Shown piece by piece: positions 1 through 64,000 of a stretch of DNA of 64,000 bases (positions are counted from its first letter, which is position 1; the number at the start of each line of letters is the position of its first letter). The stretch lies in the NCBI RefSeq assembly GCF_037477895.1, contig NZ_CP132744.1, positions 2,170,001-2,234,000 on the forward strand. The letters are read 5' to 3'. Under the pieces are notes generated by a model that had not been told where the DNA came from, made no database searches, and saw only the letters and a program-made list of their open reading frames with translations. A program made the position numbers and the translations under genes. The stretch is from Mycetohabitans endofungorum (GTDB lineage: Bacteria; Pseudomonadota; Gammaproteobacteria; Burkholderiales; Burkholderiaceae).

Positions 1-543
1 CGGATGCGACGCGAGCCACCCCAGATCTTCATTGACTGCGCCGGGGAATCCCATCGCCCACGGAGCATCTGGCGCCGTGACGCGCCCCCACAGCTCGCCG
101 TTGATGAAATTGCCGAACCGGCCGGCTGCCAACCCCGTCGGCACCATCGGCGCGACGAAATCGGTGACCTGCAGCCACGTGCGGTTGCGTTGGTACGCGA
201 ACACGAGCATCGCGAGCGTCACGCCGAGGAAGCCGCCGTGGAACGACATCCCGCCTTCCCAGACCTTGAAGATGTCAACCGGATGGGCCAGGTAGAAGTC
301 GGCCTTGTAAAACAGCACGTAGCCGAGGCGGCCGCCGAGGATCGTGCCTAGCACACCATAGAACAGCATGTCGTCGATGTCGCGCAACGTCCAGCCTTGC
401 GCCGCGACATGCGGCAGGCGCAGCCGCAACCGGCCGACAACGATCGCCGCGATGAACGCGACCAGGTACATCAACCCGTACCAGCGCACCGCGAGTGGAC
501 CGAGGTGGAACGCAACGGGGTCGAAATTCGGATGAATCAGCAC
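1..543 (-). CDS. lgt: Prolipoprotein diacylglyceryl transferase, 5' part only (runs off the window)
   Basis: Lgt moves a diacylglyceryl group from phosphatidylglycerol to the lipobox cysteine of prolipoproteins at the inner membrane. The first 181 codons are visible and the C-terminal third lies beyond position 1. The reading frame opens with a GTG at 543-541 giving V-L-I-H-P-N-F-D-P, the usual start of Burkholderia Lgt, with no ATG nearby. The conserved HGG-FLG motif is present, followed by the Lgt signature [14 protein letters not shown] around residues 142-155, plus several hydrophobic spans. It is too diverged from other membrane transferases to be confused. The following step of lipoprotein maturation, lspA, is elsewhere in this window (44217). 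Confidence 0.93.
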
Positions 544-569
544 GATAGGAATCTGAGGTCAGTAGGATG

Positions 570-1490
570 TCAGGGGGTCAATAGCGCATGCGCGCGCACG
601 ACGTCGATGAAGCCCGCCAGTACTGGGCTGACATCGCCTGTGCGCCATACTAGGCCCGTTTCGACGACCGGCAGCGCACCGCGCAGCGCTCGGTAGACGA
701 CGCCCGTACGCCGCAAGTTGCGAAGCGATTGCGGCACCAACGCGACGCCCATGCCGGCCGACACAAGACTGACGATCGTCTGCATCTGGATCGCTTCCTG
801 GCCGATCCGCGGCACGATGCCCGCAGCCTTGTAGCAGCCCATTATGATGTCATAAAACGCGGGCGCCAAACGCCGCGGGAAAATCACCAGCGGCACGTCG
901 GCGAACTGCGCCAGCTCGATTTCCGCCTGGTTGTACGCCGTGTCCAGCGCCTGGGCCAGTTCGCACGACAGGGCGACGATCAATGGCTCACGCGCGATCG
1001 GCAGATATGACAGCGCGGCCGCATGACGGGGCGGAATCGGCGGGATTACGATGCCCGCGTCGATGCGTCCGGCCACCAGTTCGTCAATCTGCACGTCACT
1101 GGTCGCCTCAAGCAACTGGAGCCTGACGCGCGGAAAACGTTCACCGAATTGCCGCAACAGACCGGGCAGCAGCCCATAGTCGGCGCTCGACACGAACGCC
1201 AACGCGAGCACCCCGGTCTCGCCCTGCGCCAGACTGCGCGCGAGCGGCGCCAACGCATCGGCGGCGGCCAGCACCCGCCGCACTTCGGGCAGCAGCGCGG
1301 CGCCCACCGGTGTCAGCTCGACCGAGCGTTTGGTGCGCTCGAACAAACGCACGCCGAGCGCGTCCTCCAGCAAACGAATCGCCTGCGACAGCGGCGGCTG
1401 CGTCATCGCGAGACGGGCCGCCGCCCGGCTGAAGTGCTGTTCCTCGGCCAGCGTGACAAAGTAGCGCAATTGGCGCAAATCGAAGGACAT
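570..1490 (-). CDS. LysR-family transcriptional regulator, divergent from ilvD
   Basis: A 306-residue LysR-type regulator. The N-terminal winged helix-turn-helix covers residues 1-62 (the stretch RAAARLAMTQPPLSQAIRLL is the recognition region). A periplasmic-binding-like effector domain fills residues about 90-300. It is transcribed away from ilvD across a 119-bp AT-rich gap, an arrangement typical of LysR proteins that control the divergent gene. A role in regulating ilvD or branched-chain amino-acid synthesis is therefore a reasonable inference, but the sequence does not identify the effector. The ATG start at 1490 fits the family's usual N-terminus. Confidence 0.88.
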   Translation of the reverse strand: MSFDLRQLRYFVTLAEEQHFSRAAARLAMTQPPLSQAIRLLEDALGVRLFERTKRSVELTPVGAALLPEVRRVLAAADALAPLARSLAQGETGVLALAFVSSADYGLLPGLLRQFGERFPRVRLQLLEATSDVQIDELVAGRIDAGIVIPPIPPRHAAALSYLPIAREPLIVALSCELAQALDTAYNQAEIELAQFADVPLVIFPRRLAPAFYDIIMGCYKAAGIVPRIGQEAIQMQTIVSLVSAGMGVALVPQSLRNLRRTGVVYRALRGALPVVETGLVWRTGDVSPVLAGFIDVVRAHALLTP

Positions 1491-1527
1491 AGGTGAAGGC
1501 GGAATGGAAACTGATACATTTTATGAC

Positions 1528-1549
1528 TTTATTAGCTTCAAATAATATA
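1528..1549. promoter_or_regulatory. Candidate LysR operator in the LysR/ilvD divergent region
   Basis: The AT-rich intergenic stretch holds an inverted repeat, TATTA-N8-TAATA (arms 1530-1534 and 1543-1547), in a region otherwise of high GC. LysR proteins commonly bind dyads of the T-N11-A type between their own gene and the divergent target. Assignment rests only on this dyad and its position. Confidence 0.35.
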
Positions 1550-1609
1550 TTGGACATTTGATTCGCGCCACTGCATGCTGTTACACAAAGCCATAGGAGT
1601 TTCCCCACC

Positions 1610-3283
1610 ATGCCATACAACCGTCGTTCGAAGAACATCACTCAAGGCGTCGCCCGTGCGCCGAACCGCTCGATGTATTACGCGCTCGGCTATAAGAAGG
1701 AAGATTTTGACAAGCCGATGATCGGCATCGCCAACGGTCACTCAACGATCACGCCATGCAACGCGGGGTTGCAACGGCTCGCCGACGCGGCAGTCGGCGC
1801 GATCAAGGACGCCGGCGCCAATGCACAAACGTTCGGCACGCCGACCATCTCGGACGGCATGTCGATGGGCACGGAAGGCATGAAGTACTCGCTGGTGTCG
1901 CGCGAAGTGATCTCCGATTGCATCGAGACTTGCGTGCAGGGGCAGTGGATGGATGGCGTGGCGGTCATCGGCGGCTGCGACAAGAACATGCCGGGTGGCA
2001 TGATGGCATTGGCCCGGATGAACGTGCCGGGCATCTATATCTACGGCGGCACGATCCGTCCGGGTCACTGGAAGGGCAAGGATTTGACTATCGTGTCGTC
2101 GTTCGAAGCGGTCGGCGAGTTCACCGCGGGACGCATGACGCAGGAGGACTTTGATGGGGTCGAGCGCAACGCGTGTCCGAGCACCGGTTCGTGCGGCGGC
2201 ATGTACACTGCGAACACGATGAGCTCGTCATTCGAGGCGCTGGGCATGTCGCTGCTGTACTCGTCGACGATGGCCAATCCGGACGACGAGAAGGTCGCAT
2301 CCGCCGCCGAATCGGCGCGCGTGCTCGTCGAAGCGGTGAAAAATGACTTGAAGCCGCGCGACATCATCACGCGCCAATCGATCGAAAACGCCGTATCGCT
2401 GATCATGGCAACCGGTGGCTCGACGAACGCAGTGCTGCACTATCTGGCCATCGCGCACGCCGCCGAGGTCGAGTGGACGATCGATGACTTCGAGCGCATC
2501 CGCAAGCGTGTGCCGGTGATCTGCAATCTGAAGCCGTCCGGCCAATATGTGGCCACCGACCTGCATCGCGCCGGCGGCGTTCCGCAAGTGCTGAAGATCC
2601 TGCTGGACGCCGGCCTGCTACATGGGGACTGCGTGACGATCACCGGCCAAACGATCGCCGAGGCACTGAAAGACGTGCCGAGCCAGCCCCGCGCGGACCA
2701 GCAGGTGATCTTCCCGATCGATAAGGCGCTGTACAGCGAGGGGCATCTGGCGATCCTGAAAGGTAATTTGGCCGAGTCTGGCGCGGTCGCGAAAATCACC
2801 GGCCTGAAAAACCCCGTCATCACGGGGCCAGCCCGTGTGTTCGATGACGAGCAGAGTGCGCTCGAGGCAATTCTGGCGGACCGGATCAAGGCCGGTGACG
2901 TGATGGTGCTGCGCTATCTCGGCCCCAAGGGTGGGCCCGGCATGCCGGAAATGCTCGCGCCGACCTCCGCCATCATCGGCAAAGGGCTGGGCGAATCCGT
3001 CGGGCTGATCACCGATGGACGCTTCTCCGGCGGCACCTGGGGCATGGTGGTCGGCCACGTCGCGCCGGAAGCCTTCGCCGGTGGCACGATTGCGCTGGTG
3101 CAGGAAGGCGACTCGATTACGATCGACGCACACAAGCTGCTGCTGCAATTAAACGTTGACGAGGTCGAACTGGCGCGCCGCCGCGCCGCATGGACCCAGC
3201 CCAAGCCGCGCTATACCCGCGGCGTGCTTGCCAAGTATGCCGAACTCGCGCGCCCGGCCGACCAAGGCGCCGTCACCGGCTGA
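1610..3283 (+). CDS. ilvD: Dihydroxy-acid dehydratase
   Basis: IlvD dehydrates 2,3-dihydroxy-isovalerate and 2,3-dihydroxy-3-methylvalerate to the 2-keto acids that precede valine and isoleucine. At 557 residues it belongs to the shorter clade whose members carry a [2Fe-2S] cluster. The cluster cysteines are visible at C50 (TPCNAG), C123 (GGCDKN) and C195 (CPSTGSCGG). The C-terminal GRFSGGTWG segment carries the catalytic serine region. The ATG at 1610 gives the standard N-terminus [13 protein letters not shown]. It stands alone on the plus strand, with a LysR gene divergent and a cytochrome c relic downstream. Confidence 0.97.
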
Positions 3284-3345
3284 GCCGCAAAGCGCAGGTT
3301 CCGGCGGTCCCGCGCCGGGACCCGTATAATCGCGTCACGCATCGG

Positions 3346-3534
3346 ATGCTAGCGCCGTCATTTCGGGAGATCGCTGCGCACTATGCCCACCAGCCGGACG
3401 CCTCGGTACGGCTGCAGCACAAGATCCTCGATGGCGGCGCAGGCACGTGGGGCAATGTGCTGATGCCGGCCAATACCCAGATCACCGATGCGCAGGCGGC
3501 CGCACTCGCCGCGTGGACCCTCCGGCTGCAATAG
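3346..3534 (+). pseudogene. Relic of a class I cytochrome c gene (C-terminal half only)
   Basis: From 3346 a 62-codon frame encodes APSFREIAAHY near its start and GTWGNVLMPANTQITDAQ later, ending in an AAWTLRL helix. This matches the second half of small c551/c552-type cytochromes, including the methionine axial-ligand loop (LMPAN). The upstream half, with the signal peptide and the CxxCH haem-binding site, is absent: no CxxCH occurs in any frame between ilvD and this point. A TATAAT box lies at 3325-3330. Because haem cannot be attached, I call it a 5'-truncated pseudogene rather than a small gene. In relatives a cytochrome c gene often lies next to ilvD (recalled, not checked). Confidence 0.72.
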
Positions 3535-3548
3535 CCCGCGGCATCGGT

Positions 3549-3965
3549 TCAGTGCTGGTCGGCGCGCTGCTCGATCTCGGCATCCAGCGCATCGTGCATC
3601 CACTGCTCCAATTCTGTTTCGAGCGTCAGCACGACTTCGCGCGTGACCTGGCTCACGAGCCAACCCGCATGCTCGGCGAACGCCTCGCGGCAGCGCGCCT
3701 CGATCGCATCGCGTCCCTCGCCGGTCAGGTACGCGCCCAGACGAGCACGCAGCCGTTCGACGATACGGTCCACGTCGGGCGCAGTCCATCCGCCGTCCTG
3801 CGGCACCGGCACAAAATCGGCATCGATACGGGACGCAGGGGTGCACGCCGGTTTCATCGTGCACCGCTCGACGAGCCATTGCGCGCGGCTGCGGGCCATC
3901 TCGGGCGCGCCACTGACCAGCACGTTGGTCAGCACCGGGATGGATTCGTCGATCGGGTCAGTCAT
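3549..3965 (-). CDS. DUF2486-like hypothetical protein
   Basis: A 138-residue soluble protein that begins MTDPIDESIPVLTNVLV, as in the Burkholderia DUF2486 proteins found next to holC. The longer frame upstream is rejected because a GGAG ribosome-binding site sits just before the ATG at 3965. The rest is rich in charged residues, with predicted helices and no recognised catalytic motif. It follows holC and pepA on the same strand and is probably cotranscribed with them. The function is unknown. Confidence 0.72.
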   Translation of the reverse strand: MTDPIDESIPVLTNVLVSGAPEMARSRAQWLVERCTMKPACTPASRIDADFVPVPQDGGWTAPDVDRIVERLRARLGAYLTGEGRDAIEARCREAFAEHAGWLVSQVTREVVLTLETELEQWMHDALDAEIEQRADQH

Positions 3966-4012
3966 GGTCCACTCCGTGGTCAATACGGATTGCGGCGCCG
4001 AACCAGCATCCG

Positions 4013-4429
4013 TCACTCGCCTTGCTTATACATGTTCAACGTGTAGCCGCGGTCCCGATAGAAACGGTACCGCTCGCGCCCGGCCGCGAGCCCGTGCTCG
4101 TCATTGCCGATAACCTCGAGCAACCGCTCGAAACGCGCGAATTGCGGCGGCACCGCGCTGCCCAGGTTGAGCAGGATCGCGTAGTGTGGCGCCTGATCCA
4201 GGTCGGTGGTCAGCACCACCGGCGTCTCGTCAGCCAGCGCCGAGCCGGCCATGCAATGCGGGATGAAGTCCAGCGGCGAAAACGTCCACAGCCGCTCGTC
4301 GAAGGCGCGCAGCACGGCGGGCTCGCCCAGCACGACGAGCGGCTGCGCGGCCTGGTAGGCCTTGCGCGCCAGCCGGCACGCATAGCCCAGTGGATCCGCG
4401 ACGTGGGTGTGAAAGTCCACACGGGTCAT
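4013..4429 (-). CDS. holC: DNA polymerase III subunit chi
   Basis: The chi subunit of the polymerase III clamp loader links the holoenzyme to single-strand-binding protein. The 138-residue product starts MTRVDFHTHVADPL and shows the compact alpha/beta layout of HolC, ending in a short R-x-R-x-Y-RDRGYTLNMYKQ tail that is typical of betaproteobacterial chi. It lies immediately downstream of pepA on the minus strand, a pepA-holC order conserved across proteobacteria, which supports the assignment. Confidence 0.9.
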   Translation of the reverse strand: MTRVDFHTHVADPLGYACRLARKAYQAAQPLVVLGEPAVLRAFDERLWTFSPLDFIPHCMAGSALADETPVVLTTDLDQAPHYAILLNLGSAVPPQFARFERLLEVIGNDEHGLAAGRERYRFYRDRGYTLNMYKQGE

Positions 4430-4484
4430 CGGCAGCCCGAGCCTCGCTGGTTTATTGATGCGACACGGTACGCTTCGGCGGGCA

Positions 4485-6002
4485 TCACTTCGCGCGATCG
4501 ATCAAAAATTGCGTGAGCAGCGGCACGGGGCGTCCGGTTGCGCCCTTTGCGCTGCCGCTCTTCCACGCGGTGCCGGCGATATCCAGGTGCGCCCACGGGT
4601 AAGCTTGCGCAAAACGTGCGAGAAAGCACGCGGCCGTCACGCTGCCGGCTGGCCGCCCACCAATGTTAGCCATGTCCGCGAAATTCGACTTCAGCTGCTC
4701 CTGGTATTCGTCGTCCAGCGGCAACCGCCACGCGGGATCCGACGCGCGGCGGCCGGCCGCGAGCAGCGCGTCGGCCAACGCGTCATCCTTCGAGAACAAG
4801 CCGCTATTGTGGTGCCCCAGCGCGATCACGCAGGCGCCAGTTAGCGTCGCGATGTCGATCACGGCGGCCGGTTTAAAGCGCTCCGCATACGTGAGCGCAT
4901 CGCACAGGACCAGCCGCCCCTCGGCGTCGGTGTTCAGAATCTCGATCGTCTGGCCGGACAGGCTGGTCACGATGTCGCCCGGCTTGTTCGCATTGCCGCT
5001 CGGCATGTTCTCGCAAGTCGGGATCAGGCCAACGACGTTCAGCTTCAAGCCCATCTCGGCAATCGCGCGGAACGTGCCGAGCACCGAGCCGGCACCGCAC
5101 ATGTCGTACTTCATCTCGTCCATGCCTTCACCCGGCTTGATCGAGATGCCCCCCGAGTCGAATGTGATGCCCTTGCCGACCAGCACCACCGGCGCCTGCT
5201 TCGCCCCAGCGCCCTGGTGCTGCAGCACGATGAATTGCGGCGGCTGCGCCGAGCCCTTGGCGACCGACAGAAACGAGCCCATCTTCAACGCCTCGATCCG
5301 CTTCGGGCCCAACACCTCGACCTTGAGCTTCCAGTCCTTCGCCAGTTGTTTCGCGACACCGGCCAGGTACGTCGGCGTGCAAATATTGCCCGGCAGGTTG
5401 CCCAGCTCGCGGGTCAGATCCATGCCATTGGCGATCGCCACGCCCTCCTTTAACGCGACGCGCACCGCCTTCTCGTGTGCGGGGTCCACGACCACGATCA
5501 CCTTTTTCACTGCGCCGCCATTGGCCGCGTCGGCCGCCGGCTTAGACTTGGTCTGCGTATATTGGTAGGTTAGCTCGCGCAGCGTCAACGCGCTCATGCG
5601 CGCGCTCCAGCTGGCATCGCGGTCGTTGACCGCCACCTGCGCGAGCGCCCATGTCACGCTGGCTGCGCGCGTGGCCAATACCGCGCGCCACGCCGCGCGC
5701 GCCGCCTCGGTGAACGTCTTCGGGCCCAGCGCGTCCTGCTTGCCCAAACCCACCAGCAACACGCGCGACGCGCCAATGCCAGCCACTTCGCGCAGCATTA
5801 GCGTCGAGCCGGCCTTGCCGCCTAAGTCGCCGCTCTTGACCAGGCGGCTGACCAGCCCCTTGGTCGCGGCATCAAGCTTTTGTGCGGCACCGGACAGCGT
5901 CTGCGCATCGAATACGCCGACCACGATGCAATCCGACTTTGCGTTGAGCAAGGCGCTGTCCGCGGCTTTGTTCCAATCACAGGCTTTTGTGCTAAAGTCC
6001 AT
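4485..6002 (-). CDS. pepA: Leucyl aminopeptidase (cytosol aminopeptidase, M17)
   Basis: PepA removes N-terminal residues from peptides using two metal ions, and in several bacteria it also acts as a DNA-binding accessory factor. The 505-residue length is normal. The C-terminal catalytic domain shows [10 protein letters not shown] with the metal-binding lysine and aspartate, then the family signature NTDAEGRL followed by [10 protein letters not shown]. The ATG at 6002 begins [10 protein letters not shown]. It heads a minus-strand run pepA-holC-DUF2486 and is divergent from lptF across a 220-bp gap. Confidence 0.96.
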
Positions 6003-6222
6003 CGCGCTCGTCCTTGGCTAGAATCCTGGGCTGTTAGTCAAACCAAGCCGCAATTATCCGCTATTTTTTCTACTGCGGCGTTGCTGGCGCCGGATGTCCG
6101 TCTTCGACGGACCGGTCCACGTGCGTCACGCGCATGGAAACGCCCATTGTGGACGGGCTGTCAATCCCGGCTCGCCACCGTGGTCCAAGCCAGCAGCCGG
6201 GACACGAACATGATGTGACCAG

Positions 6223-7320
6223 ATGATCCTTGAACGCTCCTTGCAGCGCGAACTCGCCTATACGGCCGGCGCGGTTTTCCTCGTGCTGCTCACCCTCGTG
6301 CTGACGACGATGATGATCCGCATCGTTGGCTTTGCCGCCTCGGGCGAGATCGATCCTCGCGACGTCGTCGTGCTGATCGGCTTGACGATGATCAGCTATG
6401 TGGCGGTGATGCTGATTGCAACGCTGTTCGTGTCGATCCTGTTCGTGCTTACGCGCTGGTACCGTGACTCCGAGATGGTGGTCTGGCTTTCGTCCGGCGT
6501 GAGCCTGACCCGGCTGATCAAACCGATCGCGACGTTTGCGGCGCCGATCGTCGTACTGATCGCCTTTTTTGCATTCGTTGGCTGGCCGTGGGCGAACGAG
6601 CAAAGCAAGCTGATCCGTGAGCGCTTCCAGCAGCGCGACGAGGTGTCGCTGCTCGCGCCCGGCCAGTTTCGCGAGTCCGCCTCGAACCATCGGGTGTTCT
6701 TCATCGAGAAGATGAGCCCCGATCAAAAACGCGTCGAAAACGTATTCGTGACGAGCACGGAAAACGGCAAGGTCAACGTCGTCGTATCCAAGACCGGCCA
6801 TACGGAGATCCACCCGAATGGCGACCGCTTCGTCGTGTTGGAGAACGGACGTCGCTACGATGGCGAACCGGGCAAGCCCGATTTTCGCATCATGGAATTC
6901 GCGCGCTACGGGGTCAAGATCCAGAGCCAACAACTGGTGAACCGGCCAACGACCACCAGCCTGCCGACGGCCACGCTGTTGCGCGAGCCGAACACGACCA
7001 ATCTGGCCGAGTTCGCGTGGCGGGCCGGCCTGCCGTTGACTGCGCTCAACCTGATGCTGCTGGCGATTCCGCTCGCGTACCAGAACCCGCGGCGCGGCCG
7101 CACGATTAATCTGGTGCTCGCAGTGCTCATCTACTTGACGTATTCGAACCTAATGAACCTGGTTCAAGCCTGGGTCGAGCAAGGCAAAATCGCGTTCATG
7201 CCCGGGCTGCTGGGACTGCACGTGATTGTCTCGACGATCGTCGCCTTCGTGTTCTGGTTGCGCGTGCGCAACCGTCCACTGCTGCGGCGCCCGGCGCTGC
7301 GCGCGGCGTCCGGAGGCTGA
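6223..7320 (+). CDS. lptF: LPS export ABC transporter permease LptF
   Basis: LptF is one of two permeases of the LptB2FG complex, which extracts lipopolysaccharide from the inner membrane. At 365 residues it has the family length. Three N-terminal membrane segments (about residues 12-35, 55-80 and 100-120) are followed by a periplasmic beta-jellyroll domain (about 130-265) and three C-terminal segments from about 270. The start MILERSLQRELAYTAG is typical. It is followed after only 3 bp by lptG, forming a two-gene operon; the LptB, A and C genes are not in the window. Confidence 0.94.
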   Translation: MILERSLQRELAYTAGAVFLVLLTLVLTTMMIRIVGFAASGEIDPRDVVVLIGLTMISYVAVMLIATLFVSILFVLTRWYRDSEMVVWLSSGVSLTRLIKPIATFAAPIVVLIAFFAFVGWPWANEQSKLIRERFQQRDEVSLLAPGQFRESASNHRVFFIEKMSPDQKRVENVFVTSTENGKVNVVVSKTGHTEIHPNGDRFVVLENGRRYDGEPGKPDFRIMEFARYGVKIQSQQLVNRPTTTSLPTATLLREPNTTNLAEFAWRAGLPLTALNLMLLAIPLAYQNPRRGRTINLVLAVLIYLTYSNLMNLVQAWVEQGKIAFMPGLLGLHVIVSTIVAFVFWLRVRNRPLLRRPALRAASGG

Positions 7321-7323
7321 CCG

Positions 7324-8472
7324 ATGCGCCTCTACGAAAGGTACTTCGCCAAGCAGGTCTACCTGACCTTTGCGTTCATCCTGTTCGCGTTCTCGGGGTT
7401 GTTTTTCTTCTTTGACCTGATCAGCGAACTGAACTCCGTCGGGCACGGCAACTATAAGTTCAGCTATGCGGTGCTGCGCGTGATGCTGCAGACGCCGTCG
7501 CGGTTCTACGAGATCATTCCGGTCGCTGCGCTAATCAGCGCGATCTATGTGTTCGCGCAGATGGCGGCCAGCTCCGAGTTCACGATTTTTCGCGTCTCGG
7601 GGCTATCCACGCACCGCGCGCTCGGCTCCCTGCTGAAAATCGGCGTGCCGATCGTCGTGCTAACCTTCGTGATCGGCGAAGTCGTCGGCCCCTACACCGA
7701 CCAGTTGTCCGAGCGCGTGCGCCTGGAGGCGCTCGGCTCCTCGGTATCGAGCAATTTCCAATCGGGCGTGTGGGTCAAGGATACGGTGCCGGGCAATGGC
7801 ACCACCGCGCAGGTCACGCGCTTCGTGAACGTAGGAGAGCTAAAGCCGGACGCGACCATTTCGAACGTGCGGATCTACGAATTCGATTCACAGTTCCGTC
7901 TTGCGGACGTGCGCACAGCCGACAGCGGCCGCTACGTACGACCGGGCCAGTGGCTACTCAAGGGCGTGACGGAAACGCAGTTGCACGATGTGGCGCCGGC
8001 CGCCGCGACAGCCAAGGACGTGCTCAACCCCGTGTACAAGTCCGCACAAGTTTCGATGCCAGAGTACCAGATGCGCTCCGAGCTAACACCGCAGATCCTG
8101 TCGGTGTTGCTGGTTGCGCCGGACCGGATGTCGATGACGAACCTGTTTTCGTACGTGCAGCATTTGCGCGAGAACCACCAGGATCCGCAACGCTATATGA
8201 TTGCGCTGTGGCGCAAGCTGCTCTATCCGTTCGCAGTATTCGTGATGCTGGTGCTGTCGCTGCCGTTTGCCTACCTGCATACGCGCGCGGGCGTCGTCGG
8301 CGTCAAGGTGTTCGGCGGCATCATGCTCGGCATGAGCTTCCAGCTGTTCAACACGCTGTTCTCGCACATCGGCACGCTCAACACCTGGCCCGCGCCGTTG
8401 ACAGCCGCAACACCTGGCCTGATCTATCTTGCGTTGGGATTGCTTGCGCTGCGCTGGGTCGACCGCCACTGA
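7324..8472 (+). CDS. lptG: LPS export ABC transporter permease LptG
   Basis: LptG is the partner permease of LptF. The product is 382 residues with the same architecture: N-terminal membrane segments beginning RYFAKQVYLTFAFILFAFSG, a periplasmic domain (about residues 130-280) and three C-terminal membrane segments near 300-375. It begins MRLYERYFAKQ right after lptF, consistent with translational coupling. It lies just upstream of the cbiX-like gene, which has its own start region and is probably not functionally connected. Confidence 0.94.
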   Translation: MRLYERYFAKQVYLTFAFILFAFSGLFFFFDLISELNSVGHGNYKFSYAVLRVMLQTPSRFYEIIPVAALISAIYVFAQMAASSEFTIFRVSGLSTHRALGSLLKIGVPIVVLTFVIGEVVGPYTDQLSERVRLEALGSSVSSNFQSGVWVKDTVPGNGTTAQVTRFVNVGELKPDATISNVRIYEFDSQFRLADVRTADSGRYVRPGQWLLKGVTETQLHDVAPAAATAKDVLNPVYKSAQVSMPEYQMRSELTPQILSVLLVAPDRMSMTNLFSYVQHLRENHQDPQRYMIALWRKLLYPFAVFVMLVLSLPFAYLHTRAGVVGVKVFGGIMLGMSFQLFNTLFSHIGTLNTWPAPLTAATPGLIYLALGLLALRWVDRH

Positions 8473-8542
8473 TGCCCACGCCGGTGTCATCTCGATAGCC
8501 CCATTGTGCCAGCGCGGTGCGTGATCGACCAGGAGTATCGCC

Positions 8543-8941
8543 ATGTCAGCATCAAGCAGCGGATTGATTCTGTTAGGCCACGGTGCGCGTGATTCGCGCT
8601 GGGCCGAGCCGTTCGAGCGGGTCGCGTCGCTCGTGCGGGCGCGCCGCCGTGCGCAGCAAGACGAGGGCCCGGTGTCGCTCGCGTTCCTGGAATGGATGAC
8701 ACCGCCGCTGCAGGCCGCGATTGCAGCGCAGGTCGCCGACGGATGCAACCGGATCGTTGTCGTGCCGATGTTTATGGGCCAGGGCGGCCACGTGCAACGC
8801 GACTTGCCGGCGTTGCTCAGTCAAGCTCGCGCCACTCATCCGCACGTGCACATCGATTGCGCGTCATCCGTCGGCGAGGACGAAGCGGTGTTGCACGCGC
8901 TCGCGGGATACTGCGAGCGCGCCCTGCGCGAATCCCGTTGA
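8543..8941 (+). CDS. CbiX-like sirohydrochlorin chelatase (short form)
   Basis: A 132-residue small CbiX/SirB-type protein, half the length of two-domain chelatases, as is known for CbiX-S proteins that work as homodimers. The metal-binding histidine lies in LLGHGARDSRW (H13), and a second one in GQGGHVQRD, both hallmarks of this family. It sits beside cobA and the cys genes, so it most likely inserts iron into sirohydrochlorin to make siroheme for CysI. The metal and exact substrate cannot be read from the sequence. Cobalt chelation for cobalamin is the alternative. Confidence 0.86.
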   Translation: MSASSSGLILLGHGARDSRWAEPFERVASLVRARRRAQQDEGPVSLAFLEWMTPPLQAAIAAQVADGCNRIVVVPMFMGQGGHVQRDLPALLSQARATHPHVHIDCASSVGEDEAVLHALAGYCERALRESR

Positions 8942-8990
8942 TCTCGTGCAGCACCCCGCGCGCATGGCTACGCGGCGGTGCGCGCAAGAC

Positions 8991-9782
8991 TCATGCAGCG
9001 AACTGCAGCGCCGGCAGTGTGACCGGCCGTGCCTGCGATGCGGTATCAATGGCCTCGCCTGTACCAAAAGTCTCGCGCGGCGCAAACGCGTCGCCGATCA
9101 TCAGCAGACTCGGCTGGGATGGGTCGAGCCAAAGCTGTGCGCGACCGTGCGCCATCTCGTCGAGCGTCAATGTCAGCGTACGCTCACGTTCGGTGCTCGC
9201 CGCCTCGACGATCGCCACCGGCGTGCGCGGCGAACGGCCGGCATCAATCAGTTGTCGCGCGATCGTCACTGCACTGTCGCGCCCCATGTAGTAGACCAGC
9301 GAATCCGCATTGACGCGCTCGCGGACCTCGTCGGACCCGGACGCCCGGCTGTGCGTCGCGAATGCGACGCTGCGCGCGACACCGCGCAGCGTCAATGGGC
9401 GGCGCAGCGTCGCCGCGCTGGCCAGTGCAGCGGTGATACCGGGCACAATCTCGTAGTCGATGCCAGCCGCCTCCAGCGCACGGATTTCTTCATCGGCGCG
9501 GCCAAACAACATCGGGTCACCCCCCTTGAGCCGCACGACCAGCGCGTGTTCGCGCGCTGCATCGATGATCTGTTTGTTGATGAAATGCTGTGCGCTTGAG
9601 CGCTGGCCGCACCGCTTGCCGACCGCAATCTTAGAGGCCTGCGGCGCGTGCTCGAGCATGCCGGGCTCGACCAGCGCATCATGCAGCACCACATCGGCAA
9701 TGCCCAGAATGCGTGCGCCGCGCACCGTAATGAGATCCAACGCACCGGGTCCCGCACCGATCAAGTACACCTTGCCCATCAT
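8991..9782 (-). CDS. cobA: Uroporphyrinogen-III C-methyltransferase
   Basis: SUMT methylates uroporphyrinogen III twice, using S-adenosylmethionine, to give precorrin-2, the first step to siroheme. The 263-residue product has the family motifs: an N-terminal GAGPGALDLITVRG, then VVLHDALVEPG, GGDPMLFGRADEE and a GITAALASAA loop. It is a stand-alone methyltransferase, not fused to the dehydrogenase/chelatase domain of CysG. As the last gene of the minus-strand cys block it probably supplies precorrin-2 for the CysI prosthetic group. Confidence 0.93.
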   Translation of the reverse strand: MMGKVYLIGAGPGALDLITVRGARILGIADVVLHDALVEPGMLEHAPQASKIAVGKRCGQRSSAQHFINKQIIDAAREHALVVRLKGGDPMLFGRADEEIRALEAAGIDYEIVPGITAALASAATLRRPLTLRGVARSVAFATHSRASGSDEVRERVNADSLVYYMGRDSAVTIARQLIDAGRSPRTPVAIVEAASTERERTLTLTLDEMAHGRAQLWLDPSQPSLLMIGDAFAPRETFGTGEAIDTASQARPVTLPALQFAA

Positions 9783-9826
9783 CGTTCCTGTCCGTTCGCG
9801 CGATCAATGGCTCACAATGTGATATA

Positions 9827-11143
9827 TCACGCCGAATGGGCACGGATCATGCCAGCGGCGACCGTATGGTGGGTCACGTCGTCGATTAGCACGAACGCCC
9901 CGGTACCTGGATGGGTATCATATGTGTCCACAACCACCGGCTTTTGCAGCGTCAATGACACCGTGCCGATATCGTTCATTGCCAATGCTTCCCGCCCGGT
10001 GGCATGCGACAAGGTATGCACATCGAGCACCCGCTCGATCGCGCTAACGCGCGCAAACACAGTCGCGCTCGTCTGCTTGAGCAGGTACTTGCGCTGCGGC
10101 GTCAATGGCGCGTCGTCGAACCAGCACAGGTCCGCCTGCAGCTTGCGGGCCGGCGTCGGAACATCGTCCGCGGCAACCAGCGTATCGCCGCGCGATACGT
10201 CGATATCCTCGGCCAGACGCACCGTCACGCATTGGCCGGCAAACGCGCGATCGACCGAAGCGGTGCCACCTGGCACCGGCGCGATGATCTCCGCCACGCT
10301 CGCCCGGCGCGGGTTCGGCAGCACGGTCACGGTCTGCCCGACCTCGATCTCGCCGGATTCGACGCGCCCCATGTAACCGCGGAAATCATCCGCCTGCGCG
10401 CCGTCCTGCCGCGCAACCCACTGCACCGGCAGACGCAACGCCGCGTTCACCTGCGGGTCTACCGGCAGCGACTCCAGCATATCCAGTAGCGGCTCGCCGG
10501 CATACCACGGCATGCGCTCGCTCGCGGCGACAATGTTGTCGCCCTTGAGCGCCGAGACCGGCACAAAGCGCACGTTGGCCAGACCCAGCTGCGCGGCCAG
10601 CTCGGCGTACGCATCGCGAATCTGGTTGAAACGTTCCTCGCTGAACTCGATCAGATCCATCTTGTTGATCGCGACGATCACATGCGACAAGCCCAGCAAC
10701 TTGACGATCGCGCTATGGCGCTTGGTCTGCGGCAGCAGCTGCGTGCATGCCGCATCGTCCACGCTGACCCGCGTTGCGTCCACCAGGATGATCGCCGCGT
10801 GCGCGGTCGACGCGCCAGTCACCATGTTGCGCGTGTATTGTTCATGCCCCGGCGTGTCCGCAATGATGAACTTGCGCTTGGCCGTGGCGAAGTACCGGTA
10901 TGCCACATCGATCGTGATACCCTGCTCGCGCTCGGCCTCCAGCCCATCGGTCAACAGCGACAGGTCGATGTCCTCGCCGACGGCGCGCTTGTTCTTCGCG
11001 CGCGACAGCGCCGACAACTGGTCGGACAACACGGCCTTGCTGTCATACAGCAAGCGCCCGATCAACGTGCTCTTGCCGTCATCGACACTGCCGGCGGTAA
11101 TGAAACGCAGTACGCCGAGGTCTTCAGTCTGGTTCAGGCTCAT
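9827..11143 (-). CDS. cysN: Sulfate adenylyltransferase subunit 1 (GTPase)
   Basis: CysN is the GTPase subunit of ATP sulfurylase and couples GTP hydrolysis to APS formation by CysD. The 438-residue product shows the translational-GTPase motifs GSVDDGKSTLIG (P-loop), DTPGHEQYTRNM (G3) and NKMD (G4), followed by beta-barrel domains. There is no fused APS kinase domain (CysC), as the protein ends shortly after the third domain. It lies between cobA and cysD and starts 47 bp after cysD ends. Confidence 0.95.
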   Translation of the reverse strand: MSLNQTEDLGVLRFITAGSVDDGKSTLIGRLLYDSKAVLSDQLSALSRAKNKRAVGEDIDLSLLTDGLEAEREQGITIDVAYRYFATAKRKFIIADTPGHEQYTRNMVTGASTAHAAIILVDATRVSVDDAACTQLLPQTKRHSAIVKLLGLSHVIVAINKMDLIEFSEERFNQIRDAYAELAAQLGLANVRFVPVSALKGDNIVAASERMPWYAGEPLLDMLESLPVDPQVNAALRLPVQWVARQDGAQADDFRGYMGRVESGEIEVGQTVTVLPNPRRASVAEIIAPVPGGTASVDRAFAGQCVTVRLAEDIDVSRGDTLVAADDVPTPARKLQADLCWFDDAPLTPQRKYLLKQTSATVFARVSAIERVLDVHTLSHATGREALAMNDIGTVSLTLQKPVVVDTYDTHPGTGAFVLIDDVTHHTVAAGMIRAHSA

Positions 11144-11190
11144 GGTGTTTTACGTCAATTCGTATCGGGACAGGGAACCGGTGCGGGCGC

Positions 11191-12153
11191 TCAGAAATAC
11201 CCTTGCTTCTTGCGCTGCTCCATCGCCGCCTCGCAGGTTTGGTCATCCATTCGGGTCGCGCCGCGTTCGGTGATCTGCGTCACCGCGGTCTCGGCAATGA
11301 TCTTCTCGACCGTGTCCGCGTCGCTGGCGACTGGGCAGGTGCAACTGATGTCGCCGACGGTGCGAAATCGCACCAGCAAGGACTCGCTGGTCTCTGCGTC
11401 GCGCTTGGGCGTGAGCGGCGTGACCGGCACCAGCAGGCCGTTGCGGCGCACGATCTCGCGCTCGTGCGCATAGTAAATCGACGGCAACTCGAGGTTTTCG
11501 CGCGCGATGTACTGCCAGACGTCAAGTTCGGTCCAGTTCGAGATCGGGAACACTCGCAGGTGCTCGCCCGGATGCAGGCGCGTGTTGAACAAACTCCACA
11601 GCTCCGGCCGTTGCGCTTTCGGGTCCCATTGGCCGAACTCGTCCCGAAACGAGAAAATCCGCTCCTTTGCCCGAGCCTTCTCCTCGTCACGGCGCGCGCC
11701 GCCGATCATCGCGTCGTAGCGGTATGCGTCGATCGTCTCCAGCAACGTCACCGCCTGCGCGGCGTTGCGCGAATCGGTTTCGCGCCGCAGCCGTACCGTG
11801 CCGCGCCGGATCGAGTTCTCGACGTGACCCACCACCAGTTGCACGCCGATCTGCGCAGCGCGGCGGTCCCGGAATGCAATGACCTCCGGGTAGTTGTGTC
11901 CCGTGTCGATGTGCACCAGCGGAAAAGGCAACTGCGTGCGGCGCCCCGGGCCGAGGCCGAAGGCCTTGAGTGCAAGATGCAGCACGACGACTGAATCCTT
12001 GCCGCCTGAGAACAACAGTGCCGGCCTTGCGCATTCGGCCACCAACTCTCGCAGGATATGGATCGATTCCGCCTCGAGCCAATCCAGGTGGTCCATGCGC
12101 GTGGCCATGTTGCGGCGGGGAGTGATGTCCGTCGGTTCGAGCAACGTGCTCAT
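11191..12153 (-). CDS. cysD: Sulfate adenylyltransferase subunit 2
   Basis: CysD makes adenosine 5'-phosphosulfate from ATP and sulfate. The 320-residue protein carries the PP-loop motif SGGKDSVVV used by adenylyl-transferring enzymes of this class. The reading frame extends 90 bp further upstream to 12243, but the family N-terminus begins at MSTLLEPTDI, so I use 12153 and reject the upstream extension, which overlaps cysH. It is encoded between cysH and cysN. Confidence 0.95.
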   Translation of the reverse strand: MSTLLEPTDITPRRNMATRMDHLDWLEAESIHILRELVAECARPALLFSGGKDSVVVLHLALKAFGLGPGRRTQLPFPLVHIDTGHNYPEVIAFRDRRAAQIGVQLVVGHVENSIRRGTVRLRRETDSRNAAQAVTLLETIDAYRYDAMIGGARRDEEKARAKERIFSFRDEFGQWDPKAQRPELWSLFNTRLHPGEHLRVFPISNWTELDVWQYIARENLELPSIYYAHEREIVRRNGLLVPVTPLTPKRDAETSESLLVRFRTVGDISCTCPVASDADTVEKIIAETAVTQITERGATRMDDQTCEAAMEQRKKQGYF

Positions 12154-12179
12154 AGTCGTCCTCAATGCTTCGATTCGGT

Positions 12180-12944
12180 TCAAGATTGGGCTGGCGCGCC
12201 CGGATGCAGCCCGCACTCCTTCGAGTCGCGACTTTCCCACCACCAGCGTCCGGCGCGGCTACCCTCGCCAACGCGGATCGCACGCGTGCACGGCTCGCAG
12301 CCGATGCTTGGGTAACCGCGCGCATGCAATGGATTGACCGGCACGTCATACGCCTTCAGGTATGCCCAGACATCGGCCTCGGTCCAGTCGGCAAGCGGGT
12401 TGTACTTCGCGATGCCGCGCACCCCATCCTGCTCTCGTTCAGGGAGCCGAGCACGGGTGACCGATTGCTCGCGCCGCTGTCCGCTCATCCACGCTTGCGC
12501 GCCAGCCAGCGCGCGATTTAATGGTTCGACCTTGCGAATCTCGCAACACCGCTTGCGCAGCTCAATGCTGTCGTAAAACGCATTTAGCCCATGCTCGCTG
12601 ACATACGCGTCGACTGCATCCTGCTGCGGATGCCATTGTTCGATGACGTAACCATAGCGCTGCCGGACCTGCTCAATCATGCCGACCGTCTCGGCATGCA
12701 GCCGTCCGGTATTCAGCGAGAAGATAATAATCGACCGTTTGCACGACAGAATCGCGTGGGTCAGTAGCATGTCCTCGGCGGCCAGGCTGCTGGCAAACTT
12801 CACACACGTGTGGCTCGCCACAACGGTGGCGAGCAGTGCATCGAGCTTCTCGATGCGCTGCTTGCGCTGCGGCGTGAGCGGCTCGGCGTGTACGAGCGGA
12901 TCGCGCGGCGCCGCACGCCCGAACGTGACGACAGTTTCGCTCAT
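12180..12944 (-). CDS. cysH: Adenylyl-sulfate (APS) reductase, thioredoxin-dependent
   Basis: This 254-residue reductase converts activated sulfate to sulfite. It has the [4Fe-4S] cysteine pairs C133-C134 and C216-x-x-C219 that separate the APS-reducing family from the cluster-free PAPS reductases of enterobacteria. The catalytic cysteine is in the C-terminal KECGLH motif (C244). No cysC kinase is found in the cluster, which fits direct reduction of APS. It overlaps the DUF934 gene by 4 bp and precedes cysD, suggesting one transcript. Confidence is high for family and good for APS specificity. Confidence 0.94.
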   Translation of the reverse strand: MSETVVTFGRAAPRDPLVHAEPLTPQRKQRIEKLDALLATVVASHTCVKFASSLAAEDMLLTHAILSCKRSIIIFSLNTGRLHAETVGMIEQVRQRYGYVIEQWHPQQDAVDAYVSEHGLNAFYDSIELRKRCCEIRKVEPLNRALAGAQAWMSGQRREQSVTRARLPEREQDGVRGIAKYNPLADWTEADVWAYLKAYDVPVNPLHARGYPSIGCEPCTRAIRVGEGSRAGRWWWESRDSKECGLHPGAPAQS

Positions 12945-13510
12945 GACTGGCCCGCCGCGCCCGCGTGGCTGGCCACCGCGGCTTGCGCACGGCGCCGGAA
13001 CAACGGACGCGGCTCGTCGAACGCACCCTGATAGCGCACGCTGAACTCGTCGAACGCCTTCAACGCGTCATGGATGTCCTTGTCCGCGCGCACCGCAAAC
13101 GCATCGAAGCCGCAGCGTGATAGGTACAGCAGTTGATCGCGCAACACATCACCGATCGCCCGCAGCTGCCCCTTCCAGTCATAGCGCTCGCGCAACAGCC
13201 GCCCAATGCTGTAGCCCCGCCCGTCGCGGAACACCGGAAAGTCCACGGCAACCAGCGCAATGTGCTCCAGGTCGTCGGCCAATTCGGCCGGCTCGCTGTC
13301 CGGCGCGAGCCACACGCCGCGCTGCGACTTGTCGCGCGCGGCGAGCAACGCACCGCGCTCGGCTTGCCAGTACGACAGCGGCACGATGACGCGGCCCGCC
13401 GGCAATGACCGGACGGGCGGCAGCGAACCGTCCTGCGCGGCACGCACGACGCTCCAGTCGTCGTCCACGACCTGGCGTTGTCGGATGATTTTTTCAATGG
13501 CTTGAGTCAT
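12941..13510 (-). CDS. DUF934 protein, sulfite-reduction cluster partner
   Basis: A 189-residue protein of the DUF934 family, found almost only beside cysI and cysH in proteobacteria and often annotated as an oxidoreductase. It contains the conserved central portion FPVFRDGRGYSIGRLLRERY and CGFDAFAVR near residue 140. The start at 13510 (MTQAIEKIIRQR) is preferred over the in-frame codon 12 bp further out. It is 8 bp downstream of cysI and overlaps cysH by 4 bp. A role in electron supply or maturation of sulfite reductase is inference from context; no redox motif is obvious. Confidence 0.85.
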   Translation of the reverse strand: MTQAIEKIIRQRQVVDDDWSVVRAAQDGSLPPVRSLPAGRVIVPLSYWQAERGALLAARDKSQRGVWLAPDSEPAELADDLEHIALVAVDFPVFRDGRGYSIGRLLRERYDWKGQLRAIGDVLRDQLLYLSRCGFDAFAVRADKDIHDALKAFDEFSVRYQGAFDEPRPLFRRRAQAAVASHAGAAGQS

Positions 13511-13518
13511 CTTCCACC

Positions 13519-15201
13519 TCACGCGTGCGCCGGTTGGCGCGCCGCGTACACCCGTTCCTTGAACGGCGCAATGCCGATCCGCTTATATGTATCGATGAAA
13601 CGTTCGTCATCGACGCGATGCTCGACGAACGTATCGATCACCTTAGTGATGACCTCCGGCACCTCATCGGCCGCAAACGACGGCCCGATCACCCGGCCCA
13701 ATGCCGACGCGTTGCCTTGCTCGCCGCCAAGCGAGACCTGGTACCACTCGGCGCCATCCTTGTCCACGCCCAGAATGCCGATATTGCCGACGTGGTGGTG
13801 GCCGCACGAGTTCATGCAGCCGGAGATATTTAACGACAGCTCGCCGAGGTCGTACACGTAATCCAGGTCGTCAAAGCGCTGCTGGATTGCCTGTGCAATC
13901 GGGATCGACTTCGCGTTGGCCAACGAGCAAAAATCGCCGCCCGGGCAGGCGATGATGTCGGTGAGCAACCCGATGTTCGGCGCGCCGCAGCCGATCTCGC
14001 GGGCCTTTTCCCACAGCGTATACAAATCGCGCTTCTTCACGTTCGCCAGGATCAGGTTCTGTTCATGCGACACGCGGAGCTGACCGAAACTGTACGCATC
14101 GGCCCAATCGGCAAGCGCTTCCATCTGCGTATCGGTCACATCGCCCGGCGGCTGATATTTCCACATGGCGCCGGGTTTCAATGACAACGTCACCGCGGCA
14201 TAGCCTGGTACGCGATGAGGGTGCGCATTGCGCTCGACCCAGCGCGCGAATGCTCGGTTCTCCAGCAAGTGCTTTTCGAACAACGCGTCGGTATCGGACA
14301 GCTTTTCATACGGGGGCGGCACGAAATGCTGCGCGACGCGCTGCACCTCGTCGCAGGTCAGTGTCGAGGGGCCGTCCTTCAAGTGTTGCCACTCCTGCTC
14401 CACCTGCTGCGAGAACTTGTCTTTGCCCAGCGCCTTGACCAGGATCTTGATCCGCACCTTGAACAAATTGTCGCGACGGCCGAACCGGTTATACACCCGC
14501 AGCACGGCCTCACAGTACGTCAGCAGGTGCTGCCACGGCAAATCCTCCTTGATGATCGTGCCCAGAATGGGCGTGCGGCCCATGCCGCCACCCACCAGCA
14601 CGCTGCACACCACCTCGCCATCGGCGTCGCGCTTTAGATAAATGCCCAGGTCATGCAACTGCACAGCGGCACGATCCTGCGTCGCGCCGGCAACAGCGAT
14701 CTTGAACTTGCGCGGCAGCCACGCAAATTCGGGATGGAATGTGGACCATTGGCGTAGCAACTCAGCCCATGGACGTGGATCGACAATCTCGTCCGGCGCG
14801 ACACCGGCGAATTGGTCAGCGGTAATGTTACGGATGCAATTGCCCGAGGTCTGGATCGCGTGCATCTGCACCGACGCGAGCTTGCGCAGGATCTCTGGCG
14901 TTTCCTCCAGTTTGATCCAGTTGAACTGCATGTTCGAGCGCGTCGAGAAATGGCCGTAGCCGCGATCGTGCTCGCGTGCAATGCGCGCCAACATTCGCAA
15001 CTGGTCGCTGCGCAGGTTGCCGTACGGAACCGCAATACGATGCATATAGGCGTGCCGCTGCATGTACAACCCGTTTTGCAGTCGCAGCGGGCGGAACTCC
15101 TCCTCGGTCAGTTCTCCGGACAAACGCCGGCGGACCTGATCGGCATATTGCCGAACGCGCTCGTCGACGATCGTCTGGTCGTACGGGTCGTATTGATACA
15201 T
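13519..15201 (-). CDS. cysI: Assimilatory sulfite reductase, siroheme haemoprotein
   Basis: The siroheme-[4Fe-4S] protein reduces sulfite to sulfide. The 560-residue product shows the two cluster-binding motifs, CPGGDFC and GCMNSCGHHHVGN, in the C-terminal half, with duplicated nitrite/sulfite reductase ferredoxin-like halves. The frame extends upstream to 15258, but MYQYDPYDQT at 15201 is the family N-terminus. No NADPH-flavoprotein CysJ gene is nearby, so the electron donor is probably ferredoxin or the DUF934 partner, which is inference. It is divergent from a CysB-like gene across 218 bp. Confidence 0.94.
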   Translation of the reverse strand: MYQYDPYDQTIVDERVRQYADQVRRRLSGELTEEEFRPLRLQNGLYMQRHAYMHRIAVPYGNLRSDQLRMLARIAREHDRGYGHFSTRSNMQFNWIKLEETPEILRKLASVQMHAIQTSGNCIRNITADQFAGVAPDEIVDPRPWAELLRQWSTFHPEFAWLPRKFKIAVAGATQDRAAVQLHDLGIYLKRDADGEVVCSVLVGGGMGRTPILGTIIKEDLPWQHLLTYCEAVLRVYNRFGRRDNLFKVRIKILVKALGKDKFSQQVEQEWQHLKDGPSTLTCDEVQRVAQHFVPPPYEKLSDTDALFEKHLLENRAFARWVERNAHPHRVPGYAAVTLSLKPGAMWKYQPPGDVTDTQMEALADWADAYSFGQLRVSHEQNLILANVKKRDLYTLWEKAREIGCGAPNIGLLTDIIACPGGDFCSLANAKSIPIAQAIQQRFDDLDYVYDLGELSLNISGCMNSCGHHHVGNIGILGVDKDGAEWYQVSLGGEQGNASALGRVIGPSFAADEVPEVITKVIDTFVEHRVDDERFIDTYKRIGIAPFKERVYAARQPAHA

Positions 15202-15419
15202 GTAGGGCCCCAGTCTTTCGTGTGCGTTGCGCGCCGACAGTGCACTGCGCCGGCCCACTCTTCCCGGATAACATGCGCGCCGCCGCCCCGTTCAGATAAT
15301 CCGCCATTTGCAAAGCACAAAAACAGATATCGATATTGGAAAAGCTGGGGAAATCGTAATAGACTCGCTTTATACGTCAAACGACTAAAAAATTCTGTCT
15401 ATATGCGGAGGGGTTATAT
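15202..15419. promoter_or_regulatory. cysI / CysB-like divergent promoter region
   Basis: The 218 bp between cysI and the regulator is AT-rich in its right half (about 15295-15415, including the tetranucleotide-rich stretch near 15325-15350), unlike the GC-rich flanks. Both genes must be promoted from here. CysB-type proteins bind such regions to activate sulfate assimilation, but I could not fix an operator by eye. Confidence 0.4.
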
Positions 15420-16364
15420 ATGAACCTGCATCAGTTCCGGTTCGTGCGCGAGGCCGTCCGTCAGAATTTCAACTTAACCGAGGCGGCCAAAGCCCTGTAC
15501 ACCTCGCAGCCTGGCGTATCGAAGGCGATCATCGAGTTGGAGGACGAACTTGGCGTCGAGATCTTCACCCGGCACGGCAAGCGCGTGCGCTCGTTGACCG
15601 AACCTGGCAGGATCATCTTGTCCTCGGTGGAAAAAATCCTGCAAGAAGTCGAAAGCCTAAGAAGGGTCGGAAAAGACTACGCAGCGCAGGACGAAGGCAA
15701 TTTGGTGATCGCCGCGACCCACACGCAAGCGCGGTATTCATTGCCACAGGCGGTGGCCGAGTTCAAAAAACGGTTTCCAAAGGTGCATCTGTCCATTCTG
15801 CAAGGCAACCCGACCCAGGTTGCCGACATGGTCCTGCACGACCAGGCCGACCTGGCCATCGCGACCGAGGCCGTCTCGACGTATAAGGACCTAGTCTCGC
15901 TGCCGGCATTCCAGTGGCATCACTTGGCGGTCACGCCGCCCGAACATGCGTTGCTTGACAGAAAGCAACAGATCACGCTGGACGATCTCGCGCAATTTCC
16001 GTTGATCACCTATGACAACGCGTTCGCGGGGCGCTCGAAGATCGACCAGGCGTTCGCTTTGCACGGACTCACACCGGACATCATCCTCGAGGCGATCGAC
16101 GCGGATGTCATTAAGACCTATGTCGAACTAGGCCTGGGCGTGGGGATCATGGCCGACGTCGCATTCAACGCAGAGCGCGACCGGCAGCTACGCGCGATTC
16201 CCGTTGGTCGCCTGTTCGGCACCAACACCACACGGGTTGCATTAAAACAAGGCACCTACCTGCGCGGCTATGTCTATACATTTATCGAATTGCTCTCGCC
16301 GGCGCTGAACCGCAAGTGGGTCGAACAGGCGATGCGGGGCAACGCCAATGCGTATGAAGGGTGA
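15420..16364 (+). CDS. CysB-like LysR-family transcriptional regulator
   Basis: A 314-residue LysR regulator whose start, MNLHQFRFVREAVRQNFNLT, is typical of the CysB/Cbl subfamily. The DNA-binding helix-turn-helix covers residues 1-60 and the effector domain runs from about 93 to 300. It is divergent from the cys cluster, so sulfate-assimilation control in response to O-acetylserine or a sulfur ligand is the likely role. Cbl-like or sulfonate-type specificity cannot be excluded from sequence alone. The tRNA-Leu gene follows 153 bp downstream. Confidence 0.9.
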   Translation: MNLHQFRFVREAVRQNFNLTEAAKALYTSQPGVSKAIIELEDELGVEIFTRHGKRVRSLTEPGRIILSSVEKILQEVESLRRVGKDYAAQDEGNLVIAATHTQARYSLPQAVAEFKKRFPKVHLSILQGNPTQVADMVLHDQADLAIATEAVSTYKDLVSLPAFQWHHLAVTPPEHALLDRKQQITLDDLAQFPLITYDNAFAGRSKIDQAFALHGLTPDIILEAIDADVIKTYVELGLGVGIMADVAFNAERDRQLRAIPVGRLFGTNTTRVALKQGTYLRGYVYTFIELLSPALNRKWVEQAMRGNANAYEG

Positions 16365-16391
16365 GGTGAGCGAACATCTGCGTTGACATGC

Positions 16392-16420
16392 TTGCCGAGC
16401 GTGCCGAATTGCGACATAAT
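16392..16420 (+). promoter_or_regulatory. Candidate promoter for the intron-bearing tRNA-Leu
   Basis: TTGCCG (16392-16397) and CATAAT (16415-16420) are separated by 17 bp and lie about 100 bp before the tRNA, after the CysB-like stop. This is the best sigma-70-like pair in the interval. The start point is not determined. Confidence 0.42.
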
Positions 16421-16517
16421 CACGGTTTGCGTCGCGCGGTGACCTCGGTCCTACGCGGATTAGCATCACTCATAGATAGTGAATGTGAAGTAGTGTTGCA
16501 AACTGCTTCACCGTTTT

Positions 16518-16837
16518 GCCCGGGTGGTGAAATTGGTAGACGCAGGGGACTCAGACCAAATTTGAGCCCTTCAGGGGAAACCCTGGAGGTGAAGCCCGTC
16601 AAACTCGGTGAAGGCCCTGGACGCAAGTCCGAGCTAATGCCGAGCCAAGCCTTGGCGCCGAGAGGTGTCTTGGAAGGTGTAGAGAGCAGACGGCGGGCAC
16701 CTAAGGCCAGAAGGCTAAGGTGAAGGCGTGCTCCAGACCACGAACGTCCTCTCTCGAGAGGGCGGCGGCGAAAGCCGAAGTGGGAAGAAAATCCCCCGCC
16801 GCAAGGCGTGCCGGTTCGATTCCGGCCCCGGGCACCA
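16518..16837 (+). tRNA. tRNA-Leu(CAA), interrupted by a group I intron
   Basis: The 5' exon (16518-16552, 35 nt) and 3' exon (16788-16837, 50 nt, encoding its own CCA) join into an 85-nt leucine tRNA. The acceptor stem GCCCGGG pairs with CCCGGGC. The anticodon stem GGGGA/TCCCC encloses the spliced loop CTCAAAA with anticodon CAA, and the T arm reads CCGGTTCGATTCCGG. The intervening 235 nt disrupt the anticodon loop, so the gene gives no functional tRNA without splicing. Both exons look intact and the intron folds as a ribozyme. The loop boundaries are unambiguous if the intron ends in its obligatory G at 16787. A strong terminator follows at 16871. Confidence 0.95.
16553..16787 (+). ncRNA. 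Group I intron (IC3-like), 235 nt, no ORF
   Basis: The intron lies between tRNA positions 34 and 35, the site of cyanobacterial tRNA-Leu(UAA) introns. I can trace the conserved helices. P1 pairs exon CTC (16550-16552) with GAG (16564-16566). P2 is CCTTCAGGG/CCCTGGAGG with a GAAA loop. P3 is CCGTC (16596-16600)/GACGG (16689-16693). P4 is CTCGG (16604)/CCGAG (16640). P5 is GGAC-GCAA-GTCC. P6 is GCCAAG/CTTGGC. P7 is GAGCA (16684)/TGCTC (16729). P8 is CACC/GGTG and P9.1 CGGC-GAAA-GCCG. The P-Q-R-S order matches group IC3 tRNA introns of cyanobacteria and Azoarcus. It is too short for a homing endonuclease. Splicing is inferred, not shown. Confidence 0.92.
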
Positions 16838-16870
16838 ACAGATATTTCGGCTAAGCCGCAGTATTCGGAC

Positions 16871-16906
16871 AAACCCCGTGAGATCAAGGTTTCACGGGGT
16901 TTTTCT
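16871..16906 (+). terminator. Rho-independent terminator after tRNA-Leu
   Basis: ACCCCGTGA (16873-16881) pairs with TCACGGGGT (16892-16900) around an 8-10 nt loop, followed by a T-rich tail at 16900-16904. It closes the tRNA transcript. Confidence 0.88.
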
Positions 16907-17214
16907 TTCGTCGGTATTCCAGCTCGACACATGGACTGCCCGCGGCAACCATTTCCGCGTCACGCTCAACGGCCGATCGACCTCCTCAGGTAGTTTCCCG
17001 ATGGCAGTGGGCATAAAGCGGCGAGCACCCTGACCATCAGCTCCGCCGGCTCCAGTGCGCGCGCATCGAGCACAGCATGGCAATGGCTTGGCCTCATACG
17101 CGATTATTTGCTGCGCCGCGACGGGTTCGAGGACCGCCTGATGCCGCTGCGTCGGTTTTGCCGCGGCGGCGTGAAGCACCAGGCAGGCTGACGCGGACAA
17201 TGGGATCGGCGCTG
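16907..17214. other. Gene-poor interval, possible decayed coding fragment
   Basis: About 305 bp between the tRNA terminator and the CNNM-type gene hold no complete gene. A plus-strand frame ending at 17191 reads plausibly as the end of a protein (DYLLRRDGFEDRL...), but lacks a start with a ribosome-binding site and matches no family I recognise. It is probably remnant sequence. Confidence 0.4.
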
Positions 17215-18525
17215 CTAAGCTGTCGCACCTTGCGGCGTTTTCGGCCAGACCTTAACCGTCACGATTCGCGGACCGACTCGTTCGTTGACGGTGATTAGGC
17301 ATGAGCCGAAGTCCACGCTCTGCCCCTGCTGCGGTAATTCGCCCAGTTTGTCCAAGATCATGCCGCCGACCGACTCGGCCGACTGCTCACCAAAATCCAC
17401 GCCCAGCAGGTGCTCGAGCGAAACGATCGACAGGCTGCCGCGACCGATCACGCTGCCATCCGGCTGCCGTTGCCATTCAACGTCAGTTGCGCGCGTATCG
17501 TCCCGGATTTGGCCCACCAGCGCTGCAAGCAGGTCCGGCAACGTGACGAAGCCGACCGGCTTCAGCCCGGGACGCCCGATCACCGCAAAGTGAGGCGCAC
17601 CCGAGCGAAAGCGCCGCAGCAGTTCGAGCGCGGGCATCTCAGGCAACACCTCGAGCACGGGGCGCGCGAGTTCGCGCAGGTCGCGCGATGTATGCCCTTC
17701 GAGACGACGAAACAGCAAGTCTTTCACATCGACCATGCCAAGCACCTTGTCGCCGCTTTCGTCGAAGAGCGGATACCGGCTGTAGCGGCTCTTTGCCGCC
17801 AACGCCAGATTCGCGTCGAATGACAGACTCACGTTGAAGCTCACCGCGTCGCGCAGCGGACGCATCAGGTCGGATGCGGTCAGTTCGCCGAACTCCAGCG
17901 AGTGCGACAACGTACTAAGCTCGTCGCTCGAGAACTGCCGATGGGACCGACTCGCACGCACGATCAGCTTCAGCTCGTCACGACCATACGGGGCTTCAGC
18001 CTGCCCGGCGTCCGACAGGCCAAACCACGCGAGCATCCGGTTCGAGCTAACATTGAGCAGGGCAATGGCCGGATACATGATCCAGTAGAACAGGTATAGC
18101 GGCACGGCGGTCAGCAGGCCGGCGCGCTCCGGCATCCGAATGGCGAGCGATTTCGGCGCAAGCTCACCCGCTACGATATGCAGGAACGAAATGATCAGGA
18201 ACGCCAGCGCCAGCGCGATTGCGTCGGCAAGCGGCGGCACGATTTGCAGCATGCCGAACAGCGGGGCTAACAAATGGGCAAACGCCGGCTCTCCCAACCA
18301 GCCCAGGCCGAGCGATGCAAGCGTGATGCCGAGTTGGCAGGCTGACAGGTAAGCGTCCAGATGGGCATGCACGCGCGACAATACGCGGCCCCGCCAGCCA
18401 TATTGCCGGGAAATGGCCGCAACCCGCGTGCCGCGCAGCTTGACCAGCGAGAATTCCGCGGCAACGAAGAAACCATTGAGAAAGACCAGCAGCAGGGCAG
18501 CAACAAACGCGAGAAATGTCTGCAT
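17215..18525 (-). CDS. CNNM/CorC-type hemolysin-family membrane protein
   Basis: A 436-residue protein with the DUF21/CNNM layout: an N-terminal membrane domain of about four helices (residues 1-165, starting with a hydrophobic MQTFLAFVAALLLVFLNGFF), then a pair of CBS domains (about 200-330, with ASDLMRP and VDVKDLLFRR), and a CorC_HlyC C-terminal domain near 350-430. Related proteins affect magnesium or cobalt homeostasis, and the name hemolysin is historical. The function is therefore probably ion transport, not toxin activity. It stands alone on the minus strand, opposite the RsuA-type gene. Confidence 0.88.
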   Translation of the reverse strand: MQTFLAFVAALLLVFLNGFFVAAEFSLVKLRGTRVAAISRQYGWRGRVLSRVHAHLDAYLSACQLGITLASLGLGWLGEPAFAHLLAPLFGMLQIVPPLADAIALALAFLIISFLHIVAGELAPKSLAIRMPERAGLLTAVPLYLFYWIMYPAIALLNVSSNRMLAWFGLSDAGQAEAPYGRDELKLIVRASRSHRQFSSDELSTLSHSLEFGELTASDLMRPLRDAVSFNVSLSFDANLALAAKSRYSRYPLFDESGDKVLGMVDVKDLLFRRLEGHTSRDLRELARPVLEVLPEMPALELLRRFRSGAPHFAVIGRPGLKPVGFVTLPDLLAALVGQIRDDTRATDVEWQRQPDGSVIGRGSLSIVSLEHLLGVDFGEQSAESVGGMILDKLGELPQQGQSVDFGSCLITVNERVGPRIVTVKVWPKTPQGATA

Positions 18526-18742
18526 CAGAAAAATCGAACCGGCTCACCGACGCGCGGGAACAAAGGGCCATTGTATGTCAGCAAGGTGACGATGTCGGAT
18601 CGGCCTGACGCACAAGTGTTGCGCACTCGCTCACACGGGGCCCGCCATCGGCAAGCCGAGACGCGCCGGTGCGCGGGCACGCGATAACGGGCGCAGTCTA
18701 CATCGACCGCAGCGGACGATGGCATTGTTAGAATCCCGACGC

Positions 18743-19444
18743 ATGAACCTCGAAAGCATTCTTTTTTCCCAAGGCTTCGGATCGCGGCGCGAGTGCAGAG
18801 CGCTCGTCATCCGAGGCGCAATCACGATTGGCGAGCAACGCTGCGATGATCCGAATGCCGTCTTCGAGACGGCGGGGCTGGTGTTCCACGTGGACGGCGT
18901 ACGCTGGGAGTATCGGCACAAGGCCTATCTGGTCTTACACAAACCCCCCGGGTATGAGTGCTCGCACGCGCCGCAGCACTATCCGAGCGTTTATAGCCTA
19001 CTTCCCCCTGCGCTGATCACGCGCGGCGTGCAATGCGTAGGCCGCCTCGATGCGGATACGACGGGCCTGTTGTTACTCTCCGACGATGGGGCCTTCATCC
19101 ATCGGCTGGGCTCGCCCAAGCGCAAGATACCGAAGACGTACGTCGCCACCACGCGCCATCCAGTGCAGGACGCTCAGCTTAATGCGCTGCGTCAGGGAGT
19201 GCAGCTGCACGGCGAGCCGGCGGTAAGCGAGGCGCGCTCGGCACGGCGGCGCGATGAACGCACGATCGAATTGGTGCTCACCGAGGGAAAGTACCACCAG
19301 GTCAAGCGGATGATTGCCGCCGCGGGCAACCGTGTCGAGCAACTCCATCGCGAGGCCATCGGGGGGTTCGTCCTGCCCGCGTCGCTCGCGCAGGGGCAGT
19401 GGCAGTGGCTCGAAACCGAAGAACTGGGCATGTTGACGGGATAA
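18743..19444 (+). CDS. rsuA: RsuA-type 16S rRNA pseudouridine synthase
   Basis: RsuA isomerises uridine 516 of 16S rRNA to pseudouridine. The 233-residue product has the N-terminal S4-like domain (MNLESILFSQGFGSRRE), then the catalytic GRLDADTTGLLLLSDDG motif with its essential aspartate, and EGKYHQVKRM near the C-terminus. The open frame extends 24 bp upstream, but MNLESILF at 18743 matches the family. The substrate could be another site of the RsuA/RluB/E/F subfamily; RluE-like and RsuA-like copies are separate in this window (see 55636). Confidence 0.88.
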   Translation: MNLESILFSQGFGSRRECRALVIRGAITIGEQRCDDPNAVFETAGLVFHVDGVRWEYRHKAYLVLHKPPGYECSHAPQHYPSVYSLLPPALITRGVQCVGRLDADTTGLLLLSDDGAFIHRLGSPKRKIPKTYVATTRHPVQDAQLNALRQGVQLHGEPAVSEARSARRRDERTIELVLTEGKYHQVKRMIAAAGNRVEQLHREAIGGFVLPASLAQGQWQWLETEELGMLTG

Positions 19445-19607
19445 AGCGAACGGCATAACCGATCTTCGGCACACTGGCAAGCTGCGGACCTTCCTGTACG
19501 CGTCAGCTTGGGCGTGCCGCTGCTGCACTGCAACATGCTTTCCGCAGTCATGTGTCTATACTGATAAATAAGGACGCCATCGGGCGTATGCTGTGGAGGA
19601 CGGCACC

Positions 19608-19799
19608 ATGATCACCGGCGACACCTTCGAGATCACCTATATGATGATTGCGTTCGCATTGCTCGGCGCAATACTGATCGGGGCCCTGCTGACCGCGCTT
19701 CATCTCAAGCGTAAGTACCATCCCAACTTGATCGGCGCGATCCTTGGCGCACTGCTGTGTTTCGCGATCATCGAGGCCATGCCGATGCTCGCGTTGTGA
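19608..19799 (+). CDS. Small two-helix membrane protein, unknown function
   Basis: A 63-residue protein with two predicted membrane helices (residues about 10-34 and 43-60) separated by a short basic loop (HLKRKYHPN). A GGAGGA ribosome-binding site lies a few bases before the ATG at 19608, giving good support for translation even though there is an earlier in-frame start at 19593. No family is recognised. It lies between the RsuA-type gene and a minus-strand epimerase and is likely transcribed alone. Confidence 0.68.
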   Translation: MITGDTFEITYMMIAFALLGAILIGALLTALHLKRKYHPNLIGAILGALLCFAIIEAMPMLAL

Positions 19800-19806
19800 A
19801 CAGCGC

Positions 19807-21033
19807 TCAACGGTGCACACTCGATAATTGGCGCGCATGCTCGCGCAAAAAGTCTTCGACACTCGGGTAGCGCAACTTGACCGAGAGTTCATCGCGCAAA
19901 CGTCGGTTGGCCAGGCGGCGGGATTCGCGCATAAACGATAACAATGCCGCGTCGAGCGTGGCCTCGGCCTGTTGCCGGGTGATGCGCGGCACCGGGCGCA
20001 ATCCGCATGCGTGAGCGATACGGTCGAAATACTCGCCCATTTTCCAATGCGTAGCGTCGACCGCATGAACGACGCGCTGTGGACGGCCGCGGAACAACGC
20101 CCGAACCGTGATAGCGGCGAGGTCGTCCGCATGGACGTGACCGGTATAAACGTCGTCCACATCGCACAAAGCCGGCGTACCGCGTCGCAGCCGCTCCACG
20201 GGCAACCGCTCGATGGCATAGATCCCGGGCACCCTGAGAACCGACACCCTGACAGATCCTCGTGAGCCAGCGCGACGCAATTGGCGCTCGGCCGATACAC
20301 GGCGCACCGCGCGCGCGTTGACCGGCCGCACGGGCCGCGTCTCATCGATGAGCGCACCATCGCAATCGCCGTAGACCCCTGTGGTGCTCAGATAGATAAT
20401 GCGTACCGGCGGCGGCTGGCGCAGCGGGCCCGGCGGCCAATGTCGGTGCCGCACGGCGCGCGGTGGCCGCTCGGGTACAATGGCGCTCTCGGTCATGACG
20501 CGCCCGACAATCGCGTGCGTGCTACCAGCGGCGCGACGCGTGACGATGCTGCGCGCACCCATGGCGACGCGCGGTGCACGGGCAGCGTGCCGCAGATCCC
20601 GCTGCGCGCCCAACGCAGCCAAGAGCGCAGCGGTGCGGCGATCTGTCGCGCCATGGGTTTGCGGCGGCGCCAAATGCAGCATTTCTCGCGCCACGCGTGC
20701 GGCGCGCGCCAGCGAGCGCCGGTCGTCAAGATCGCCGAGCAGCGGCACGAGCCCGGCCGAGCGCAGCGATGCGAAACGTGCCGGCTGAGTCGTCAGGGCG
20801 AACACGCGAAAGCGTTCGCGCAGCCATGCCGCGCAGCGCAATCCGACATCGCCGCAGCCGACCACCAGGATGCGGGGGCGGCCAAAAGCACGGCGGCGCG
20901 GCAGCCCGGCCCGCCACCCAGGCGCACCACCGCCGCTGCGCCCAGGCGACGCGGCGGTGGAAACCGTGGCCACTGCATGCGGCGCCGTGGCACACCATTG
21001 GAAAGATCGGCTGGAAAAGGTCATTGGGTGCAT
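19807..21033 (-). CDS. NAD-dependent epimerase/dehydratase-like protein (YeeZ-type)
   Basis: A 408-residue extended short-chain dehydrogenase-like protein. The N-terminal nucleotide-binding motif is VGCGDVGLRCA (about residues 56-66), preceded by a low-complexity leader. The tyrosine-lysine region is atypical, but IIYLSTTGVYGD is a well-preserved core block of this family. An arginine- and alanine-rich stretch (roughly residues 130-210) inserted between the Rossmann strands lacks family similarity (see findings). E. coli YeeZ is the nearest type I know of; its function is unclear. The start codon is uncertain (position 21033 or the next Met). Confidence 0.75.
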   Translation of the reverse strand: MHPMTFSSRSFQWCATAPHAVATVSTAASPGRSGGGAPGWRAGLPRRRAFGRPRILVVGCGDVGLRCAAWLRERFRVFALTTQPARFASLRSAGLVPLLGDLDDRRSLARAARVAREMLHLAPPQTHGATDRRTAALLAALGAQRDLRHAARAPRVAMGARSIVTRRAAGSTHAIVGRVMTESAIVPERPPRAVRHRHWPPGPLRQPPPVRIIYLSTTGVYGDCDGALIDETRPVRPVNARAVRRVSAERQLRRAGSRGSVRVSVLRVPGIYAIERLPVERLRRGTPALCDVDDVYTGHVHADDLAAITVRALFRGRPQRVVHAVDATHWKMGEYFDRIAHACGLRPVPRITRQQAEATLDAALLSFMRESRRLANRRLRDELSVKLRYPSVEDFLREHARQLSSVHR

Positions 21034-21081
21034 TGTAGCGGGCCGGCCGATCCAACGTTTTTGTTATTACTCGATTGAACT

Positions 21082-22113
21082 ATGGCATTCAACGTAACGA
21101 TCCGACAGAGCGGCAAGCAATTCCAAGTCGAAGCCGACGAACCGGTTCTAACCGCGGCGCTGCGTCAGGGCATCGGCTTGCCGTACGGCTGCAAGAACGG
21201 CGCATGCGGCTCATGCAAGGGCCAACTCGTGAACGGCAGTATCGAGCAACGTTCGCATTCGTCATCGGCGCTGTCGAACGACGAAAAAACCCGCGGCATG
21301 GCGCTATTTTGCTGCGCCACCGCGCAATCGGACCTAGAAATCGATATCCGTGAGATCGCCGGCGTGGGCGACATGCAGGTCAAGAAGCTGCCGTGCCGCG
21401 TCAATGCACTGGAGCGCGTGGCGCACGACGTGATCGTGCTTAAGCTGCAACTGCCGGCCAATGAACGGCTGCAATATCTGGCGGGCCAGTACATCGAGTT
21501 CATCCTGAAGGACGGCACGCGCCGCAGCTATTCCATGGCGAGCGCACCACACCATGAAGGCCCGCTCGAGCTGCATATCAGGCACATGCCGGGCGGCGTG
21601 TTCACCGACCACGTGTTCGGTGCGATGAAGGAACGCGATATCCTTCGCTTCGAGGGCCCGCTCGGCACGTTCTTCCTGCGCGAGGACGCCGACAAACCGA
21701 TCGTGCTGCTCGCATCGGGAACAGGCTTTGCGCCCATCAAGGCGATAATCGAGCATGCGGTCTTCAAGGGCATCACACGGCCCATGACGCTGTACTGGGG
21801 CGGTCGCCGGCGCAACGATCTGTACCTGGCAAGCCTGGCCGAGCAATGGGCGCGCGAAGTGCCCGGCTTCAAGTTCGTGCCGGTGCTCTCCGAACCCGAT
21901 CCGGCCGACGGCTGGCAGGGCCGCACGGGTTTCGTTCATCGTGCCGTCGTCGAGGATCTGCCAGACTTGTCCGGGTATCAGGTATATGCTTGCGGCGCCC
22001 CAGTGATGGTCGAGGCCGCGCAGCGCGATTTCACCGCGCATCACGGCTTGCCAGCCGATGAGTTCTATGCGGACTCGTTCACCAGCGCAGCGGATCTGGC
22101 GAACGCGGTCTGA
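21082..22113 (+). CDS. Ferredoxin-fused flavin reductase (CDP-6-deoxy-glucoseen reductase family)
   Basis: A 343-residue protein with three modules in order: a plant-type [2Fe-2S] domain (C37, C42, C45 and C77/C78), an FAD-binding domain (RRSYSMAS), and an NAD-binding domain (LASGTGFAPIKA). Such proteins pass electrons from NAD(P)H to a partner oxygenase or dehydratase. They are annotated as CDP-6-deoxy-L-threo-D-glycero-4-hexulose-3-dehydrase reductase in Burkholderia, but no deoxysugar genes lie nearby, so the real partner is unknown. It is divergent from the epimerase-like gene. Confidence 0.83.
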   Translation: MAFNVTIRQSGKQFQVEADEPVLTAALRQGIGLPYGCKNGACGSCKGQLVNGSIEQRSHSSSALSNDEKTRGMALFCCATAQSDLEIDIREIAGVGDMQVKKLPCRVNALERVAHDVIVLKLQLPANERLQYLAGQYIEFILKDGTRRSYSMASAPHHEGPLELHIRHMPGGVFTDHVFGAMKERDILRFEGPLGTFFLREDADKPIVLLASGTGFAPIKAIIEHAVFKGITRPMTLYWGGRRRNDLYLASLAEQWAREVPGFKFVPVLSEPDPADGWQGRTGFVHRAVVEDLPDLSGYQVYACGAPVMVEAAQRDFTAHHGLPADEFYADSFTSAADLANAV

Positions 22114-22177
22114 CCGGATAGCATGGCGGCGCACTCGCGCCGAGCCGCATGCTGAGCAAGCGCGACGCAATTTCCGG

Positions 22178-22207
22178 TTTACAACCGGCGCCTGCGTCGC
22201 GTATTCT
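22178..22207 (+). promoter_or_regulatory. Promoter of candidate small RNA / argD leader
   Basis: TTTACA (22178-22183) and TATTCT (22202-22207) with an 18-bp spacer resemble a sigma-70 promoter, just upstream of the gene-free stretch that ends at a strong terminator. Confidence 0.45.
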
Positions 22208-22212
22208 TCGCG

Positions 22213-22352
22213 GATGATTCGCGCTCAAGCCCATCTCCGACGTCGCTGCTCGCTGTTTCCATAGGGAAGCCGCTGGCTCGTCCCGGACTGTCGCGCTGAA
22301 TTGCCGCGCACCGGATTACCAAGCCACGGACTTCCGTGGCTTTTGTTTTTTT
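22213..22352 (+). ncRNA. Candidate small RNA upstream of argD
   Basis: Between the reductase and argD lie about 300 bp without an ORF. A sigma-70-like promoter (22178) and a terminator (22321-22352) would bound a transcript of about 140 nt. It could be a stable RNA, a 6S RNA among other classes, or a leader attenuator of argD. I could not draw a convincing overall fold, so the class is left open. Confidence 0.35.
22321..22352 (+). terminator. Strong rho-independent terminator before argD
   Basis: AAGCCACGGA and TCCGTGGCTT form a near-perfect stem at 22321-22342, followed by TTGTTTTTTT. It sits 65 bp before the argD start, so argD must be transcribed from a promoter beyond it or by antitermination. 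Confidence 0.9.
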
Positions 22353-22416
22353 CCGGATCCTTTGCCCCGTTGATCGTTGCGTGCGATCGCATTCCCGTTG
22401 AGCGGAGAGACTTGCC

Positions 22417-23604
22417 ATGAATTTTCAGGATTATCCAATTCAGTCGCTGATGTACATCACCGATCGTCCCGACATCGTTTTCACGCACGGCAACGGATCG
22501 TGGCTACACGACAACAACGGCAAGCGCTATTTGGACTTCATCCAGGGCTGGGCGGTCAATGCGCTCGGGCACTGCAACGACGCGATGATCGACGCGCTGA
22601 ACCGGCAGGCGCGACGGTTGATCAACCCGAGCCCAGCGTTCTACAACGAGCCGATGGCGCGGCTGGCGAAGCTGCTGACCGACAACAGTTGCTTCGACAA
22701 AGTGTTCTTCGCCAACAGCGGCGCCGAAGCCAATGAAGGGGCGATCAAGCTCGCACGCAAATGGGGCCGCAAGTTCAAGGGCGGCGCATACGAGATCATC
22801 ACGTTCAACCATGGCTTTCACGGCCGCACGCTGGCAACGATGTCGGCAAGCGGCAAGCCCGGCTGGGACACGCTGTACGCGCCGCAGGTACCCGGCTTTC
22901 CGAAGGCCGAGTTCAACGATATCGGCTCTGTCGAGAAGCTGATCACCGACAAGACTGTTGCGGTGATGCTCGAGCCAATACAGGGCGAAGCCGGCGTGGT
23001 TCCCGCGTCGCGCGAGTTCATGCAGCAATTGCGGGCCCTCACGCGCGAACGCGGCGTGCTGCTGATCGTCGACGAGGTGCAAAGCGGCTGCGGCCGCGCT
23101 GGCACGCTGTTCGCTTATCAGCTCGGCGGCATTGAGCCGGACATCATGACGCTGGGTAAGGGTATCGGCGGCGGCGTGCCGCTGGCCGCGTTGCTCGCCC
23201 GAGATGAGATTGCGTGCTTCGAAGCCGGCGACCAGGGCGGCACCTATAACGGCAACCCGTTGATGACCGCGGTCGGCGAAGCGGTGATATCGCAGCTGGT
23301 CGCGCCGGGCTTTCTCGAGCGCGTGCGCGAGAACGCCCGCTACCTGAGCGATCGGTTGCTTGCGCTGTCTGACGCGCGCGGGCTGGCCGGCGAGCGCGGC
23401 GAAGGCATGCTGCGCGCGTTGCTGCTCGGCCGGGACGTCGGGCCACAAATCGTCCAGAAAGCACGCGAACTGGCGCCGGAAGGACTGCTGCTCAATGCCG
23501 CCCGCCCTAACCTGCTGCGCTTCATGCCGGCATTGAACGTGACGCGCGCCGAGATCGACCAAATGTTCACGATGCTCGACAACGTGCTGGACCAGGTGCT
23601 GTGA
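22417..23604 (+). CDS. argD: Acetylornithine aminotransferase-type class III aminotransferase
   Basis: A 395-residue PLP enzyme. The glutamate-family transaminase motifs are visible: N-terminal ligand region [26 protein letters not shown] with the cofactor aspartate at D219, and the Schiff-base lysine K248 in TLGKGIGGG. ArgD transfers the amino group from acetylornithine to 2-oxoglutarate in arginine synthesis; some homologues also use succinyl-diaminopimelate or succinylornithine. No other arginine genes are adjacent, so the exact substrate remains inference. The gene is preceded by a possible small RNA. Confidence 0.88.
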
Positions 23605-23688
23605 GTCCGAGGGGCGACGCCGGCATGCGGGCCGGCACCGGCCCGAAGCGCCGTGCGGGCATGGACGCCCGGCCAGCGCGCGGCTGGC

Positions 23689-24429
23689 TCACTCGCCAAG
23701 GTAGGCGGCGCGCACCTTCGGATCGTCCAACATCTGTTTGGCGTCGCCGGACATCGTGATCGCGCCGGAATCCATCACGTAGCCGCGGCTGGCTGCTTGC
23801 AGCGCAAGGCGGGCGTTCTGCTCGACCAGCAACACCGTCATGCCCTCCGAGGAAATCGCCCGCACCACCTCAAAGATCTTCTCCACCATGATCGGCGACA
23901 GGCCCATCGACGGCTCGTCGAGCAACAGCAGCTTGGGCCGCGACAACAGCGCACGCGCCATCGCCAGCATCTGCTGCTCGCCACCCGAAAGTGTGCCCGC
24001 CCACTGCGTGGCACGCTCCTTCAGGCGCGGGAAGAAACCGAACATGCGCTCCACATCGGCCTTGATACCATCCGAGTCGGTACGCAGATACGCGCCCATC
24101 TGCATGTTTTCCAGGATCGACATACGCGCGAAGATGCCTCGGCCCTCCGGCACCATCGCCAAACCCCGCTTGAGCAATTCGTGCGTGGGCACGCCCTTGA
24201 TCGACTGCCCCCGGTAGAGGATATCGCCACCAGCCCATTCCTTAATCCCGGTGATCGCCTTCATCGTCGTGGTCTTGCCCGCGCCGTTGGCACCGATCAG
24301 CGCGACCAGCTCACCCTGCTCGACCTTCAGGTCCACTCCCTTGACCGCCTGGATACCCCCATAGGCCACCTGCAGTCCCTTGATCTCCAGCATTGCCCCA
24401 TTCATTGCGTTCACGTCGCTCGTCGCCAT
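23689..24429 (-). CDS. livF: Branched-chain amino-acid ABC transporter ATP-binding protein LivF
   Basis: A 246-residue ATPase of the hydrophobic amino-acid uptake (HAAT) family. It shows GANGAGKTTT (Walker A), the LSGGEQQML signature and LLLLDEPSMGLSP (Walker B with the LivF-type linker). The start at 24429 (MATSDVNAMNG) is preferred over the frame's earlier Met. It is the last gene of livH-livM-livG-livF on the minus strand and starts 1 bp after livG ends, so it is translationally coupled. With LivG it powers uptake of leucine, isoleucine, valine or related substrates. Confidence 0.94.
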   Translation of the reverse strand: MATSDVNAMNGAMLEIKGLQVAYGGIQAVKGVDLKVEQGELVALIGANGAGKTTTMKAITGIKEWAGGDILYRGQSIKGVPTHELLKRGLAMVPEGRGIFARMSILENMQMGAYLRTDSDGIKADVERMFGFFPRLKERATQWAGTLSGGEQQMLAMARALLSRPKLLLLDEPSMGLSPIMVEKIFEVVRAISSEGMTVLLVEQNARLALQAASRGYVMDSGAITMSGDAKQMLDDPKVRAAYLGE

Positions 24430-24430
24430 C

Positions 24431-25207
24431 TCAATGCACTCCTGCACCTAGATAGGCTTCGATCACTTTCGAGTCCTTGCGCACGTCCTGCGGCAGGCCA
24501 TGCGCGATGACCTTGCCGTAATCCAGCACTGTCATGCGGTTGCACAAGTGCATCACCAGCTTCACGTCGTGCTCGATCAACAGGATGGTCTTGCCATCGT
24601 CGCGGATCTTCTCCAGCAGTCCCGTGAGTTCGACTTTCTCGGTCGCGTTCATCCCCGCGGCCGGCTCGTCCAGGGCGAGCAGCTTCGGGTCGGTCGCCAG
24701 CGCCCGTGCGATCTCCAGCCGCCGCTGGTGACCGTATGACAAATTGCGGGCCGTGTAGTCGGCATACTGCAGCACGCCCACATAGTCCAACAATTCCAGA
24801 GCGCGCTCCTTGATCTCGCGCTCTTCCTGCCGCTCGGCCGGCGTTTGCAATATTGCGCCGATCAAGCCGTGGCGCGTACGCACGTAACGCCCGACCATCA
24901 CGTTCTCCAGCGCCGTCATCCCGCCGAATAGCCGGATGTTCTGGAACGTGCGCGCGATGCCGGCCTTGGCCACCTGGTAGACCGCGGTTGGCATGTACGG
25001 ACTGCCGTCCAGCACAAACTCGCCCGAATCTGGCGTGTACAACCCGGTAATCACATTGAAAAACGTGGTCTTGCCCGCTCCGTTCGGGCCGATCAGCCCA
25101 TAGATCTCGCCCGAGCGCACCTCCAGCCCGACATCGGACAGTGCCTGTAGGCCGCCAAAGCGCTTGTTGACGCCCTTCACGGATAGCCGAAGCGTTTGTT
25201 CACTCAT
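24431..25207 (-). CDS. livG: Branched-chain amino-acid ABC transporter ATP-binding protein LivG
   Basis: A 258-residue ATPase with GPNGAGKTTFFN (Walker A) and LALDEPAAGMNATE (Walker B); between them SYGHQRRLEIARAL is the LivG-type signature. The open frame extends 87 bp further, but MSEQTLRLSVKGV at 25207 is the family start and the upstream extension lies inside the livM coding end. It lies between livM and livF and forms a heterodimer with LivF. Confidence 0.94.
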   Translation of the reverse strand: MSEQTLRLSVKGVNKRFGGLQALSDVGLEVRSGEIYGLIGPNGAGKTTFFNVITGLYTPDSGEFVLDGSPYMPTAVYQVAKAGIARTFQNIRLFGGMTALENVMVGRYVRTRHGLIGAILQTPAERQEEREIKERALELLDYVGVLQYADYTARNLSYGHQRRLEIARALATDPKLLALDEPAAGMNATEKVELTGLLEKIRDDGKTILLIEHDVKLVMHLCNRMTVLDYGKVIAHGLPQDVRKDSKVIEAYLGAGVH

Positions 25208-25235
25208 TGCTGTTGACTCCGTGTCTACAGGTGCG

Positions 25236-26405
25236 TTACGCACGCAAGGCCTTTTTGCCGTTGCGCCGCGCGGTCTTGATGAGCTTGTCCTCATGCTTAG
25301 CCGCCGGCCACAATCCTTCCGGCCGATACAGCATGATCACCACCATCGCCAGACCGTACAGCAACTGCCGGATCACTTCCGTGTCAAGGATTTGATGACC
25401 AAAGATTGCGTTCTGCAACGGTCCCATTGTCGAGCGCAGGAATTCCGGGAATACCGCAAGCAGCACCGCCCCGAGGATCACGCCGGGAATATGCCCCATG
25501 CCGCCGAGCACCACGCACGCGAGCACCACCACCGATTCCCAGAAGGTGAACGACTCCGGCGACACGAATCCCTGGAATGCACCGAACATCGCGCCGGACA
25601 GCCCACCGAATGAGGCGCCCATGGCGAACGCCAGCAACTTCACGTTGCGTGTGTTAATGCCCATCGCCTTCGCGGCGATCTCGTCTTCCCGGATCGCAGC
25701 CCAGGCGCGGCCGATACGCGAGTGCTGCAGTCGCGTGCAGACAAAGATCACAAACAGCGAACAGAGCACGAACAAGTAGTAATACAGGTAGACCGACGGG
25801 AATTCGACGCCGAGCAGTTCGTGGGTCTGCGCGAGATTGAAGCCGCCGATCTGCACCGGATCGATCCCCGTGATGCCCTTCGGACCGTTGGTCACGTTTA
25901 CCGGGCGATCCATGTTGTTCATGAAGATCCGCACGATTTCACCAAAGCCCAGCGTGACGATCGCCAAGTAGTCGCCCCGCAGACGCAACGTCGGTGCGCC
26001 GAGCAACACGCCGCACACGGCGGCCAAGGCCATCGCCACCGGCACGATCAGCAGAATCGATACGTGCAGCCCGCCGGGCGCCAGATGCGCGATCCAGTCG
26101 AATTGGCTGGTGAGATGGGGTGAGGACAGCAGTGCGGCCGTATAGGCACCCACGGCATAGAATGCGATGTAGCCTAAGTCCAGCAGTCCGCAGAATCCCA
26201 CCACCACGTTCAGCCCCAACGCCAGCATCACGTACAGCATCGCGAAGTCCAGCACACGCACCCAATAAGGCCCGCCCGCGGCGCCAATGAGCAGTGGCGC
26301 GCAGACAACCAGCGCTGTCACCAGCAGCATGACCCCATGGTTCTTAGCCGTCTTCGTGACCAGAATCCGTGTCGGGGACGGCTCGATAGGTTGAATGGAA
26401 CTCAT
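25236..26405 (-). CDS. livM: Branched-chain amino-acid ABC transporter permease LivM
   Basis: A 389-residue permease with about ten predicted membrane helices. The motif GLNVVVGFCGLLDLGYIAFYAVGAYT (family block near residues 65-90) and the cytoplasmic EAA-type loop RIGRAWAAIREDEIAAKAMG (about 230-250) are typical. N-terminal MSSIQPIEPSPTRIL is longer than in enterobacterial LivM. It lies 28 bp upstream of livG and 22 bp after livH. Confidence 0.94.
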   Translation of the reverse strand: MSSIQPIEPSPTRILVTKTAKNHGVMLLVTALVVCAPLLIGAAGGPYWVRVLDFAMLYVMLALGLNVVVGFCGLLDLGYIAFYAVGAYTAALLSSPHLTSQFDWIAHLAPGGLHVSILLIVPVAMALAAVCGVLLGAPTLRLRGDYLAIVTLGFGEIVRIFMNNMDRPVNVTNGPKGITGIDPVQIGGFNLAQTHELLGVEFPSVYLYYYLFVLCSLFVIFVCTRLQHSRIGRAWAAIREDEIAAKAMGINTRNVKLLAFAMGASFGGLSGAMFGAFQGFVSPESFTFWESVVVLACVVLGGMGHIPGVILGAVLLAVFPEFLRSTMGPLQNAIFGHQILDTEVIRQLLYGLAMVVIMLYRPEGLWPAAKHEDKLIKTARRNGKKALRA

Positions 26406-26427
26406 ATTAAGTGCTCCTCAAGACGTG

Positions 26428-27378
26428 TCAGGCACGATCGGCAACGCGCTCGCCCAACAAGCCGGACGGACGCAAGACCAGCACGAGGATCAGCACCACG
26501 AACGCAAACACGTCTTGGTAGTTACTGCCGATCACTCCGCCGGTGAAATCACCGATGTAGCCAGCGCCCAGTTGCTCAATCAGCCCCAGCAGCACGCCCC
26601 CCACCATGGCGCCGCCCAGATTACCAATGCCCCCCAGCACCGCTGCCGTGAATGCCTTTAAGCCCGGGATGAAGCCCATGTAGAAGTGCACGTTGCCGTA
26701 CTCGGAGGCGATCATCGCGCCAGCCAGGGCAGCCAGCGCCGAGCCAATCATGAACGTCGCCGAGATCACGAAGTTCAGGTTCACGCCCATCAAGCTGGCC
26801 ACATTCGGGTTCTCCGCGACCGCGCGCATTGCTCGCCCGAGCTTGGTCTTGTGCACCAGCAGCAGCAGAGCGACCATCACGACAAATGCCGTGACGATGA
26901 TCACCACTTCTGTGGGCGAGATCACGGCGCCGGGCGACGTATCGGTGGCCTTGATGACATTGATCGGATCGGTGGAAATTAACTGCGGAAACGACAACGG
27001 ATTGCGTCCCCAAATGACCATCGCTAACGTCTGCAACAGAATGGAAGCGCCGATGGCGGTGATCAGGGGAGCCAGCCGCGGCGCACGACGCAGCGGCCGG
27101 TACGCCACCTTTTCGATCGTGAAACCGAGGCACGCACAGACGGCTGCGGCGATCACCAGTGCAAGGACCAGCGTGAGCACGTTGCCTAGTCCGGGGAAGT
27201 GCGCTTGCAGCACGCTGACCGCCGAAAGCGCGACCATCGCGCCCACCATCAATACGTCGCCATGCGCGAAGTTGATGATGCCCAGAATCCCGTACACCAT
27301 CGTATAGCCCAGCGCGATCATCGCGTAGACGCTGCCCAGCACCAGACCATTCAAGATCTGTTGGATAAAAATATCCAT
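26428..27378 (-). CDS. livH: Branched-chain amino-acid ABC transporter permease LivH
   Basis: A 316-residue permease. The open frame is longer, but the family start is MDIFIQQILNGLVLGSVYAM at 27378, where an AAGGAG ribosome-binding site precedes the ATG. Conserved blocks ALGYTMVYGILGIINFAHGD and GRAMRAVAENPNVASLMG, the latter the EAA loop, identify it. It is the first gene of the operon. The usual periplasmic binding protein LivK is not upstream, where a 780-bp decayed interval lies. Confidence 0.93.
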   Translation of the reverse strand: MDIFIQQILNGLVLGSVYAMIALGYTMVYGILGIINFAHGDVLMVGAMVALSAVSVLQAHFPGLGNVLTLVLALVIAAAVCACLGFTIEKVAYRPLRRAPRLAPLITAIGASILLQTLAMVIWGRNPLSFPQLISTDPINVIKATDTSPGAVISPTEVVIIVTAFVVMVALLLLVHKTKLGRAMRAVAENPNVASLMGVNLNFVISATFMIGSALAALAGAMIASEYGNVHFYMGFIPGLKAFTAAVLGGIGNLGGAMVGGVLLGLIEQLGAGYIGDFTGGVIGSNYQDVFAFVVLILVLVLRPSGLLGERVADRA

Positions 27379-28156
27379 CGAATGCTCCTTGGACCGTACG
27401 CCACGGACCGCAACCTGGCCGTAGGTGACGGCGTGACGATGCGAAGCGCGCGGTGCTCCTGGTACCCCAATGAACCGGTAAAGGTCTGCCGCCGACGACA
27501 TTGGCGTATTCGTCATGAAAATACGTCAATTGGCGTGGCGGATACGAAAACGGCACCGAGGATTAGCCCGGTGCCACAGCGTTATACGCCGTTGTCAACA
27601 AGTTCGATATGGCGCATTACCTCGCTGTAGTCAGTGAGTCGCACACGACCTGGCGCCGAGGTCTGCCTGTGGTCAACGGCCCAAAAACCGTTGCGCACGC
27701 ATAACCCGCGACGGGCGGGCTCGATGCCGATGGCTCGATGAGCCACTTGGATAGTGTTTAAGTGACAGACCAATTTCGTCAATGGACAACTCATTTTCTG
27801 CCCCGTGCGAATCGCGGCCCCACTTTCCGAATATGACGCTGCGGCCAAATCCGCCAGTCTTCGTTTCATCCTGCTGCGTGCGATCGGTGTACGCCGCAAG
27901 CGCGTCCCGGATACAGTGCCAACCAATCGGTCCCCCATGAAGAGGTCTTCCGCGCCTTACAGCAAGACGACTTTCGTCCCTGAACAGGTCACGAAACGCG
28001 CGCATTGTAACTCCGTTTTTGCAGTGGCCAATATTCAAAACCACGCCTGATTTGGCGAAGTGCATGCGCCGGCCGCGTCGGCGAAAGACGAAGGCTGCCA
28101 TTAATACTGACATCGCATATACCTAGCCAGTATCCATTCATGGATTGAGGTAAGCC
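27379..28156. other. Gene-poor interval upstream of livH (no livK)
   Basis: About 780 bp contain no gene I can support. Two overlapping minus-strand frames (27582-27938 and 27673-28113) have proteins without recognisable domains, and their composition changes along their length. Fragments such as RLTDYSEVMRHIELVDNG near 27585 look protein-like but match nothing I know. I read the stretch as decayed DNA. A livH promoter should lie in its first 150 bp. Confidence 0.45.
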
Positions 28157-28464
28157 GTGTCAAAAAACCCTGTTTCACGATGAAACTGGAACCCGAGCTG
28201 CGCGGCGCTTTCATGGCCGAGGCCAAAGCAACGCACCACCCGGCGTCCCAAGTGGTGCGCGATCTAATGCGCGATTTCGTCCAGCGCCAACGCGAAGCGC
28301 GGGAGTACGATGCATTTTTAGGCGTCGCCCGCGATCTCATGGTGAACACAGCACCCATGCGGCGGCGAAGCCCCGTTGACTGCATAAGAGGCCGCACGCA
28401 AAACTTTGCGCGCGTCGACGCCGCCTCAGGCGCAAGACGGCGCCGCGATGGCTCAGACTTGTAG
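28157..28464 (+). pseudogene. Broken ribbon-helix-helix antitoxin gene
   Basis: A frame from 28180 encodes KLEPELRGAFMAEAKATH then PASQVVRDLMRDFVQRQ and REAREYDAFL, the conserved body of ribbon-helix-helix antitoxins of ParD/YacA type. The proper start appears to be a GTG with a GAGG ribosome-binding site at 28157 (M-S-K-N-P), but this is one base out of phase: without a 1-nt deletion near 28171 it would continue directly into FTMKLEPEL. The C-terminal part after EYDAFL also loses family similarity, so it is frameshifted or replaced. No toxin gene follows: ispH overlaps the end on the other strand. Confidence 0.68.
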
Positions 28465-29406
28465 CGCCAGCCCTTTGGGCAACGGGAAGGAAACATTTTC
28501 CTGGACGCCATCCAGCGTCCGGACTTGGCAAGCACCCAATTGACGCAACCGCTCAACGACTGCCTGCGCCAGTGCCTCGGGTGCCGAGGCGCCCGCCGTC
28601 ACGCCGACGCGTTGTTTGCCGTCCAGCCAGGCAGGATCGATTTGCTCCGGCGCATCGACCATGTAGGCCGGCACGCCCCGCTTTTCCGCCACTTCGCGCA
28701 GGCGGTTCGAGTTGGAACTGTTCGGGCTGCCGACGACGATCACGACGTCGCACTGCGGCGCCATGAATTTCACCGCATCCTGCCGGTTCTGCGTCGCGTA
28801 GCAGATGTCTTGCTTTTTCGGCTCGCGAATGGCGGGAAAGCGCGCCTTCAGCGCGCCGATCACCTCCATTGCATCGTCAATCGACAGCGTGGTCTGCGTC
28901 ACGTACGCAAGCCGGTGGGGATCGGCGACCTCTAGCGCAGCGACATCCGCCGCGGTCTCGACTAAGTGCATGCCTGCATTGGCCTGCCCCATCGTACCTT
29001 CAACCTCCGGGTGACCGCGATGGCCAACCATCACGATCTCGCAACCTTCAGCACGCAGCTTGGCCACCTCCATGTGCACCTTGGTGACCAGCGGACAGGT
29101 GGCGTCAAAGACCCGCAATCCTCTGTCAAGCGCGCGGGCCCGCACGGCCTTTGGCACCCCGTGCGCGCTGAATATCAGCGTCGCACCGTGCGGGACGTCG
29201 TCGAGCGATTCAACGAATACCGCGCCCTTGCGACGCAGGTCGTCCACGACATAGGCGTTATGCACGATCTCGTGACGCACATAGATCGGCGAACCGAACA
29301 GCGTCAACGCACGCTCGACGATCTCGATCGCCCGGTCGACTCCCGCGCAGAACCCACGCGGCTGTGCCAGTAATATTTCGCTCGGGTATTCGGTGGTGGC
29401 GGTCAT
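28453..29406 (-). CDS. ispH: 4-hydroxy-3-methylbut-2-enyl diphosphate reductase
   Basis: IspH (LytB) makes IPP and DMAPP in the last step of the non-mevalonate isoprenoid pathway with a [4Fe-4S] cluster. The 317-residue protein has the three cluster cysteines in context: C20 (QPRGFCAG), C in VFDATCPLV, and C in [12 protein letters not shown]-x-G around residue 130 ([10 protein letters not shown]) is also conserved. It starts immediately after the FKBP-type gene (8 bp), which usually neighbours ispH in proteobacteria. Confidence 0.95.
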
Positions 29407-29414
29407 GGCGCTTC

Positions 29415-29870
29415 CTACAGGATGCCGATGATCTGGACCTCAAAGGTCAGATGCTGGCCGGCCAGCGGGTGGTTGAAGTCAAACAGCGCGTATGTCTCGC
29501 CGACCTCCTTGAGCACGCCGGCATAGCGCGCCCCGCTGGGCGCGTTGAATTCGACCAAATCACCCGGGGAGAAATCCTCGTCGATCATTGAATTTTCACG
29601 CAGCGTGGCTAGCGAGACCTTCTGCACCAGTTGCGGATTACGCAAGCCAAATGCCTGCTCCGGCGTCAGCCGAATGGTCGAGTGGTGTCCGACCTTCATG
29701 CCGAGCAGAATGTCCTCCAGAGGTCCCGCGAGCTGTCCCGCGCCGAGCAACAGCGTCGCGGGCTTGTCGTCGAACGTGTTGACGATGTCCGCGCCCCCCT
29801 CCAGCGAAAGCCGGTAGTGCAGCGTGACATGGGAACCGGGCTTCACCTCGGAAATATCAATGATGCTCAT
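29415..29870 (-). CDS. fkpB: FKBP-type peptidyl-prolyl isomerase (SlpA/FkpB-like)
   Basis: A 151-residue cytosolic prolyl isomerase with an inserted-in-flap domain. Visible features are [12 protein letters not shown] and [14 protein letters not shown], then [19 protein letters not shown] near the C-terminus, as in SlpA/FkpB. The ATG at 29870 is used; an in-frame TTG 6 bp earlier is less likely. It is followed by ispH, a gene order known from E. coli (fkpB-ispH), which strengthens the call. It is thought to aid protein folding or ribosome-associated chaperoning. Confidence 0.88.
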
Positions 29871-29961
29871 GCGCAAGTTTTGAATACCGCGCGTCGCGGG
29901 CTGCGACCACGCAAGCTGTCATTGTAAGCCACCGCAGCGACACCAACATGGAGGTTAATCA

Positions 29962-30681
29962 ATGCAATCCGGAACCGACGACTCGACGGCGCGCCGACAT
30001 GTGCCGATCCCGATCCGCCAATGGCCGGAAAACGAGCGGCCACGGGAGCGATTGTTCGTTGCCGGCGCGAGTGCCCTGACCGATGCGGAGTTGGTCGCGC
30101 TGTACCTGGGCAGCGGCATTCGCGGACGCGATGCGGTCGGACTGGGTCAGCAATTGCTAGCGCGCTTCGGCTCATTGCGCGGGTTGTTCAGCGCGTCCCA
30201 TGACGAGCTGATTCAAGTCACCGGCGTCGGACCGGCAAAGATTGCGCGGTTGCAGGCGGCCACGGAGATCGCACGACGCGCACTGGGCGAGCAATCGCGC
30301 GAGCAGGCGACGCTGGATCGCCCCGAGATCGTCGAAGACTATCTGCGACTGATGATTGGCACCCGGCCCTATGAGGTGTTTGTTTGCTTGTTCCTCGACA
30401 CCCGGCTGCGTATGATCCATGCGGAAGAACTCTCTCGCGGCTCGTTGTCGCATGCTGCGGTCTATCCGCGCGAAGTCGTCAGACGCGCGCTGCAGACCAA
30501 CGCCGCCGCGTTGATCATCGCGCATAACCATCCATCCGGCGCGGCGCAGCCCAGTGCGGCGGACCTGTCGATGACACGCACGCTCAAGGATGCGTTGTGC
30601 TTAATGGACGTCAAGCTGCTCGATCATTTCATCGTGACATCGGACACCATTTTGTCACTCGCGCGCCACGGACTGCTATAG
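29962..30681 (+). CDS. radC: RadC-family JAB-domain protein
   Basis: A 239-residue RadC-type protein with helix-hairpin-helix residues (ITGVGPAKIARLQA-like block TGVGPAKI near residue 88) and the C-terminal JAMM/MPN zinc motif: HNHPSG with a downstream aspartate (PSAADLSM). RadC was once thought to be a DNA-repair protein; its biochemical role is unclear. It is the first of the plus-strand run radC-rpmB-rpmG but separated by 132 bp from rpmB. Confidence 0.92.
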   Translation: MQSGTDDSTARRHVPIPIRQWPENERPRERLFVAGASALTDAELVALYLGSGIRGRDAVGLGQQLLARFGSLRGLFSASHDELIQVTGVGPAKIARLQAATEIARRALGEQSREQATLDRPEIVEDYLRLMIGTRPYEVFVCLFLDTRLRMIHAEELSRGSLSHAAVYPREVVRRALQTNAAALIIAHNHPSGAAQPSAADLSMTRTLKDALCLMDVKLLDHFIVTSDTILSLARHGLL

Positions 30682-30813
30682 CCGGGCGCGCGCGGCAGTC
30701 AGTGCGGATGACACAAACAGGTTGATTTTTCTTGTCTTTTTCTGCTAGGATTGCGGTTTGCCCGTACCACCCCTTTCGTATCACCCGAATTTAAGCGTAT
30801 TAGGAGTGCTCTG

Positions 30814-31047
30814 ATGGCACGCAAATGTCAAGTTACTGGGAAAGCGCCGATGGTCGGCAATAACGTTTCCCACGCGAACAACAAGACCAAGCGTCGCTTC
30901 CTCCCGAACTTGCAAAGCCGCCGGTTCTGGGTGGAAAGCGAAAATCGCTGGGTGCGACTGCGCGTTTCGAACGCGGGCCTGCGCCTGATCGACAAGAATG
31001 GCATCGATCCCGTGCTCGCAGACCTGCGTGCGCGCGGTGAAGCTTAA
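30814..31047 (+). CDS. rpmB: 50S ribosomal protein L28
   Basis: L28 is a large-subunit protein of the ribosome. The 77-residue product begins [20 protein letters not shown], the family N-terminus; the open frame extends 63 bp upstream and is rejected because TAGGAG, a ribosome-binding site, lies just before 30814. It is paired with rpmG, 11 bp downstream. Confidence 0.97.
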
Positions 31048-31058
31048 GGAGCTGTGAC

Positions 31059-31226
31059 ATGGCCAAAGGCGCTCGCGACAAGATCAAGCTGGAATCGACG
31101 GCCGGAACCGGTCACTTCTACACCACGACGAAGAACAAACGCACGATGCCCGAAAAGATGGCGATCATGAAGTTCGACCCAGTCGCGCGCAAGCACGTCG
31201 AATACAAGGAAACGAAGATCAAATAA
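31059..31226 (+). CDS. rpmG: 50S ribosomal protein L33
   Basis: A 55-residue gene: [20 protein letters not shown], then [21 protein letters not shown], ending ETKIK with TAA at 31224-31226. An AAGGAG site precedes the ATG. It lacks the zinc-binding cysteines of the C+ form. It forms an operon with rpmB and ends before a strong terminator. Confidence 0.97.
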
Positions 31227-31303
31227 TGGATCTATGGGGCCTCCGATTGGTCCGCCGATCGGAAGTTCAATGTCTCTCGAGACTGTAAAGCCTGACGAAG
31301 AGC

Positions 31304-31330
31304 AAAAGACCCCGAACTCCGGGGTCTTTT
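31304..31330 (+). terminator. Terminator of rpmB-rpmG
   Basis: AAAAGACCCCG and CGGGGTCTTTT form a perfect 11-bp stem with a 5-nt loop followed by T's. It lies between rpmG and nadB. Confidence 0.9.
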
Positions 31331-31422
31331 GCTTTTTGCACGTCGTGTCGCATCGGGGTATGCTCCTTCGTTTCGGCGTATGGGTCCGGACCCGTCACGT
31401 AGGGTATGAGGAGATTATCCCA

Positions 31423-33021
31423 ATGAATTTCGACGTCGTCATCGTCGGTAGTGGACTGGCCGGGCTAAGTGTGGCGCTGAACCTGGCGCCCACTTGTCGG
31501 GTCGCCGTCATCGCAAAGCGAGCCCTGTCCGACGGTGCTAGCGACTGGGCGCAAGGTGGCATCGCAGCCGTGCTGGACTCGGCAGACAGCATCGACAGCC
31601 ATGTCCGCGATACGCTAGTCGCCGGCGCAGGCCTATGCGACGAACCCGCGACACGCTTCATCGTCGAGAACGCACGCGCGGCGATCGAATGGTTGATCGG
31701 CGAAGGCGTGCCGTTCACCCAGGACGATAACGCCGAATTGGGGTTTCACCTGACGCGCGAAGGCGGACACAGCCATCGGCGCATCATTCACGCGGCTGAT
31801 GCCACCGGCCATGCGGTGCTGTCGACACTCATCAAACAAGCCCGTCAACGCCCGAACATTACCCTGCTTGAGCATCACTGCGCGATCGACCTGGTCACGT
31901 CCGACCGGCTCGGGTTGCCGGGCCGGCATTGCTTCGGGCTGTACGTGCTCGACATTGACAGCGGCAAGACACTGACGATCGAGACACCGCACACCGTGCT
32001 AGCCACCGGCGGCGCCGGCAAAGTCTATTTATACACGACGAACCCAGATACCGCGACCGGCGACGGCATTGCGATGGCCTGGCGGGCTGGTGCACGGGTG
32101 GCGAACATGGAGTTCATCCAATTCCATCCGACCTGCCTGTACCATCCGTATGCCGGCTCGTTTCTCATTTCCGAGGCGGTGCGCGGCGAAGGCGGATTGC
32201 TGAAGCTGCCGGACGGCACCCGCTTCATGCCGCAGTATGATGAGCGCGCGGAATTGGCACCACGCGATATCGTCGCCCGTGCAATTGACTTCGAAATCAA
32301 GAAGCGCGGTATCGATTGCGTCTATCTCGATATCAGTCACCAACCGGCTGCATTCCTGCGTGAGCACTTTCCGACAATCCTCGCCCGATGCCAGCAGTTC
32401 GGCATCGATATCACGCGTGCCCCGATCCCCGTCGTGCCGGCTGCCCACTACACGTGCGGCGGCGTCGTGACCGACCTGGCCGGCCGAACCGATCTCACCG
32501 GACTCTACGCAGTCGGCGAAACCGCCTATACGGGCTTGCATGGCGCCAACCGGCTTGCAAGCAATTCGCTGCTGGAGTGCCTGGTGATCGGCAGGGCCGC
32601 GGCGCGAGCCATCGAAGACGTGGGGTTTCATGCCGCGCACCCTCTCACATTGCCGCAGTGGGACGAGAGCCGCGTGTCCGATGCTGACGAAGAGGTCGTC
32701 GTGGCTCACAACTGGGACGAGGTGCGGCGGCTGATGTGGAACTATGTCGGCATCGTGCGAACCGACAAGCGGCTGGCACGGGCGAAGCACCGACTGGCGC
32801 TGCTGCGCGATGAGATCCACGAGTACTATGCGAATTTTCGTATCAGCCGTGACCTGCTCGAGTTGCGCAACCTGGTCGATGTTGCATTGCTGATCGTCGA
32901 CAGCGCCCGCTCCCGGCTCGAAAGCCGCGGTTTGCATTTCAGCCGCGACTGGGAGCAGGCGTTGCCTAAAGCGCTGCCAACGGTGCTGAGCCCTAAGCGA
33001 TTCCGCCACCGTTCAATCTGA
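31423..33021 (+). CDS. nadB: L-aspartate oxidase
   Basis: NadB oxidises aspartate to iminoaspartate, the first step of de novo NAD synthesis. The 532-residue flavoprotein starts [19 protein letters not shown], where VGSGLAG is the FAD dinucleotide motif; [18 protein letters not shown] near residue 385 is the family's second FAD block. The frame is open 189 bp further upstream, across the rpmG terminator, but that part does not resemble the family and has no start signal, so 31423 is used. It is convergent with nadC. Confidence 0.95.
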
Positions 33022-33060
33022 TCGCCCGCGGCTACGTCCGCCGCAGTCCGGCGTCGAGTG

Positions 33061-33987
33061 CTACGCGCGATCGAGGATTCGCATCGAATAGTCGCTCGCG
33101 CGCACATCCTTGGTCAGTGCGCCAATCGATATTCGATCCACGCCGGTCGCCGCGATATCGCGCACCGTGTCCAAGCCGACGCCCCCAGAGACCTCAAGCA
33201 GAGCCCGATGATCGTTCAGTGCAACCGCATCACGCATCATGTCCAGCGTGAAGTTGTCCAGCAACACCGATTGAGCACGATGTGCCAGCGCCACCTGCAG
33301 CTGTTCGAGCGTCTCAACCTCGATCTGCACCGGCACACTCGCCTGCAACGCATGCGCGGCCTGCAACGCGGCGGCGACACCGCCCGCGGCTGCAATATGA
33401 TTTTCCTTAATGAGGATGCCGTCATACAGCGCCAGCCGCTGGTTGTCGCCGCCGCCGACCCGAACGGCATATTTTTGCGCCAGCCGCAGGCCAGGCAGCG
33501 TCTTGCGCGTATCGAGAATCCGCGCCCGGGTGCCGGCTATCGCCTCGACATATCGACGCGTGGCCGTCGCGACGCCGGACAGCAACTGCAGAAAATTCAA
33601 GCCACTGCGCTCGGCCGTCAGCAGCGCGCGCGCGGGGCCTCGCAACGAGCACACTGGCGTATCGGCGTGCATCCATTCGCCTTCACGATAATGCCATGAC
33701 AGTTCGATGCGGGCATCGACACTGCGCATCACTTCGACAAACCAAAGTACACCGCATAGCACGGCGGGCTCACGCACGATGATCCGGGCGTCGAACACGT
33801 CATTGGCGGGCACGAGCAAGCCCGTCCAGTCGCACGCGCCAACATCCTCGGCCAGCGCGTCTTGCACGTTTCGGCGCAGCGCGGCCGTGAACGCGTCGCC
33901 ATAGTGCTGACGGATTGGCTCATAGCCGTCCCACTGCGGCGCCGCCACCGTGCGGATCTCGCGGCTTGTCCCGGTAACGCCCATCAC
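33061..33987 (-). CDS. nadC: Quinolinate phosphoribosyltransferase (nicotinate-nucleotide pyrophosphorylase)
   Basis: NadC converts quinolinate and PRPP to nicotinate mononucleotide. The 308-residue product shows the conserved [17 protein letters not shown] block at about residue 155 and [15 protein letters not shown] near 240. The first residues MMGVTGTS are followed by a segment without family features. It overlaps nadA by 4 bp (33984-33987), so the two are translationally coupled. Confidence 0.95.
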
Positions 33988-35129
33988 GCCGCCCCCACAT
34001 GTCGAAACAACGCATCATCGCTCGCCAGGTCGCCGCTCGCCCGTACATTGCGCTTTTTTTGCGCCGCGAAGTCCAGCATGCGGTCAATCGGCATCCGAGC
34101 ACGCTGAGCGATGACCGGATCGACAAATATCTCGTTTGCACCGGACTGCAGCACGGCGGCGAGATTGGTCAGGCCGTTCATCGCCATCCATGGACAATGC
34201 GCACAGCTTTTACACGTTGCGCTGTTGCCCGCGGTCGGCGCGGCGATGAACGTCTTACCCGGCGCCGCCGCCTGCATTTTGTACAGGATGCCCAGGTCAG
34301 TGGCTACAATGAAGCGAGTCGCGTCAAGCGACTTCGCCGCGTCGATCAGTTGCGTGGTCGAACCGACCACGTCGGCCTGCGCAACGACTGATTCTGGCGA
34401 CTCCGGATGCACGAGTACCTTGGCGTCCGGATGCTCGGCGCGCAACAAGTCGAGCTCGATCCCCTTGAATTCGTCGTGCACGAGACACGAGCCTTGCCAC
34501 ATCAGCATATCGGCGCCAGTCTTGCGCTGGATGTAGCTGCCCAGATGACGGTCCGGCGCCCATAAGATCTTCTCGCCGCGCGCATGCAGCGCGGCGACGA
34601 TATCCAGCCCAATTGATGAAGTCACCATCCAGTGCGCACGGGCCTTGACCGCCGCGCTCGTGTTCGCGTACACGACGACGGTTCGGTCGGGATGAGCGTC
34701 GCAGAACGCGGCAAACTGGTCGGCAGGACAACCCAGATCGAGCGAGCACGTCGCATCCAGGTCCGGCATCAACACGCGCTTTTCGGGACTCAGAATCTTC
34801 GCGGTCTCGCCCATGAAACGCACACCGGCCACGACCAGTGTACGGGCGTCGTGATCGCGGCCGAACCGGGCCATTTCCAGCGAATCGGCGACACACCCTC
34901 CGGTCTCCTCCGCGAGCGACTGCAGCTCCGGGTCGACATAATAATGGGCGACCAGCACGGCCTGCTGCTGCGCCAGCAACTCGCGGATACGCACACGTAA
35001 CTCGGCGCGCTCGGCCACCGATAGGCTGTGCGGCACGCGCGCCCATGCTTGCCCGACGCTGCAAGCTCCGTCGGGCATCACCGGCTTGTCGAACTCGACC
35101 GTCCTAATCGAACGCTGGTTCATTGTCAT
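33984..35129 (-). CDS. nadA: Quinolinate synthase A
   Basis: NadA condenses iminoaspartate with dihydroxyacetone phosphate to quinolinate using an oxygen-labile [4Fe-4S] cluster. The 381-residue sequence contains the pseudo-repeat motifs [23 protein letters not shown] and [10 protein letters not shown], which supply cluster cysteines. The N-terminal 40 residues before [13 protein letters not shown] are low-complexity and not conserved. The three nad genes are adjacent, nadB facing the other two. Confidence 0.95.
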
Positions 35130-35222
35130 CCTCCCGCTGCTCAGTACTCAGTATGACCGCCCGCGCCACCACCCGCGAATCCCAATTGACGCACGCTGGT
35201 GGCCGCATCGTGCGCCGAAACA

Positions 35223-35248
35223 AAAAACCCCGCCTATGCGGGGTTTTT
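35223..35248 (-). terminator. Terminator of the desaturase gene
   Basis: AAAACCCCGC-CTAT-GCGGGGTTTTT (35223-35248) folds on both strands; on the minus strand it follows the desaturase stop at 35296 by about 50 bp and ends in a T-run, so it serves that gene. Confidence 0.85.
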
Positions 35249-35295
35249 GCGGCAAGACGGACTCCAAGTGTAACGGAATTTACCGATGCCCGCCT

Positions 35296-36492
35296 TTACG
35301 CGTAGCGGCGCAGGCGCAGTGCGAACTCCTGCAATGCCTTGATGCCGCTTTGCTCCGCGCGATGGCACCAGTCCTGCAAGTGCGACAGCAACTGCTCGCG
35401 TGACGCGTTCGAGCGCTCCCATATCTGCGCCAACTCCGCCCGCAACTGGTAATACGTGCGCAGGCGCTGGCTGCTGGCGAAGATCTGCATCAGTTGCCTT
35501 TTTTGCGGCTCGTCCAGACCGGCCTCATCCTTGTGGATCCACTCGCGCGCGCCCTTGATCAGCGCGTACTTCTCACGCGCGCCCAATTCCTTCAAGTGCG
35601 CCAACTCCTGCCGGTACGCCCGCTTGACCGTTTTCGCGTAGCGCGCCATCACCTCATAACGATTGGCTAGCACCGCGTGCAATGTGTCCAGGTCGGGCAC
35701 CGCCTTGCGCGCCGCCAGCTTCGGCGTCGGCGCAATTTTTTTCACCTTCGCGAGCCGGCATGCTGACATGAGTCGGATGTACATCCAGCCGATGTCGAAC
35801 TCGTACCACTTGTTCGACAGCTTTGCCGACGTCGCATAGGTATGGTGATTGTTGTGCAGCTCCTCGCCCCCAATCAAAATGCCCCATGGGAACAGGTTCG
35901 TGCTTGCATCCGCACAGTTGAAATTACGGTAGCCCCAGAAATGACCGAGGCCGTTGACCACGCCAGCGGCCCAGAACGGAATCCACACCATCTGGATAGC
36001 CCACACCGAAATGCCGACGATGCCGAACAGCGCCAGGTCGATCAACGCCATGATCGTCACGCCAAGCACCGCATGCTTCGCGTAGACATGCCGCTCGAGC
36101 CAATCGTCCGGCGTGCCGTGCCCGTACTTCTTCAGCGTTTGCTCGTTCTTCGCCTCGGCGCGGTACAGTTCGGCGCCTTCGAGCAGCACTTTCCATATCC
36201 CACGCGTCTGCGGACTGTGCGGATCCTCATCAGTCTCGCATTTCGCATGATGCTTGCGATGGATCGCCGCCCACTGACCCGTGACCATGCCCGTGGTCAG
36301 CCATAGCCAGAAGCGGAAGAAATGACTGGCGATCGGATGCAAGTCCAGCGCGCGATGCGCCTGGTGCCGATGCAGATAGACGGTGACACCAATGATCGTG
36401 ATGTGCGTCATCACGAGCGTGTACAGCACGATTTGCCACCAAGACCAGTTCAACAGGCCATGGGCAACGAAATCAAGCGCGAAATTCAGCAA
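35296..36492 (-). CDS. Acyl-CoA/acyl-lipid delta-9-type fatty acid desaturase
   Basis: A 398-residue membrane di-iron desaturase. The three histidine boxes are intact: HRHQAH at 41-46, HRKHH at 78-82 and HNNHH at 213-217. Predicted membrane spans flank boxes 1-2 and 3. The C-terminal 130 residues are a soluble, charged, helix-rich extension. It would introduce double bonds into saturated acyl chains for membrane fluidity; the position of the double bond cannot be read here, although delta-9 is the commonest. It stands alone with its own terminator. Confidence 0.9.
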   Translation of the reverse strand: MLNFALDFVAHGLLNWSWWQIVLYTLVMTHITIIGVTVYLHRHQAHRALDLHPIASHFFRFWLWLTTGMVTGQWAAIHRKHHAKCETDEDPHSPQTRGIWKVLLEGAELYRAEAKNEQTLKKYGHGTPDDWLERHVYAKHAVLGVTIMALIDLALFGIVGISVWAIQMVWIPFWAAGVVNGLGHFWGYRNFNCADASTNLFPWGILIGGEELHNNHHTYATSAKLSNKWYEFDIGWMYIRLMSACRLAKVKKIAPTPKLAARKAVPDLDTLHAVLANRYEVMARYAKTVKRAYRQELAHLKELGAREKYALIKGAREWIHKDEAGLDEPQKRQLMQIFASSQRLRTYYQLRAELAQIWERSNASREQLLSHLQDWCHRAEQSGIKALQEFALRLRRYA

Positions 36493-36705
36493 ATTAATAC
36501 CCGGAAAACAAAATCGGAAAAAAGCCCGATTGAAGTATCGGACGTGACCTGCCGCGGCGGCCGCGAAAGGGCTGAGTCAAGATTCTACCCGATCAGCCGC
36601 AATTGCCTGTCACAAAAATGATTCCCTGTTGCGCGGCACACAGTCGCAGCCTCTGACGCGCAACATACTCTAGTGCATGGCATAGGAAAAGGGGGAGGAA
36701 TGCAG

Positions 36706-38061
36706 CTAATTTTCTCTTTTGACTGCGGCGACCGGCATCGGTTCAATAGCAGCGGACAACGGTTCGATGGCCGCGGCATTGAGGATCCGCACCTCGCGGC
36801 GCTGCGCGAGTGGAACGCGGATACCGTGCGCATTGAACCCGGCCCAGATATTGTAGTTGACGGCCGAGCGCACCGACGCGATACCGAGCGCCGCGTCGGC
36901 AATCCAGAAACCTAGCTCCAGGTCGATCCCGTTGGCACCGAATCCGGCAAAATAAGGGCGAGGCGCCGGATCCTGTAACACGCGTTCTACGCCCTGCGTA
37001 GCTTGGACGAGCACGCGCATCGCGAGGTCCACGTCCGTACTATACGCCACTTGGACCGACACCTTGGTCCAGCCGCGCGTGAGGAACGACGACTGGTTCT
37101 GCACAATGTCGGTGATTAACTTTTCGTTCGGCACCAGCGTCTCGACGCCATCCAGCCCGCGCACCACCGTGTAGCGGGTGCGGATCTGCGTGACCCGGCC
37201 TTGCAGACCACCCACGCAAATCGTATCCCCGAGCCGCAGCGAGCGGTCCAGCAGGATGATAAACCCCGACACGTAGTTGCTGGCAATCTTCTGCAATCCG
37301 AAGCCCAGCCCGACGCCGAGTGCGCCGCCGAATACGCCAAGCACGGTGATATCGATGCCAACGATCGACAGGCTCACAAGCACCGCGGCCAGGATCAACG
37401 CCGCACGACCGATGCGCGACAGCACGACCTGCAGGTTCGCATCGAGTGAGTTGGCCCGCAGCAGCCGCTCGTCCAGCGCGCGGCCCGCCCATAGCGCGCC
37501 GATCAATGCGATCATGACCCACAGCAGGCCGTTGCACAGCGACAATAGGCTCACGTGCGCGGTGGCCACGCGAAATTGCACGCTGGCCATCCAGTGCAGC
37601 ACGTCGTCCTGAATGCCCATCACGGTCAGCGCCATGCCGGCCCATACCAGCACGGTGACGATTTTCTCAACCAGGTACGCGAGCCCGTGCAAGTGCCCGT
37701 CCCGGGAAAACACCCGGCGCATCAGGTACAACGCCACATAGATCAGCGCAATACCGAACAGCGGTACCCGCGCGAGTTCCAATAGCGGCGTTTTCATCGC
37801 CTGGCCCAGCACAAGCCCCGTGCCGCCCACAATCAACCAGCCGAGGAACGGAAACAACGCCTTATTCAGTCCATCCGCGCCGAAGCGCACCGCCGCGTTG
37901 CGGGCGCGTCGATATGCATCCAGCCGCTTGCAGGCATAACCGGCAAGCCCCCATGCCAGCGCTAGCGCGCCGATCAGCGCAATGACTTGCCAGAGCATCG
38001 CCGGCTGGCCAAGGTCGCGCAACAAGTCGCCGAACCGGTGGGTCAGGATCCGATCCTGCAT
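36706..38061 (-). CDS. MscS-family mechanosensitive ion channel
   Basis: A 451-residue mechanosensitive channel homologue with several hydrophobic N-terminal segments. The pore-forming helix follows the family pattern GVGLGFGLQKIASNYVSGF, then LDRSLRLGDTICV at the start of the beta domain (about residues 245-290). It is larger than E. coli MscS (286) because of added N-terminal helices, as in MscM/YnaI types. It lies adjacent to the rsmB-like gene (2 bp between stop and start) on the same strand, possibly cotranscribed without functional link. Confidence 0.88.
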   Translation of the reverse strand: MQDRILTHRFGDLLRDLGQPAMLWQVIALIGALALAWGLAGYACKRLDAYRRARNAAVRFGADGLNKALFPFLGWLIVGGTGLVLGQAMKTPLLELARVPLFGIALIYVALYLMRRVFSRDGHLHGLAYLVEKIVTVLVWAGMALTVMGIQDDVLHWMASVQFRVATAHVSLLSLCNGLLWVMIALIGALWAGRALDERLLRANSLDANLQVVLSRIGRAALILAAVLVSLSIVGIDITVLGVFGGALGVGLGFGLQKIASNYVSGFIILLDRSLRLGDTICVGGLQGRVTQIRTRYTVVRGLDGVETLVPNEKLITDIVQNQSSFLTRGWTKVSVQVAYSTDVDLAMRVLVQATQGVERVLQDPAPRPYFAGFGANGIDLELGFWIADAALGIASVRSAVNYNIWAGFNAHGIRVPLAQRREVRILNAAAIEPLSAAIEPMPVAAVKREN

Positions 38062-38062
38062 G

Positions 38063-39349
38063 TCACGCCACCCGTTGCATCACTGCCGCAAAGAAGCCGT
38101 CGGTGCTGTGCCGGTGCGGCCACAGCGTCAGGTCATCGCCGGTATCGAGCGCGATCTTTTGATCGGCCAGCACCCGGCTCGCCGGCACGCGTTTGAACAT
38201 CGGGTGAGCCGCGATGAATGACTCGACAATGCCCTCGTTCTCGTCACCCAGCAAGCTGCACGTCGCGTAGACGAGCCGTCCGCCCGGCTTGAGCAGTCGC
38301 GCGGCGGCGGCGAGGATCGATGCCTGTTTCACCGTCAACTCAGCGACCGATTGCGGCGTTTGACGCCACTTGAGATCCGGATTGCGGCGCAGCGTACCTA
38401 GGCCACTACAGGGCGCATCGACCAGCACGCGATCGATCTTGCCGGCCAACCGCTTGATCTTCACATCATGCTCGCTATCGATGACGACTGGGTGCACGTT
38501 CGACAAGCCGCTACGCGCGAGCCTGGGCTTGAGTTTGCCTAACCGCTTGTCGGACACATCGAACGCGTACAGCCGTCCGGATGAGCGCATCATCGCACCC
38601 AACGCGAGCGTCTTGCCGCCCGCTCCGGCGCAAAAATCGACAACCATCTCGCCGCGGCGCGGCGCGACCAGCTGGCACAACAGCTGGCTGCCCTCGTCCT
38701 GTACCTCGAACCATCCTTGCTGGAAAGCGGCCAACGTATGGATCGCAGGCTTGCCGGCCACCCGGATACCCAGCGGCGCATACGGCGTCGGCTCCGCCTG
38801 CACGCCAGCCTCCGCCAGCGCGGCGAGCACCGTATCGCGATTGGCGCGGATCGGGTTGGCGCGCAGATCCAGCGGCGCCGGATAGTTCAGCGCCGCGGCG
38901 AGCCGCGCCAGCTCCTGCGCCACCGCATCCGGCCCGGCATCGGTGGTGGCCAGACGGACGCCCAGCGCGGCCTCGATCCATGGCGGCAGGTTCGTGCGCA
39001 CGCGCGCCGGCAAGCTCGCCGGGTCGATCTTCGACACATGGTCGAGCCACGCGAACTCCTGTTGCGACACATGCGGGCGCAACGCGTTCAGGCCAGCGGT
39101 CTGCATCAAGCCAAGCAGCGCCAGCCGACGTGCCGGCGTGCCGCTGCCGCTCTCGGCCAAATGTCCATATTCCATCTTGCGGCGCAGCACCGCAAATACC
39201 GCCTCGGCAATCACCCCACGCTCGGCGTGGCCAAGCTTCGGATGCGCCCGAAAGAATCGGCTCGTGGCCGCGTCGGCCGGACCGGTAAACTTCAGTACGT
39301 CGGCGAGCAACGTCTCGGTCTGGCCGATCAAAAATCCATGTAGCTTCAT
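38063..39349 (-). CDS. RsmB-like RNA (cytosine-C5-) methyltransferase
   Basis: A 428-residue NOL1/NOP2/Sun-family methyltransferase: SAM-binding VDFCAGAGGKTLALG, then the LVDAPCSGLGTLRRNPD motif and YATCSLLGDENEG, with the two conserved catalytic cysteines (APCSG, ATCS). The N-terminal domain is NusB-like, as in RsmB, which makes m5C967 in 16S rRNA. Confidence in the family is high; the exact target base is inference. It overlaps purN by 4 bp, and the mechanosensitive gene follows. Confidence 0.9.
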   Translation of the reverse strand: MKLHGFLIGQTETLLADVLKFTGPADAATSRFFRAHPKLGHAERGVIAEAVFAVLRRKMEYGHLAESGSGTPARRLALLGLMQTAGLNALRPHVSQQEFAWLDHVSKIDPASLPARVRTNLPPWIEAALGVRLATTDAGPDAVAQELARLAAALNYPAPLDLRANPIRANRDTVLAALAEAGVQAEPTPYAPLGIRVAGKPAIHTLAAFQQGWFEVQDEGSQLLCQLVAPRRGEMVVDFCAGAGGKTLALGAMMRSSGRLYAFDVSDKRLGKLKPRLARSGLSNVHPVVIDSEHDVKIKRLAGKIDRVLVDAPCSGLGTLRRNPDLKWRQTPQSVAELTVKQASILAAAARLLKPGGRLVYATCSLLGDENEGIVESFIAAHPMFKRVPASRVLADQKIALDTGDDLTLWPHRHSTDGFFAAVMQRVA

Positions 39350-39987
39350 ACCGCGTCCCCGCCAAACAGCAGCCGTGGCTCGGCAGCCGCCAACTCCACC
39401 CGGCCGTCACGCACGCGCAGCCGGTCCTCGACAAACCAGCGCACCGCGCACGGATAAAGCTCGTGCTCCAAGCGCAGCACCCGTGCAGCAAGCGCAGCGG
39501 CATCATCGCCGGCGAGCACCGGCACCACGCCCTGCGCAATGATCGGGCCATGGTCCAGTGCGGCGGTCACGAAATGGACCGTGGCACCGTGCACCGCGAC
39601 GCCCGCGTCCAATGCACGCTGATGCGTATACAGACCCGTGAAGCTCGGTAGCAACGATGGATGCACATTCATCATGCGAGCCGCATAGCGCTCGACAAAC
39701 GCCGGCGTTAGCACGCGCATGAAGCCGGCCAGCACGACGAGGTCCGGCTCATGCGCGTCCAGCACCTGCGCCAGCGCCGCATCGAATGCATCGCGCCCGT
39801 CGAACTGTGTGTGGTCGACGACCGCCGTGGCGATGCCGTGCGCAGCCGCGAACGCCAAGCCTGCGGCGTCGGGGCGATTGGACACCACTGCGGCAACGCG
39901 CGCCGGCCAGCGTTGCGCGGCGCACGCGCGTACGATCGCCTCCATGTTGGAGCCGCGTCCGGAAATCAGGATGACGAGTTTTTTCAT
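39346..39987 (-). CDS. purN: Phosphoribosylglycinamide formyltransferase
   Basis: PurN transfers the formyl group from 10-formyl-THF to GAR in purine synthesis. The 213-residue product starts MKKLVILISGRGSNMEAIVRAC (nucleotide-phosphate loop), and shows VHPSLLPSFTGLYTHQRAL with the catalytic His region and an ALDHGPIIAQ loop with catalytic Asp. It heads the purN-rsmB-like-mscS minus-strand group, with a 4-bp overlap. Confidence 0.95.
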   Translation of the reverse strand: MKKLVILISGRGSNMEAIVRACAAQRWPARVAAVVSNRPDAAGLAFAAAHGIATAVVDHTQFDGRDAFDAALAQVLDAHEPDLVVLAGFMRVLTPAFVERYAARMMNVHPSLLPSFTGLYTHQRALDAGVAVHGATVHFVTAALDHGPIIAQGVVPVLAGDDAAALAARVLRLEHELYPCAVRWFVEDRLRVRDGRVELAAAEPRLLFGGDAV

Positions 39988-40062
39988 CCATGGATTTTAT
40001 CATCGGCGCCCTTGCTGCCTGCGTCGATCCGCCGGTTCCCGCCGAAACCGGGTGCGAGCGTT

Positions 40063-40068
40063 TATAAT
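40063..40068 (+). promoter_or_regulatory. -10 box upstream of ribF
   Basis: TATAAT at 40063-40068 in the purN/ribF divergent gap is a perfect sigma-70 -10 match, 78 bp before the ribF GTG; a -35 is not obvious. Confidence 0.45.
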
Positions 40069-40145
40069 CGTGGGCTTTGCGGCAACGTGCCGGCGCAATG
40101 CGTCGGCGCGGCGATCGAACGCCGCAGCCCGACCGGCCAATCATC

Positions 40146-41231
40146 GTGAGAGTCTTCAGGGGTCTTCCAAATGCCGAGAGCCGCGCGCCCTGCGCGTTGA
40201 CGATCGGCAACTTCGACGGCGTGCATCGCGGCCACCAGGCGTTGCTGGCGCGGGTTCGCGCCGCCGCCAACGCGCGCGCGCTGCCGGTCTGCGTGATGAC
40301 GTTCGAACCGCACCCCCGCGAGTTCTTCGACCCGGCCGGCGCACCGCCGCGCATCGCGATGCTGCGCGATAAGCTCGAGGCATTGCAGCGCAACGGCGTG
40401 GACCGGGTCGTGGTCGAGCATTTCAATCATACGTTCGCCAGCCAGTCGCCGGCCGCGTTCGTCGAGCACATCCTCGTCAACGGATTGCACGCGCGCTGGG
40501 TGATGATCGGCGACGACTTCCGGTACGGGGCAAAGCGCGCCGGTGACTTTCTGTCGCTGAAGGCAGCCGGCGCACAGTATGGCTTCGAGGTCGAGCAGAT
40601 GCCCACTGTGGCGGACCCATCCGGCGCGCGCATCTCCAGCTCGGCCGTGCGCGCCTCGCTCGTTGCGGGCGACCTCGCGGCGGCTCGCACCGCGCTCGGC
40701 CGGGCGATTGTCATCAGCGGCCACGTCGTGCATGGCATGAAACTGGGACGCGACCTGGGCTTTCCGACGCTGAATCTGCCGATCTCGCACAAGCGCCCCG
40801 CGCTGGCCGGCATCTTTATTGTGCAGGTGCACGGCATTGAGGCGGGCCCGTTACCTGGCGTAGCCAGCCTGGGCTGGCGCCCGACCGTGGACGATTCCGG
40901 CCGCGTCCTATTGGAAGTGCATCTGCTGGACTGGCATGGCGACGCGTACAGCAAGCTGGTGCGGGTCGAATTTCTTGAGAAATTGCGCGACGAACAGAAG
41001 TTTGTGGACCTGGAGGCGCTCGGCCGAGCGATCGCGTGCGATGTTGCCGCCGCCCGTGAATACTTCGCCGCGCAAGGCGACCGGGCACCAGCCGACCCCG
41101 ACCGGACGTCAGCGTCGGTCCACCCCGACTGGGCGGCGGTGCCGACCCATCCCGCCAAGCAGCCCGAGCAACGAGGCGGCCCCAGCCCGGGCGGCGATTT
41201 TGCGACGTCCGCCACCGACCGAATTAGATAG
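40146..41231 (+). CDS. ribF: Bifunctional riboflavin kinase / FAD synthetase
   Basis: RibF makes FMN and FAD. The frame is open from 40077, but the family start is the GTG at 40146 (VRVFRGLPNAESRAP). N-terminal FAD-synthetase motif GNFDGVHRGHQAL and kinase motif LGRDLGFPTLNLP are visible. At 361 residues it is about 40 longer than usual: after the C-terminal helix (about residue 315) a Pro/Gly/Ser/Arg-rich tail follows. It lies upstream of ileS-lspA, an order widely conserved in proteobacteria. Confidence 0.93.
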   Translation: MRVFRGLPNAESRAPCALTIGNFDGVHRGHQALLARVRAAANARALPVCVMTFEPHPREFFDPAGAPPRIAMLRDKLEALQRNGVDRVVVEHFNHTFASQSPAAFVEHILVNGLHARWVMIGDDFRYGAKRAGDFLSLKAAGAQYGFEVEQMPTVADPSGARISSSAVRASLVAGDLAAARTALGRAIVISGHVVHGMKLGRDLGFPTLNLPISHKRPALAGIFIVQVHGIEAGPLPGVASLGWRPTVDDSGRVLLEVHLLDWHGDAYSKLVRVEFLEKLRDEQKFVDLEALGRAIACDVAAAREYFAAQGDRAPADPDRTSASVHPDWAAVPTHPAKQPEQRGGPSPGGDFATSATDRIR

Positions 41232-41378
41232 CGCTGGGTCGCTGCGTACCGGCAAGGTGCGCAGTGACGCGTGTTGGGGCTGACGACATGTGCCCCACGC
41301 CCGCGCGACATGCCGTGCTTCGCCGATGCGGCCTGCATGCGCAGTCAGCGGCCGCCGAACTTCTCTACCATCCCAATC

Positions 41379-44216
41379 ATGAGTGACAAGAAAGCCGATT
41401 CCAAGCAGCCTTCCAAGTACCCCGTCAACTTGCTTGACACACCGTTTCCAATGCGCGGCGACCTGCCCAAGCGCGAACCGCAATGGGTCCAGCAATGGCA
41501 ACAGAACAAGGTGTACGAAGCGATTCGAGAAGCCAGCCGGGGGCGGCCGAAGTTCGTACTGCACGACGGCCCGCCCTATGCGAACGGGGATATTCATATC
41601 GGACACGCCGTCAACAAGGTCCTGAAAGACATCATCGTCAAGGCACGCAATATGGCCGGCTTTGACGCGGACTATGTACCCGGATGGGATTGTCACGGCA
41701 TGCCGATCGAAATCCAGATCGAAAAGCGCTTCGGCAAGTCGCTGCCGGTCGAGCAGGTGCAACGTAACGCACGCGAGTATGCGGCCGAGCAGATTGAGCG
41801 CCAGAAGGCCGATTTCCGCCGGCTTGGGTTGATCGGCAATTGGGACAACCCGTATCGCACGATGGACTTCGCGAACGAGGCGAATGAAATCCGTGCGCTT
41901 GCGCGCATCCTCGAGAAGGGCTATGTGTTCCGCGGCCTGAAGCCGGTGAACTGGTGCTTTGACTGCGGTTCGGCACTGGCCGAGGCAGAAGTCGAATATA
42001 AGGACCGTGTCGATCCCGCCGTGGACGTCGCGTTTCCCTTTGCCGAGCCTGACCGGATTGCCGAGGCGTTCGGGATGCCATCGTTGCCCGGTGCCGACGG
42101 CGCGATCGTGATCTGGACCACCACGCCGTGGACCATTCCCGCGAACCAGGCGCTGAACGTCAATCCAGAGCTGTCGTACAGCCTCGTGGACACGCGGCGC
42201 GGATTGCTGATCCTGGCTTCCGAGCGCGTCGAGCCGTGCCTAACCACATACGGTCTAGACGGCACGGTGATCGCGTCGGCGCCGGGTGCCGCGCTGGGCG
42301 GGATCCGCTTCCACCATCCGCTCGTCAACCTGCACCCGGGCTACAAGCGTACTGCGCCGGTCTATTTCGGCGACTACGTGACCCTCGACTCGGGCACCGG
42401 CGTCGTACATTCGTCGCCGGCCTACGGCATTGAGGACTTCCAGTCGTGCAAGGCGCATGGCATCGGCGATGACGACATCCTGAGCCCAGTCATGGGCGAC
42501 GGCCGTTATATCGAATCGTTGCCGCTGTTCGGCGGCCTGTCGATCTGGGAGGCGAACCCGAAGATCGTCGACGCGTTGCGCGATGCTGGCTCGTTGCTAC
42601 ACACGAACCATTACGCGCACAGCTATATGCATTGCTGGCGGCACAAAACGCCAATCATCTACCGCGCGACGTCGCAATGGTTTGCCGGCATGGACCTGAC
42701 GCCCGTCGGTGGCGGCAAGACGCTGCGCGAAACCGCGCTCGACGGCATCGAAGCCACTGCGTTCTATCCAGCGTGGGGCAAGCAGCGACTGCACAACATG
42801 ATCGCGCATCGACCCGACTGGACATTGTCGCGCCAGCGCCAGTGGGGCGTGCCGATGGCCTTCTTCGTGCACAAGGAGACGGGCCAGTTGCATCCTCGCA
42901 CGCTGGAATTGCTCGAACACGTTGCGCAACGCGTCGAACAACATGGCATCGAAGCATGGCAATCGCTCGATGCGCGCGAGTTGCTCGGCGACGACGCCGA
43001 CCTGTATGAAAAGAACCGCGACACGCTGGACGTCTGGTTTGACTCCGGTACGACGCACTGGCATGTGCTGCGCGGCTCGCACGCCCAGCAGCTGCAGTGG
43101 CCCGCCGACCTGTACCTCGAAGGCTCGGATCAGCACCGCGGATGGTTCCATTCGTCGCTGCTCACCGGCTCGATGCTCGATGGCCGGCCACCCTACAAGG
43201 CGCTGTTGACGCACGGCTTCACGGTCGACGGACAAGGCCGGAAGATGTCGAAATCGGTCGGCAACGTGATCGCGCCGCAGGAAGTCTCGAACAAGCTCGG
43301 CGCCGAGATCATTCGCCTGTGGGTGGCCTCGACCGACTACTCTGGCGAACTGTCGATCTCCGATGAGATCCTGAAGCGCGTGGTCGAAAGCTACCGCCGG
43401 ATCCGCAACACGCTGCGCTTTCTGCTGGCGAATCTGTCGGACTTCGACCCGAGCCGGAACGCGGTGCTGCCCGAACAGTGGCTCGAGATCGACCGCTACG
43501 CACTCGCACGCGCCGCAGCGCTGCAAAAGGAGGCGCTCGATCACTACGACGCGTACGAATTCCACCCGGTCGTGGCCAAGCTGCAGACCTTCTGCTCAGA
43601 AGATCTCGGTGGCTTCTATCTCGATGTGCTCAAGGACCGGTTGTACACGTCGGCAGTCGACTCGCACGCGCGGCGCAGCGCACAGTCGACGCTGTACCAC
43701 ATCACGCAAGGGTTGCTGCGGCTGATCGCGCCCTTCCTGTCGTTTACCGCGGAGGAAGCGTGGAAGATCTTCCAGCCGGGGCGCACGACGATCTTCACTG
43801 AAACGTACTACGTCTATCCGCTGCTGCCCGACGGCGCGGCGTTGTTAGATAAATGGGCGCTCGTGCGCCAATTGCGCGGCGATGTCACCAAGGCGCTCGA
43901 AGCGGCGCGCGAAGCCGGCCGGATCGGCTCGTCGCTGCAGGCCGAAGTCGAGATCCGCGCGCATGGCGCACGCTACGATACCCTTGCGAGCCTGGGTGAC
44001 GACTTGAAATTCGTGCTGATCACCTCTGCGGCTCGGCTGATCAAGGTTGACAATGATGCCGACGAGGCAATCGACGTGATCGCGTCCCGGTACCCGAAGT
44101 GCGAGCGCTGCTGGCATTATCGCGAGGAAGTGGGCACGAACACCGAGCATCCGACGCTGTGCGGGCGTTGCACGGCGAACCTATTCGGGGATGGCGAACA
44201 CCGGAGCATGGCATAA
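41379..44216 (+). CDS. ileS: Isoleucyl-tRNA synthetase
   Basis: IleRS charges tRNA-Ile. The open frame extends to 41271, but [17 protein letters not shown] is the family N-terminus (945 residues). The class I signatures are present: HIGH-type ([14 protein letters not shown]) and KMSKS ([10 protein letters not shown]). A zinc-binding C-terminal domain with [10 protein letters not shown] and LCGRCTANL is complete. It is followed 0 bp later by lspA, forming the conserved ribF-ileS-lspA group. Confidence 0.97.
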
Positions 44217-44723
44217 ATGGCGAAGACCTCATCTCACAACGCCGCCCGTTCGGCAACGCTGATGCCGTGGCTAGGCATGTCGTTGATCGTGATCCTGCTC
44301 GACCAATTGTCCAAAATCGCGGTGTCGCGCCTGTTCGTGTACGGCGACCCGCATCCGGTTGCGTCATTCTTCAATCTGTTGCTGATCTACAACCGTGGTG
44401 CCGCGTTCAGTTTTCTGGCGACTGCCGGTGGCTGGCAGCGCTGGGCGTTCACCGCATTGGGCATCGTCGCCGCGCTAGTGATCACCTGGTTACTCAAGCG
44501 CCACAGCGGGCAGAAACTGTTTTGCACCGCTCTGGCATTCATTCTCGGCGGCGCGCTGGGCAACGTCATTGACCGGCTGGTGCACGGCCATGTGATCGAC
44601 TTCCTTGATTTTCACATCGGCGGCTGGCATTGGCCGGCGTTCAACATTGCCGACAGCGGCATCACGATCGGTGCGATGCTGCTAGTGCTCGACGAGCTTA
44701 GGCGCGTGCGCGCGGTGCGCTGA
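44217..44723 (+). CDS. lspA: Prolipoprotein signal peptidase
   Basis: LspA cleaves the signal peptide of lipoproteins after Lgt action. The 168-residue protein has four predicted membrane helices, and contains the catalytic aspartates in the motifs [15 protein letters not shown] and [12 protein letters not shown]. Start directly after ileS. Lgt, the enzyme upstream in the pathway, starts this window. Confidence 0.95.
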
Positions 44724-44781
44724 AAACCTAGGTCGGGGGACAATCCCGGCACTGGACACACGCAATAGCGGAAGGAACGAT

Positions 44782-45984
44782 ATGGATCTTGCGGGCAAAC
44801 ATCTGGTGCTTGGACTGACAGGCGGCATCGCATGCTACAAGTCGGCCGAGCTTACGCGCATGCTGACCCAAGCCGGTGCCACCGTCCAAGTGGCGATGAC
44901 GGAAGCGGCCACGCAATTTATCACGCCGGTTACGATGCAGGCACTGTCCGGCCATCCGGTCTACACCAGCCAGTGGGACACACGGATCGATAACAACATG
45001 CCACACATCGACCTGTCGCGCCGCGCGGACGCGATCGTGATTGCTCCCGCGTCGACTGACTTCATCGCCAAGCTAGCCAATGGGCTGTGCGACGATTTGT
45101 TGTCCACGCTGGTCGTGGCGCGTGATTGCCCGTTGCTGGTCGTGCCGGCGATGAACCGCCAGATGTGGCAAAACCCGGCGACACAACGCAACGTCGCCCA
45201 GTTGCGCGCAGATGGCATCACGGTGCTCGGTCCGGACGCCGGCCCGCAGGCGTGCGGCGAGATCGGCGACGGCCGCATGCTCGAACCCGCAGCGGTGTAC
45301 GAGGCCATCGTCGCGTTCTTTCAGCCGAAGAAGCTGGCGGGACAGCGCGTACTGATCACGGCGGGTCCCACTTTTGAGCCGATCGATCCGGTCCGCGGCA
45401 TCACCAATCGTTCGAGCGGCAAGATGGGATTCGCGCTCGCGCGCGCCGCGGCGCAGGCCGGTGCGCGCGTGCACCTGATCGCCGGCCCGGTCGCGCTCGC
45501 CACGCCATGGGGCGTGAGCCGAGAGGACGTACAAACCGCGCAGCAAATGTACGATGCGGTCATGGCGACCATCGCCGACACCGACATTTTCATCGCCGTT
45601 GCCGCGGTCGCCGACTGGCGTACCACTCAAGTGTCCGATCACAAGCTGAAGAAGGCCGCCGGTCAGCCGGCGCCACCGCTGGACTTCGTCGAGAACCCGG
45701 ATATCCTTGCCAGTGTCGCCGCTTTGCCCTCGCCACCTTACTGCGTCGGCTTCGCGGCGGAAAGCGGCGAGCTGGGCGTGAACGGTGAAGCGAAGCGGCG
45801 GCGCAAGAACGTCCCGCTGCTGATTGGCAACCTGGGGCCGAAGACATTCGGCAAGGATGACAACGAAGTCGTACTATTCGACACAACTGGCTCGACACCG
45901 TTGCCGCGCGCGGACAAACAATCACTCGCGCGCACGTTGGTCGACGAGATTGCGCAGCGCGTGCCGGGCAGTCTTTTCGCGTAA
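44782..45984 (+). CDS. coaBC: Phosphopantothenoylcysteine decarboxylase / synthase
   Basis: CoaBC is a bifunctional enzyme of coenzyme A synthesis: an N-terminal flavin decarboxylase domain (MDLAGKHLVLGLTGGIACYKS, with PAMNRQMWQNPA) and a C-terminal synthetase domain (ITAGPTFEPIDPVRGITNRSSGKMG). The 400-residue length is normal. Start codon has an upstream GGAAGG. It follows lspA after 58 bp. Confidence 0.95.
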   Translation: MDLAGKHLVLGLTGGIACYKSAELTRMLTQAGATVQVAMTEAATQFITPVTMQALSGHPVYTSQWDTRIDNNMPHIDLSRRADAIVIAPASTDFIAKLANGLCDDLLSTLVVARDCPLLVVPAMNRQMWQNPATQRNVAQLRADGITVLGPDAGPQACGEIGDGRMLEPAAVYEAIVAFFQPKKLAGQRVLITAGPTFEPIDPVRGITNRSSGKMGFALARAAAQAGARVHLIAGPVALATPWGVSREDVQTAQQMYDAVMATIADTDIFIAVAAVADWRTTQVSDHKLKKAAGQPAPPLDFVENPDILASVAALPSPPYCVGFAAESGELGVNGEAKRRRKNVPLLIGNLGPKTFGKDDNEVVLFDTTGSTPLPRADKQSLARTLVDEIAQRVPGSLFA

Positions 45985-46048
45985 ATCACGTCCGCGCACA
46001 CGGCGCCCCTCGGCTCGCCACACGTACGGCACGCTATCCGGTCCTCCT

Positions 46049-47068
46049 ATGACTCGACTGTCAGTACTCGATCAAACGCCGGTGATCGACGGCCATTCGG
46101 CCGCCGACGCCATTGCCGCCACTGTCGAACTCGCGCAGCTTGCCGACCAACTGGGCTATACCCGCTTCTGGTGCGCGGAGCATCACGGCTTGCGCTCGGT
46201 GGCAAATCCCGCACCGGAAGTGATGCTCGCGCGCCTGGGCAGCGTTACGCAACGCATCCGAATCGGCTCGGGCGGCATCATGCTGCCCTACTATAGTGCG
46301 TTCAAGGTGGCTGAACAGTTTATGATGCTCGAGGCGTTGTTCCCGGGGCGTGTCGATCTGGCTGTGGGCCGCGCGCCCGGCGGCGATATGCGCACCGCGC
46401 AGGCCGTCGCGTCCGGCTCGTATAATCGTGGCGAGCTTTTCCCGCAGCAAGTGACCGAACTGTCGGGACTGTTTCGCGGGCAACTCGCCGAGGATTCGCT
46501 CGCACAAGACGTGCTGCTACAACCCCATGTCGCAACGCGGCCGCAGTTGTGGGTACTCGGATCGAGCGACTTCGGCGGTGCGCTGGCCGCGCAACTCGGC
46601 ATCCGGTTCGCGTTCGCGCACTTCATCAACGCGTTCTTCGGCCATACGGTTGCGCAAGCGTACCGGACGCAATTCAAACCCGGGTTTGAAACTCACCCCT
46701 ATTTGGCCGCCGCGGTTTTTGTGATTTGCGCGGATACCGAGCAACAGGCCAGCGCGCTGGAAAAGGCCGTTGATCTGCGCCGCTTACAAATGGCGTATGG
46801 CTTGAACGAACCGATCCCGACCGTTGAGCAAGCGTCCGAGCAGACATATGGCGAGCGCGAACAGCTTATCATTGAGCGCGAACGGCCGCGCAGCATCATC
46901 GGCACACCAGAGTCGGTGGTACCGCGTATGCTGGAGATTCAGCAACAGTTCAACGCCGACGAGTTGATTGTCCTGACCGTTGCGGCTAGCTACAAGGCGC
47001 GCCTGCGTTCATATGAATTGCTTGCGCAGGCATTCGATCTAGCCGCGCAAACGCCCAAGACGGCATAA
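46049..47068 (+). CDS. LLM-class flavin-dependent oxidoreductase
   Basis: A 339-residue luciferase-like monooxygenase homologue. The start MTRLSVLDQTPVI and the block YTRFWCAEHHGLRSVANPAPEV are typical of the LLM family; GSGGIMLPYYSAFKVAEQF matches the flavin-binding core. The frame continues upstream to 45824 over the coaBC end, which is rejected. Real substrate unknown: such proteins range from bacterial alkanal monooxygenase-like to uncharacterised redox enzymes. It is inserted between coaBC and dut, which are linked in many genomes. Confidence 0.88.
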   Translation: MTRLSVLDQTPVIDGHSAADAIAATVELAQLADQLGYTRFWCAEHHGLRSVANPAPEVMLARLGSVTQRIRIGSGGIMLPYYSAFKVAEQFMMLEALFPGRVDLAVGRAPGGDMRTAQAVASGSYNRGELFPQQVTELSGLFRGQLAEDSLAQDVLLQPHVATRPQLWVLGSSDFGGALAAQLGIRFAFAHFINAFFGHTVAQAYRTQFKPGFETHPYLAAAVFVICADTEQQASALEKAVDLRRLQMAYGLNEPIPTVEQASEQTYGEREQLIIERERPRSIIGTPESVVPRMLEIQQQFNADELIVLTVAASYKARLRSYELLAQAFDLAAQTPKTA

Positions 47069-47186
47069 TCGAGCCTTTTACGGGCTTGTCGTGCCATCGC
47101 GTCGTACCGCCCCGGCACCGCGACGGCATGTCATAGAGCATGCCGCGATGCCAGCACGCCCCGCTATTCCCACTACCGACTGATTG

Positions 47187-47633
47187 ATGAACATCGACCT
47201 GAAGATTCTCGACCCGCGCATGCAGGACGCCCTGCCCGCCTATGCCACTGCCGGCAGCGCCGGTCTGGACCTGCGCGCCTGCCTGGACGAACCGCTGGTT
47301 CTGCAACCTGGCGCGACCGCGCTGGTGCCGACCGGCCTGGCCATCCATATCGGTACGCCAGGTTATGCGGCATTGATCTTGCCGCGCTCCGGATTGGGCC
47401 ACAAGCACGGCATCGTGCTCGGCAACCTGGTAGGATTGATCGATTCCGATTACCAGGGCCAGTTGATGATCTCCACATGGAACCGCGGCGGGAGCGCGTT
47501 CACGCTGAACCCGATGGAGCGGCTCGCGCAACTCGTGGTCGTACCGGTGGCGCAGGTGCAATTCAACGTGGTTAACGATTTCTCGCACAGCGAACGCGGT
47601 GCCGGCGGCTTCGGCAGCACCGGCCGGCACTGA
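47187..47633 (+). CDS. dut: Deoxyuridine 5'-triphosphate nucleotidohydrolase
   Basis: Dut hydrolyses dUTP, preventing uracil incorporation and feeding thymidylate synthesis. The 148-residue trimeric-type enzyme shows all five motifs: [37 protein letters not shown] and GAGGFGSTG at the C-terminus. ATG 47187 is preferred over an in-frame TTG at 47184. Confidence 0.96.
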
Positions 47634-47638
47634 GCGAC

Positions 47639-47666
47639 AAAAAAAAGCGCGGGGCGTCGCCCGCGC
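47639..47666 (-). terminator. Terminator of clpA
   Basis: GCGCGGG (47647-47653) and CCCGCGC (47660-47666), 6-nt loop. On the minus strand the stem is followed by a run of eight T's (A's at 47637-47646), 25 bp after the clpA stop. It may also serve dut. Confidence 0.86.
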
Positions 47667-47690
47667 CTTATTATGACGCGATCGCCGCGG

Positions 47691-49991
47691 TCACTCGACT
47701 TCGGCCGTTTCCGGGTTTGTCGGATTGCGCGGCGCCGCGTTCTCATCGAACGTGAGTTGCACGTTGCCGTTGTCGTCGACGTTGACTGTCACGCGCCCAC
47801 CGTTCATCAGCTTGCCGAACAACAGCTCGTCCGCCAACGCGCGGCGGATTGTATCCTGGATCAGCCGCTGCATCGGCCGCGCGCCCATCAACGGGTCGAA
47901 ACCGTGCTTGGCTAAATGCTTGCGCAACGCATCGGTAAACAACGCATCGACCTTCTTCTCGTGCAACTGATCCTCCAATTGCATTAGGAACTTGTCGACC
48001 ACGCGCATAATGATTTCTTCATCGAGCGAGCGGAAGCTGATAATCGCGTCGAGCCGGTTGCGGAACTCCGGCGTGAACATCCGCTTGATGTCCGCCATCT
48101 CGTCGCCGGTCTCGCGACGCGTCGTAAATCCGATCGTCGCCTTATTCATCGCCTCGGCGCCCGCGTTCGTTGTCATGATGATGATAACGTTACGGAAATC
48201 CGACTTGCGGCCGTTGTTGTCCGTCAACGTGCCATGGTCCATCACTTGCAGCAGCACGTTAAAGATGTCCGGGTGTGCTTTTTCGATCTCGTCGAGCAGC
48301 AGCACACAATGCGGCTTCTTCGTAACCGCCTCCGTCAGCAGTCCGCCCTGGTCGAACCCGACATAGCCGGGCGGCGCACCGATCAGCCGGCTCACCGCGT
48401 GGCGCTCCATATATTCGGACATATCGAAGCGCACTAACTCGATGCCCAGCGTAAAGGCCAGTTGACGCGCCACCTCTGTCTTGCCGACGCCGGTCGGCCC
48501 GGAGAACAGGAATGCACCGATCGGTTTGTCCGTCTTGCCGAGCCCGGCCCGCGCCATCTTGATGGCCGCGGCCAACGCATCGATGGCCGGATCCTGCCCA
48601 AACACCACGCTCTTCAAATCACGGTCTAGCGTCTGCAGCTTGCTGCGGTCGTCCTGCGATACACTTTGCGCCGGCACCCGCGCGATCTTGGAAATAATGT
48701 CCTCGATCTCCGTCTTGCCGATCGTCTTCTTTTGCTTGGACTTGGGCAGGATCCGCTGCGCCGCCCCCGCCTCATCAATCACGTCGATCGCCTTGTCCGG
48801 CAAATGTCGGTCGGTGATGAACCGTGCGGACAACTCGGCCGCCGCCGACAGCGCGCCGGACGAGTACTTGACGCCGTGGTGCTCCTCGAAGCGGGACTTC
48901 AGGCCCCGCAGGATCGCCACCGTCTGCTCGACCGTCGGCTCGGTCACGTCGATTTTCTGGAAACGCCGCGACAACGCCGCATCCTTTTCGAAGATGCCCC
49001 GGAATTCGGTGAAGGTCGTGGCCCCGATGCACTTGAGTTGGCCAGAGGACAGCGCCGGCTTGAGCAGGTTCGACGCATCGAGCGTGCCGCCCGAGGCGGC
49101 GCCCGCGCCGATCAGCGTATGGATCTCATCGATGAACAGGATCGCGTGCGGACGGTCCTTCAACTCTTTGAGCACCGTCTTGAGTCGCTGCTCAAAGTCG
49201 CCCCGGTACTTCGTGCCCGCCAGCAGCGCCCCCATGTCGAGGGAATACACTTGCCCATCCGCCAAGATATCGGGCACCTCGCCGCGCACGATCCGCCATG
49301 CCAGCCCTTCAACGATGGCCGTCTTGCCCACGCCGGCCTCGCCCACCATCAAAGGATTGTTCTTACGGCGCCGGCACAGCACCTGCACCATCCGTTCGAC
49401 CTCGGGTTCCCGCCCGATCAATGGGTCAATCTTGCCGTCGCGCGCCTGCTGATTCAGGTTTTGCGTGAATTGCGCCAGTGGCGTTTCCCGCTGCGCGCTG
49501 GCCTCGTCACCGTCGACCGGCGACTCACCAGCCTTCGCCCCATCCGGCCCCGCGGTCTTCGCGATGCCGTGCGAAATGAAGTTGACCACGTCCAACCGGG
49601 TCACACCCTGCTGCTGCAGGTAGTACACCGCGTGCGAGTCCTTCTCGCCAAAGATCGCAACCAGCACGTTCGCGCCAGTCACCTCCTTCTTGCCGCTGGA
49701 GGTCGACTGCACATGCATGATCGCGCGCTGGATCACACGTTGGAAGCCCAACGTTGGCTGCGTGTCGACGTCGTCGGCCCCCGGCACGATCGGCGTGTTA
49801 TCGTGAATAAAGTTGCGCAGGTTCTGGCGCAGATCCTCGATGTTCGCGGCGCACGCGCGAAGCACCTCCGCCGCCGTCGGGTTGTCCAACAGCGCGAGCA
49901 ACAAGTGTTCGACGGTGATGAACTCATGCCTCGCCTGGCGCGCTTCCATGAACGCCATATGAAGGCTGACTTCCAGTTCCTGGGCAATCAT
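47691..49991 (-). CDS. clpA: ATP-dependent Clp protease ATP-binding subunit ClpA
   Basis: ClpA unfolds substrates and feeds them to ClpP. The 766-residue product has the N domain starting [19 protein letters not shown], then two AAA+ modules with [13 protein letters not shown] and [14 protein letters not shown], and the C-terminal D2-small domain. The frame's initial 6 codons (from 50009) precede this N-terminus and are rejected. It overlaps clpS by 4 bp and has its own terminator. clpP is not in the window. Confidence 0.96.
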
Positions 49992-50302
49992 GTTTCCTCC
50001 ATCACACACTGCAGCGGGTGTCCCGCTTGCCGCGCGTGCGTTACAACCAGCTCAACCTTGGTCGACGCGATGTCCCGCGTATAGACCCCGCAAACTCCGC
50101 GCCCCTCGAGATGCACTTTCAACATAATCTGCGTCGCAGTATCGCGATCCTTGTTGAAGTATTGCTGTATTACCATCACGACAAATTCCATTGGCGTGAA
50201 ATCGTCGTTCAGCAAAACCACGCGATACATCGACGGCGGCTTCGCCTTTTGCTCCTGCCGCTCCAGTACTGTACTGTCCTGCTTGTCCGGGATAATGGCC
50301 AT
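49988..50302 (-). CDS. clpS: ATP-dependent Clp protease adaptor ClpS
   Basis: ClpS delivers N-end-rule substrates to ClpA. The 104-residue product has the conserved core [16 protein letters not shown] with the N-degron-binding aspartates, and the [17 protein letters not shown] block. It is translationally coupled to clpA (4-bp overlap), the standard arrangement. Confidence 0.96.
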
Positions 50303-50809
50303 ATACCCATTCTAAACAACTCGGCCACGCAAGCAATCCCGCCAAAAACCCCAACGGGCACCCGATACGGCGCGGCACACATCCTTTCGTCACCAGAGCG
50401 CAACAGCCTCTCCGGCACCCTGCCAACAGTAATCGCCCGCCCTGCAGCGAGGCACACAACGTTGCGCTGACCTTGCTTACGCAAACATCGTTCCTTGGTT
50501 ATCTCGGTGCATTATGCGACTTTTCAAGCCCCCGTGCTGCATGGGCATCGGACAGAGCATGTTGATATGACGTCAAGATGACTATCGCGCGTTGTGCAGC
50601 CCTGCATTGGGGGCTCATAGAATGGGTTTTCGAGCGTTTCAAAATTTTCTTGACACTAATTTTTAGACCACCAACAATCAAGCTGGCACTTTTTTCGGTC
50701 GTGCACGAAGAAAAATGCCGGGTGAGCTGGTGAGAGGGATCCGGCCGCATGGCATGGCGCTTTTCGAACGGGCTCGTGTAGCAAGGGCAAGAGTGACAGG
50801 GGAAGTAGA
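50303..50809. other. Intergenic: clpS promoter side and long cspA leader
   Basis: A 507-bp gene-free stretch. Its right half carries the promoter and leader of the cold-shock gene; the left half should promote clpS on the minus strand. I find no coding frame of credible composition. Confidence 0.6.
50650..50678 (+). promoter_or_regulatory. Candidate cspA promoter
   Basis: TTGACA (50650-50655), 17-bp spacer, AACAAT (50673-50678). It implies a leader of about 125 nt before the ATG at 50810, like the long 5' UTRs that regulate cold-shock genes. Confidence 0.5.
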
Positions 50810-51016
50810 ATGGCGACTGGTACGGTCAAATGGTTTAATGACGCCAAAGGTTACGGATTCATCACGCCGGACGAAGGCGGTGAGGATCTGTTCGCGCATT
50901 TTTCGGCTATCCAGATGAACGGCTTCAAGACCCTCAAGGAAGGTCAGAAAGTCAGCTTCGAAGTCGTGCAGGGACCGAAAGGCAAACAAGCTTCGAATAT
51001 CCAGGCGGCAGCCTGA
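50810..51016 (+). CDS. Cold-shock protein CspA family
   Basis: A 68-residue OB-fold RNA-binding protein. RNP1 (KGYGFI) and RNP2 (DLFAHF) are exact; the start [14 protein letters not shown] is the family N-terminus and the ribosome-binding site GGGGAAG precedes it. It probably acts as an RNA chaperone; whether it is induced by cold cannot be read. A terminator follows at 51045. Confidence 0.95.
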
Positions 51017-51044
51017 TCGTTCGAATCGCTTGCTCGTGAAGCAG

Positions 51045-51074
51045 AAAAAACCCGGTTGCGAGCCGGGTTTTTTT
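51045..51074. terminator. Bidirectional terminator between cspA and the copper receptor gene
   Basis: AAAAACCCGG and CCGGGTTTTT form the arms around a 7-nt loop, with T-runs on both strands. Confidence 0.88.
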
Positions 51075-51088
51075 CTCTTTTAGCGCTG

Positions 51089-53236
51089 TTACAGTTTAAC
51101 GCCGAGGCGCAACCACACCGTGCGGCCGGACTCCATTACCGGTGAATTGGCCGGGTAACCAAAGCCCGCGTTGCCCGCCAGGTTCAGATGTTCGGTGTAC
51201 GCGTTGTCGAACAGGTTGTCCACGCCCAGCGTCAGCGTGGCCGCCTTGCCGAACGCGTACTGCGCATGCAGTGACGCGACGCCGAAGCCGGCGCTCGGCC
51301 CGAAATCCTTGCCCACCACGTTTCCTTCATTGGGCACGTACCGGCGCTGCGCCGCCACCACGCGCCACAGCGCCCCGACCGACCACGTCCCGTGCTGGTA
51401 GTGTGCGCCAACGCGCGCCTCCAGCGGTGGAATCTGCGGCAACGGCCCACCCGTGTCGTTGTTGCGCCCCCACGCATACGCAAGCGCAGTCTCGAACCGC
51501 CAAGCCGGCGTGGCGCGCCATGCGGCCCCCAATTCTCCGCCGAGGATTCGGGCACCCACCTGCGTCGCGCGACTGGCCGGTCCCATCGGCCCGGACACGT
51601 AGTCGAATAGGATGAAATCCCGCACGCTGCCAACATACGCCGAAAACCAGGCGTCAAGGCGCTCGTCGCTGTACTGCGTGCCAATATCCAGTTGTGTGGT
51701 CTTTTCGGGACGCAACGACGAAAACGCGTTAACTGAACCCTCCGGACCGAGTTTTGGCGAGAACAGCTCCCAATAATCCGGGAAACGCTCGGCATGCCCA
51801 ATTCCGACGTACCACATTGCGGGCAACATGGCGAGATCGTGCTCGTAACGCACGAAGCCGCTGGGCAAAGTGCGCTCGCGCTGCACGTTGGCCGTCGGAT
51901 TCGGCGCTTGCATCGCGCCGGAGCCGACGTTGACGCGCCGGTCGCGTGTCGCAGCGTGGTCTACCCGCAGCCCCGTCACCATCCGCTCGGACTGCGTCGC
52001 GTACCAGGTCAGTTCGCCAAATCCGCCCATGCTCCACAAGGTTGCCGACGGCTTCCATGGACCGTTGCCGTTGACGGCGGCCCGCTGCAGCGACCGATTG
52101 TCGAGCGCATGGTGCTGCCCATCCACCCCGGCCACTAACTTGAACCGGTCTGTAAATCGCAGCGTCGCGGCGCTGCGAGCACCGAACGTGCGCCGCCGCA
52201 CCTCGGATGCCATCGGCATGGACCTGCCGCCACCTGCCGGCGAGCGCAGCGTGAAGTTATCCATCACATGGTCGAAATCATTGTAGTAGACCTGTGCCTC
52301 GACGCGGTCCAGAACCTCGCCCAAATGCGAGCGCTCGGCACGCAAACCATAGCTTTCGCGACGAAACCGTGCACCATCCATGCCGCGGCCGGCGTAGCGT
52401 GCATAGCCGTCGCCGGTACCGGCACTCGCTTCGATGCGGGTATGCTCGTTCGGTGTCCAGCCCAGTGACGTATCGACGTTCCATTTGTCCCACTGCGATG
52501 GCACCGTCTTGCCGTTGCCGTCGCGATAGTCTTGTTGATGCGCGTGATTCGCCATCACGCGCGCATAGCCTTCGCGCACGCCCGCGCTTAAATCGACATT
52601 CTGGTCGTTGCGGCCGAATGAACCGCCAACCAGGCTCCCATCGAAGCGCATGCCCGGCGCGTCGAAGCGGCGGGTCGTGCGCTCGAACAGCACCGTGCCG
52701 GCCGATGCGCCCGGCCCGTAGAGTACCGATTGCGGCCCCTTGACGACAGTCACCTTATCGTAGCTCTCCGGCGCGATATACGAGGTTGGAGCGTCCATGC
52801 GGCCCGGACAGGCACCCAGCATCGGCGCGCCATTGCTCAACAGACTCAGCCGCGATCCGGACATGCCGCGAAACACCGTGTCTGCATTGGTGCCGCCGCT
52901 GCGAATCGCCGAAAAGCCCGGCACCGTCTTCAGATAGTCGGCGCCATCGCTCGCGGGCAGCGGCTGGCGCGGCTGCTTCGGATCGGTCACCACGACCAGC
53001 GGATTCTTCGGCGCATTGGCGATGACCTCGATCGGCACGAGCACCGACGCGGCGCCCGCCGGAGGCGCGTCAGGCGGCGACGCATCAGCTTGCGCGTGAG
53101 CGCTCACTGTTCCCAACAGGCCCGCCACTGCGGCAAACACCGAAGGCGCCCAACGCCGACAGCGGTTGCTTTTCAATACAAGATACGCGTTGAACAGGCG
53201 ACGCGACGCCGCCTGATCCAGGAAGGTGAATTTCAT
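51089..53236 (-). CDS. TonB-dependent copper receptor (OprC/NosA type)
   Basis: A 715-residue outer-membrane receptor. A signal peptide spans about residues 1-48 (basic then hydrophobic VFAAVAGLLGTVSAHA), followed by the plug domain (TVVKGPQSVLYGPGASAGTVLFER) and a 22-strand barrel ending in a typical aromatic/L terminus (VWLRLGVKL). A MLGACPGRMDAPTSYIAPE segment and conserved methionines match the TonB-dependent copper receptors; the copper call is by family similarity, not a proven ligand. It lies next to a DUF2946 gene, as in other copper loci. Confidence 0.84.
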   Translation of the reverse strand: MKFTFLDQAASRRLFNAYLVLKSNRCRRWAPSVFAAVAGLLGTVSAHAQADASPPDAPPAGAASVLVPIEVIANAPKNPLVVVTDPKQPRQPLPASDGADYLKTVPGFSAIRSGGTNADTVFRGMSGSRLSLLSNGAPMLGACPGRMDAPTSYIAPESYDKVTVVKGPQSVLYGPGASAGTVLFERTTRRFDAPGMRFDGSLVGGSFGRNDQNVDLSAGVREGYARVMANHAHQQDYRDGNGKTVPSQWDKWNVDTSLGWTPNEHTRIEASAGTGDGYARYAGRGMDGARFRRESYGLRAERSHLGEVLDRVEAQVYYNDFDHVMDNFTLRSPAGGGRSMPMASEVRRRTFGARSAATLRFTDRFKLVAGVDGQHHALDNRSLQRAAVNGNGPWKPSATLWSMGGFGELTWYATQSERMVTGLRVDHAATRDRRVNVGSGAMQAPNPTANVQRERTLPSGFVRYEHDLAMLPAMWYVGIGHAERFPDYWELFSPKLGPEGSVNAFSSLRPEKTTQLDIGTQYSDERLDAWFSAYVGSVRDFILFDYVSGPMGPASRATQVGARILGGELGAAWRATPAWRFETALAYAWGRNNDTGGPLPQIPPLEARVGAHYQHGTWSVGALWRVVAAQRRYVPNEGNVVGKDFGPSAGFGVASLHAQYAFGKAATLTLGVDNLFDNAYTEHLNLAGNAGFGYPANSPVMESGRTVWLRLGVKL

Positions 53237-53323
53237 GCATACAACCCATGGCATGCCGTCCAGGTCGGCTGTGGATGGCCGGCCCGGCAGGCGTCGGTTA
53301 CGAAACGAGCAAATGAACAGCCG

Positions 53324-53692
53324 TCAAACCGCGCCCGGAGGAGCCCGCGGGTAGGAAACAAGATGCCGCAACGCGGGCCGGGGTACGCCATCAATCACCG
53401 GCAGCGCGGCCGCACGCTGGCACTGCAGCATGAGCGTCGCGACCTGTGGTGCGCCGATTGCCGGACTGTGGGCGAGCAAGCTGCAATAGCCGCATGCATC
53501 CAGGTGCCCACCCACGTACGCCGCTCCGTGGGCCGGGGCCCGTTCGCCCATCGTGGCCGCACTGCATAGTACCGTGTCGATGCCGCCCCTAGCGTGGCTG
53601 AGCCACTGCGAGGCGAGCGGCATCGCGACGATCAGCCAGATCGCCGTCAGGCCGAGCCAGGCGGTCAGTTTTCGGGTGCGACGATCGGACAT
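53324..53692 (-). CDS. DUF2946 family protein
   Basis: A 122-residue protein with an N-terminal hydrophobic segment (residues about 10-30: LTAWLGLTAIWLIVAMP), a central cysteine pair (ACGYCSLL) and a C-terminus rich in Arg/Pro. DUF2946 proteins are typically encoded next to copper receptor genes, as here, so a role in copper handling is inferred from context only. The ATG at 53692 (MSDRRTRKLTAW) is preferred over the frame's upstream Met. Confidence 0.75.
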   Translation of the reverse strand: MSDRRTRKLTAWLGLTAIWLIVAMPLASQWLSHARGGIDTVLCSAATMGERAPAHGAAYVGGHLDACGYCSLLAHSPAIGAPQVATLMLQCQRAAALPVIDGVPRPALRHLVSYPRAPPGAV

Positions 53693-53804
53693 CGGACAAC
53701 AGCGACACAAGCGTCGCAGACGCGACGGTGAAGAACGGACCGGTCGGCATTATCCGTCGCCCACACCATTCTTTCAATTAAGTTTCAGCCACCGCCATGG
53801 ATCA

Positions 53805-53978
53805 GTGGCGAATTGCCACAGCCCGCCATGCCTTCGGTGCCACGCCGTGAAAGGCTGGCGAATGACCAGCGCCACACCGTGAAAGGTCGACGCGAATGGC
53901 TGGCGCTATACCGTGACGGGCCGACGCGAATGGTTGGCGCTGCGCCGTGAAAGGCCGATGAATGGTCGGCGCAGCGCC
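53805..53978. repeat. Array of five GAAT-loop hairpins with a 32-34 bp repeat
   Basis: Motif CCGTGA recurs at 53845, 53877, 53911 and 53945 (spacing 32, 34, 34). Each repeat contains an inverted repeat with a GAAT loop: GCTGG/CCAGC at 53854, GTCGAC/GCTGGC at 53886, GCCGAC/GTTGGC at 53920 and GCCGA/TCGGC at 53954. An earlier GTGGC/GCCAC hairpin, GAATT loop, is at 53805. The stems differ but stay paired, as covarying structured elements do. Confidence 0.7.
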
Positions 53979-53982
53979 GACG

Positions 53983-54020
53983 TAAAACCCCCCTGTGGCA
54001 CATCACCTGCGCCACAGGGG
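53983..54020 (-). terminator. Terminator of icd
   Basis: On the minus strand CCCCTGTGGC (54011-54020 reverse strand) pairs with GCCACAGGGG (53990-53999 reverse strand), 11-nt loop, and then GGTTTTA. It lies about 43 bp after the icd stop. Confidence 0.8.
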
Positions 54021-54062
54021 TCCTGTCTTCCGGCGCGATACGCCGGCCCGTGCGAAGTGCCG

Positions 54063-55316
54063 TTACATATTTTCGATCAATACCTGACCGAAGCCGGAGC
54101 ACGATACCTGCGTCGCACCCTCCATCAGGCGCGCGAAGTCATACGTAACGCGCTTTTGCAAGATCGACTTCTCCATCGCGGAAATGATCACGTCAGCCGC
54201 GTCGGTCCAGCCCAGGTGGCGCAGCATCATCTCGGCCGACAGGATTTCCGAACCCGGGTTCACGTAGTCCTTGCCAGCGTATTTCGGCGCGGTCCCGTGG
54301 GTCGCCTCGAACATCGCCACCGAATCCGACAGGTTGGCGCCCGGCGCAATGCCGATGCCGCCGACCTGCGCCGCTAACGCGTCCGAAATGTAGTCGCCGT
54401 TCAAATTCAACGTCGCGATCACGTCGTATTCGGCCGGACGCAGCAGGATTTGCTGCAGGAACGCGTCGGCGATCACATCCTTGATCACGATCTCGGCACC
54501 GCTCTTCGGATGCTTGATCTTCATCCACGGGCCACCGTCGATCAGCTCCGCGCCGAACTCCTTCTGGGCGAGCGCATAGCCGAAGTCGCGGAACGCGCCT
54601 TCGGTGAACTTCATGATGTTGCCCTTGTGCACCAGCGTGACCGACTTGCGGTTATTGTCGATCGCGTACTGGATGGCCTTGCGCACCAGCCGCTCCGTGC
54701 CTTCGCGCGACACCGGCTTGATGCCGATCCCTGATGTTTCCGGGAAACGGATCTTCTTGACACCCATTTCCTCACGCAGGAACTGGATCACCTTCTTGGC
54801 CTGCTCAGACTGGGCGGCCCATTCGATGCCCGCATAGATATCTTCCGAATTCTCGCGGAAGATCACCATGTTGGTCTTCTCGGGCTCGCGCACCGGCGAA
54901 GGTACGCCCTTGAAATACTGCACCGGACGCAGGCACACGTACAGATCCAACTCCTGGCGCAGCGCCACGTTCAGCGAGCGGATGCCGCCGCCAACCGGCG
55001 TGGTCAGCGGCCCCTTGATCGAGACGACGTACTCCTTCAGGATCTGCAGCGTTTCTTCCGGAAGCCACACATCCGGCCCGTAGACTTTGGTCGCCTTTTC
55101 GCCAGCGAAGATCTCCATCCATGCGATCTTCTTCTTGCCGCCATAGGCCTTCTCGACCGCCGCGTCGACCACCTTGATCATCACCGGCGTAATGTCGAAG
55201 CCGATGCCATCGCCTTCGATGTACGGAATGATCGGCTGATCCGGGACGTTGAGCGAAAAGTCCGAGTTAACGGTGATCTTCTCACCGACCGGAACCTTGA
55301 TGTGCTGATACGGCAT
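54063..55316 (-). CDS. icd: Isocitrate dehydrogenase (NADP-dependent)
   Basis: Icd oxidatively decarboxylates isocitrate to 2-oxoglutarate. The 417-residue protein begins [14 protein letters not shown] with a GGAG site, and shows [18 protein letters not shown] (phosphorylatable-serine region in the E. coli family), [17 protein letters not shown] and the C-terminal block [24 protein letters not shown]. The upstream four codons of the open frame are not used. It stands alone with its own terminator. Confidence 0.96.
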
Positions 55317-55426
55317 GTTCGACTCCAATGGTATGGACAGGCTGAAAGTATGCTGCGCGGCGACGCGCCAACATGCGCTATTCCTGCGTCGACTGCTAAG
55401 GCAGCTCGCGGCGGCTCACCCGAGAC

Positions 55427-55479
55427 TCGCGGGTCGCGGGTCGCGGGTCGCGGGTCGCGGGTCGCGGGTCGCGGGTCGC
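55427..55479. repeat. Heptanucleotide tandem repeat, TCGCGGG x7
   Basis: Seven perfect 7-bp units TCGCGGG from 55427 to 55475 followed by a partial TCGC. It lies in the divergent gap between icd (start 55316) and the RluE-like gene (start 55636), in no credible gene. Confidence 0.95.
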
Positions 55480-55635
55480 TCGTAGCGAAGCACTATTCTA
55501 GCGCGCCGGCAAGACATCACGGCGTCGCAGCAATAGCCTTACTCTTATATAAGACACAAGACTAGTGTTTCGTATTATGCGCTAATATTCCGCCATTTGC
55601 CATAGGAAACGGGTCCTGGCGCCCGCGCATCGCCC
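55480..55635. other. Rest of icd / RluE-like divergent region
   Basis: The whole gap is 319 bp and contains the tract above. Beyond it, TTATATAAGACA around 55545 and a long AT-rich stretch at about 55540-55590 may hold promoter elements for the plus-strand gene. No ORF is credible. Confidence 0.5.
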
Positions 55636-56205
55636 ATGCGACTGATTGCATTGAACAAACCATATGGCACGATTTGCCAGTTCTCCGCTCACGAGACGCG
55701 CGCATCGCTGGCCACATGGGTCGATGTGCCCGATGTCTATCCGGCAGGCCGGCTCGATGCGGACAGCGAGGGCCTGCTATTGCTGACCGACGACGGCGCG
55801 CTGCAGGCGCGCATCGCCGAGCCGCGCCACAAGCTGATCAAGCGCTACTGGGCACAACTGGACGGCGCTGCACCCGCTTCGGCACTGGCCGCCCTGGAGC
55901 GCGGCGTAGACCTTGGAGACTACGTGAGCCGGCCCTGTCGCGCCCGTTTCATCGAGCCGCCCGCCGGCCTGTGGCAGCGCGATCCGCCGGTACGCTATCG
56001 CGCCGCGATTCCGACCACGTGGATCGAGTTGGCCCTTAGCGAGGGCCGTAATCGCCAAGTGCGACGAATGACCGCAGCGGTAGGCTTTCCGACGTTGCGC
56101 CTGATTCGCGTCGGTATCGGCGCGCTAGATGTGTTCGCGCTCGGCCTGGCGCCCGGCCAATGGCGCGCGCTGCCGCCGTCGGCGCCGTGGCACGGCACGC
56201 GCTGA
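55636..56205 (+). CDS. rluE: RluE-like 23S rRNA pseudouridine synthase
   Basis: A 189-residue pseudouridine synthase of the RsuA/RluB/E/F subfamily without an S4 domain, as in RluE, which makes pseudouridine 2457 in 23S rRNA. It starts MRLIALNKPYGTICQFS and includes the catalytic GRLDADSEGLLLLTDDG motif and ALSEGRNRQVRRMTAAVGFP block. Identification by family shape and size. Confidence 0.86.
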   Translation: MRLIALNKPYGTICQFSAHETRASLATWVDVPDVYPAGRLDADSEGLLLLTDDGALQARIAEPRHKLIKRYWAQLDGAAPASALAALERGVDLGDYVSRPCRARFIEPPAGLWQRDPPVRYRAAIPTTWIELALSEGRNRQVRRMTAAVGFPTLRLIRVGIGALDVFALGLAPGQWRALPPSAPWHGTR

Positions 56206-56526
56206 CGCGCACATTGTGCCACCTGCCCCTGGCGCTGCCCTCGCACCGAACTCTGCCCTGTGCCGCTTGCCGGCATCGGTTTTCATCAATTCGCAAAACG
56301 CGCGTCAACCGGACCAACCGGCACCGCGTTATTGCTCCGGATGCCGCACAACGCATGCGCCGGCATCGGCCGACGTCGCCACCCCGCCGAACGCAGGGTG
56401 ACACGAACGCAGCGGGCCCGAGCGAATTGTCGAACGGACCTGTCAACCGAAAGGTGGATCCCGCGTTGATTGACATGACTCATCAAAGCGGGTCATTGGT
56501 TAATTAACTAAGTTTGAGGAAACAAC
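56206..56526. other. Intergenic region before the small exported protein
   Basis: 321 bp without a supported gene. A TTGACA at 56470-56475 is a possible -35 for the small gene; the -10 is not clear. I see nothing else. Confidence 0.5.
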
Positions 56527-56712
56527 ATGAACAAACTGATCGCTGCCCTCATCGCTGGCCTGTTCGCCACCGCTGCTTTCGCGCAATCGTCGGCTCCGGA
56601 AGTCGCCTCGGCCCCGGCTGCTGCTTCGAAGACCGAAGCGCACAAGAAGGCTCACAAGTCGCACAAGAAGGCAGTGAAGAAGGCTGCTGCTTCGGAAGCA
56701 GCTTCGAACTAA
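56527..56712 (+). CDS. Small exported Lys/His/Ala-rich protein (acid-shock-like)
   Basis: A 61-residue protein with a clear signal peptide (MNKLIAALIAGLFATAAFAQ, cleavage after AFA) followed by about 41 residues dominated by Ala, Ser, Lys and His, with basic repeats HKKAHKSHKKAVKKAA. This composition resembles the periplasmic acid-shock protein Asr of enterobacteria, although no repeat array as regular as in Asr is present. Similarity is of composition, not proven homology. A GAGGAAAC ribosome-binding site precedes, and a terminator follows. Confidence 0.72.
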   Translation: MNKLIAALIAGLFATAAFAQSSAPEVASAPAAASKTEAHKKAHKSHKKAVKKAAASEAASN

Positions 56713-56769
56713 GGTTTTCGTCTCCCCAAACGACAAGAACGACGCTGCACTGCCGTTGCGACGGCATTC

Positions 56770-56803
56770 AAAGGCAGGTTGCCGCAAGGCGATCTGCCTT
56801 TTT
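56770..56803 (+). terminator. Terminator after the small exported protein
   Basis: AAAGGCAG and CTGCCTTT form the arms with an inner GCC-GCAA-GGC stem and T's at 56799-56803. It follows the small gene by 57 bp. Confidence 0.84.
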
Positions 56804-56866
56804 GTTGACCTGTACTGCCCAGCGATTCGCGTAACATGCGCGTATTCACATTATGAGGAGTCTGCC

Positions 56867-57451
56867 GTGGTTGTTCCGGTGCGATCCGCGCTGCCTGTGT
56901 CCCGCCTGTTCCGCGTGCCCGCCCGGCGAGCGCGCCGCGCCTCACCGCAGCTTTGCATCGGTACCTCAAGGCCAGCGCCGCTGGCCCGTGTCGTCGCCAC
57001 CCTGGTGGTCGGCGTCACGCTCGCGCTGGCTGCGTGCGGCGCGCTGGCGCAGCCGCTGCCGGGCGCACTGAAGCGCCCCGAGCCATTGCCGCGTGCCTCG
57101 TTGACGATCGGCATGTACGTGGTTGACGCAGCTATTGCCGCGAACCCGGCCGATCGCGAGCAAGGACTGATGTTCCGCCAGTCGCTGGCGCCGAACGAAG
57201 GCATGTTGTTCGTCTTTGATGAGAATGCAGTCCATTGTTTCTGGATGAAAAATACGCCGTTGCCGCTGTCGATCGCCTTCATCCGCGCCGATGGCACGAT
57301 CACGGATCTGGACGAGATGCAGGCGCAAACCCAAGATAACCACTGTCCGACCCACAATGGTGTCTACGCGCTCGAGATGAGCAAGGGGTGGTTCGCTTCA
57401 AAGGGCATCAAGCCGGGCATGCGCGTGCTCGGCTTGCCGCCCGCGCCCTGA
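56867..57451 (+). CDS. DUF192 family exported protein
   Basis: A 194-residue protein whose C-terminal 120 residues form a DUF192 domain: [37 protein letters not shown] and [13 protein letters not shown] are the family blocks. A GTG start at 56867 with a GAGGAG site is inferred, because the ATG upstream at 56756 gives a leader without features. A hydrophobic segment [15 protein letters not shown] (about residues 43-57) would export it. The function is unknown; family members bind no known ligand with certainty. Confidence 0.75.
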
Positions 57452-57674
57452 TCGCGTCCCACGACCGCGACGCCCGACCCGCTGCCCGCTCAACCCGCCC
57501 ATCGGGCAACGCGTTTGCTCATCGGATCAAGCAAAACAGCCCGCGCAGCGCTATCCTATATTTCTTAGCGTGCGCGCTATTGAGCGCCCGCTCAGGCTGT
57601 TTTTCCCGGTTTGTCGGGCGGACGCGGTGTCCGATGCCTGCCGGACCGGCCATCCCATCGCGAAGGAGATTCAA

Positions 57675-59786
57675 GTGGCCCGCAAAACTCCCATCGAGCG
57701 CTACCGGAACATAGGCATCAGCGCTCATATTGACGCCGGCAAGACGACGACCACCGAGCGCATTCTCTTCTACACCGGCGTGAGCCACAAGATGGGTGAA
57801 GTGCACGAGGGCGCCGCGACGATGGACTGGATGGAGCAAGAGCAGGAACGCGGCATCACCATCACGTCAGCGGCGACCACGGCGTTCTGGAAAGGCATGG
57901 CGGGCAACTACCCGGAACACCGGATCAATATTATCGACACCCCCGGGCACGTGGACTTCACGATCGAGGTCGAACGCTCGATGCGCGTGCTCGATGGCGC
58001 ATGCATGGTGTACGACTCGGTCGGCGGTGTTCAGCCGCAATCGGAAACGGTGTGGCGCCAGGCCAATAAGTACAAAGTACCGCGCATCGCGTTCGTCAAT
58101 AAAATGGACCGTGTCGGCGCGGACTTTTTCCGCGTGCAGCGGCAGATCAGCGAACGGCTGCGCGGCGTCGCGGTGCCGATCCAGATTCCGATCGGCGCGG
58201 AAGACCATTTCCAGGGCGTCATCGATCTGGTCAAAATGAAGGCGATTATTTGGGACGAGGACAGTCTTGGCGTGAAATTCGAGTACCGGGACATCCCGGC
58301 CGATCTGGCCAAGCTCGCGCAAGAATGGCACGACAAGATGGTCGAGGCGGCCGCGGAAGCCAGCGAGGCGCTGCTCGAAAAATACCTCAACGACCATCAT
58401 TCGCTGACCGAACAAGAGATTAAGGATGCACTGCGCAAGCGCACGATCGCCAATGAGATCGTGCCGATGCTATGCGGCAGTGCGTTTAAGAATAAAGGCG
58501 TGCAGGCAATGCTCGACGCTGTCATCGATTACCTACCCTCACCGGTCGATGTGCCGGCGATCCTCGGCCACACGCCGGACGACGAACAGGCCGAGCGGCA
58601 TCCGGCCGACAACGAACCGTTCTCCGCGCTGGCGTTTAAGATTATGACGGACCCGTTCGTCGGCCAGCTGATCTTCTTCCGCGTGTACTCAGGGGTCGTC
58701 AACTCAGGCGACACCGTGCTCAATTCGACCAAAAACAAGCGAGAGCGGGTCGGCCGTATCCTACAAATGCACGCGAACGAGCGAACCGAGATCAAGGAGG
58801 TGCGCGCCGGCGACATCGCCGCCGCAGTCGGCCTGAAAGAGGCGACCACTGGCGATACGCTGTGCGACCCGAACAACGTAATCATCTTGGAGCGGATGAT
58901 CTTCCCGGAGCCGGTGATCTCGCAGGCCGTCGAGCCGAAGACAAAGGCTGACCAGGAAAAGATGGGTATCGCATTGAACCGCCTCGCGCAAGAGGATCCG
59001 TCGTTCCGTGTCAAGACCGACGAGGAGTCAGGCCAGACGATCATCTCTGGCATGGGCGAGTTGCACCTGGAAATCCTGGTCGATCGGATGAGGCGCGAAT
59101 TCAACGTCGAGGCGACGGTTGGCAAGCCCCAGGTGGCCTATCGCGAGACGGTACGCAACGCGGTGCAGGACGTCGAGGGTAAGTTCGTCAAGCAGTCCGG
59201 CGGCCGCGGCCAATACGGGCACGCGGTGATCACACTGGAGCCGCAGCCGCACGGCAAGGGCTATGAATTCGTCGATGCGATCAAGGGCGGCGTGATTCCG
59301 CGCGAGTTCATCCCGGCAGTGGACCGGGGCATTCGTGAAGCCATGCAGGCTGGCGTGCTGGCGGGCTATCCAGTCGTGGACATCAAAGTGACGCTGACGT
59401 TCGGCTCATACCACGACGTAGACTCGAACGAAAACGCGTTCCGAATGGCCGGCTCGATCGCGTTCAAGGAAGGCATGCGGCGCGCGCGGCCCGTGTTGCT
59501 CGAGCCGATGGTGGCGGTCGAGGTCGAAACGCCAGAGGATTTCATGGGCAACGTAATGGGCGATTTGTCCAGCCGCCGCGGTATCGTCCAGGGCATGGAG
59601 GACCTCGCGGGGGGAGGCGGCAAGGTGGTGCGCTCCGAAGTGCCGCTGGCCGAAATGTTCGGCTATTCGACCACGTTGCGCTCGCTAACACAGGGGCGCG
59701 CGACCTATACGATGGAGTTCAAGCACTACGCGGAAAGTCCGCAGAATGTCGCCGACGCTGTCATCAACGCGAAGTCGGCACGCTGA
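57675..59786 (+). CDS. fusA: Elongation factor G, stand-alone copy
   Basis: EF-G drives ribosomal translocation and, with RRF, recycling. The 703-residue protein starts with GTG at 57675 ([13 protein letters not shown]) after an AAGGAG; the frame upstream of this is not used. GTPase motifs [17 protein letters not shown] and NKMD are present; domain IV is normal ([10 protein letters not shown]). It is not next to rpsL/rpsG/tuf, so this is probably a second EF-G gene. Confidence 0.95.
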
Positions 59787-59798
59787 GCCCCGCCCTCC

Positions 59799-60068
59799 AT
59801 GACGCATGCCCCTTCCCGCGCCGCGGCGCTGTCGGGCATGCTGCGCGCCGCGGCGTGCGACCCGCTGCGACACCATGCGATCGACGAATGGCAGTGTAGA
59901 ACGTTCGGGCGGCGAGAGAACGTGCGTTTTCACGACGGCGTACTGCTGCTGATCACGCAGGTCGGCCACACCACCGATCAGCGATCGCTCGAGCTGACCG
60001 ACGATGCGCGGGTGCGGCGCTTTATCGGGTGGGCGGCGCGAGCGCCGGACCAAAGCCGTCTAGAATAG
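59799..60068 (+). CDS. Hypothetical protein, 89 residues
   Basis: A small frame between fusA and the exporter (start 12 bp after fusA). Sequence MTHAPSRAAALSGMLRAAAC then DPLRHHAIDEWQCRTFGR has mixed, protein-like composition and codon use consistent with the neighbours, but no domain I know. The start lacks an obvious ribosome-binding site. It may be translated with fusA, or be spurious. Confidence 0.42.
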   Translation: MTHAPSRAAALSGMLRAAACDPLRHHAIDEWQCRTFGRRENVRFHDGVLLLITQVGHTTDQRSLELTDDARVRRFIGWAARAPDQSRLE

Positions 60069-60099
60069 CGGCTTGTGTTGCGAAACCGTCAGATTGCCC

Positions 60100-61548
60100 A
60101 TGTCCGGATCCTCGTCTCGGCCCATCCGCCACACCGTTACACCGGAGCGCAAGCTAACCATCATGCTGTGGCTGGTCGCGACGGGATTCTTCATGCAGGC
60201 GCTAGACACGACGATCGTCAATACCGCGCTGCCGGCCATGGCGCACAGCCTCGGCGAATCGGCATTGCGGATGCAGTCCGTGGTGATTGCGTACTCGCTG
60301 ACGATGGCGTTGATGATTCCGATTTCTGGCTTCTTGGCCGACCGATTCGGCACGCGACGCGTGTTCTTTAGCGCCATCCTCGTTTTTACCCTCGGCTCAC
60401 TAATGTGCGCGAACGCGTCGGCCCTGTGGCAACTCGTCGCCTCGCGTGTGGTGCAGGGGATAGGCGGTGCGATGCTGCTGCCCGTCGGACGGCTTGCCGT
60501 GCTGCGCAGCTTTCCACGCGAGCGCTACCTGCCAGCCCTGAGCTTTGTGGCGATTCCCGGACTGGTCGGGCCATTGATCGGGCCAACGCTAGGCGGCTGG
60601 CTGACCGACGTCGCGTCATGGCATTGGATATTCTTGATCAACGTGCCGGTCGGCCTGGCGGGCTGCATCGCGACGGCGCTGTTCATGCTCGGTGAACCGC
60701 TGGACAAAGTCGGGCGCTTCGACGTGAAGGGCTACTTGTTGCTCGCCGTGGCCATGCTAGCATTGACGCTGGCATTGGACGGGCTGGCCGAGTTGCGGCT
60801 GACGCACGCGCTCGTGCTGATATTGCTGGTGCTGGCCTTCGCGTGCCTGTCGGCATACGGACTGCACGCGACGCGCAGCCCGCACCCACTGTTCTCGCTC
60901 GAGTTGTTCCGTATTCACACGTTCAGCGTCGGCCTGCTGGGTAATCTATTTGCGCGCATCGGCAGCGGCGCGATGCCCTATCTGTTGCCGCTGCTGCTGC
61001 AGGTGAGCCTCGGCTACACGCCGTTTCATGCGGGTCTAATGATGCTGCCAGTGGCCGCGGCCGGCATGGTGTCCAAGCGCATTGTCACGGCGTTGATCAT
61101 GCGCCACGGCTACCGCCACGTGCTACTGACTAACACCGTCCTGCTCGGGGCAACCATGGCCAGCTTTGCACTGATGTCGCCGGATCAACCGCTGTGGGTC
61201 CGGCTCGTACAACTGGCGATCTTCGGCGGCGTGAATTCGATGCAATTTACCGCGATGAATACGTTGACGCTGAAAGACCTTGGACGTGAAGGGGCAAGTA
61301 GCGGCAACAGCCTGTTTTCCCTTGTGCAAATGCTGTCGATGAGCCTGGGGGTCACCATCGCCGGCGCGCTGCTCGCCACATTCACGGCGCTGTTCGGACA
61401 CATCGCGCCATCGCAGACGCTGCCGGCATTTCATGCGACATTCGTCTGCATCGGCGTGATCACCGCGTTATCCGCGTGGATCTTCGGACAGTTGGCGCCG
61501 GACGTGCGCAGCACGGGAAGGCACGATAGCGATGCCAGGACCCTCTGA
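60100..61548 (+). CDS. DHA2-type drug:proton antiporter (MFS, EmrB/QacA family)
   Basis: A 482-residue transporter with about 14 predicted membrane helices. The start MSGSSSRPIRHTVTP precedes helix 1, and the family motif LDTTIVNTALPAMA is at about residues 35-50; GFLADRFGTRRVF is the MFS loop 2-3 signature. EmrB/QacA homologues export hydrophobic drugs, dyes or fatty acids; the substrate here is unknown. The frame's TTG start at 60073 is rejected. No membrane-fusion partner (EmrA) is adjacent. Confidence 0.88.
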   Translation: MSGSSSRPIRHTVTPERKLTIMLWLVATGFFMQALDTTIVNTALPAMAHSLGESALRMQSVVIAYSLTMALMIPISGFLADRFGTRRVFFSAILVFTLGSLMCANASALWQLVASRVVQGIGGAMLLPVGRLAVLRSFPRERYLPALSFVAIPGLVGPLIGPTLGGWLTDVASWHWIFLINVPVGLAGCIATALFMLGEPLDKVGRFDVKGYLLLAVAMLALTLALDGLAELRLTHALVLILLVLAFACLSAYGLHATRSPHPLFSLELFRIHTFSVGLLGNLFARIGSGAMPYLLPLLLQVSLGYTPFHAGLMMLPVAAAGMVSKRIVTALIMRHGYRHVLLTNTVLLGATMASFALMSPDQPLWVRLVQLAIFGGVNSMQFTAMNTLTLKDLGREGASSGNSLFSLVQMLSMSLGVTIAGALLATFTALFGHIAPSQTLPAFHATFVCIGVITALSAWIFGQLAPDVRSTGRHDSDARTL

Positions 61549-61704
61549 GCAGCACACTGCAGATTGGCGGGGTGACCGCATCGATTGCGGTACAGGTGGC
61601 GGGCCACCTAATGGTGCTGTGTGCAGACATCGACTGGAATGGCACGTCGCTCGCGTAGGAGCGACGCGTTGCGGGTACGCGCACGGCGATGCCGCGCGCG
61701 AGCT

Positions 61705-62289
61705 TCACACGCCGAAGTTCTTGGCGGCGAAATCCCAGTTCACGACGTTCCAGAACGCCTCGACAAACTTCGGACGTGCGTTGCGATAGTCGATGTAATA
61801 CGCATGCTCCCAGACGTCCAACGTCAGTAGCGGCGTGGCGTCGGTCGTCAACGGCGTAGCGGCGTTGCTGGTCGAGACGATGTCCAGCGAGCCATCGGCC
61901 TTCTTCACGAGCCAGGCCCAGCCCGAGCCGAACGTGCCGACCGCCACCTTTGTGAAAGCTTCCTTGAATGCGTCGTACGAGCCCCACTTCGCGTTAATCG
62001 CGTCACCGAGTTTGCCGGTCGGCGCGCCGCCGCCCTGCGGCGACAGACTGTTCCAGAAAAACGTGTGGTTCCACACTTGTGCTGCGTTGTTAAAGATGCC
62101 GCCCGACGATTTCTTGACGATCTCTTCCAGCGACAGGTTCTCGAACGCCGTACCCGGGATCAGGTTGTTCAGGTTCGTCACATAGGCCTGGTGGTGTTTG
62201 CCGTAGTGGAATTCCAGCGTCTCTTCCGAGATGTGCGGAGCCAGCGCATTCTTCGCGAACGGCAGGGGGGGGAGCGTATGTTGTGCCAT
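61705..62289 (-). CDS. sodB: Superoxide dismutase, Fe/Mn type
   Basis: Sod dismutates superoxide. The 194-residue protein begins [20 protein letters not shown]. Metal ligands are H28, H75, D158 and H162 in the usual positions; the [11 protein letters not shown] block is typical of iron enzymes. The frame extends upstream to 62346, but the family start is at 62289. It lies between the exporter and xseA. Confidence 0.95.
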
Positions 62290-62491
62290 CGTGCAAACTT
62301 CCTTTATAACGGATTGGGGACCAGGGAGAGTCATGCTGCCGAGCATTCGATTCTAGGTGAGTTGGAATAACCTCGCAAATCGTCGGCCCTTTATGCGCAG
62401 CATTGCTTTGCTTGTTCCTGTAAATGAGTCAGAACTGCTCGGCAGTGCACGATCCTGCGCGACAGCCAGCGCCGATATCGCCAACGCCGCC

Positions 62492-63868
62492 CTAGAATTC
62501 CTCATCCAGGCGAGGCTGTACTTGCGCAATGCCGAGATCCGCGCTGCCGTGCGCGAGGTGCACCGTTACGCGGCGACCGGGTTTGAGCGCGTCCGGCGCG
62601 CGCACCGCCGCGCCGCTGTGTGGGTCGATCAGCGCCGCATAACCGCGCTCAAGCGTGCGCCGCGGACTGAGCAACTCGGTGCGAGCGGCCAGCTCGGATA
62701 CCTGCGCGCGTCGACGCTCGTGCTGCCTGCGCAGTGCATCGCCCAGGCGCTGCCCGAGCCGCTGCACACGTTCGGCCGCCCGCTCCATGTCGGGTCGGCT
62801 GCGCCGCCAGCGCAACTGAACCATCGTCAGCTGCGCGCGCGCATCCCGCACCGGACGCGCGCCGGCCGAGCACAACCGCAGCGACAGTTGCCGCAGGTGC
62901 TGGCGCTGCCTGGCGATCCGCTCAGCCGGGCTCACAAGCCGGCGCGCAAGCCAGTCCAACTGCTGCGCGCGCCGCTCCATCATCCGGCCGAAGCCACGCG
63001 CCAGCGCCGCGTGGCGCTGGTCCAACTCGCGCAATAACACGGCGCGCTGCTCACTGACCAGTTCCGCTGCCGCCGTCGGCGTCGGCGCGCGGACATCAGC
63101 GGCGAAGTCGGCAATCGTGAAATCGGTTTCGTGCCCGACGCCGGACACGATCGGCAACACACTAGAGGCGATTGCCCGCGCGAGCGATTCGTCGTTGAAC
63201 GCCCACAAGTCCTCGATCGAACCACCGCCGCGGCACACGATCAGCACATCGACTTCGGCACGGCGGTTGGCCGTGCCGATCATCGCCGCGACGCGCGCGG
63301 CCGCCTCAGCGCCCTGCACCGGCGCCGGGTAGACGATGACCGGCACATGGGGGGCGCGCCGTGCAAGCGTGGTCAACACATCGCGCAGCGCCGCAGCTTG
63401 CAGCGACGTGACGATACCGATGGTGCGCGGGTGCGACGGCAACGCGCGCTTGCGCTCAGCGGCGAACAGACCCTCGGCCTCAAGCTGCGCTTTCAGCTTC
63501 AGAAACGCTTCGTACAGGCGGCCTTGCCCGGTGCGTCGGACCGCCTCCACGTTCAGTTGCAACTCGCCGCGCGGCTCGTACATCGTCACCGTGGCGCGAA
63601 CCTCGATCCGGTCGCCCTCGCGCGGCGTGAACTGTGCATATTGGGCACGGCCACGGAACATCACGCAACGAATCTGCGCACAATCGTCCTTGATCGAGAA
63701 ATACCAATGGCCGCTGGCTGCCCGCGTAAAGTTCGAGACTTCGCCGGCGATCCAGGCGAGCGCAAACGCACGCTCGAGCAGGGTGCCGATCGCGCGATTC
63801 AAGGCGGACACGGAAATCACCGCGTCGCCGCCGACAAAGGGGGCCGAGGGAGAAAATTCTGCTGTCAT
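62492..63868 (-). CDS. xseA: Exodeoxyribonuclease VII large subunit
   Basis: XseA is the catalytic subunit of exonuclease VII. The 458-residue product has the N-terminal OB-fold (about residues 15-110: [21 protein letters not shown]), the central catalytic domain with [17 protein letters not shown] and [28 protein letters not shown], and a long coiled-coil C-terminal segment rich in Arg. xseB is not adjacent. The stop at 62492 faces sodB on the same strand. Confidence 0.94.
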
Positions 63869-64000
63869 CGGGCGGTATTGGGGAACGGGAGGCTCCGCTA
63901 CGGTCCGGCGGGGCCGCAGCTGTCCACACAGTCGATTCTACCGGTCTTTGCGCCGCACCGGCCGGCCGTCTCCGTGCGGCAGCGTCAAACCTTTGCCACG

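Follow-up and report, generated by a model that had tools for sequence, protein, structure and literature searches.

The locus described here raises two questions: whether a leucine tRNA gene that is interrupted by a ribozyme is a working gene, and how a bacterium came to possess it. By the window we mean the whole 64 kb stretch of DNA that was analysed (G000:C1:2170001-2234000), which belongs to a genome of 3.55 Mb in two contigs. With introns disallowed, ARAGORN calls no tRNA anywhere in the window; allowing introns of up to 400 nt gives exactly one, tRNA-Leu(caa) at [16518,16837], with an intron of 235 nt. Window positions 16518-16837 are confirmed to be a complete tRNA-Leu(CAA) gene with a group I intron between C34 and A35. 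The parts of the gene and a candidate promoter are as follows.

16392..16420, + strand: promoter-like TTGCCG-17-CATAAT, a candidate read by eye
16518..16552, + strand: 5' exon of tRNA-Leu(CAA), 35 nt with C34 last; the same stretch is identical in the intron-free genes of nine genomes
16553..16787, + strand: group I intron, 235 nt, with G as its final base (omega G)
16788..16837, + strand: 3' exon of tRNA-Leu(CAA), 50 nt, from A35 through the encoded CCA

The spliced exons (85 nt) give a tRNA fold that includes a long variable arm and, among the loci compared, are 100% identical to the intron-free tRNA-Leu(CAA) of nine other genomes; the claim of the first-pass annotation that the exons rejoin to a perfect tRNA-Leu thus holds letter for letter against natural genes. 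Each exon pattern is found once in the window, against an expectation of 0.02-0.03. The CATAAT hexamer also occurs upstream of the gene in several intron-free relatives. Just 3' of the tRNA, a hairpin followed by a T run (16874-16904) looks terminator-like by eye. Elsewhere in the window, positions 22201-22346 match the Burkholderia sRNA BcKCsr7 with 89 bits, above its gathering score.

The insert had been assigned to group I from its helices, with a covariance search suggested as a check, and here the outcome depends on the model used. Rfam Intron_gpI (RF00028) gives the window intron 30 bits (E 1.1e-5), short of its gathering score of 50, which is an annotation cut-off and not a defining trait of group I introns. 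Introns of tRNA-Leu(UAA) genes behave in the same way: that of L065 is also sub-threshold (34.5 bits), and those of L043 and L298 have no match at E 0.01. Because the introns tested, the window intron among them, fall below the Rfam cut-off, standard annotation misses the window gene and lacks these tRNAs generally, and island finders that start from the tRNAs of standard programs should miss the elements described below. A second covariance model, made from 18 tRNA-Leu(UAA) intron cores with none from CAA genes, scores the window intron at 124.3 bits (E 1.3e-26), its sole match in the 64 kb up to E 10; in the whole genome it finds only this intron and the tRNA-Leu(UAA) intron on the megaplasmid (C2), besides a 13.7-bit match (E 7). 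ARAGORN and the UAA-intron model thus agree with the earlier reading of a 235-nt group I intron in the tRNA-Leu(CAA) of a Burkholderia relative. The window intron is homologous to tRNA-Leu(UAA) introns and, like them, is inserted after base 34, those examined from proteobacteria lying at the matching position, U34|A35.

We aligned 52 introns (48 CAA rows and four UAA rows) on a P1-P9 structure, in which 92.1% of 3066 cells are paired, compared with 31-45% in slid structures. Two-sided changes occur in 27 of 60 pairs, in 231 cells versus 77 in shuffles. This covariation comes from the P2, P5, P6 and P9 hairpins; P3, P4 and P7 are nearly invariant, and pairing is weaker in outer P6 (81%) and P8 (74%). 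The window intron has the conserved group I core (P3-P8, P4-P6 and the P7 pseudoknot). Of the helices proposed earlier, P2, P4, P5, P6, P7 and P8 are present, as are P1 and P9, but P3 is drawn differently: in place of CCGTC/GACGG, homology prefers GCCCGUC/GGCGGGC, and since both hardly vary in the 52 sequences, covariation favours neither. The elements of the fold are placed as follows.

16564..16566, + strand: internal guide GAG, which pairs with exon C32 U33 C34 (P1), with C34-G at the splice site
16594..16600, + strand: P3 5' strand GCCCGUC, partner 16692-16698, by homology
16604..16609, + strand: P4 5' strand, partner 16639-16644
16684..16688, + strand: P7 5' strand GAGCA, partner UGCUC at 16729-16733, the guanosine-site helix by homology, invariant in the 52 rows

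The terminal G is found in the window intron and in all 100 complete CAA introns of the survey described below, for which the gene caller required a G there. The splice-site pair is C-G in 48 of 48 CAA rows and U-G in four of four UAA rows. An intron after base 34 of a CAA gene leaves an exon that must end in C, and with a guide GAG that UAA introns also have, the U.G pair becomes C-G; in the window the guide G is present opposite the last exon base (C34-G) and the wobble form itself is absent. A U.G pair at the 5' splice site belongs to the best conserved traits of group I introns, and C-G exceptions exist, with slower first steps, so the C-G pair may slow the first splicing step here. By homology, the pre-tRNA would be transcribed, the intron would bind GTP and cut after C34 held by the C-G guide pair, and C34 would then be joined to A35 beyond the terminal G of the intron.

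Whether the cell needs this reaction can be judged from its tRNA set. The genome has 48 tRNA places, one of them weak (30 bits, not called by ARAGORN), and the intact leucine anticodons are CAG, GAG and UAG. tRNA-Leu(UAA) occurs only at C2:165099-165451, where it is also split by an intron. Neither an intact tRNA-Leu(UAA) nor an uninterrupted second tRNA-Leu(CAA), for which a check had been proposed, is found among the 48 places; with no intact UUR-reading leucine tRNA, the earlier claim that decoding of UUG needs splicing is probably right and, if anything, understated. The related-genome search gave the same gene in all eight of the genus genomes examined (the genus here being Mycetohabitans including Vallotia). 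Four of these are the genomes of Candidatus Vallotia, of only 1.1-1.2 Mb, and all four keep both split leucine genes. Compared with the window, the Vallotia CAA genes are 91-100% identical in the exons, 81-85% in the intron and 47-58% in the flanks; conservation of exons and intron while the flanks diverge is read as a sign of selection on a working gene. It could still be argued that the split gene is silent or decaying and that UUG is read through wobble by tRNA-Leu(UAA), since E. coli survives without its tRNA-Leu(CAA). We regard this as very improbable: tRNA-Leu(UAA) is itself split here, the gene persists in the small genomes with its intron, and 136 of 5639 codons in 17 selected window ORFs are UUG. 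If the gene does work, reduced symbiont genomes in which two leucine tRNAs are split would need ribozymes to read their UUA and UUG codons.

The first-pass annotation had called the gene not a standard example, which needs tempering in that it is no isolated oddity. An exact pattern for C34-type genes, run on one genome per species for 84,980 species, gave 107 stretches, of which 100 are complete genes according to the caller, so that there are at least 100 genes of this kind (some records share one genome or one species). These hold 95 distinct introns of 220-252 nt. The hosts are Burkholderiales, Xanthomonadales, Steroidobacteraceae and other gamma- and betaproteobacteria; L120, a 4.8 kb MAG contig labelled Mycobacterium, is probably misbinned. 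Seven stretches are not complete under the caller: L105 and L122 are cut off at the stretch end, L168 and L175 look complete but both are missed by the T-arm pattern, L173 seems degenerate, L106 is apparently a chance match and L183 has an unrelated intron. In one Burkholderiales MAG (L135:827-1731) split genes for tRNA-Leu(UAA) and tRNA-Leu(CAA) lie ∼264 nt apart.

In relatives, the split tRNAs often sit at the edges of integrative elements. We took as an element left end either CTCAAAAA, with which the element starts after the host tRNA half, or tandem AGGAGCC-like repeats, within 420 nt upstream. By this loose motif, 36 of the 100 complete CAA genes have a left end and 64 do not, some stretches being shorter than 420 nt. 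Since UAA elements have CTTAAAA, the zero counts in UAA genes cannot fairly serve as a control for the CTCAAAAA motif. No left end was found upstream of the gammaproteobacterial L107 and L123 in the DNA examined. The spliced tRNA was then used to search 20 genomes, most of them chosen for the left-end feature, and six (G063, G064, G065, G066, G067 and G071) have three pieces in order on one contig, spanning 14-77 kb overall: tRNA positions 1-39 as the 5' half, then a complete tRNA split by an intron, then a 3' part that runs from position 30-33 to 85. The two halves overlap at tRNA 33-39, CTCAAAA, which is the entire anticodon loop (7 bp). At 11 of 15 right ends the gene for an integrase of one family begins ∼180 bp inside; none of this family was found within the stretch examined at the right ends L215, L221, L233 and L239. 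All four integrase proteins scanned contain Phage_integrase (PF00589) and Arm-DNA-bind_3 domains; the elements in relatives have a tyrosine integrase beside an att site in a tRNA gene. Searches of viral contigs for the elements, and of plasmids for the left end, gave none. The exact left-end pattern matches once in 399 genomes of the order, and the elements are thus either rare or diverged. A UAA left-end pattern with three mismatches matches in 18 of the 399 genomes versus five for reversed controls, and only the exact matches, G399 and G401, were used.

Two arrangements depart from this order. In L187 and L207 the junction CTCAAAAATAGG upstream of the split tRNA follows DNA like the right end of another element, with no tRNA half, and it looks as if elements are stacked there in tandem. 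In G079 and G080 (L247 and L248) a stretch of ∼4 kb holds an intact tRNA-Leu(CAA), the gene of a different type of integrase (354-355 aa) and, oppositely oriented, a split tRNA-Leu(CAA); as intact and split tRNAs coexist in these genomes, the split tRNA is not always the replacement for a broken one.

The elements above were found from the intron side. We therefore also chose loci by integrase only, with one integrase as the query, itself taken from an intron-bearing element, against the 399 genomes of the order and 299 genomes of the family around G399 (36 matches in the family, three of which were left out of the examined loci). The examined matches form three groups according to their junctions. 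Group 1 (84-100% identical, except L257 at 67%) ends in CTCAAAATCC of tRNA-Leu(CAA) and comprises L256, L257 and L323-L329. Group 2 (66-67%) ends in CTTAAAATCC of tRNA-Leu(UAA) and comprises L258, L265, L330-L335 and L349; L350 has the group 2 motif with no tRNA after the junction. Group 3 (59-64%; 21 loci, L259-L264, L266, L267 and L336-L348) has no tRNA site and adjoins terminator-like hairpins, and no split tRNA-Leu was found in the six group 3 genomes searched for tRNAs. Both ends were found for 16 elements, eight CAA and eight UAA, and in each the host 5' half precedes a complete tRNA with the same anticodon, split by an intron of 226-237 nt; no intron-free replacement was found among the 16. 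These elements are kin through the choice of query, not independent, with close relatives within each type, and five of the eight CAA-element genomes were also in the intron-first scan. For five CAA and six UAA elements (of eight each) the two ends share a contig, 44-83 kb apart; in G634, G617, G536 and G641 they are on separate contigs. In G591 the distance between them is 0.7 Mb on a circular contig and 2.6 Mb on a linear one, indicating either a rearrangement or two elements. For L257 and L334, which have the tRNA-Leu junction, no left end was found in the same genome. The empty site is visible in five genomes without a CAA element (four carry a UAA element and one has group 3 integrases), where cysM lies beside an intact tRNA-Leu(CAA); in all eight CAA-element genomes cysM lies beside the 5' half.

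These genome comparisons show that the crossover made by the integrase (PF00589 + Arm-DNA-bind_3) falls within the 7-bp loop, CTCAAAA in tRNA-Leu(CAA) and CTTAAAA in tRNA-Leu(UAA), and leaves the host tRNA as two dead halves, and that the element supplies a full replacement tRNA in which an intron interrupts the same 7-bp core. A plain spare copy would hold the target loop only a few hundred bases from the element end. Most likely the intron would hide the replacement from the element's own integrase and its kin, and splicing would keep the tRNA working; we infer splicing, tRNA function and the shield alike. The intron might instead be present in the elements by descent only, because a captured tRNA happened to carry one, in which case the hiding of the core would be irrelevant. 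UAA introns do occur in Burkholderiales chromosomes outside such elements, and the kinship of the 16 integrase-chosen elements is what descent would give. Against this, all 16 are split, in two target types, and descent alone does not predict an unrelated intron in the same loop, which is what L183 has; we hold descent only to be possible but the less probable account.

L183 is part of a 22-kb contig of an Alteromonadaceae MAG, and its positions 629-1154 hold a tRNA-Leu(CAA) 5' half, ∼116 nt and then a full split tRNA-Leu(CAA). The intron (280 nt, group I) is in the loop at 32|33 or 33|34 and passes the cut-off of the Rfam group I model with 73.8 bits. It resembles phage DNA in 33 records, mostly from Vibrio (the best covering 49% of the query at 76%), and because of this likeness of part of it the intron is taken to be of another lineage. 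Methylase and IS21-type genes are nearby, and there is no tyrosine integrase among the four ORFs of ≥140 aa. The L183 split tRNA was found in none of 360 genomes of its class, in a search that included no genome known to match, and in no plasmid. In this one case, a single MAG contig, the element-like layout appears to have arisen again with an unrelated intron. With two leucine tRNAs affected and this apparent recurrence, we lean, with some reserve, towards introns that shield the spare tRNAs of elements, the window gene being a domesticated product. One integrase and a pair of short DNA targets would be enough for a direct test of the shield.

It remains to place the window gene itself, for which two further features are needed.

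15420..16364, + strand: cysB-type regulator gene, which marks the native site, as in the intron-free relative L053
16469..16517, + strand: leader resembling the left end of tRNA-Leu(CAA) elements (GTGAAGTAG..ACTGCTTCAC..TTTT), from alignment scores and shuffles

The window does not itself lie within an element: it has no tRNA halves or fragments, and the element integrase has no match in G000 at E 1e-150. As the cysB neighbour also precedes the intron-free gene of L053, the gene is, judged by its neighbourhood, at its native site. For loci chosen after the likeness had been noticed by eye, the 49-base leader before the tRNA scores 17-19 against the leader of L159 and the left ends of L145, L153 and L187; in each comparison 1000 shuffles produced no score as high. 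The scores are 8.5-13.5 for the intron loci L112, L132, L110 and L139 (10 to 435 of 1000 shuffles as high) and 7-12 for six intron-free relatives (15 to 254 of 300 shuffles as high). The leader is likely to be the fossil of an element. A quick tree of 124 introns, with duplicate records and identical introns left out and 57 of its 121 inner branches weak, groups the window intron with those of Mycetohabitans and Vallotia (support 99). The nearest group to this clade is L117, L145, L187 and L207 from Alcaligenaceae (support 82), of which L145, L187 and L207 are element-borne; L145 and L187 thus appear in both tests, as tree neighbours and in the leader scoring.

An alternative is that an ordinary group I intron invaded this gene from the tRNA-Leu(UAA) of this host or a different one, by gene conversion or as a mobile intron, and that elements had no part in it in this lineage. 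In its favour, the introns of the two tRNA types are homologous, the tree shows a single change of the C34/U34 trait, this genome also has a UAA intron, and the 64 scanned genes without a left end would fit. Yet the UAA intron of this genome falls in another clade, distant on the tree, and of the four introns closest to the genus group from outside it, three are carried by elements. The leader is more like element left ends than like the intron-free relatives, and an intron of 235 nt is too small for a homing endonuclease gene; we think invasion unlikely. The reading that we prefer, and consider probable on this comparative evidence, is that the window gene is the domesticated remnant of a loop-targeting element that brought a split spare tRNA, with an intron that splices and guards the core. 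The ancestor of Mycetohabitans and Vallotia would have lost the element, and the split tRNA would have stayed at the native site by cysB.

We compared this gene with the known bacterial tRNA group I introns, namely those of cyanobacterial and plastid tRNA-Leu(UAA), of tRNA-Ile in Azoarcus, Acidovorax and Burkholderia, and of tRNA-fMet. Like them, it has a small, ORF-less intron in the anticodon loop with a P1-P9 fold and a terminal G; unlike them, the host is tRNA-Leu(CAA), the exon ends in C34, the splice-site pair is C-G and not U.G, and the CAA introns are often element-borne and spread over beta- and gammaproteobacteria. In the parts of the sources available, bacterial group I introns including those of tRNAs are reviewed (PMC4033280, PMC3984707), tRNAscan-SE 2.0 lists group I introns in tRNA-fMet and in tRNA-Ile2 of Acidovorax and Burkholderia (PMC8450103), and putative ones are given for Beggiatoaceae tRNA-Leu(TAA) and tRNA-Arg(TCT) (PMC4853749). 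A known split tRNA-Leu(UAA) of a gammaproteobacterium was also missed by annotation, but it is UAA and not CAA, and the available text reports no link to an element. Among the matches listed from the open-licence literature, which mostly leaves subscription journals outside, the text available holds no report of a group I intron in bacterial tRNA-Leu(CAA) and none of element-borne split tRNAs.

The elements share with Islander-type tRNA-targeting islands, as far as the available part of PMC4383910 describes them, the tyrosine integrase, the crossover in the anticodon loop and the tRNA fragments that mark the ends. Such islands restore the target tRNA from an attP fragment (PMC4383910, same part), which the elements in relatives do not do: the two host halves persist, and the element holds a complete, separate intron-split tRNA of its own, making this a variant island plan. 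It would be a second plan for tRNA-targeting islands, in which the gene is broken and a protected spare is supplied. It would also give bacterial group I introns, mostly viewed as harmless parasites, a plausible benefit to their carrier, and it suggests a route by which introns could spread among tRNA genes without homing endonucleases.

Split tRNA-Leu(UAA) genes were also seen on plasmids. The E. coli tRNA-Leu(UAA) gene is intron-free. Two resistance plasmids (L001:3995-4291, LR890662.1; L004:3995-4289) have a complete, unannotated tRNA-Leu(UAA) with a group I intron of 211-212 nt, which differs from E. coli's own gene, and an aac(3)-IId-type gene lies ∼0.7-1.1 kb away. Among 72,556 plasmid records, 1280 contain DNA like this segment (mostly 95-99%), as do 635 of the 5426 complete E. 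coli genomes, and the split tRNA may mark the source of that resistance-plasmid segment.
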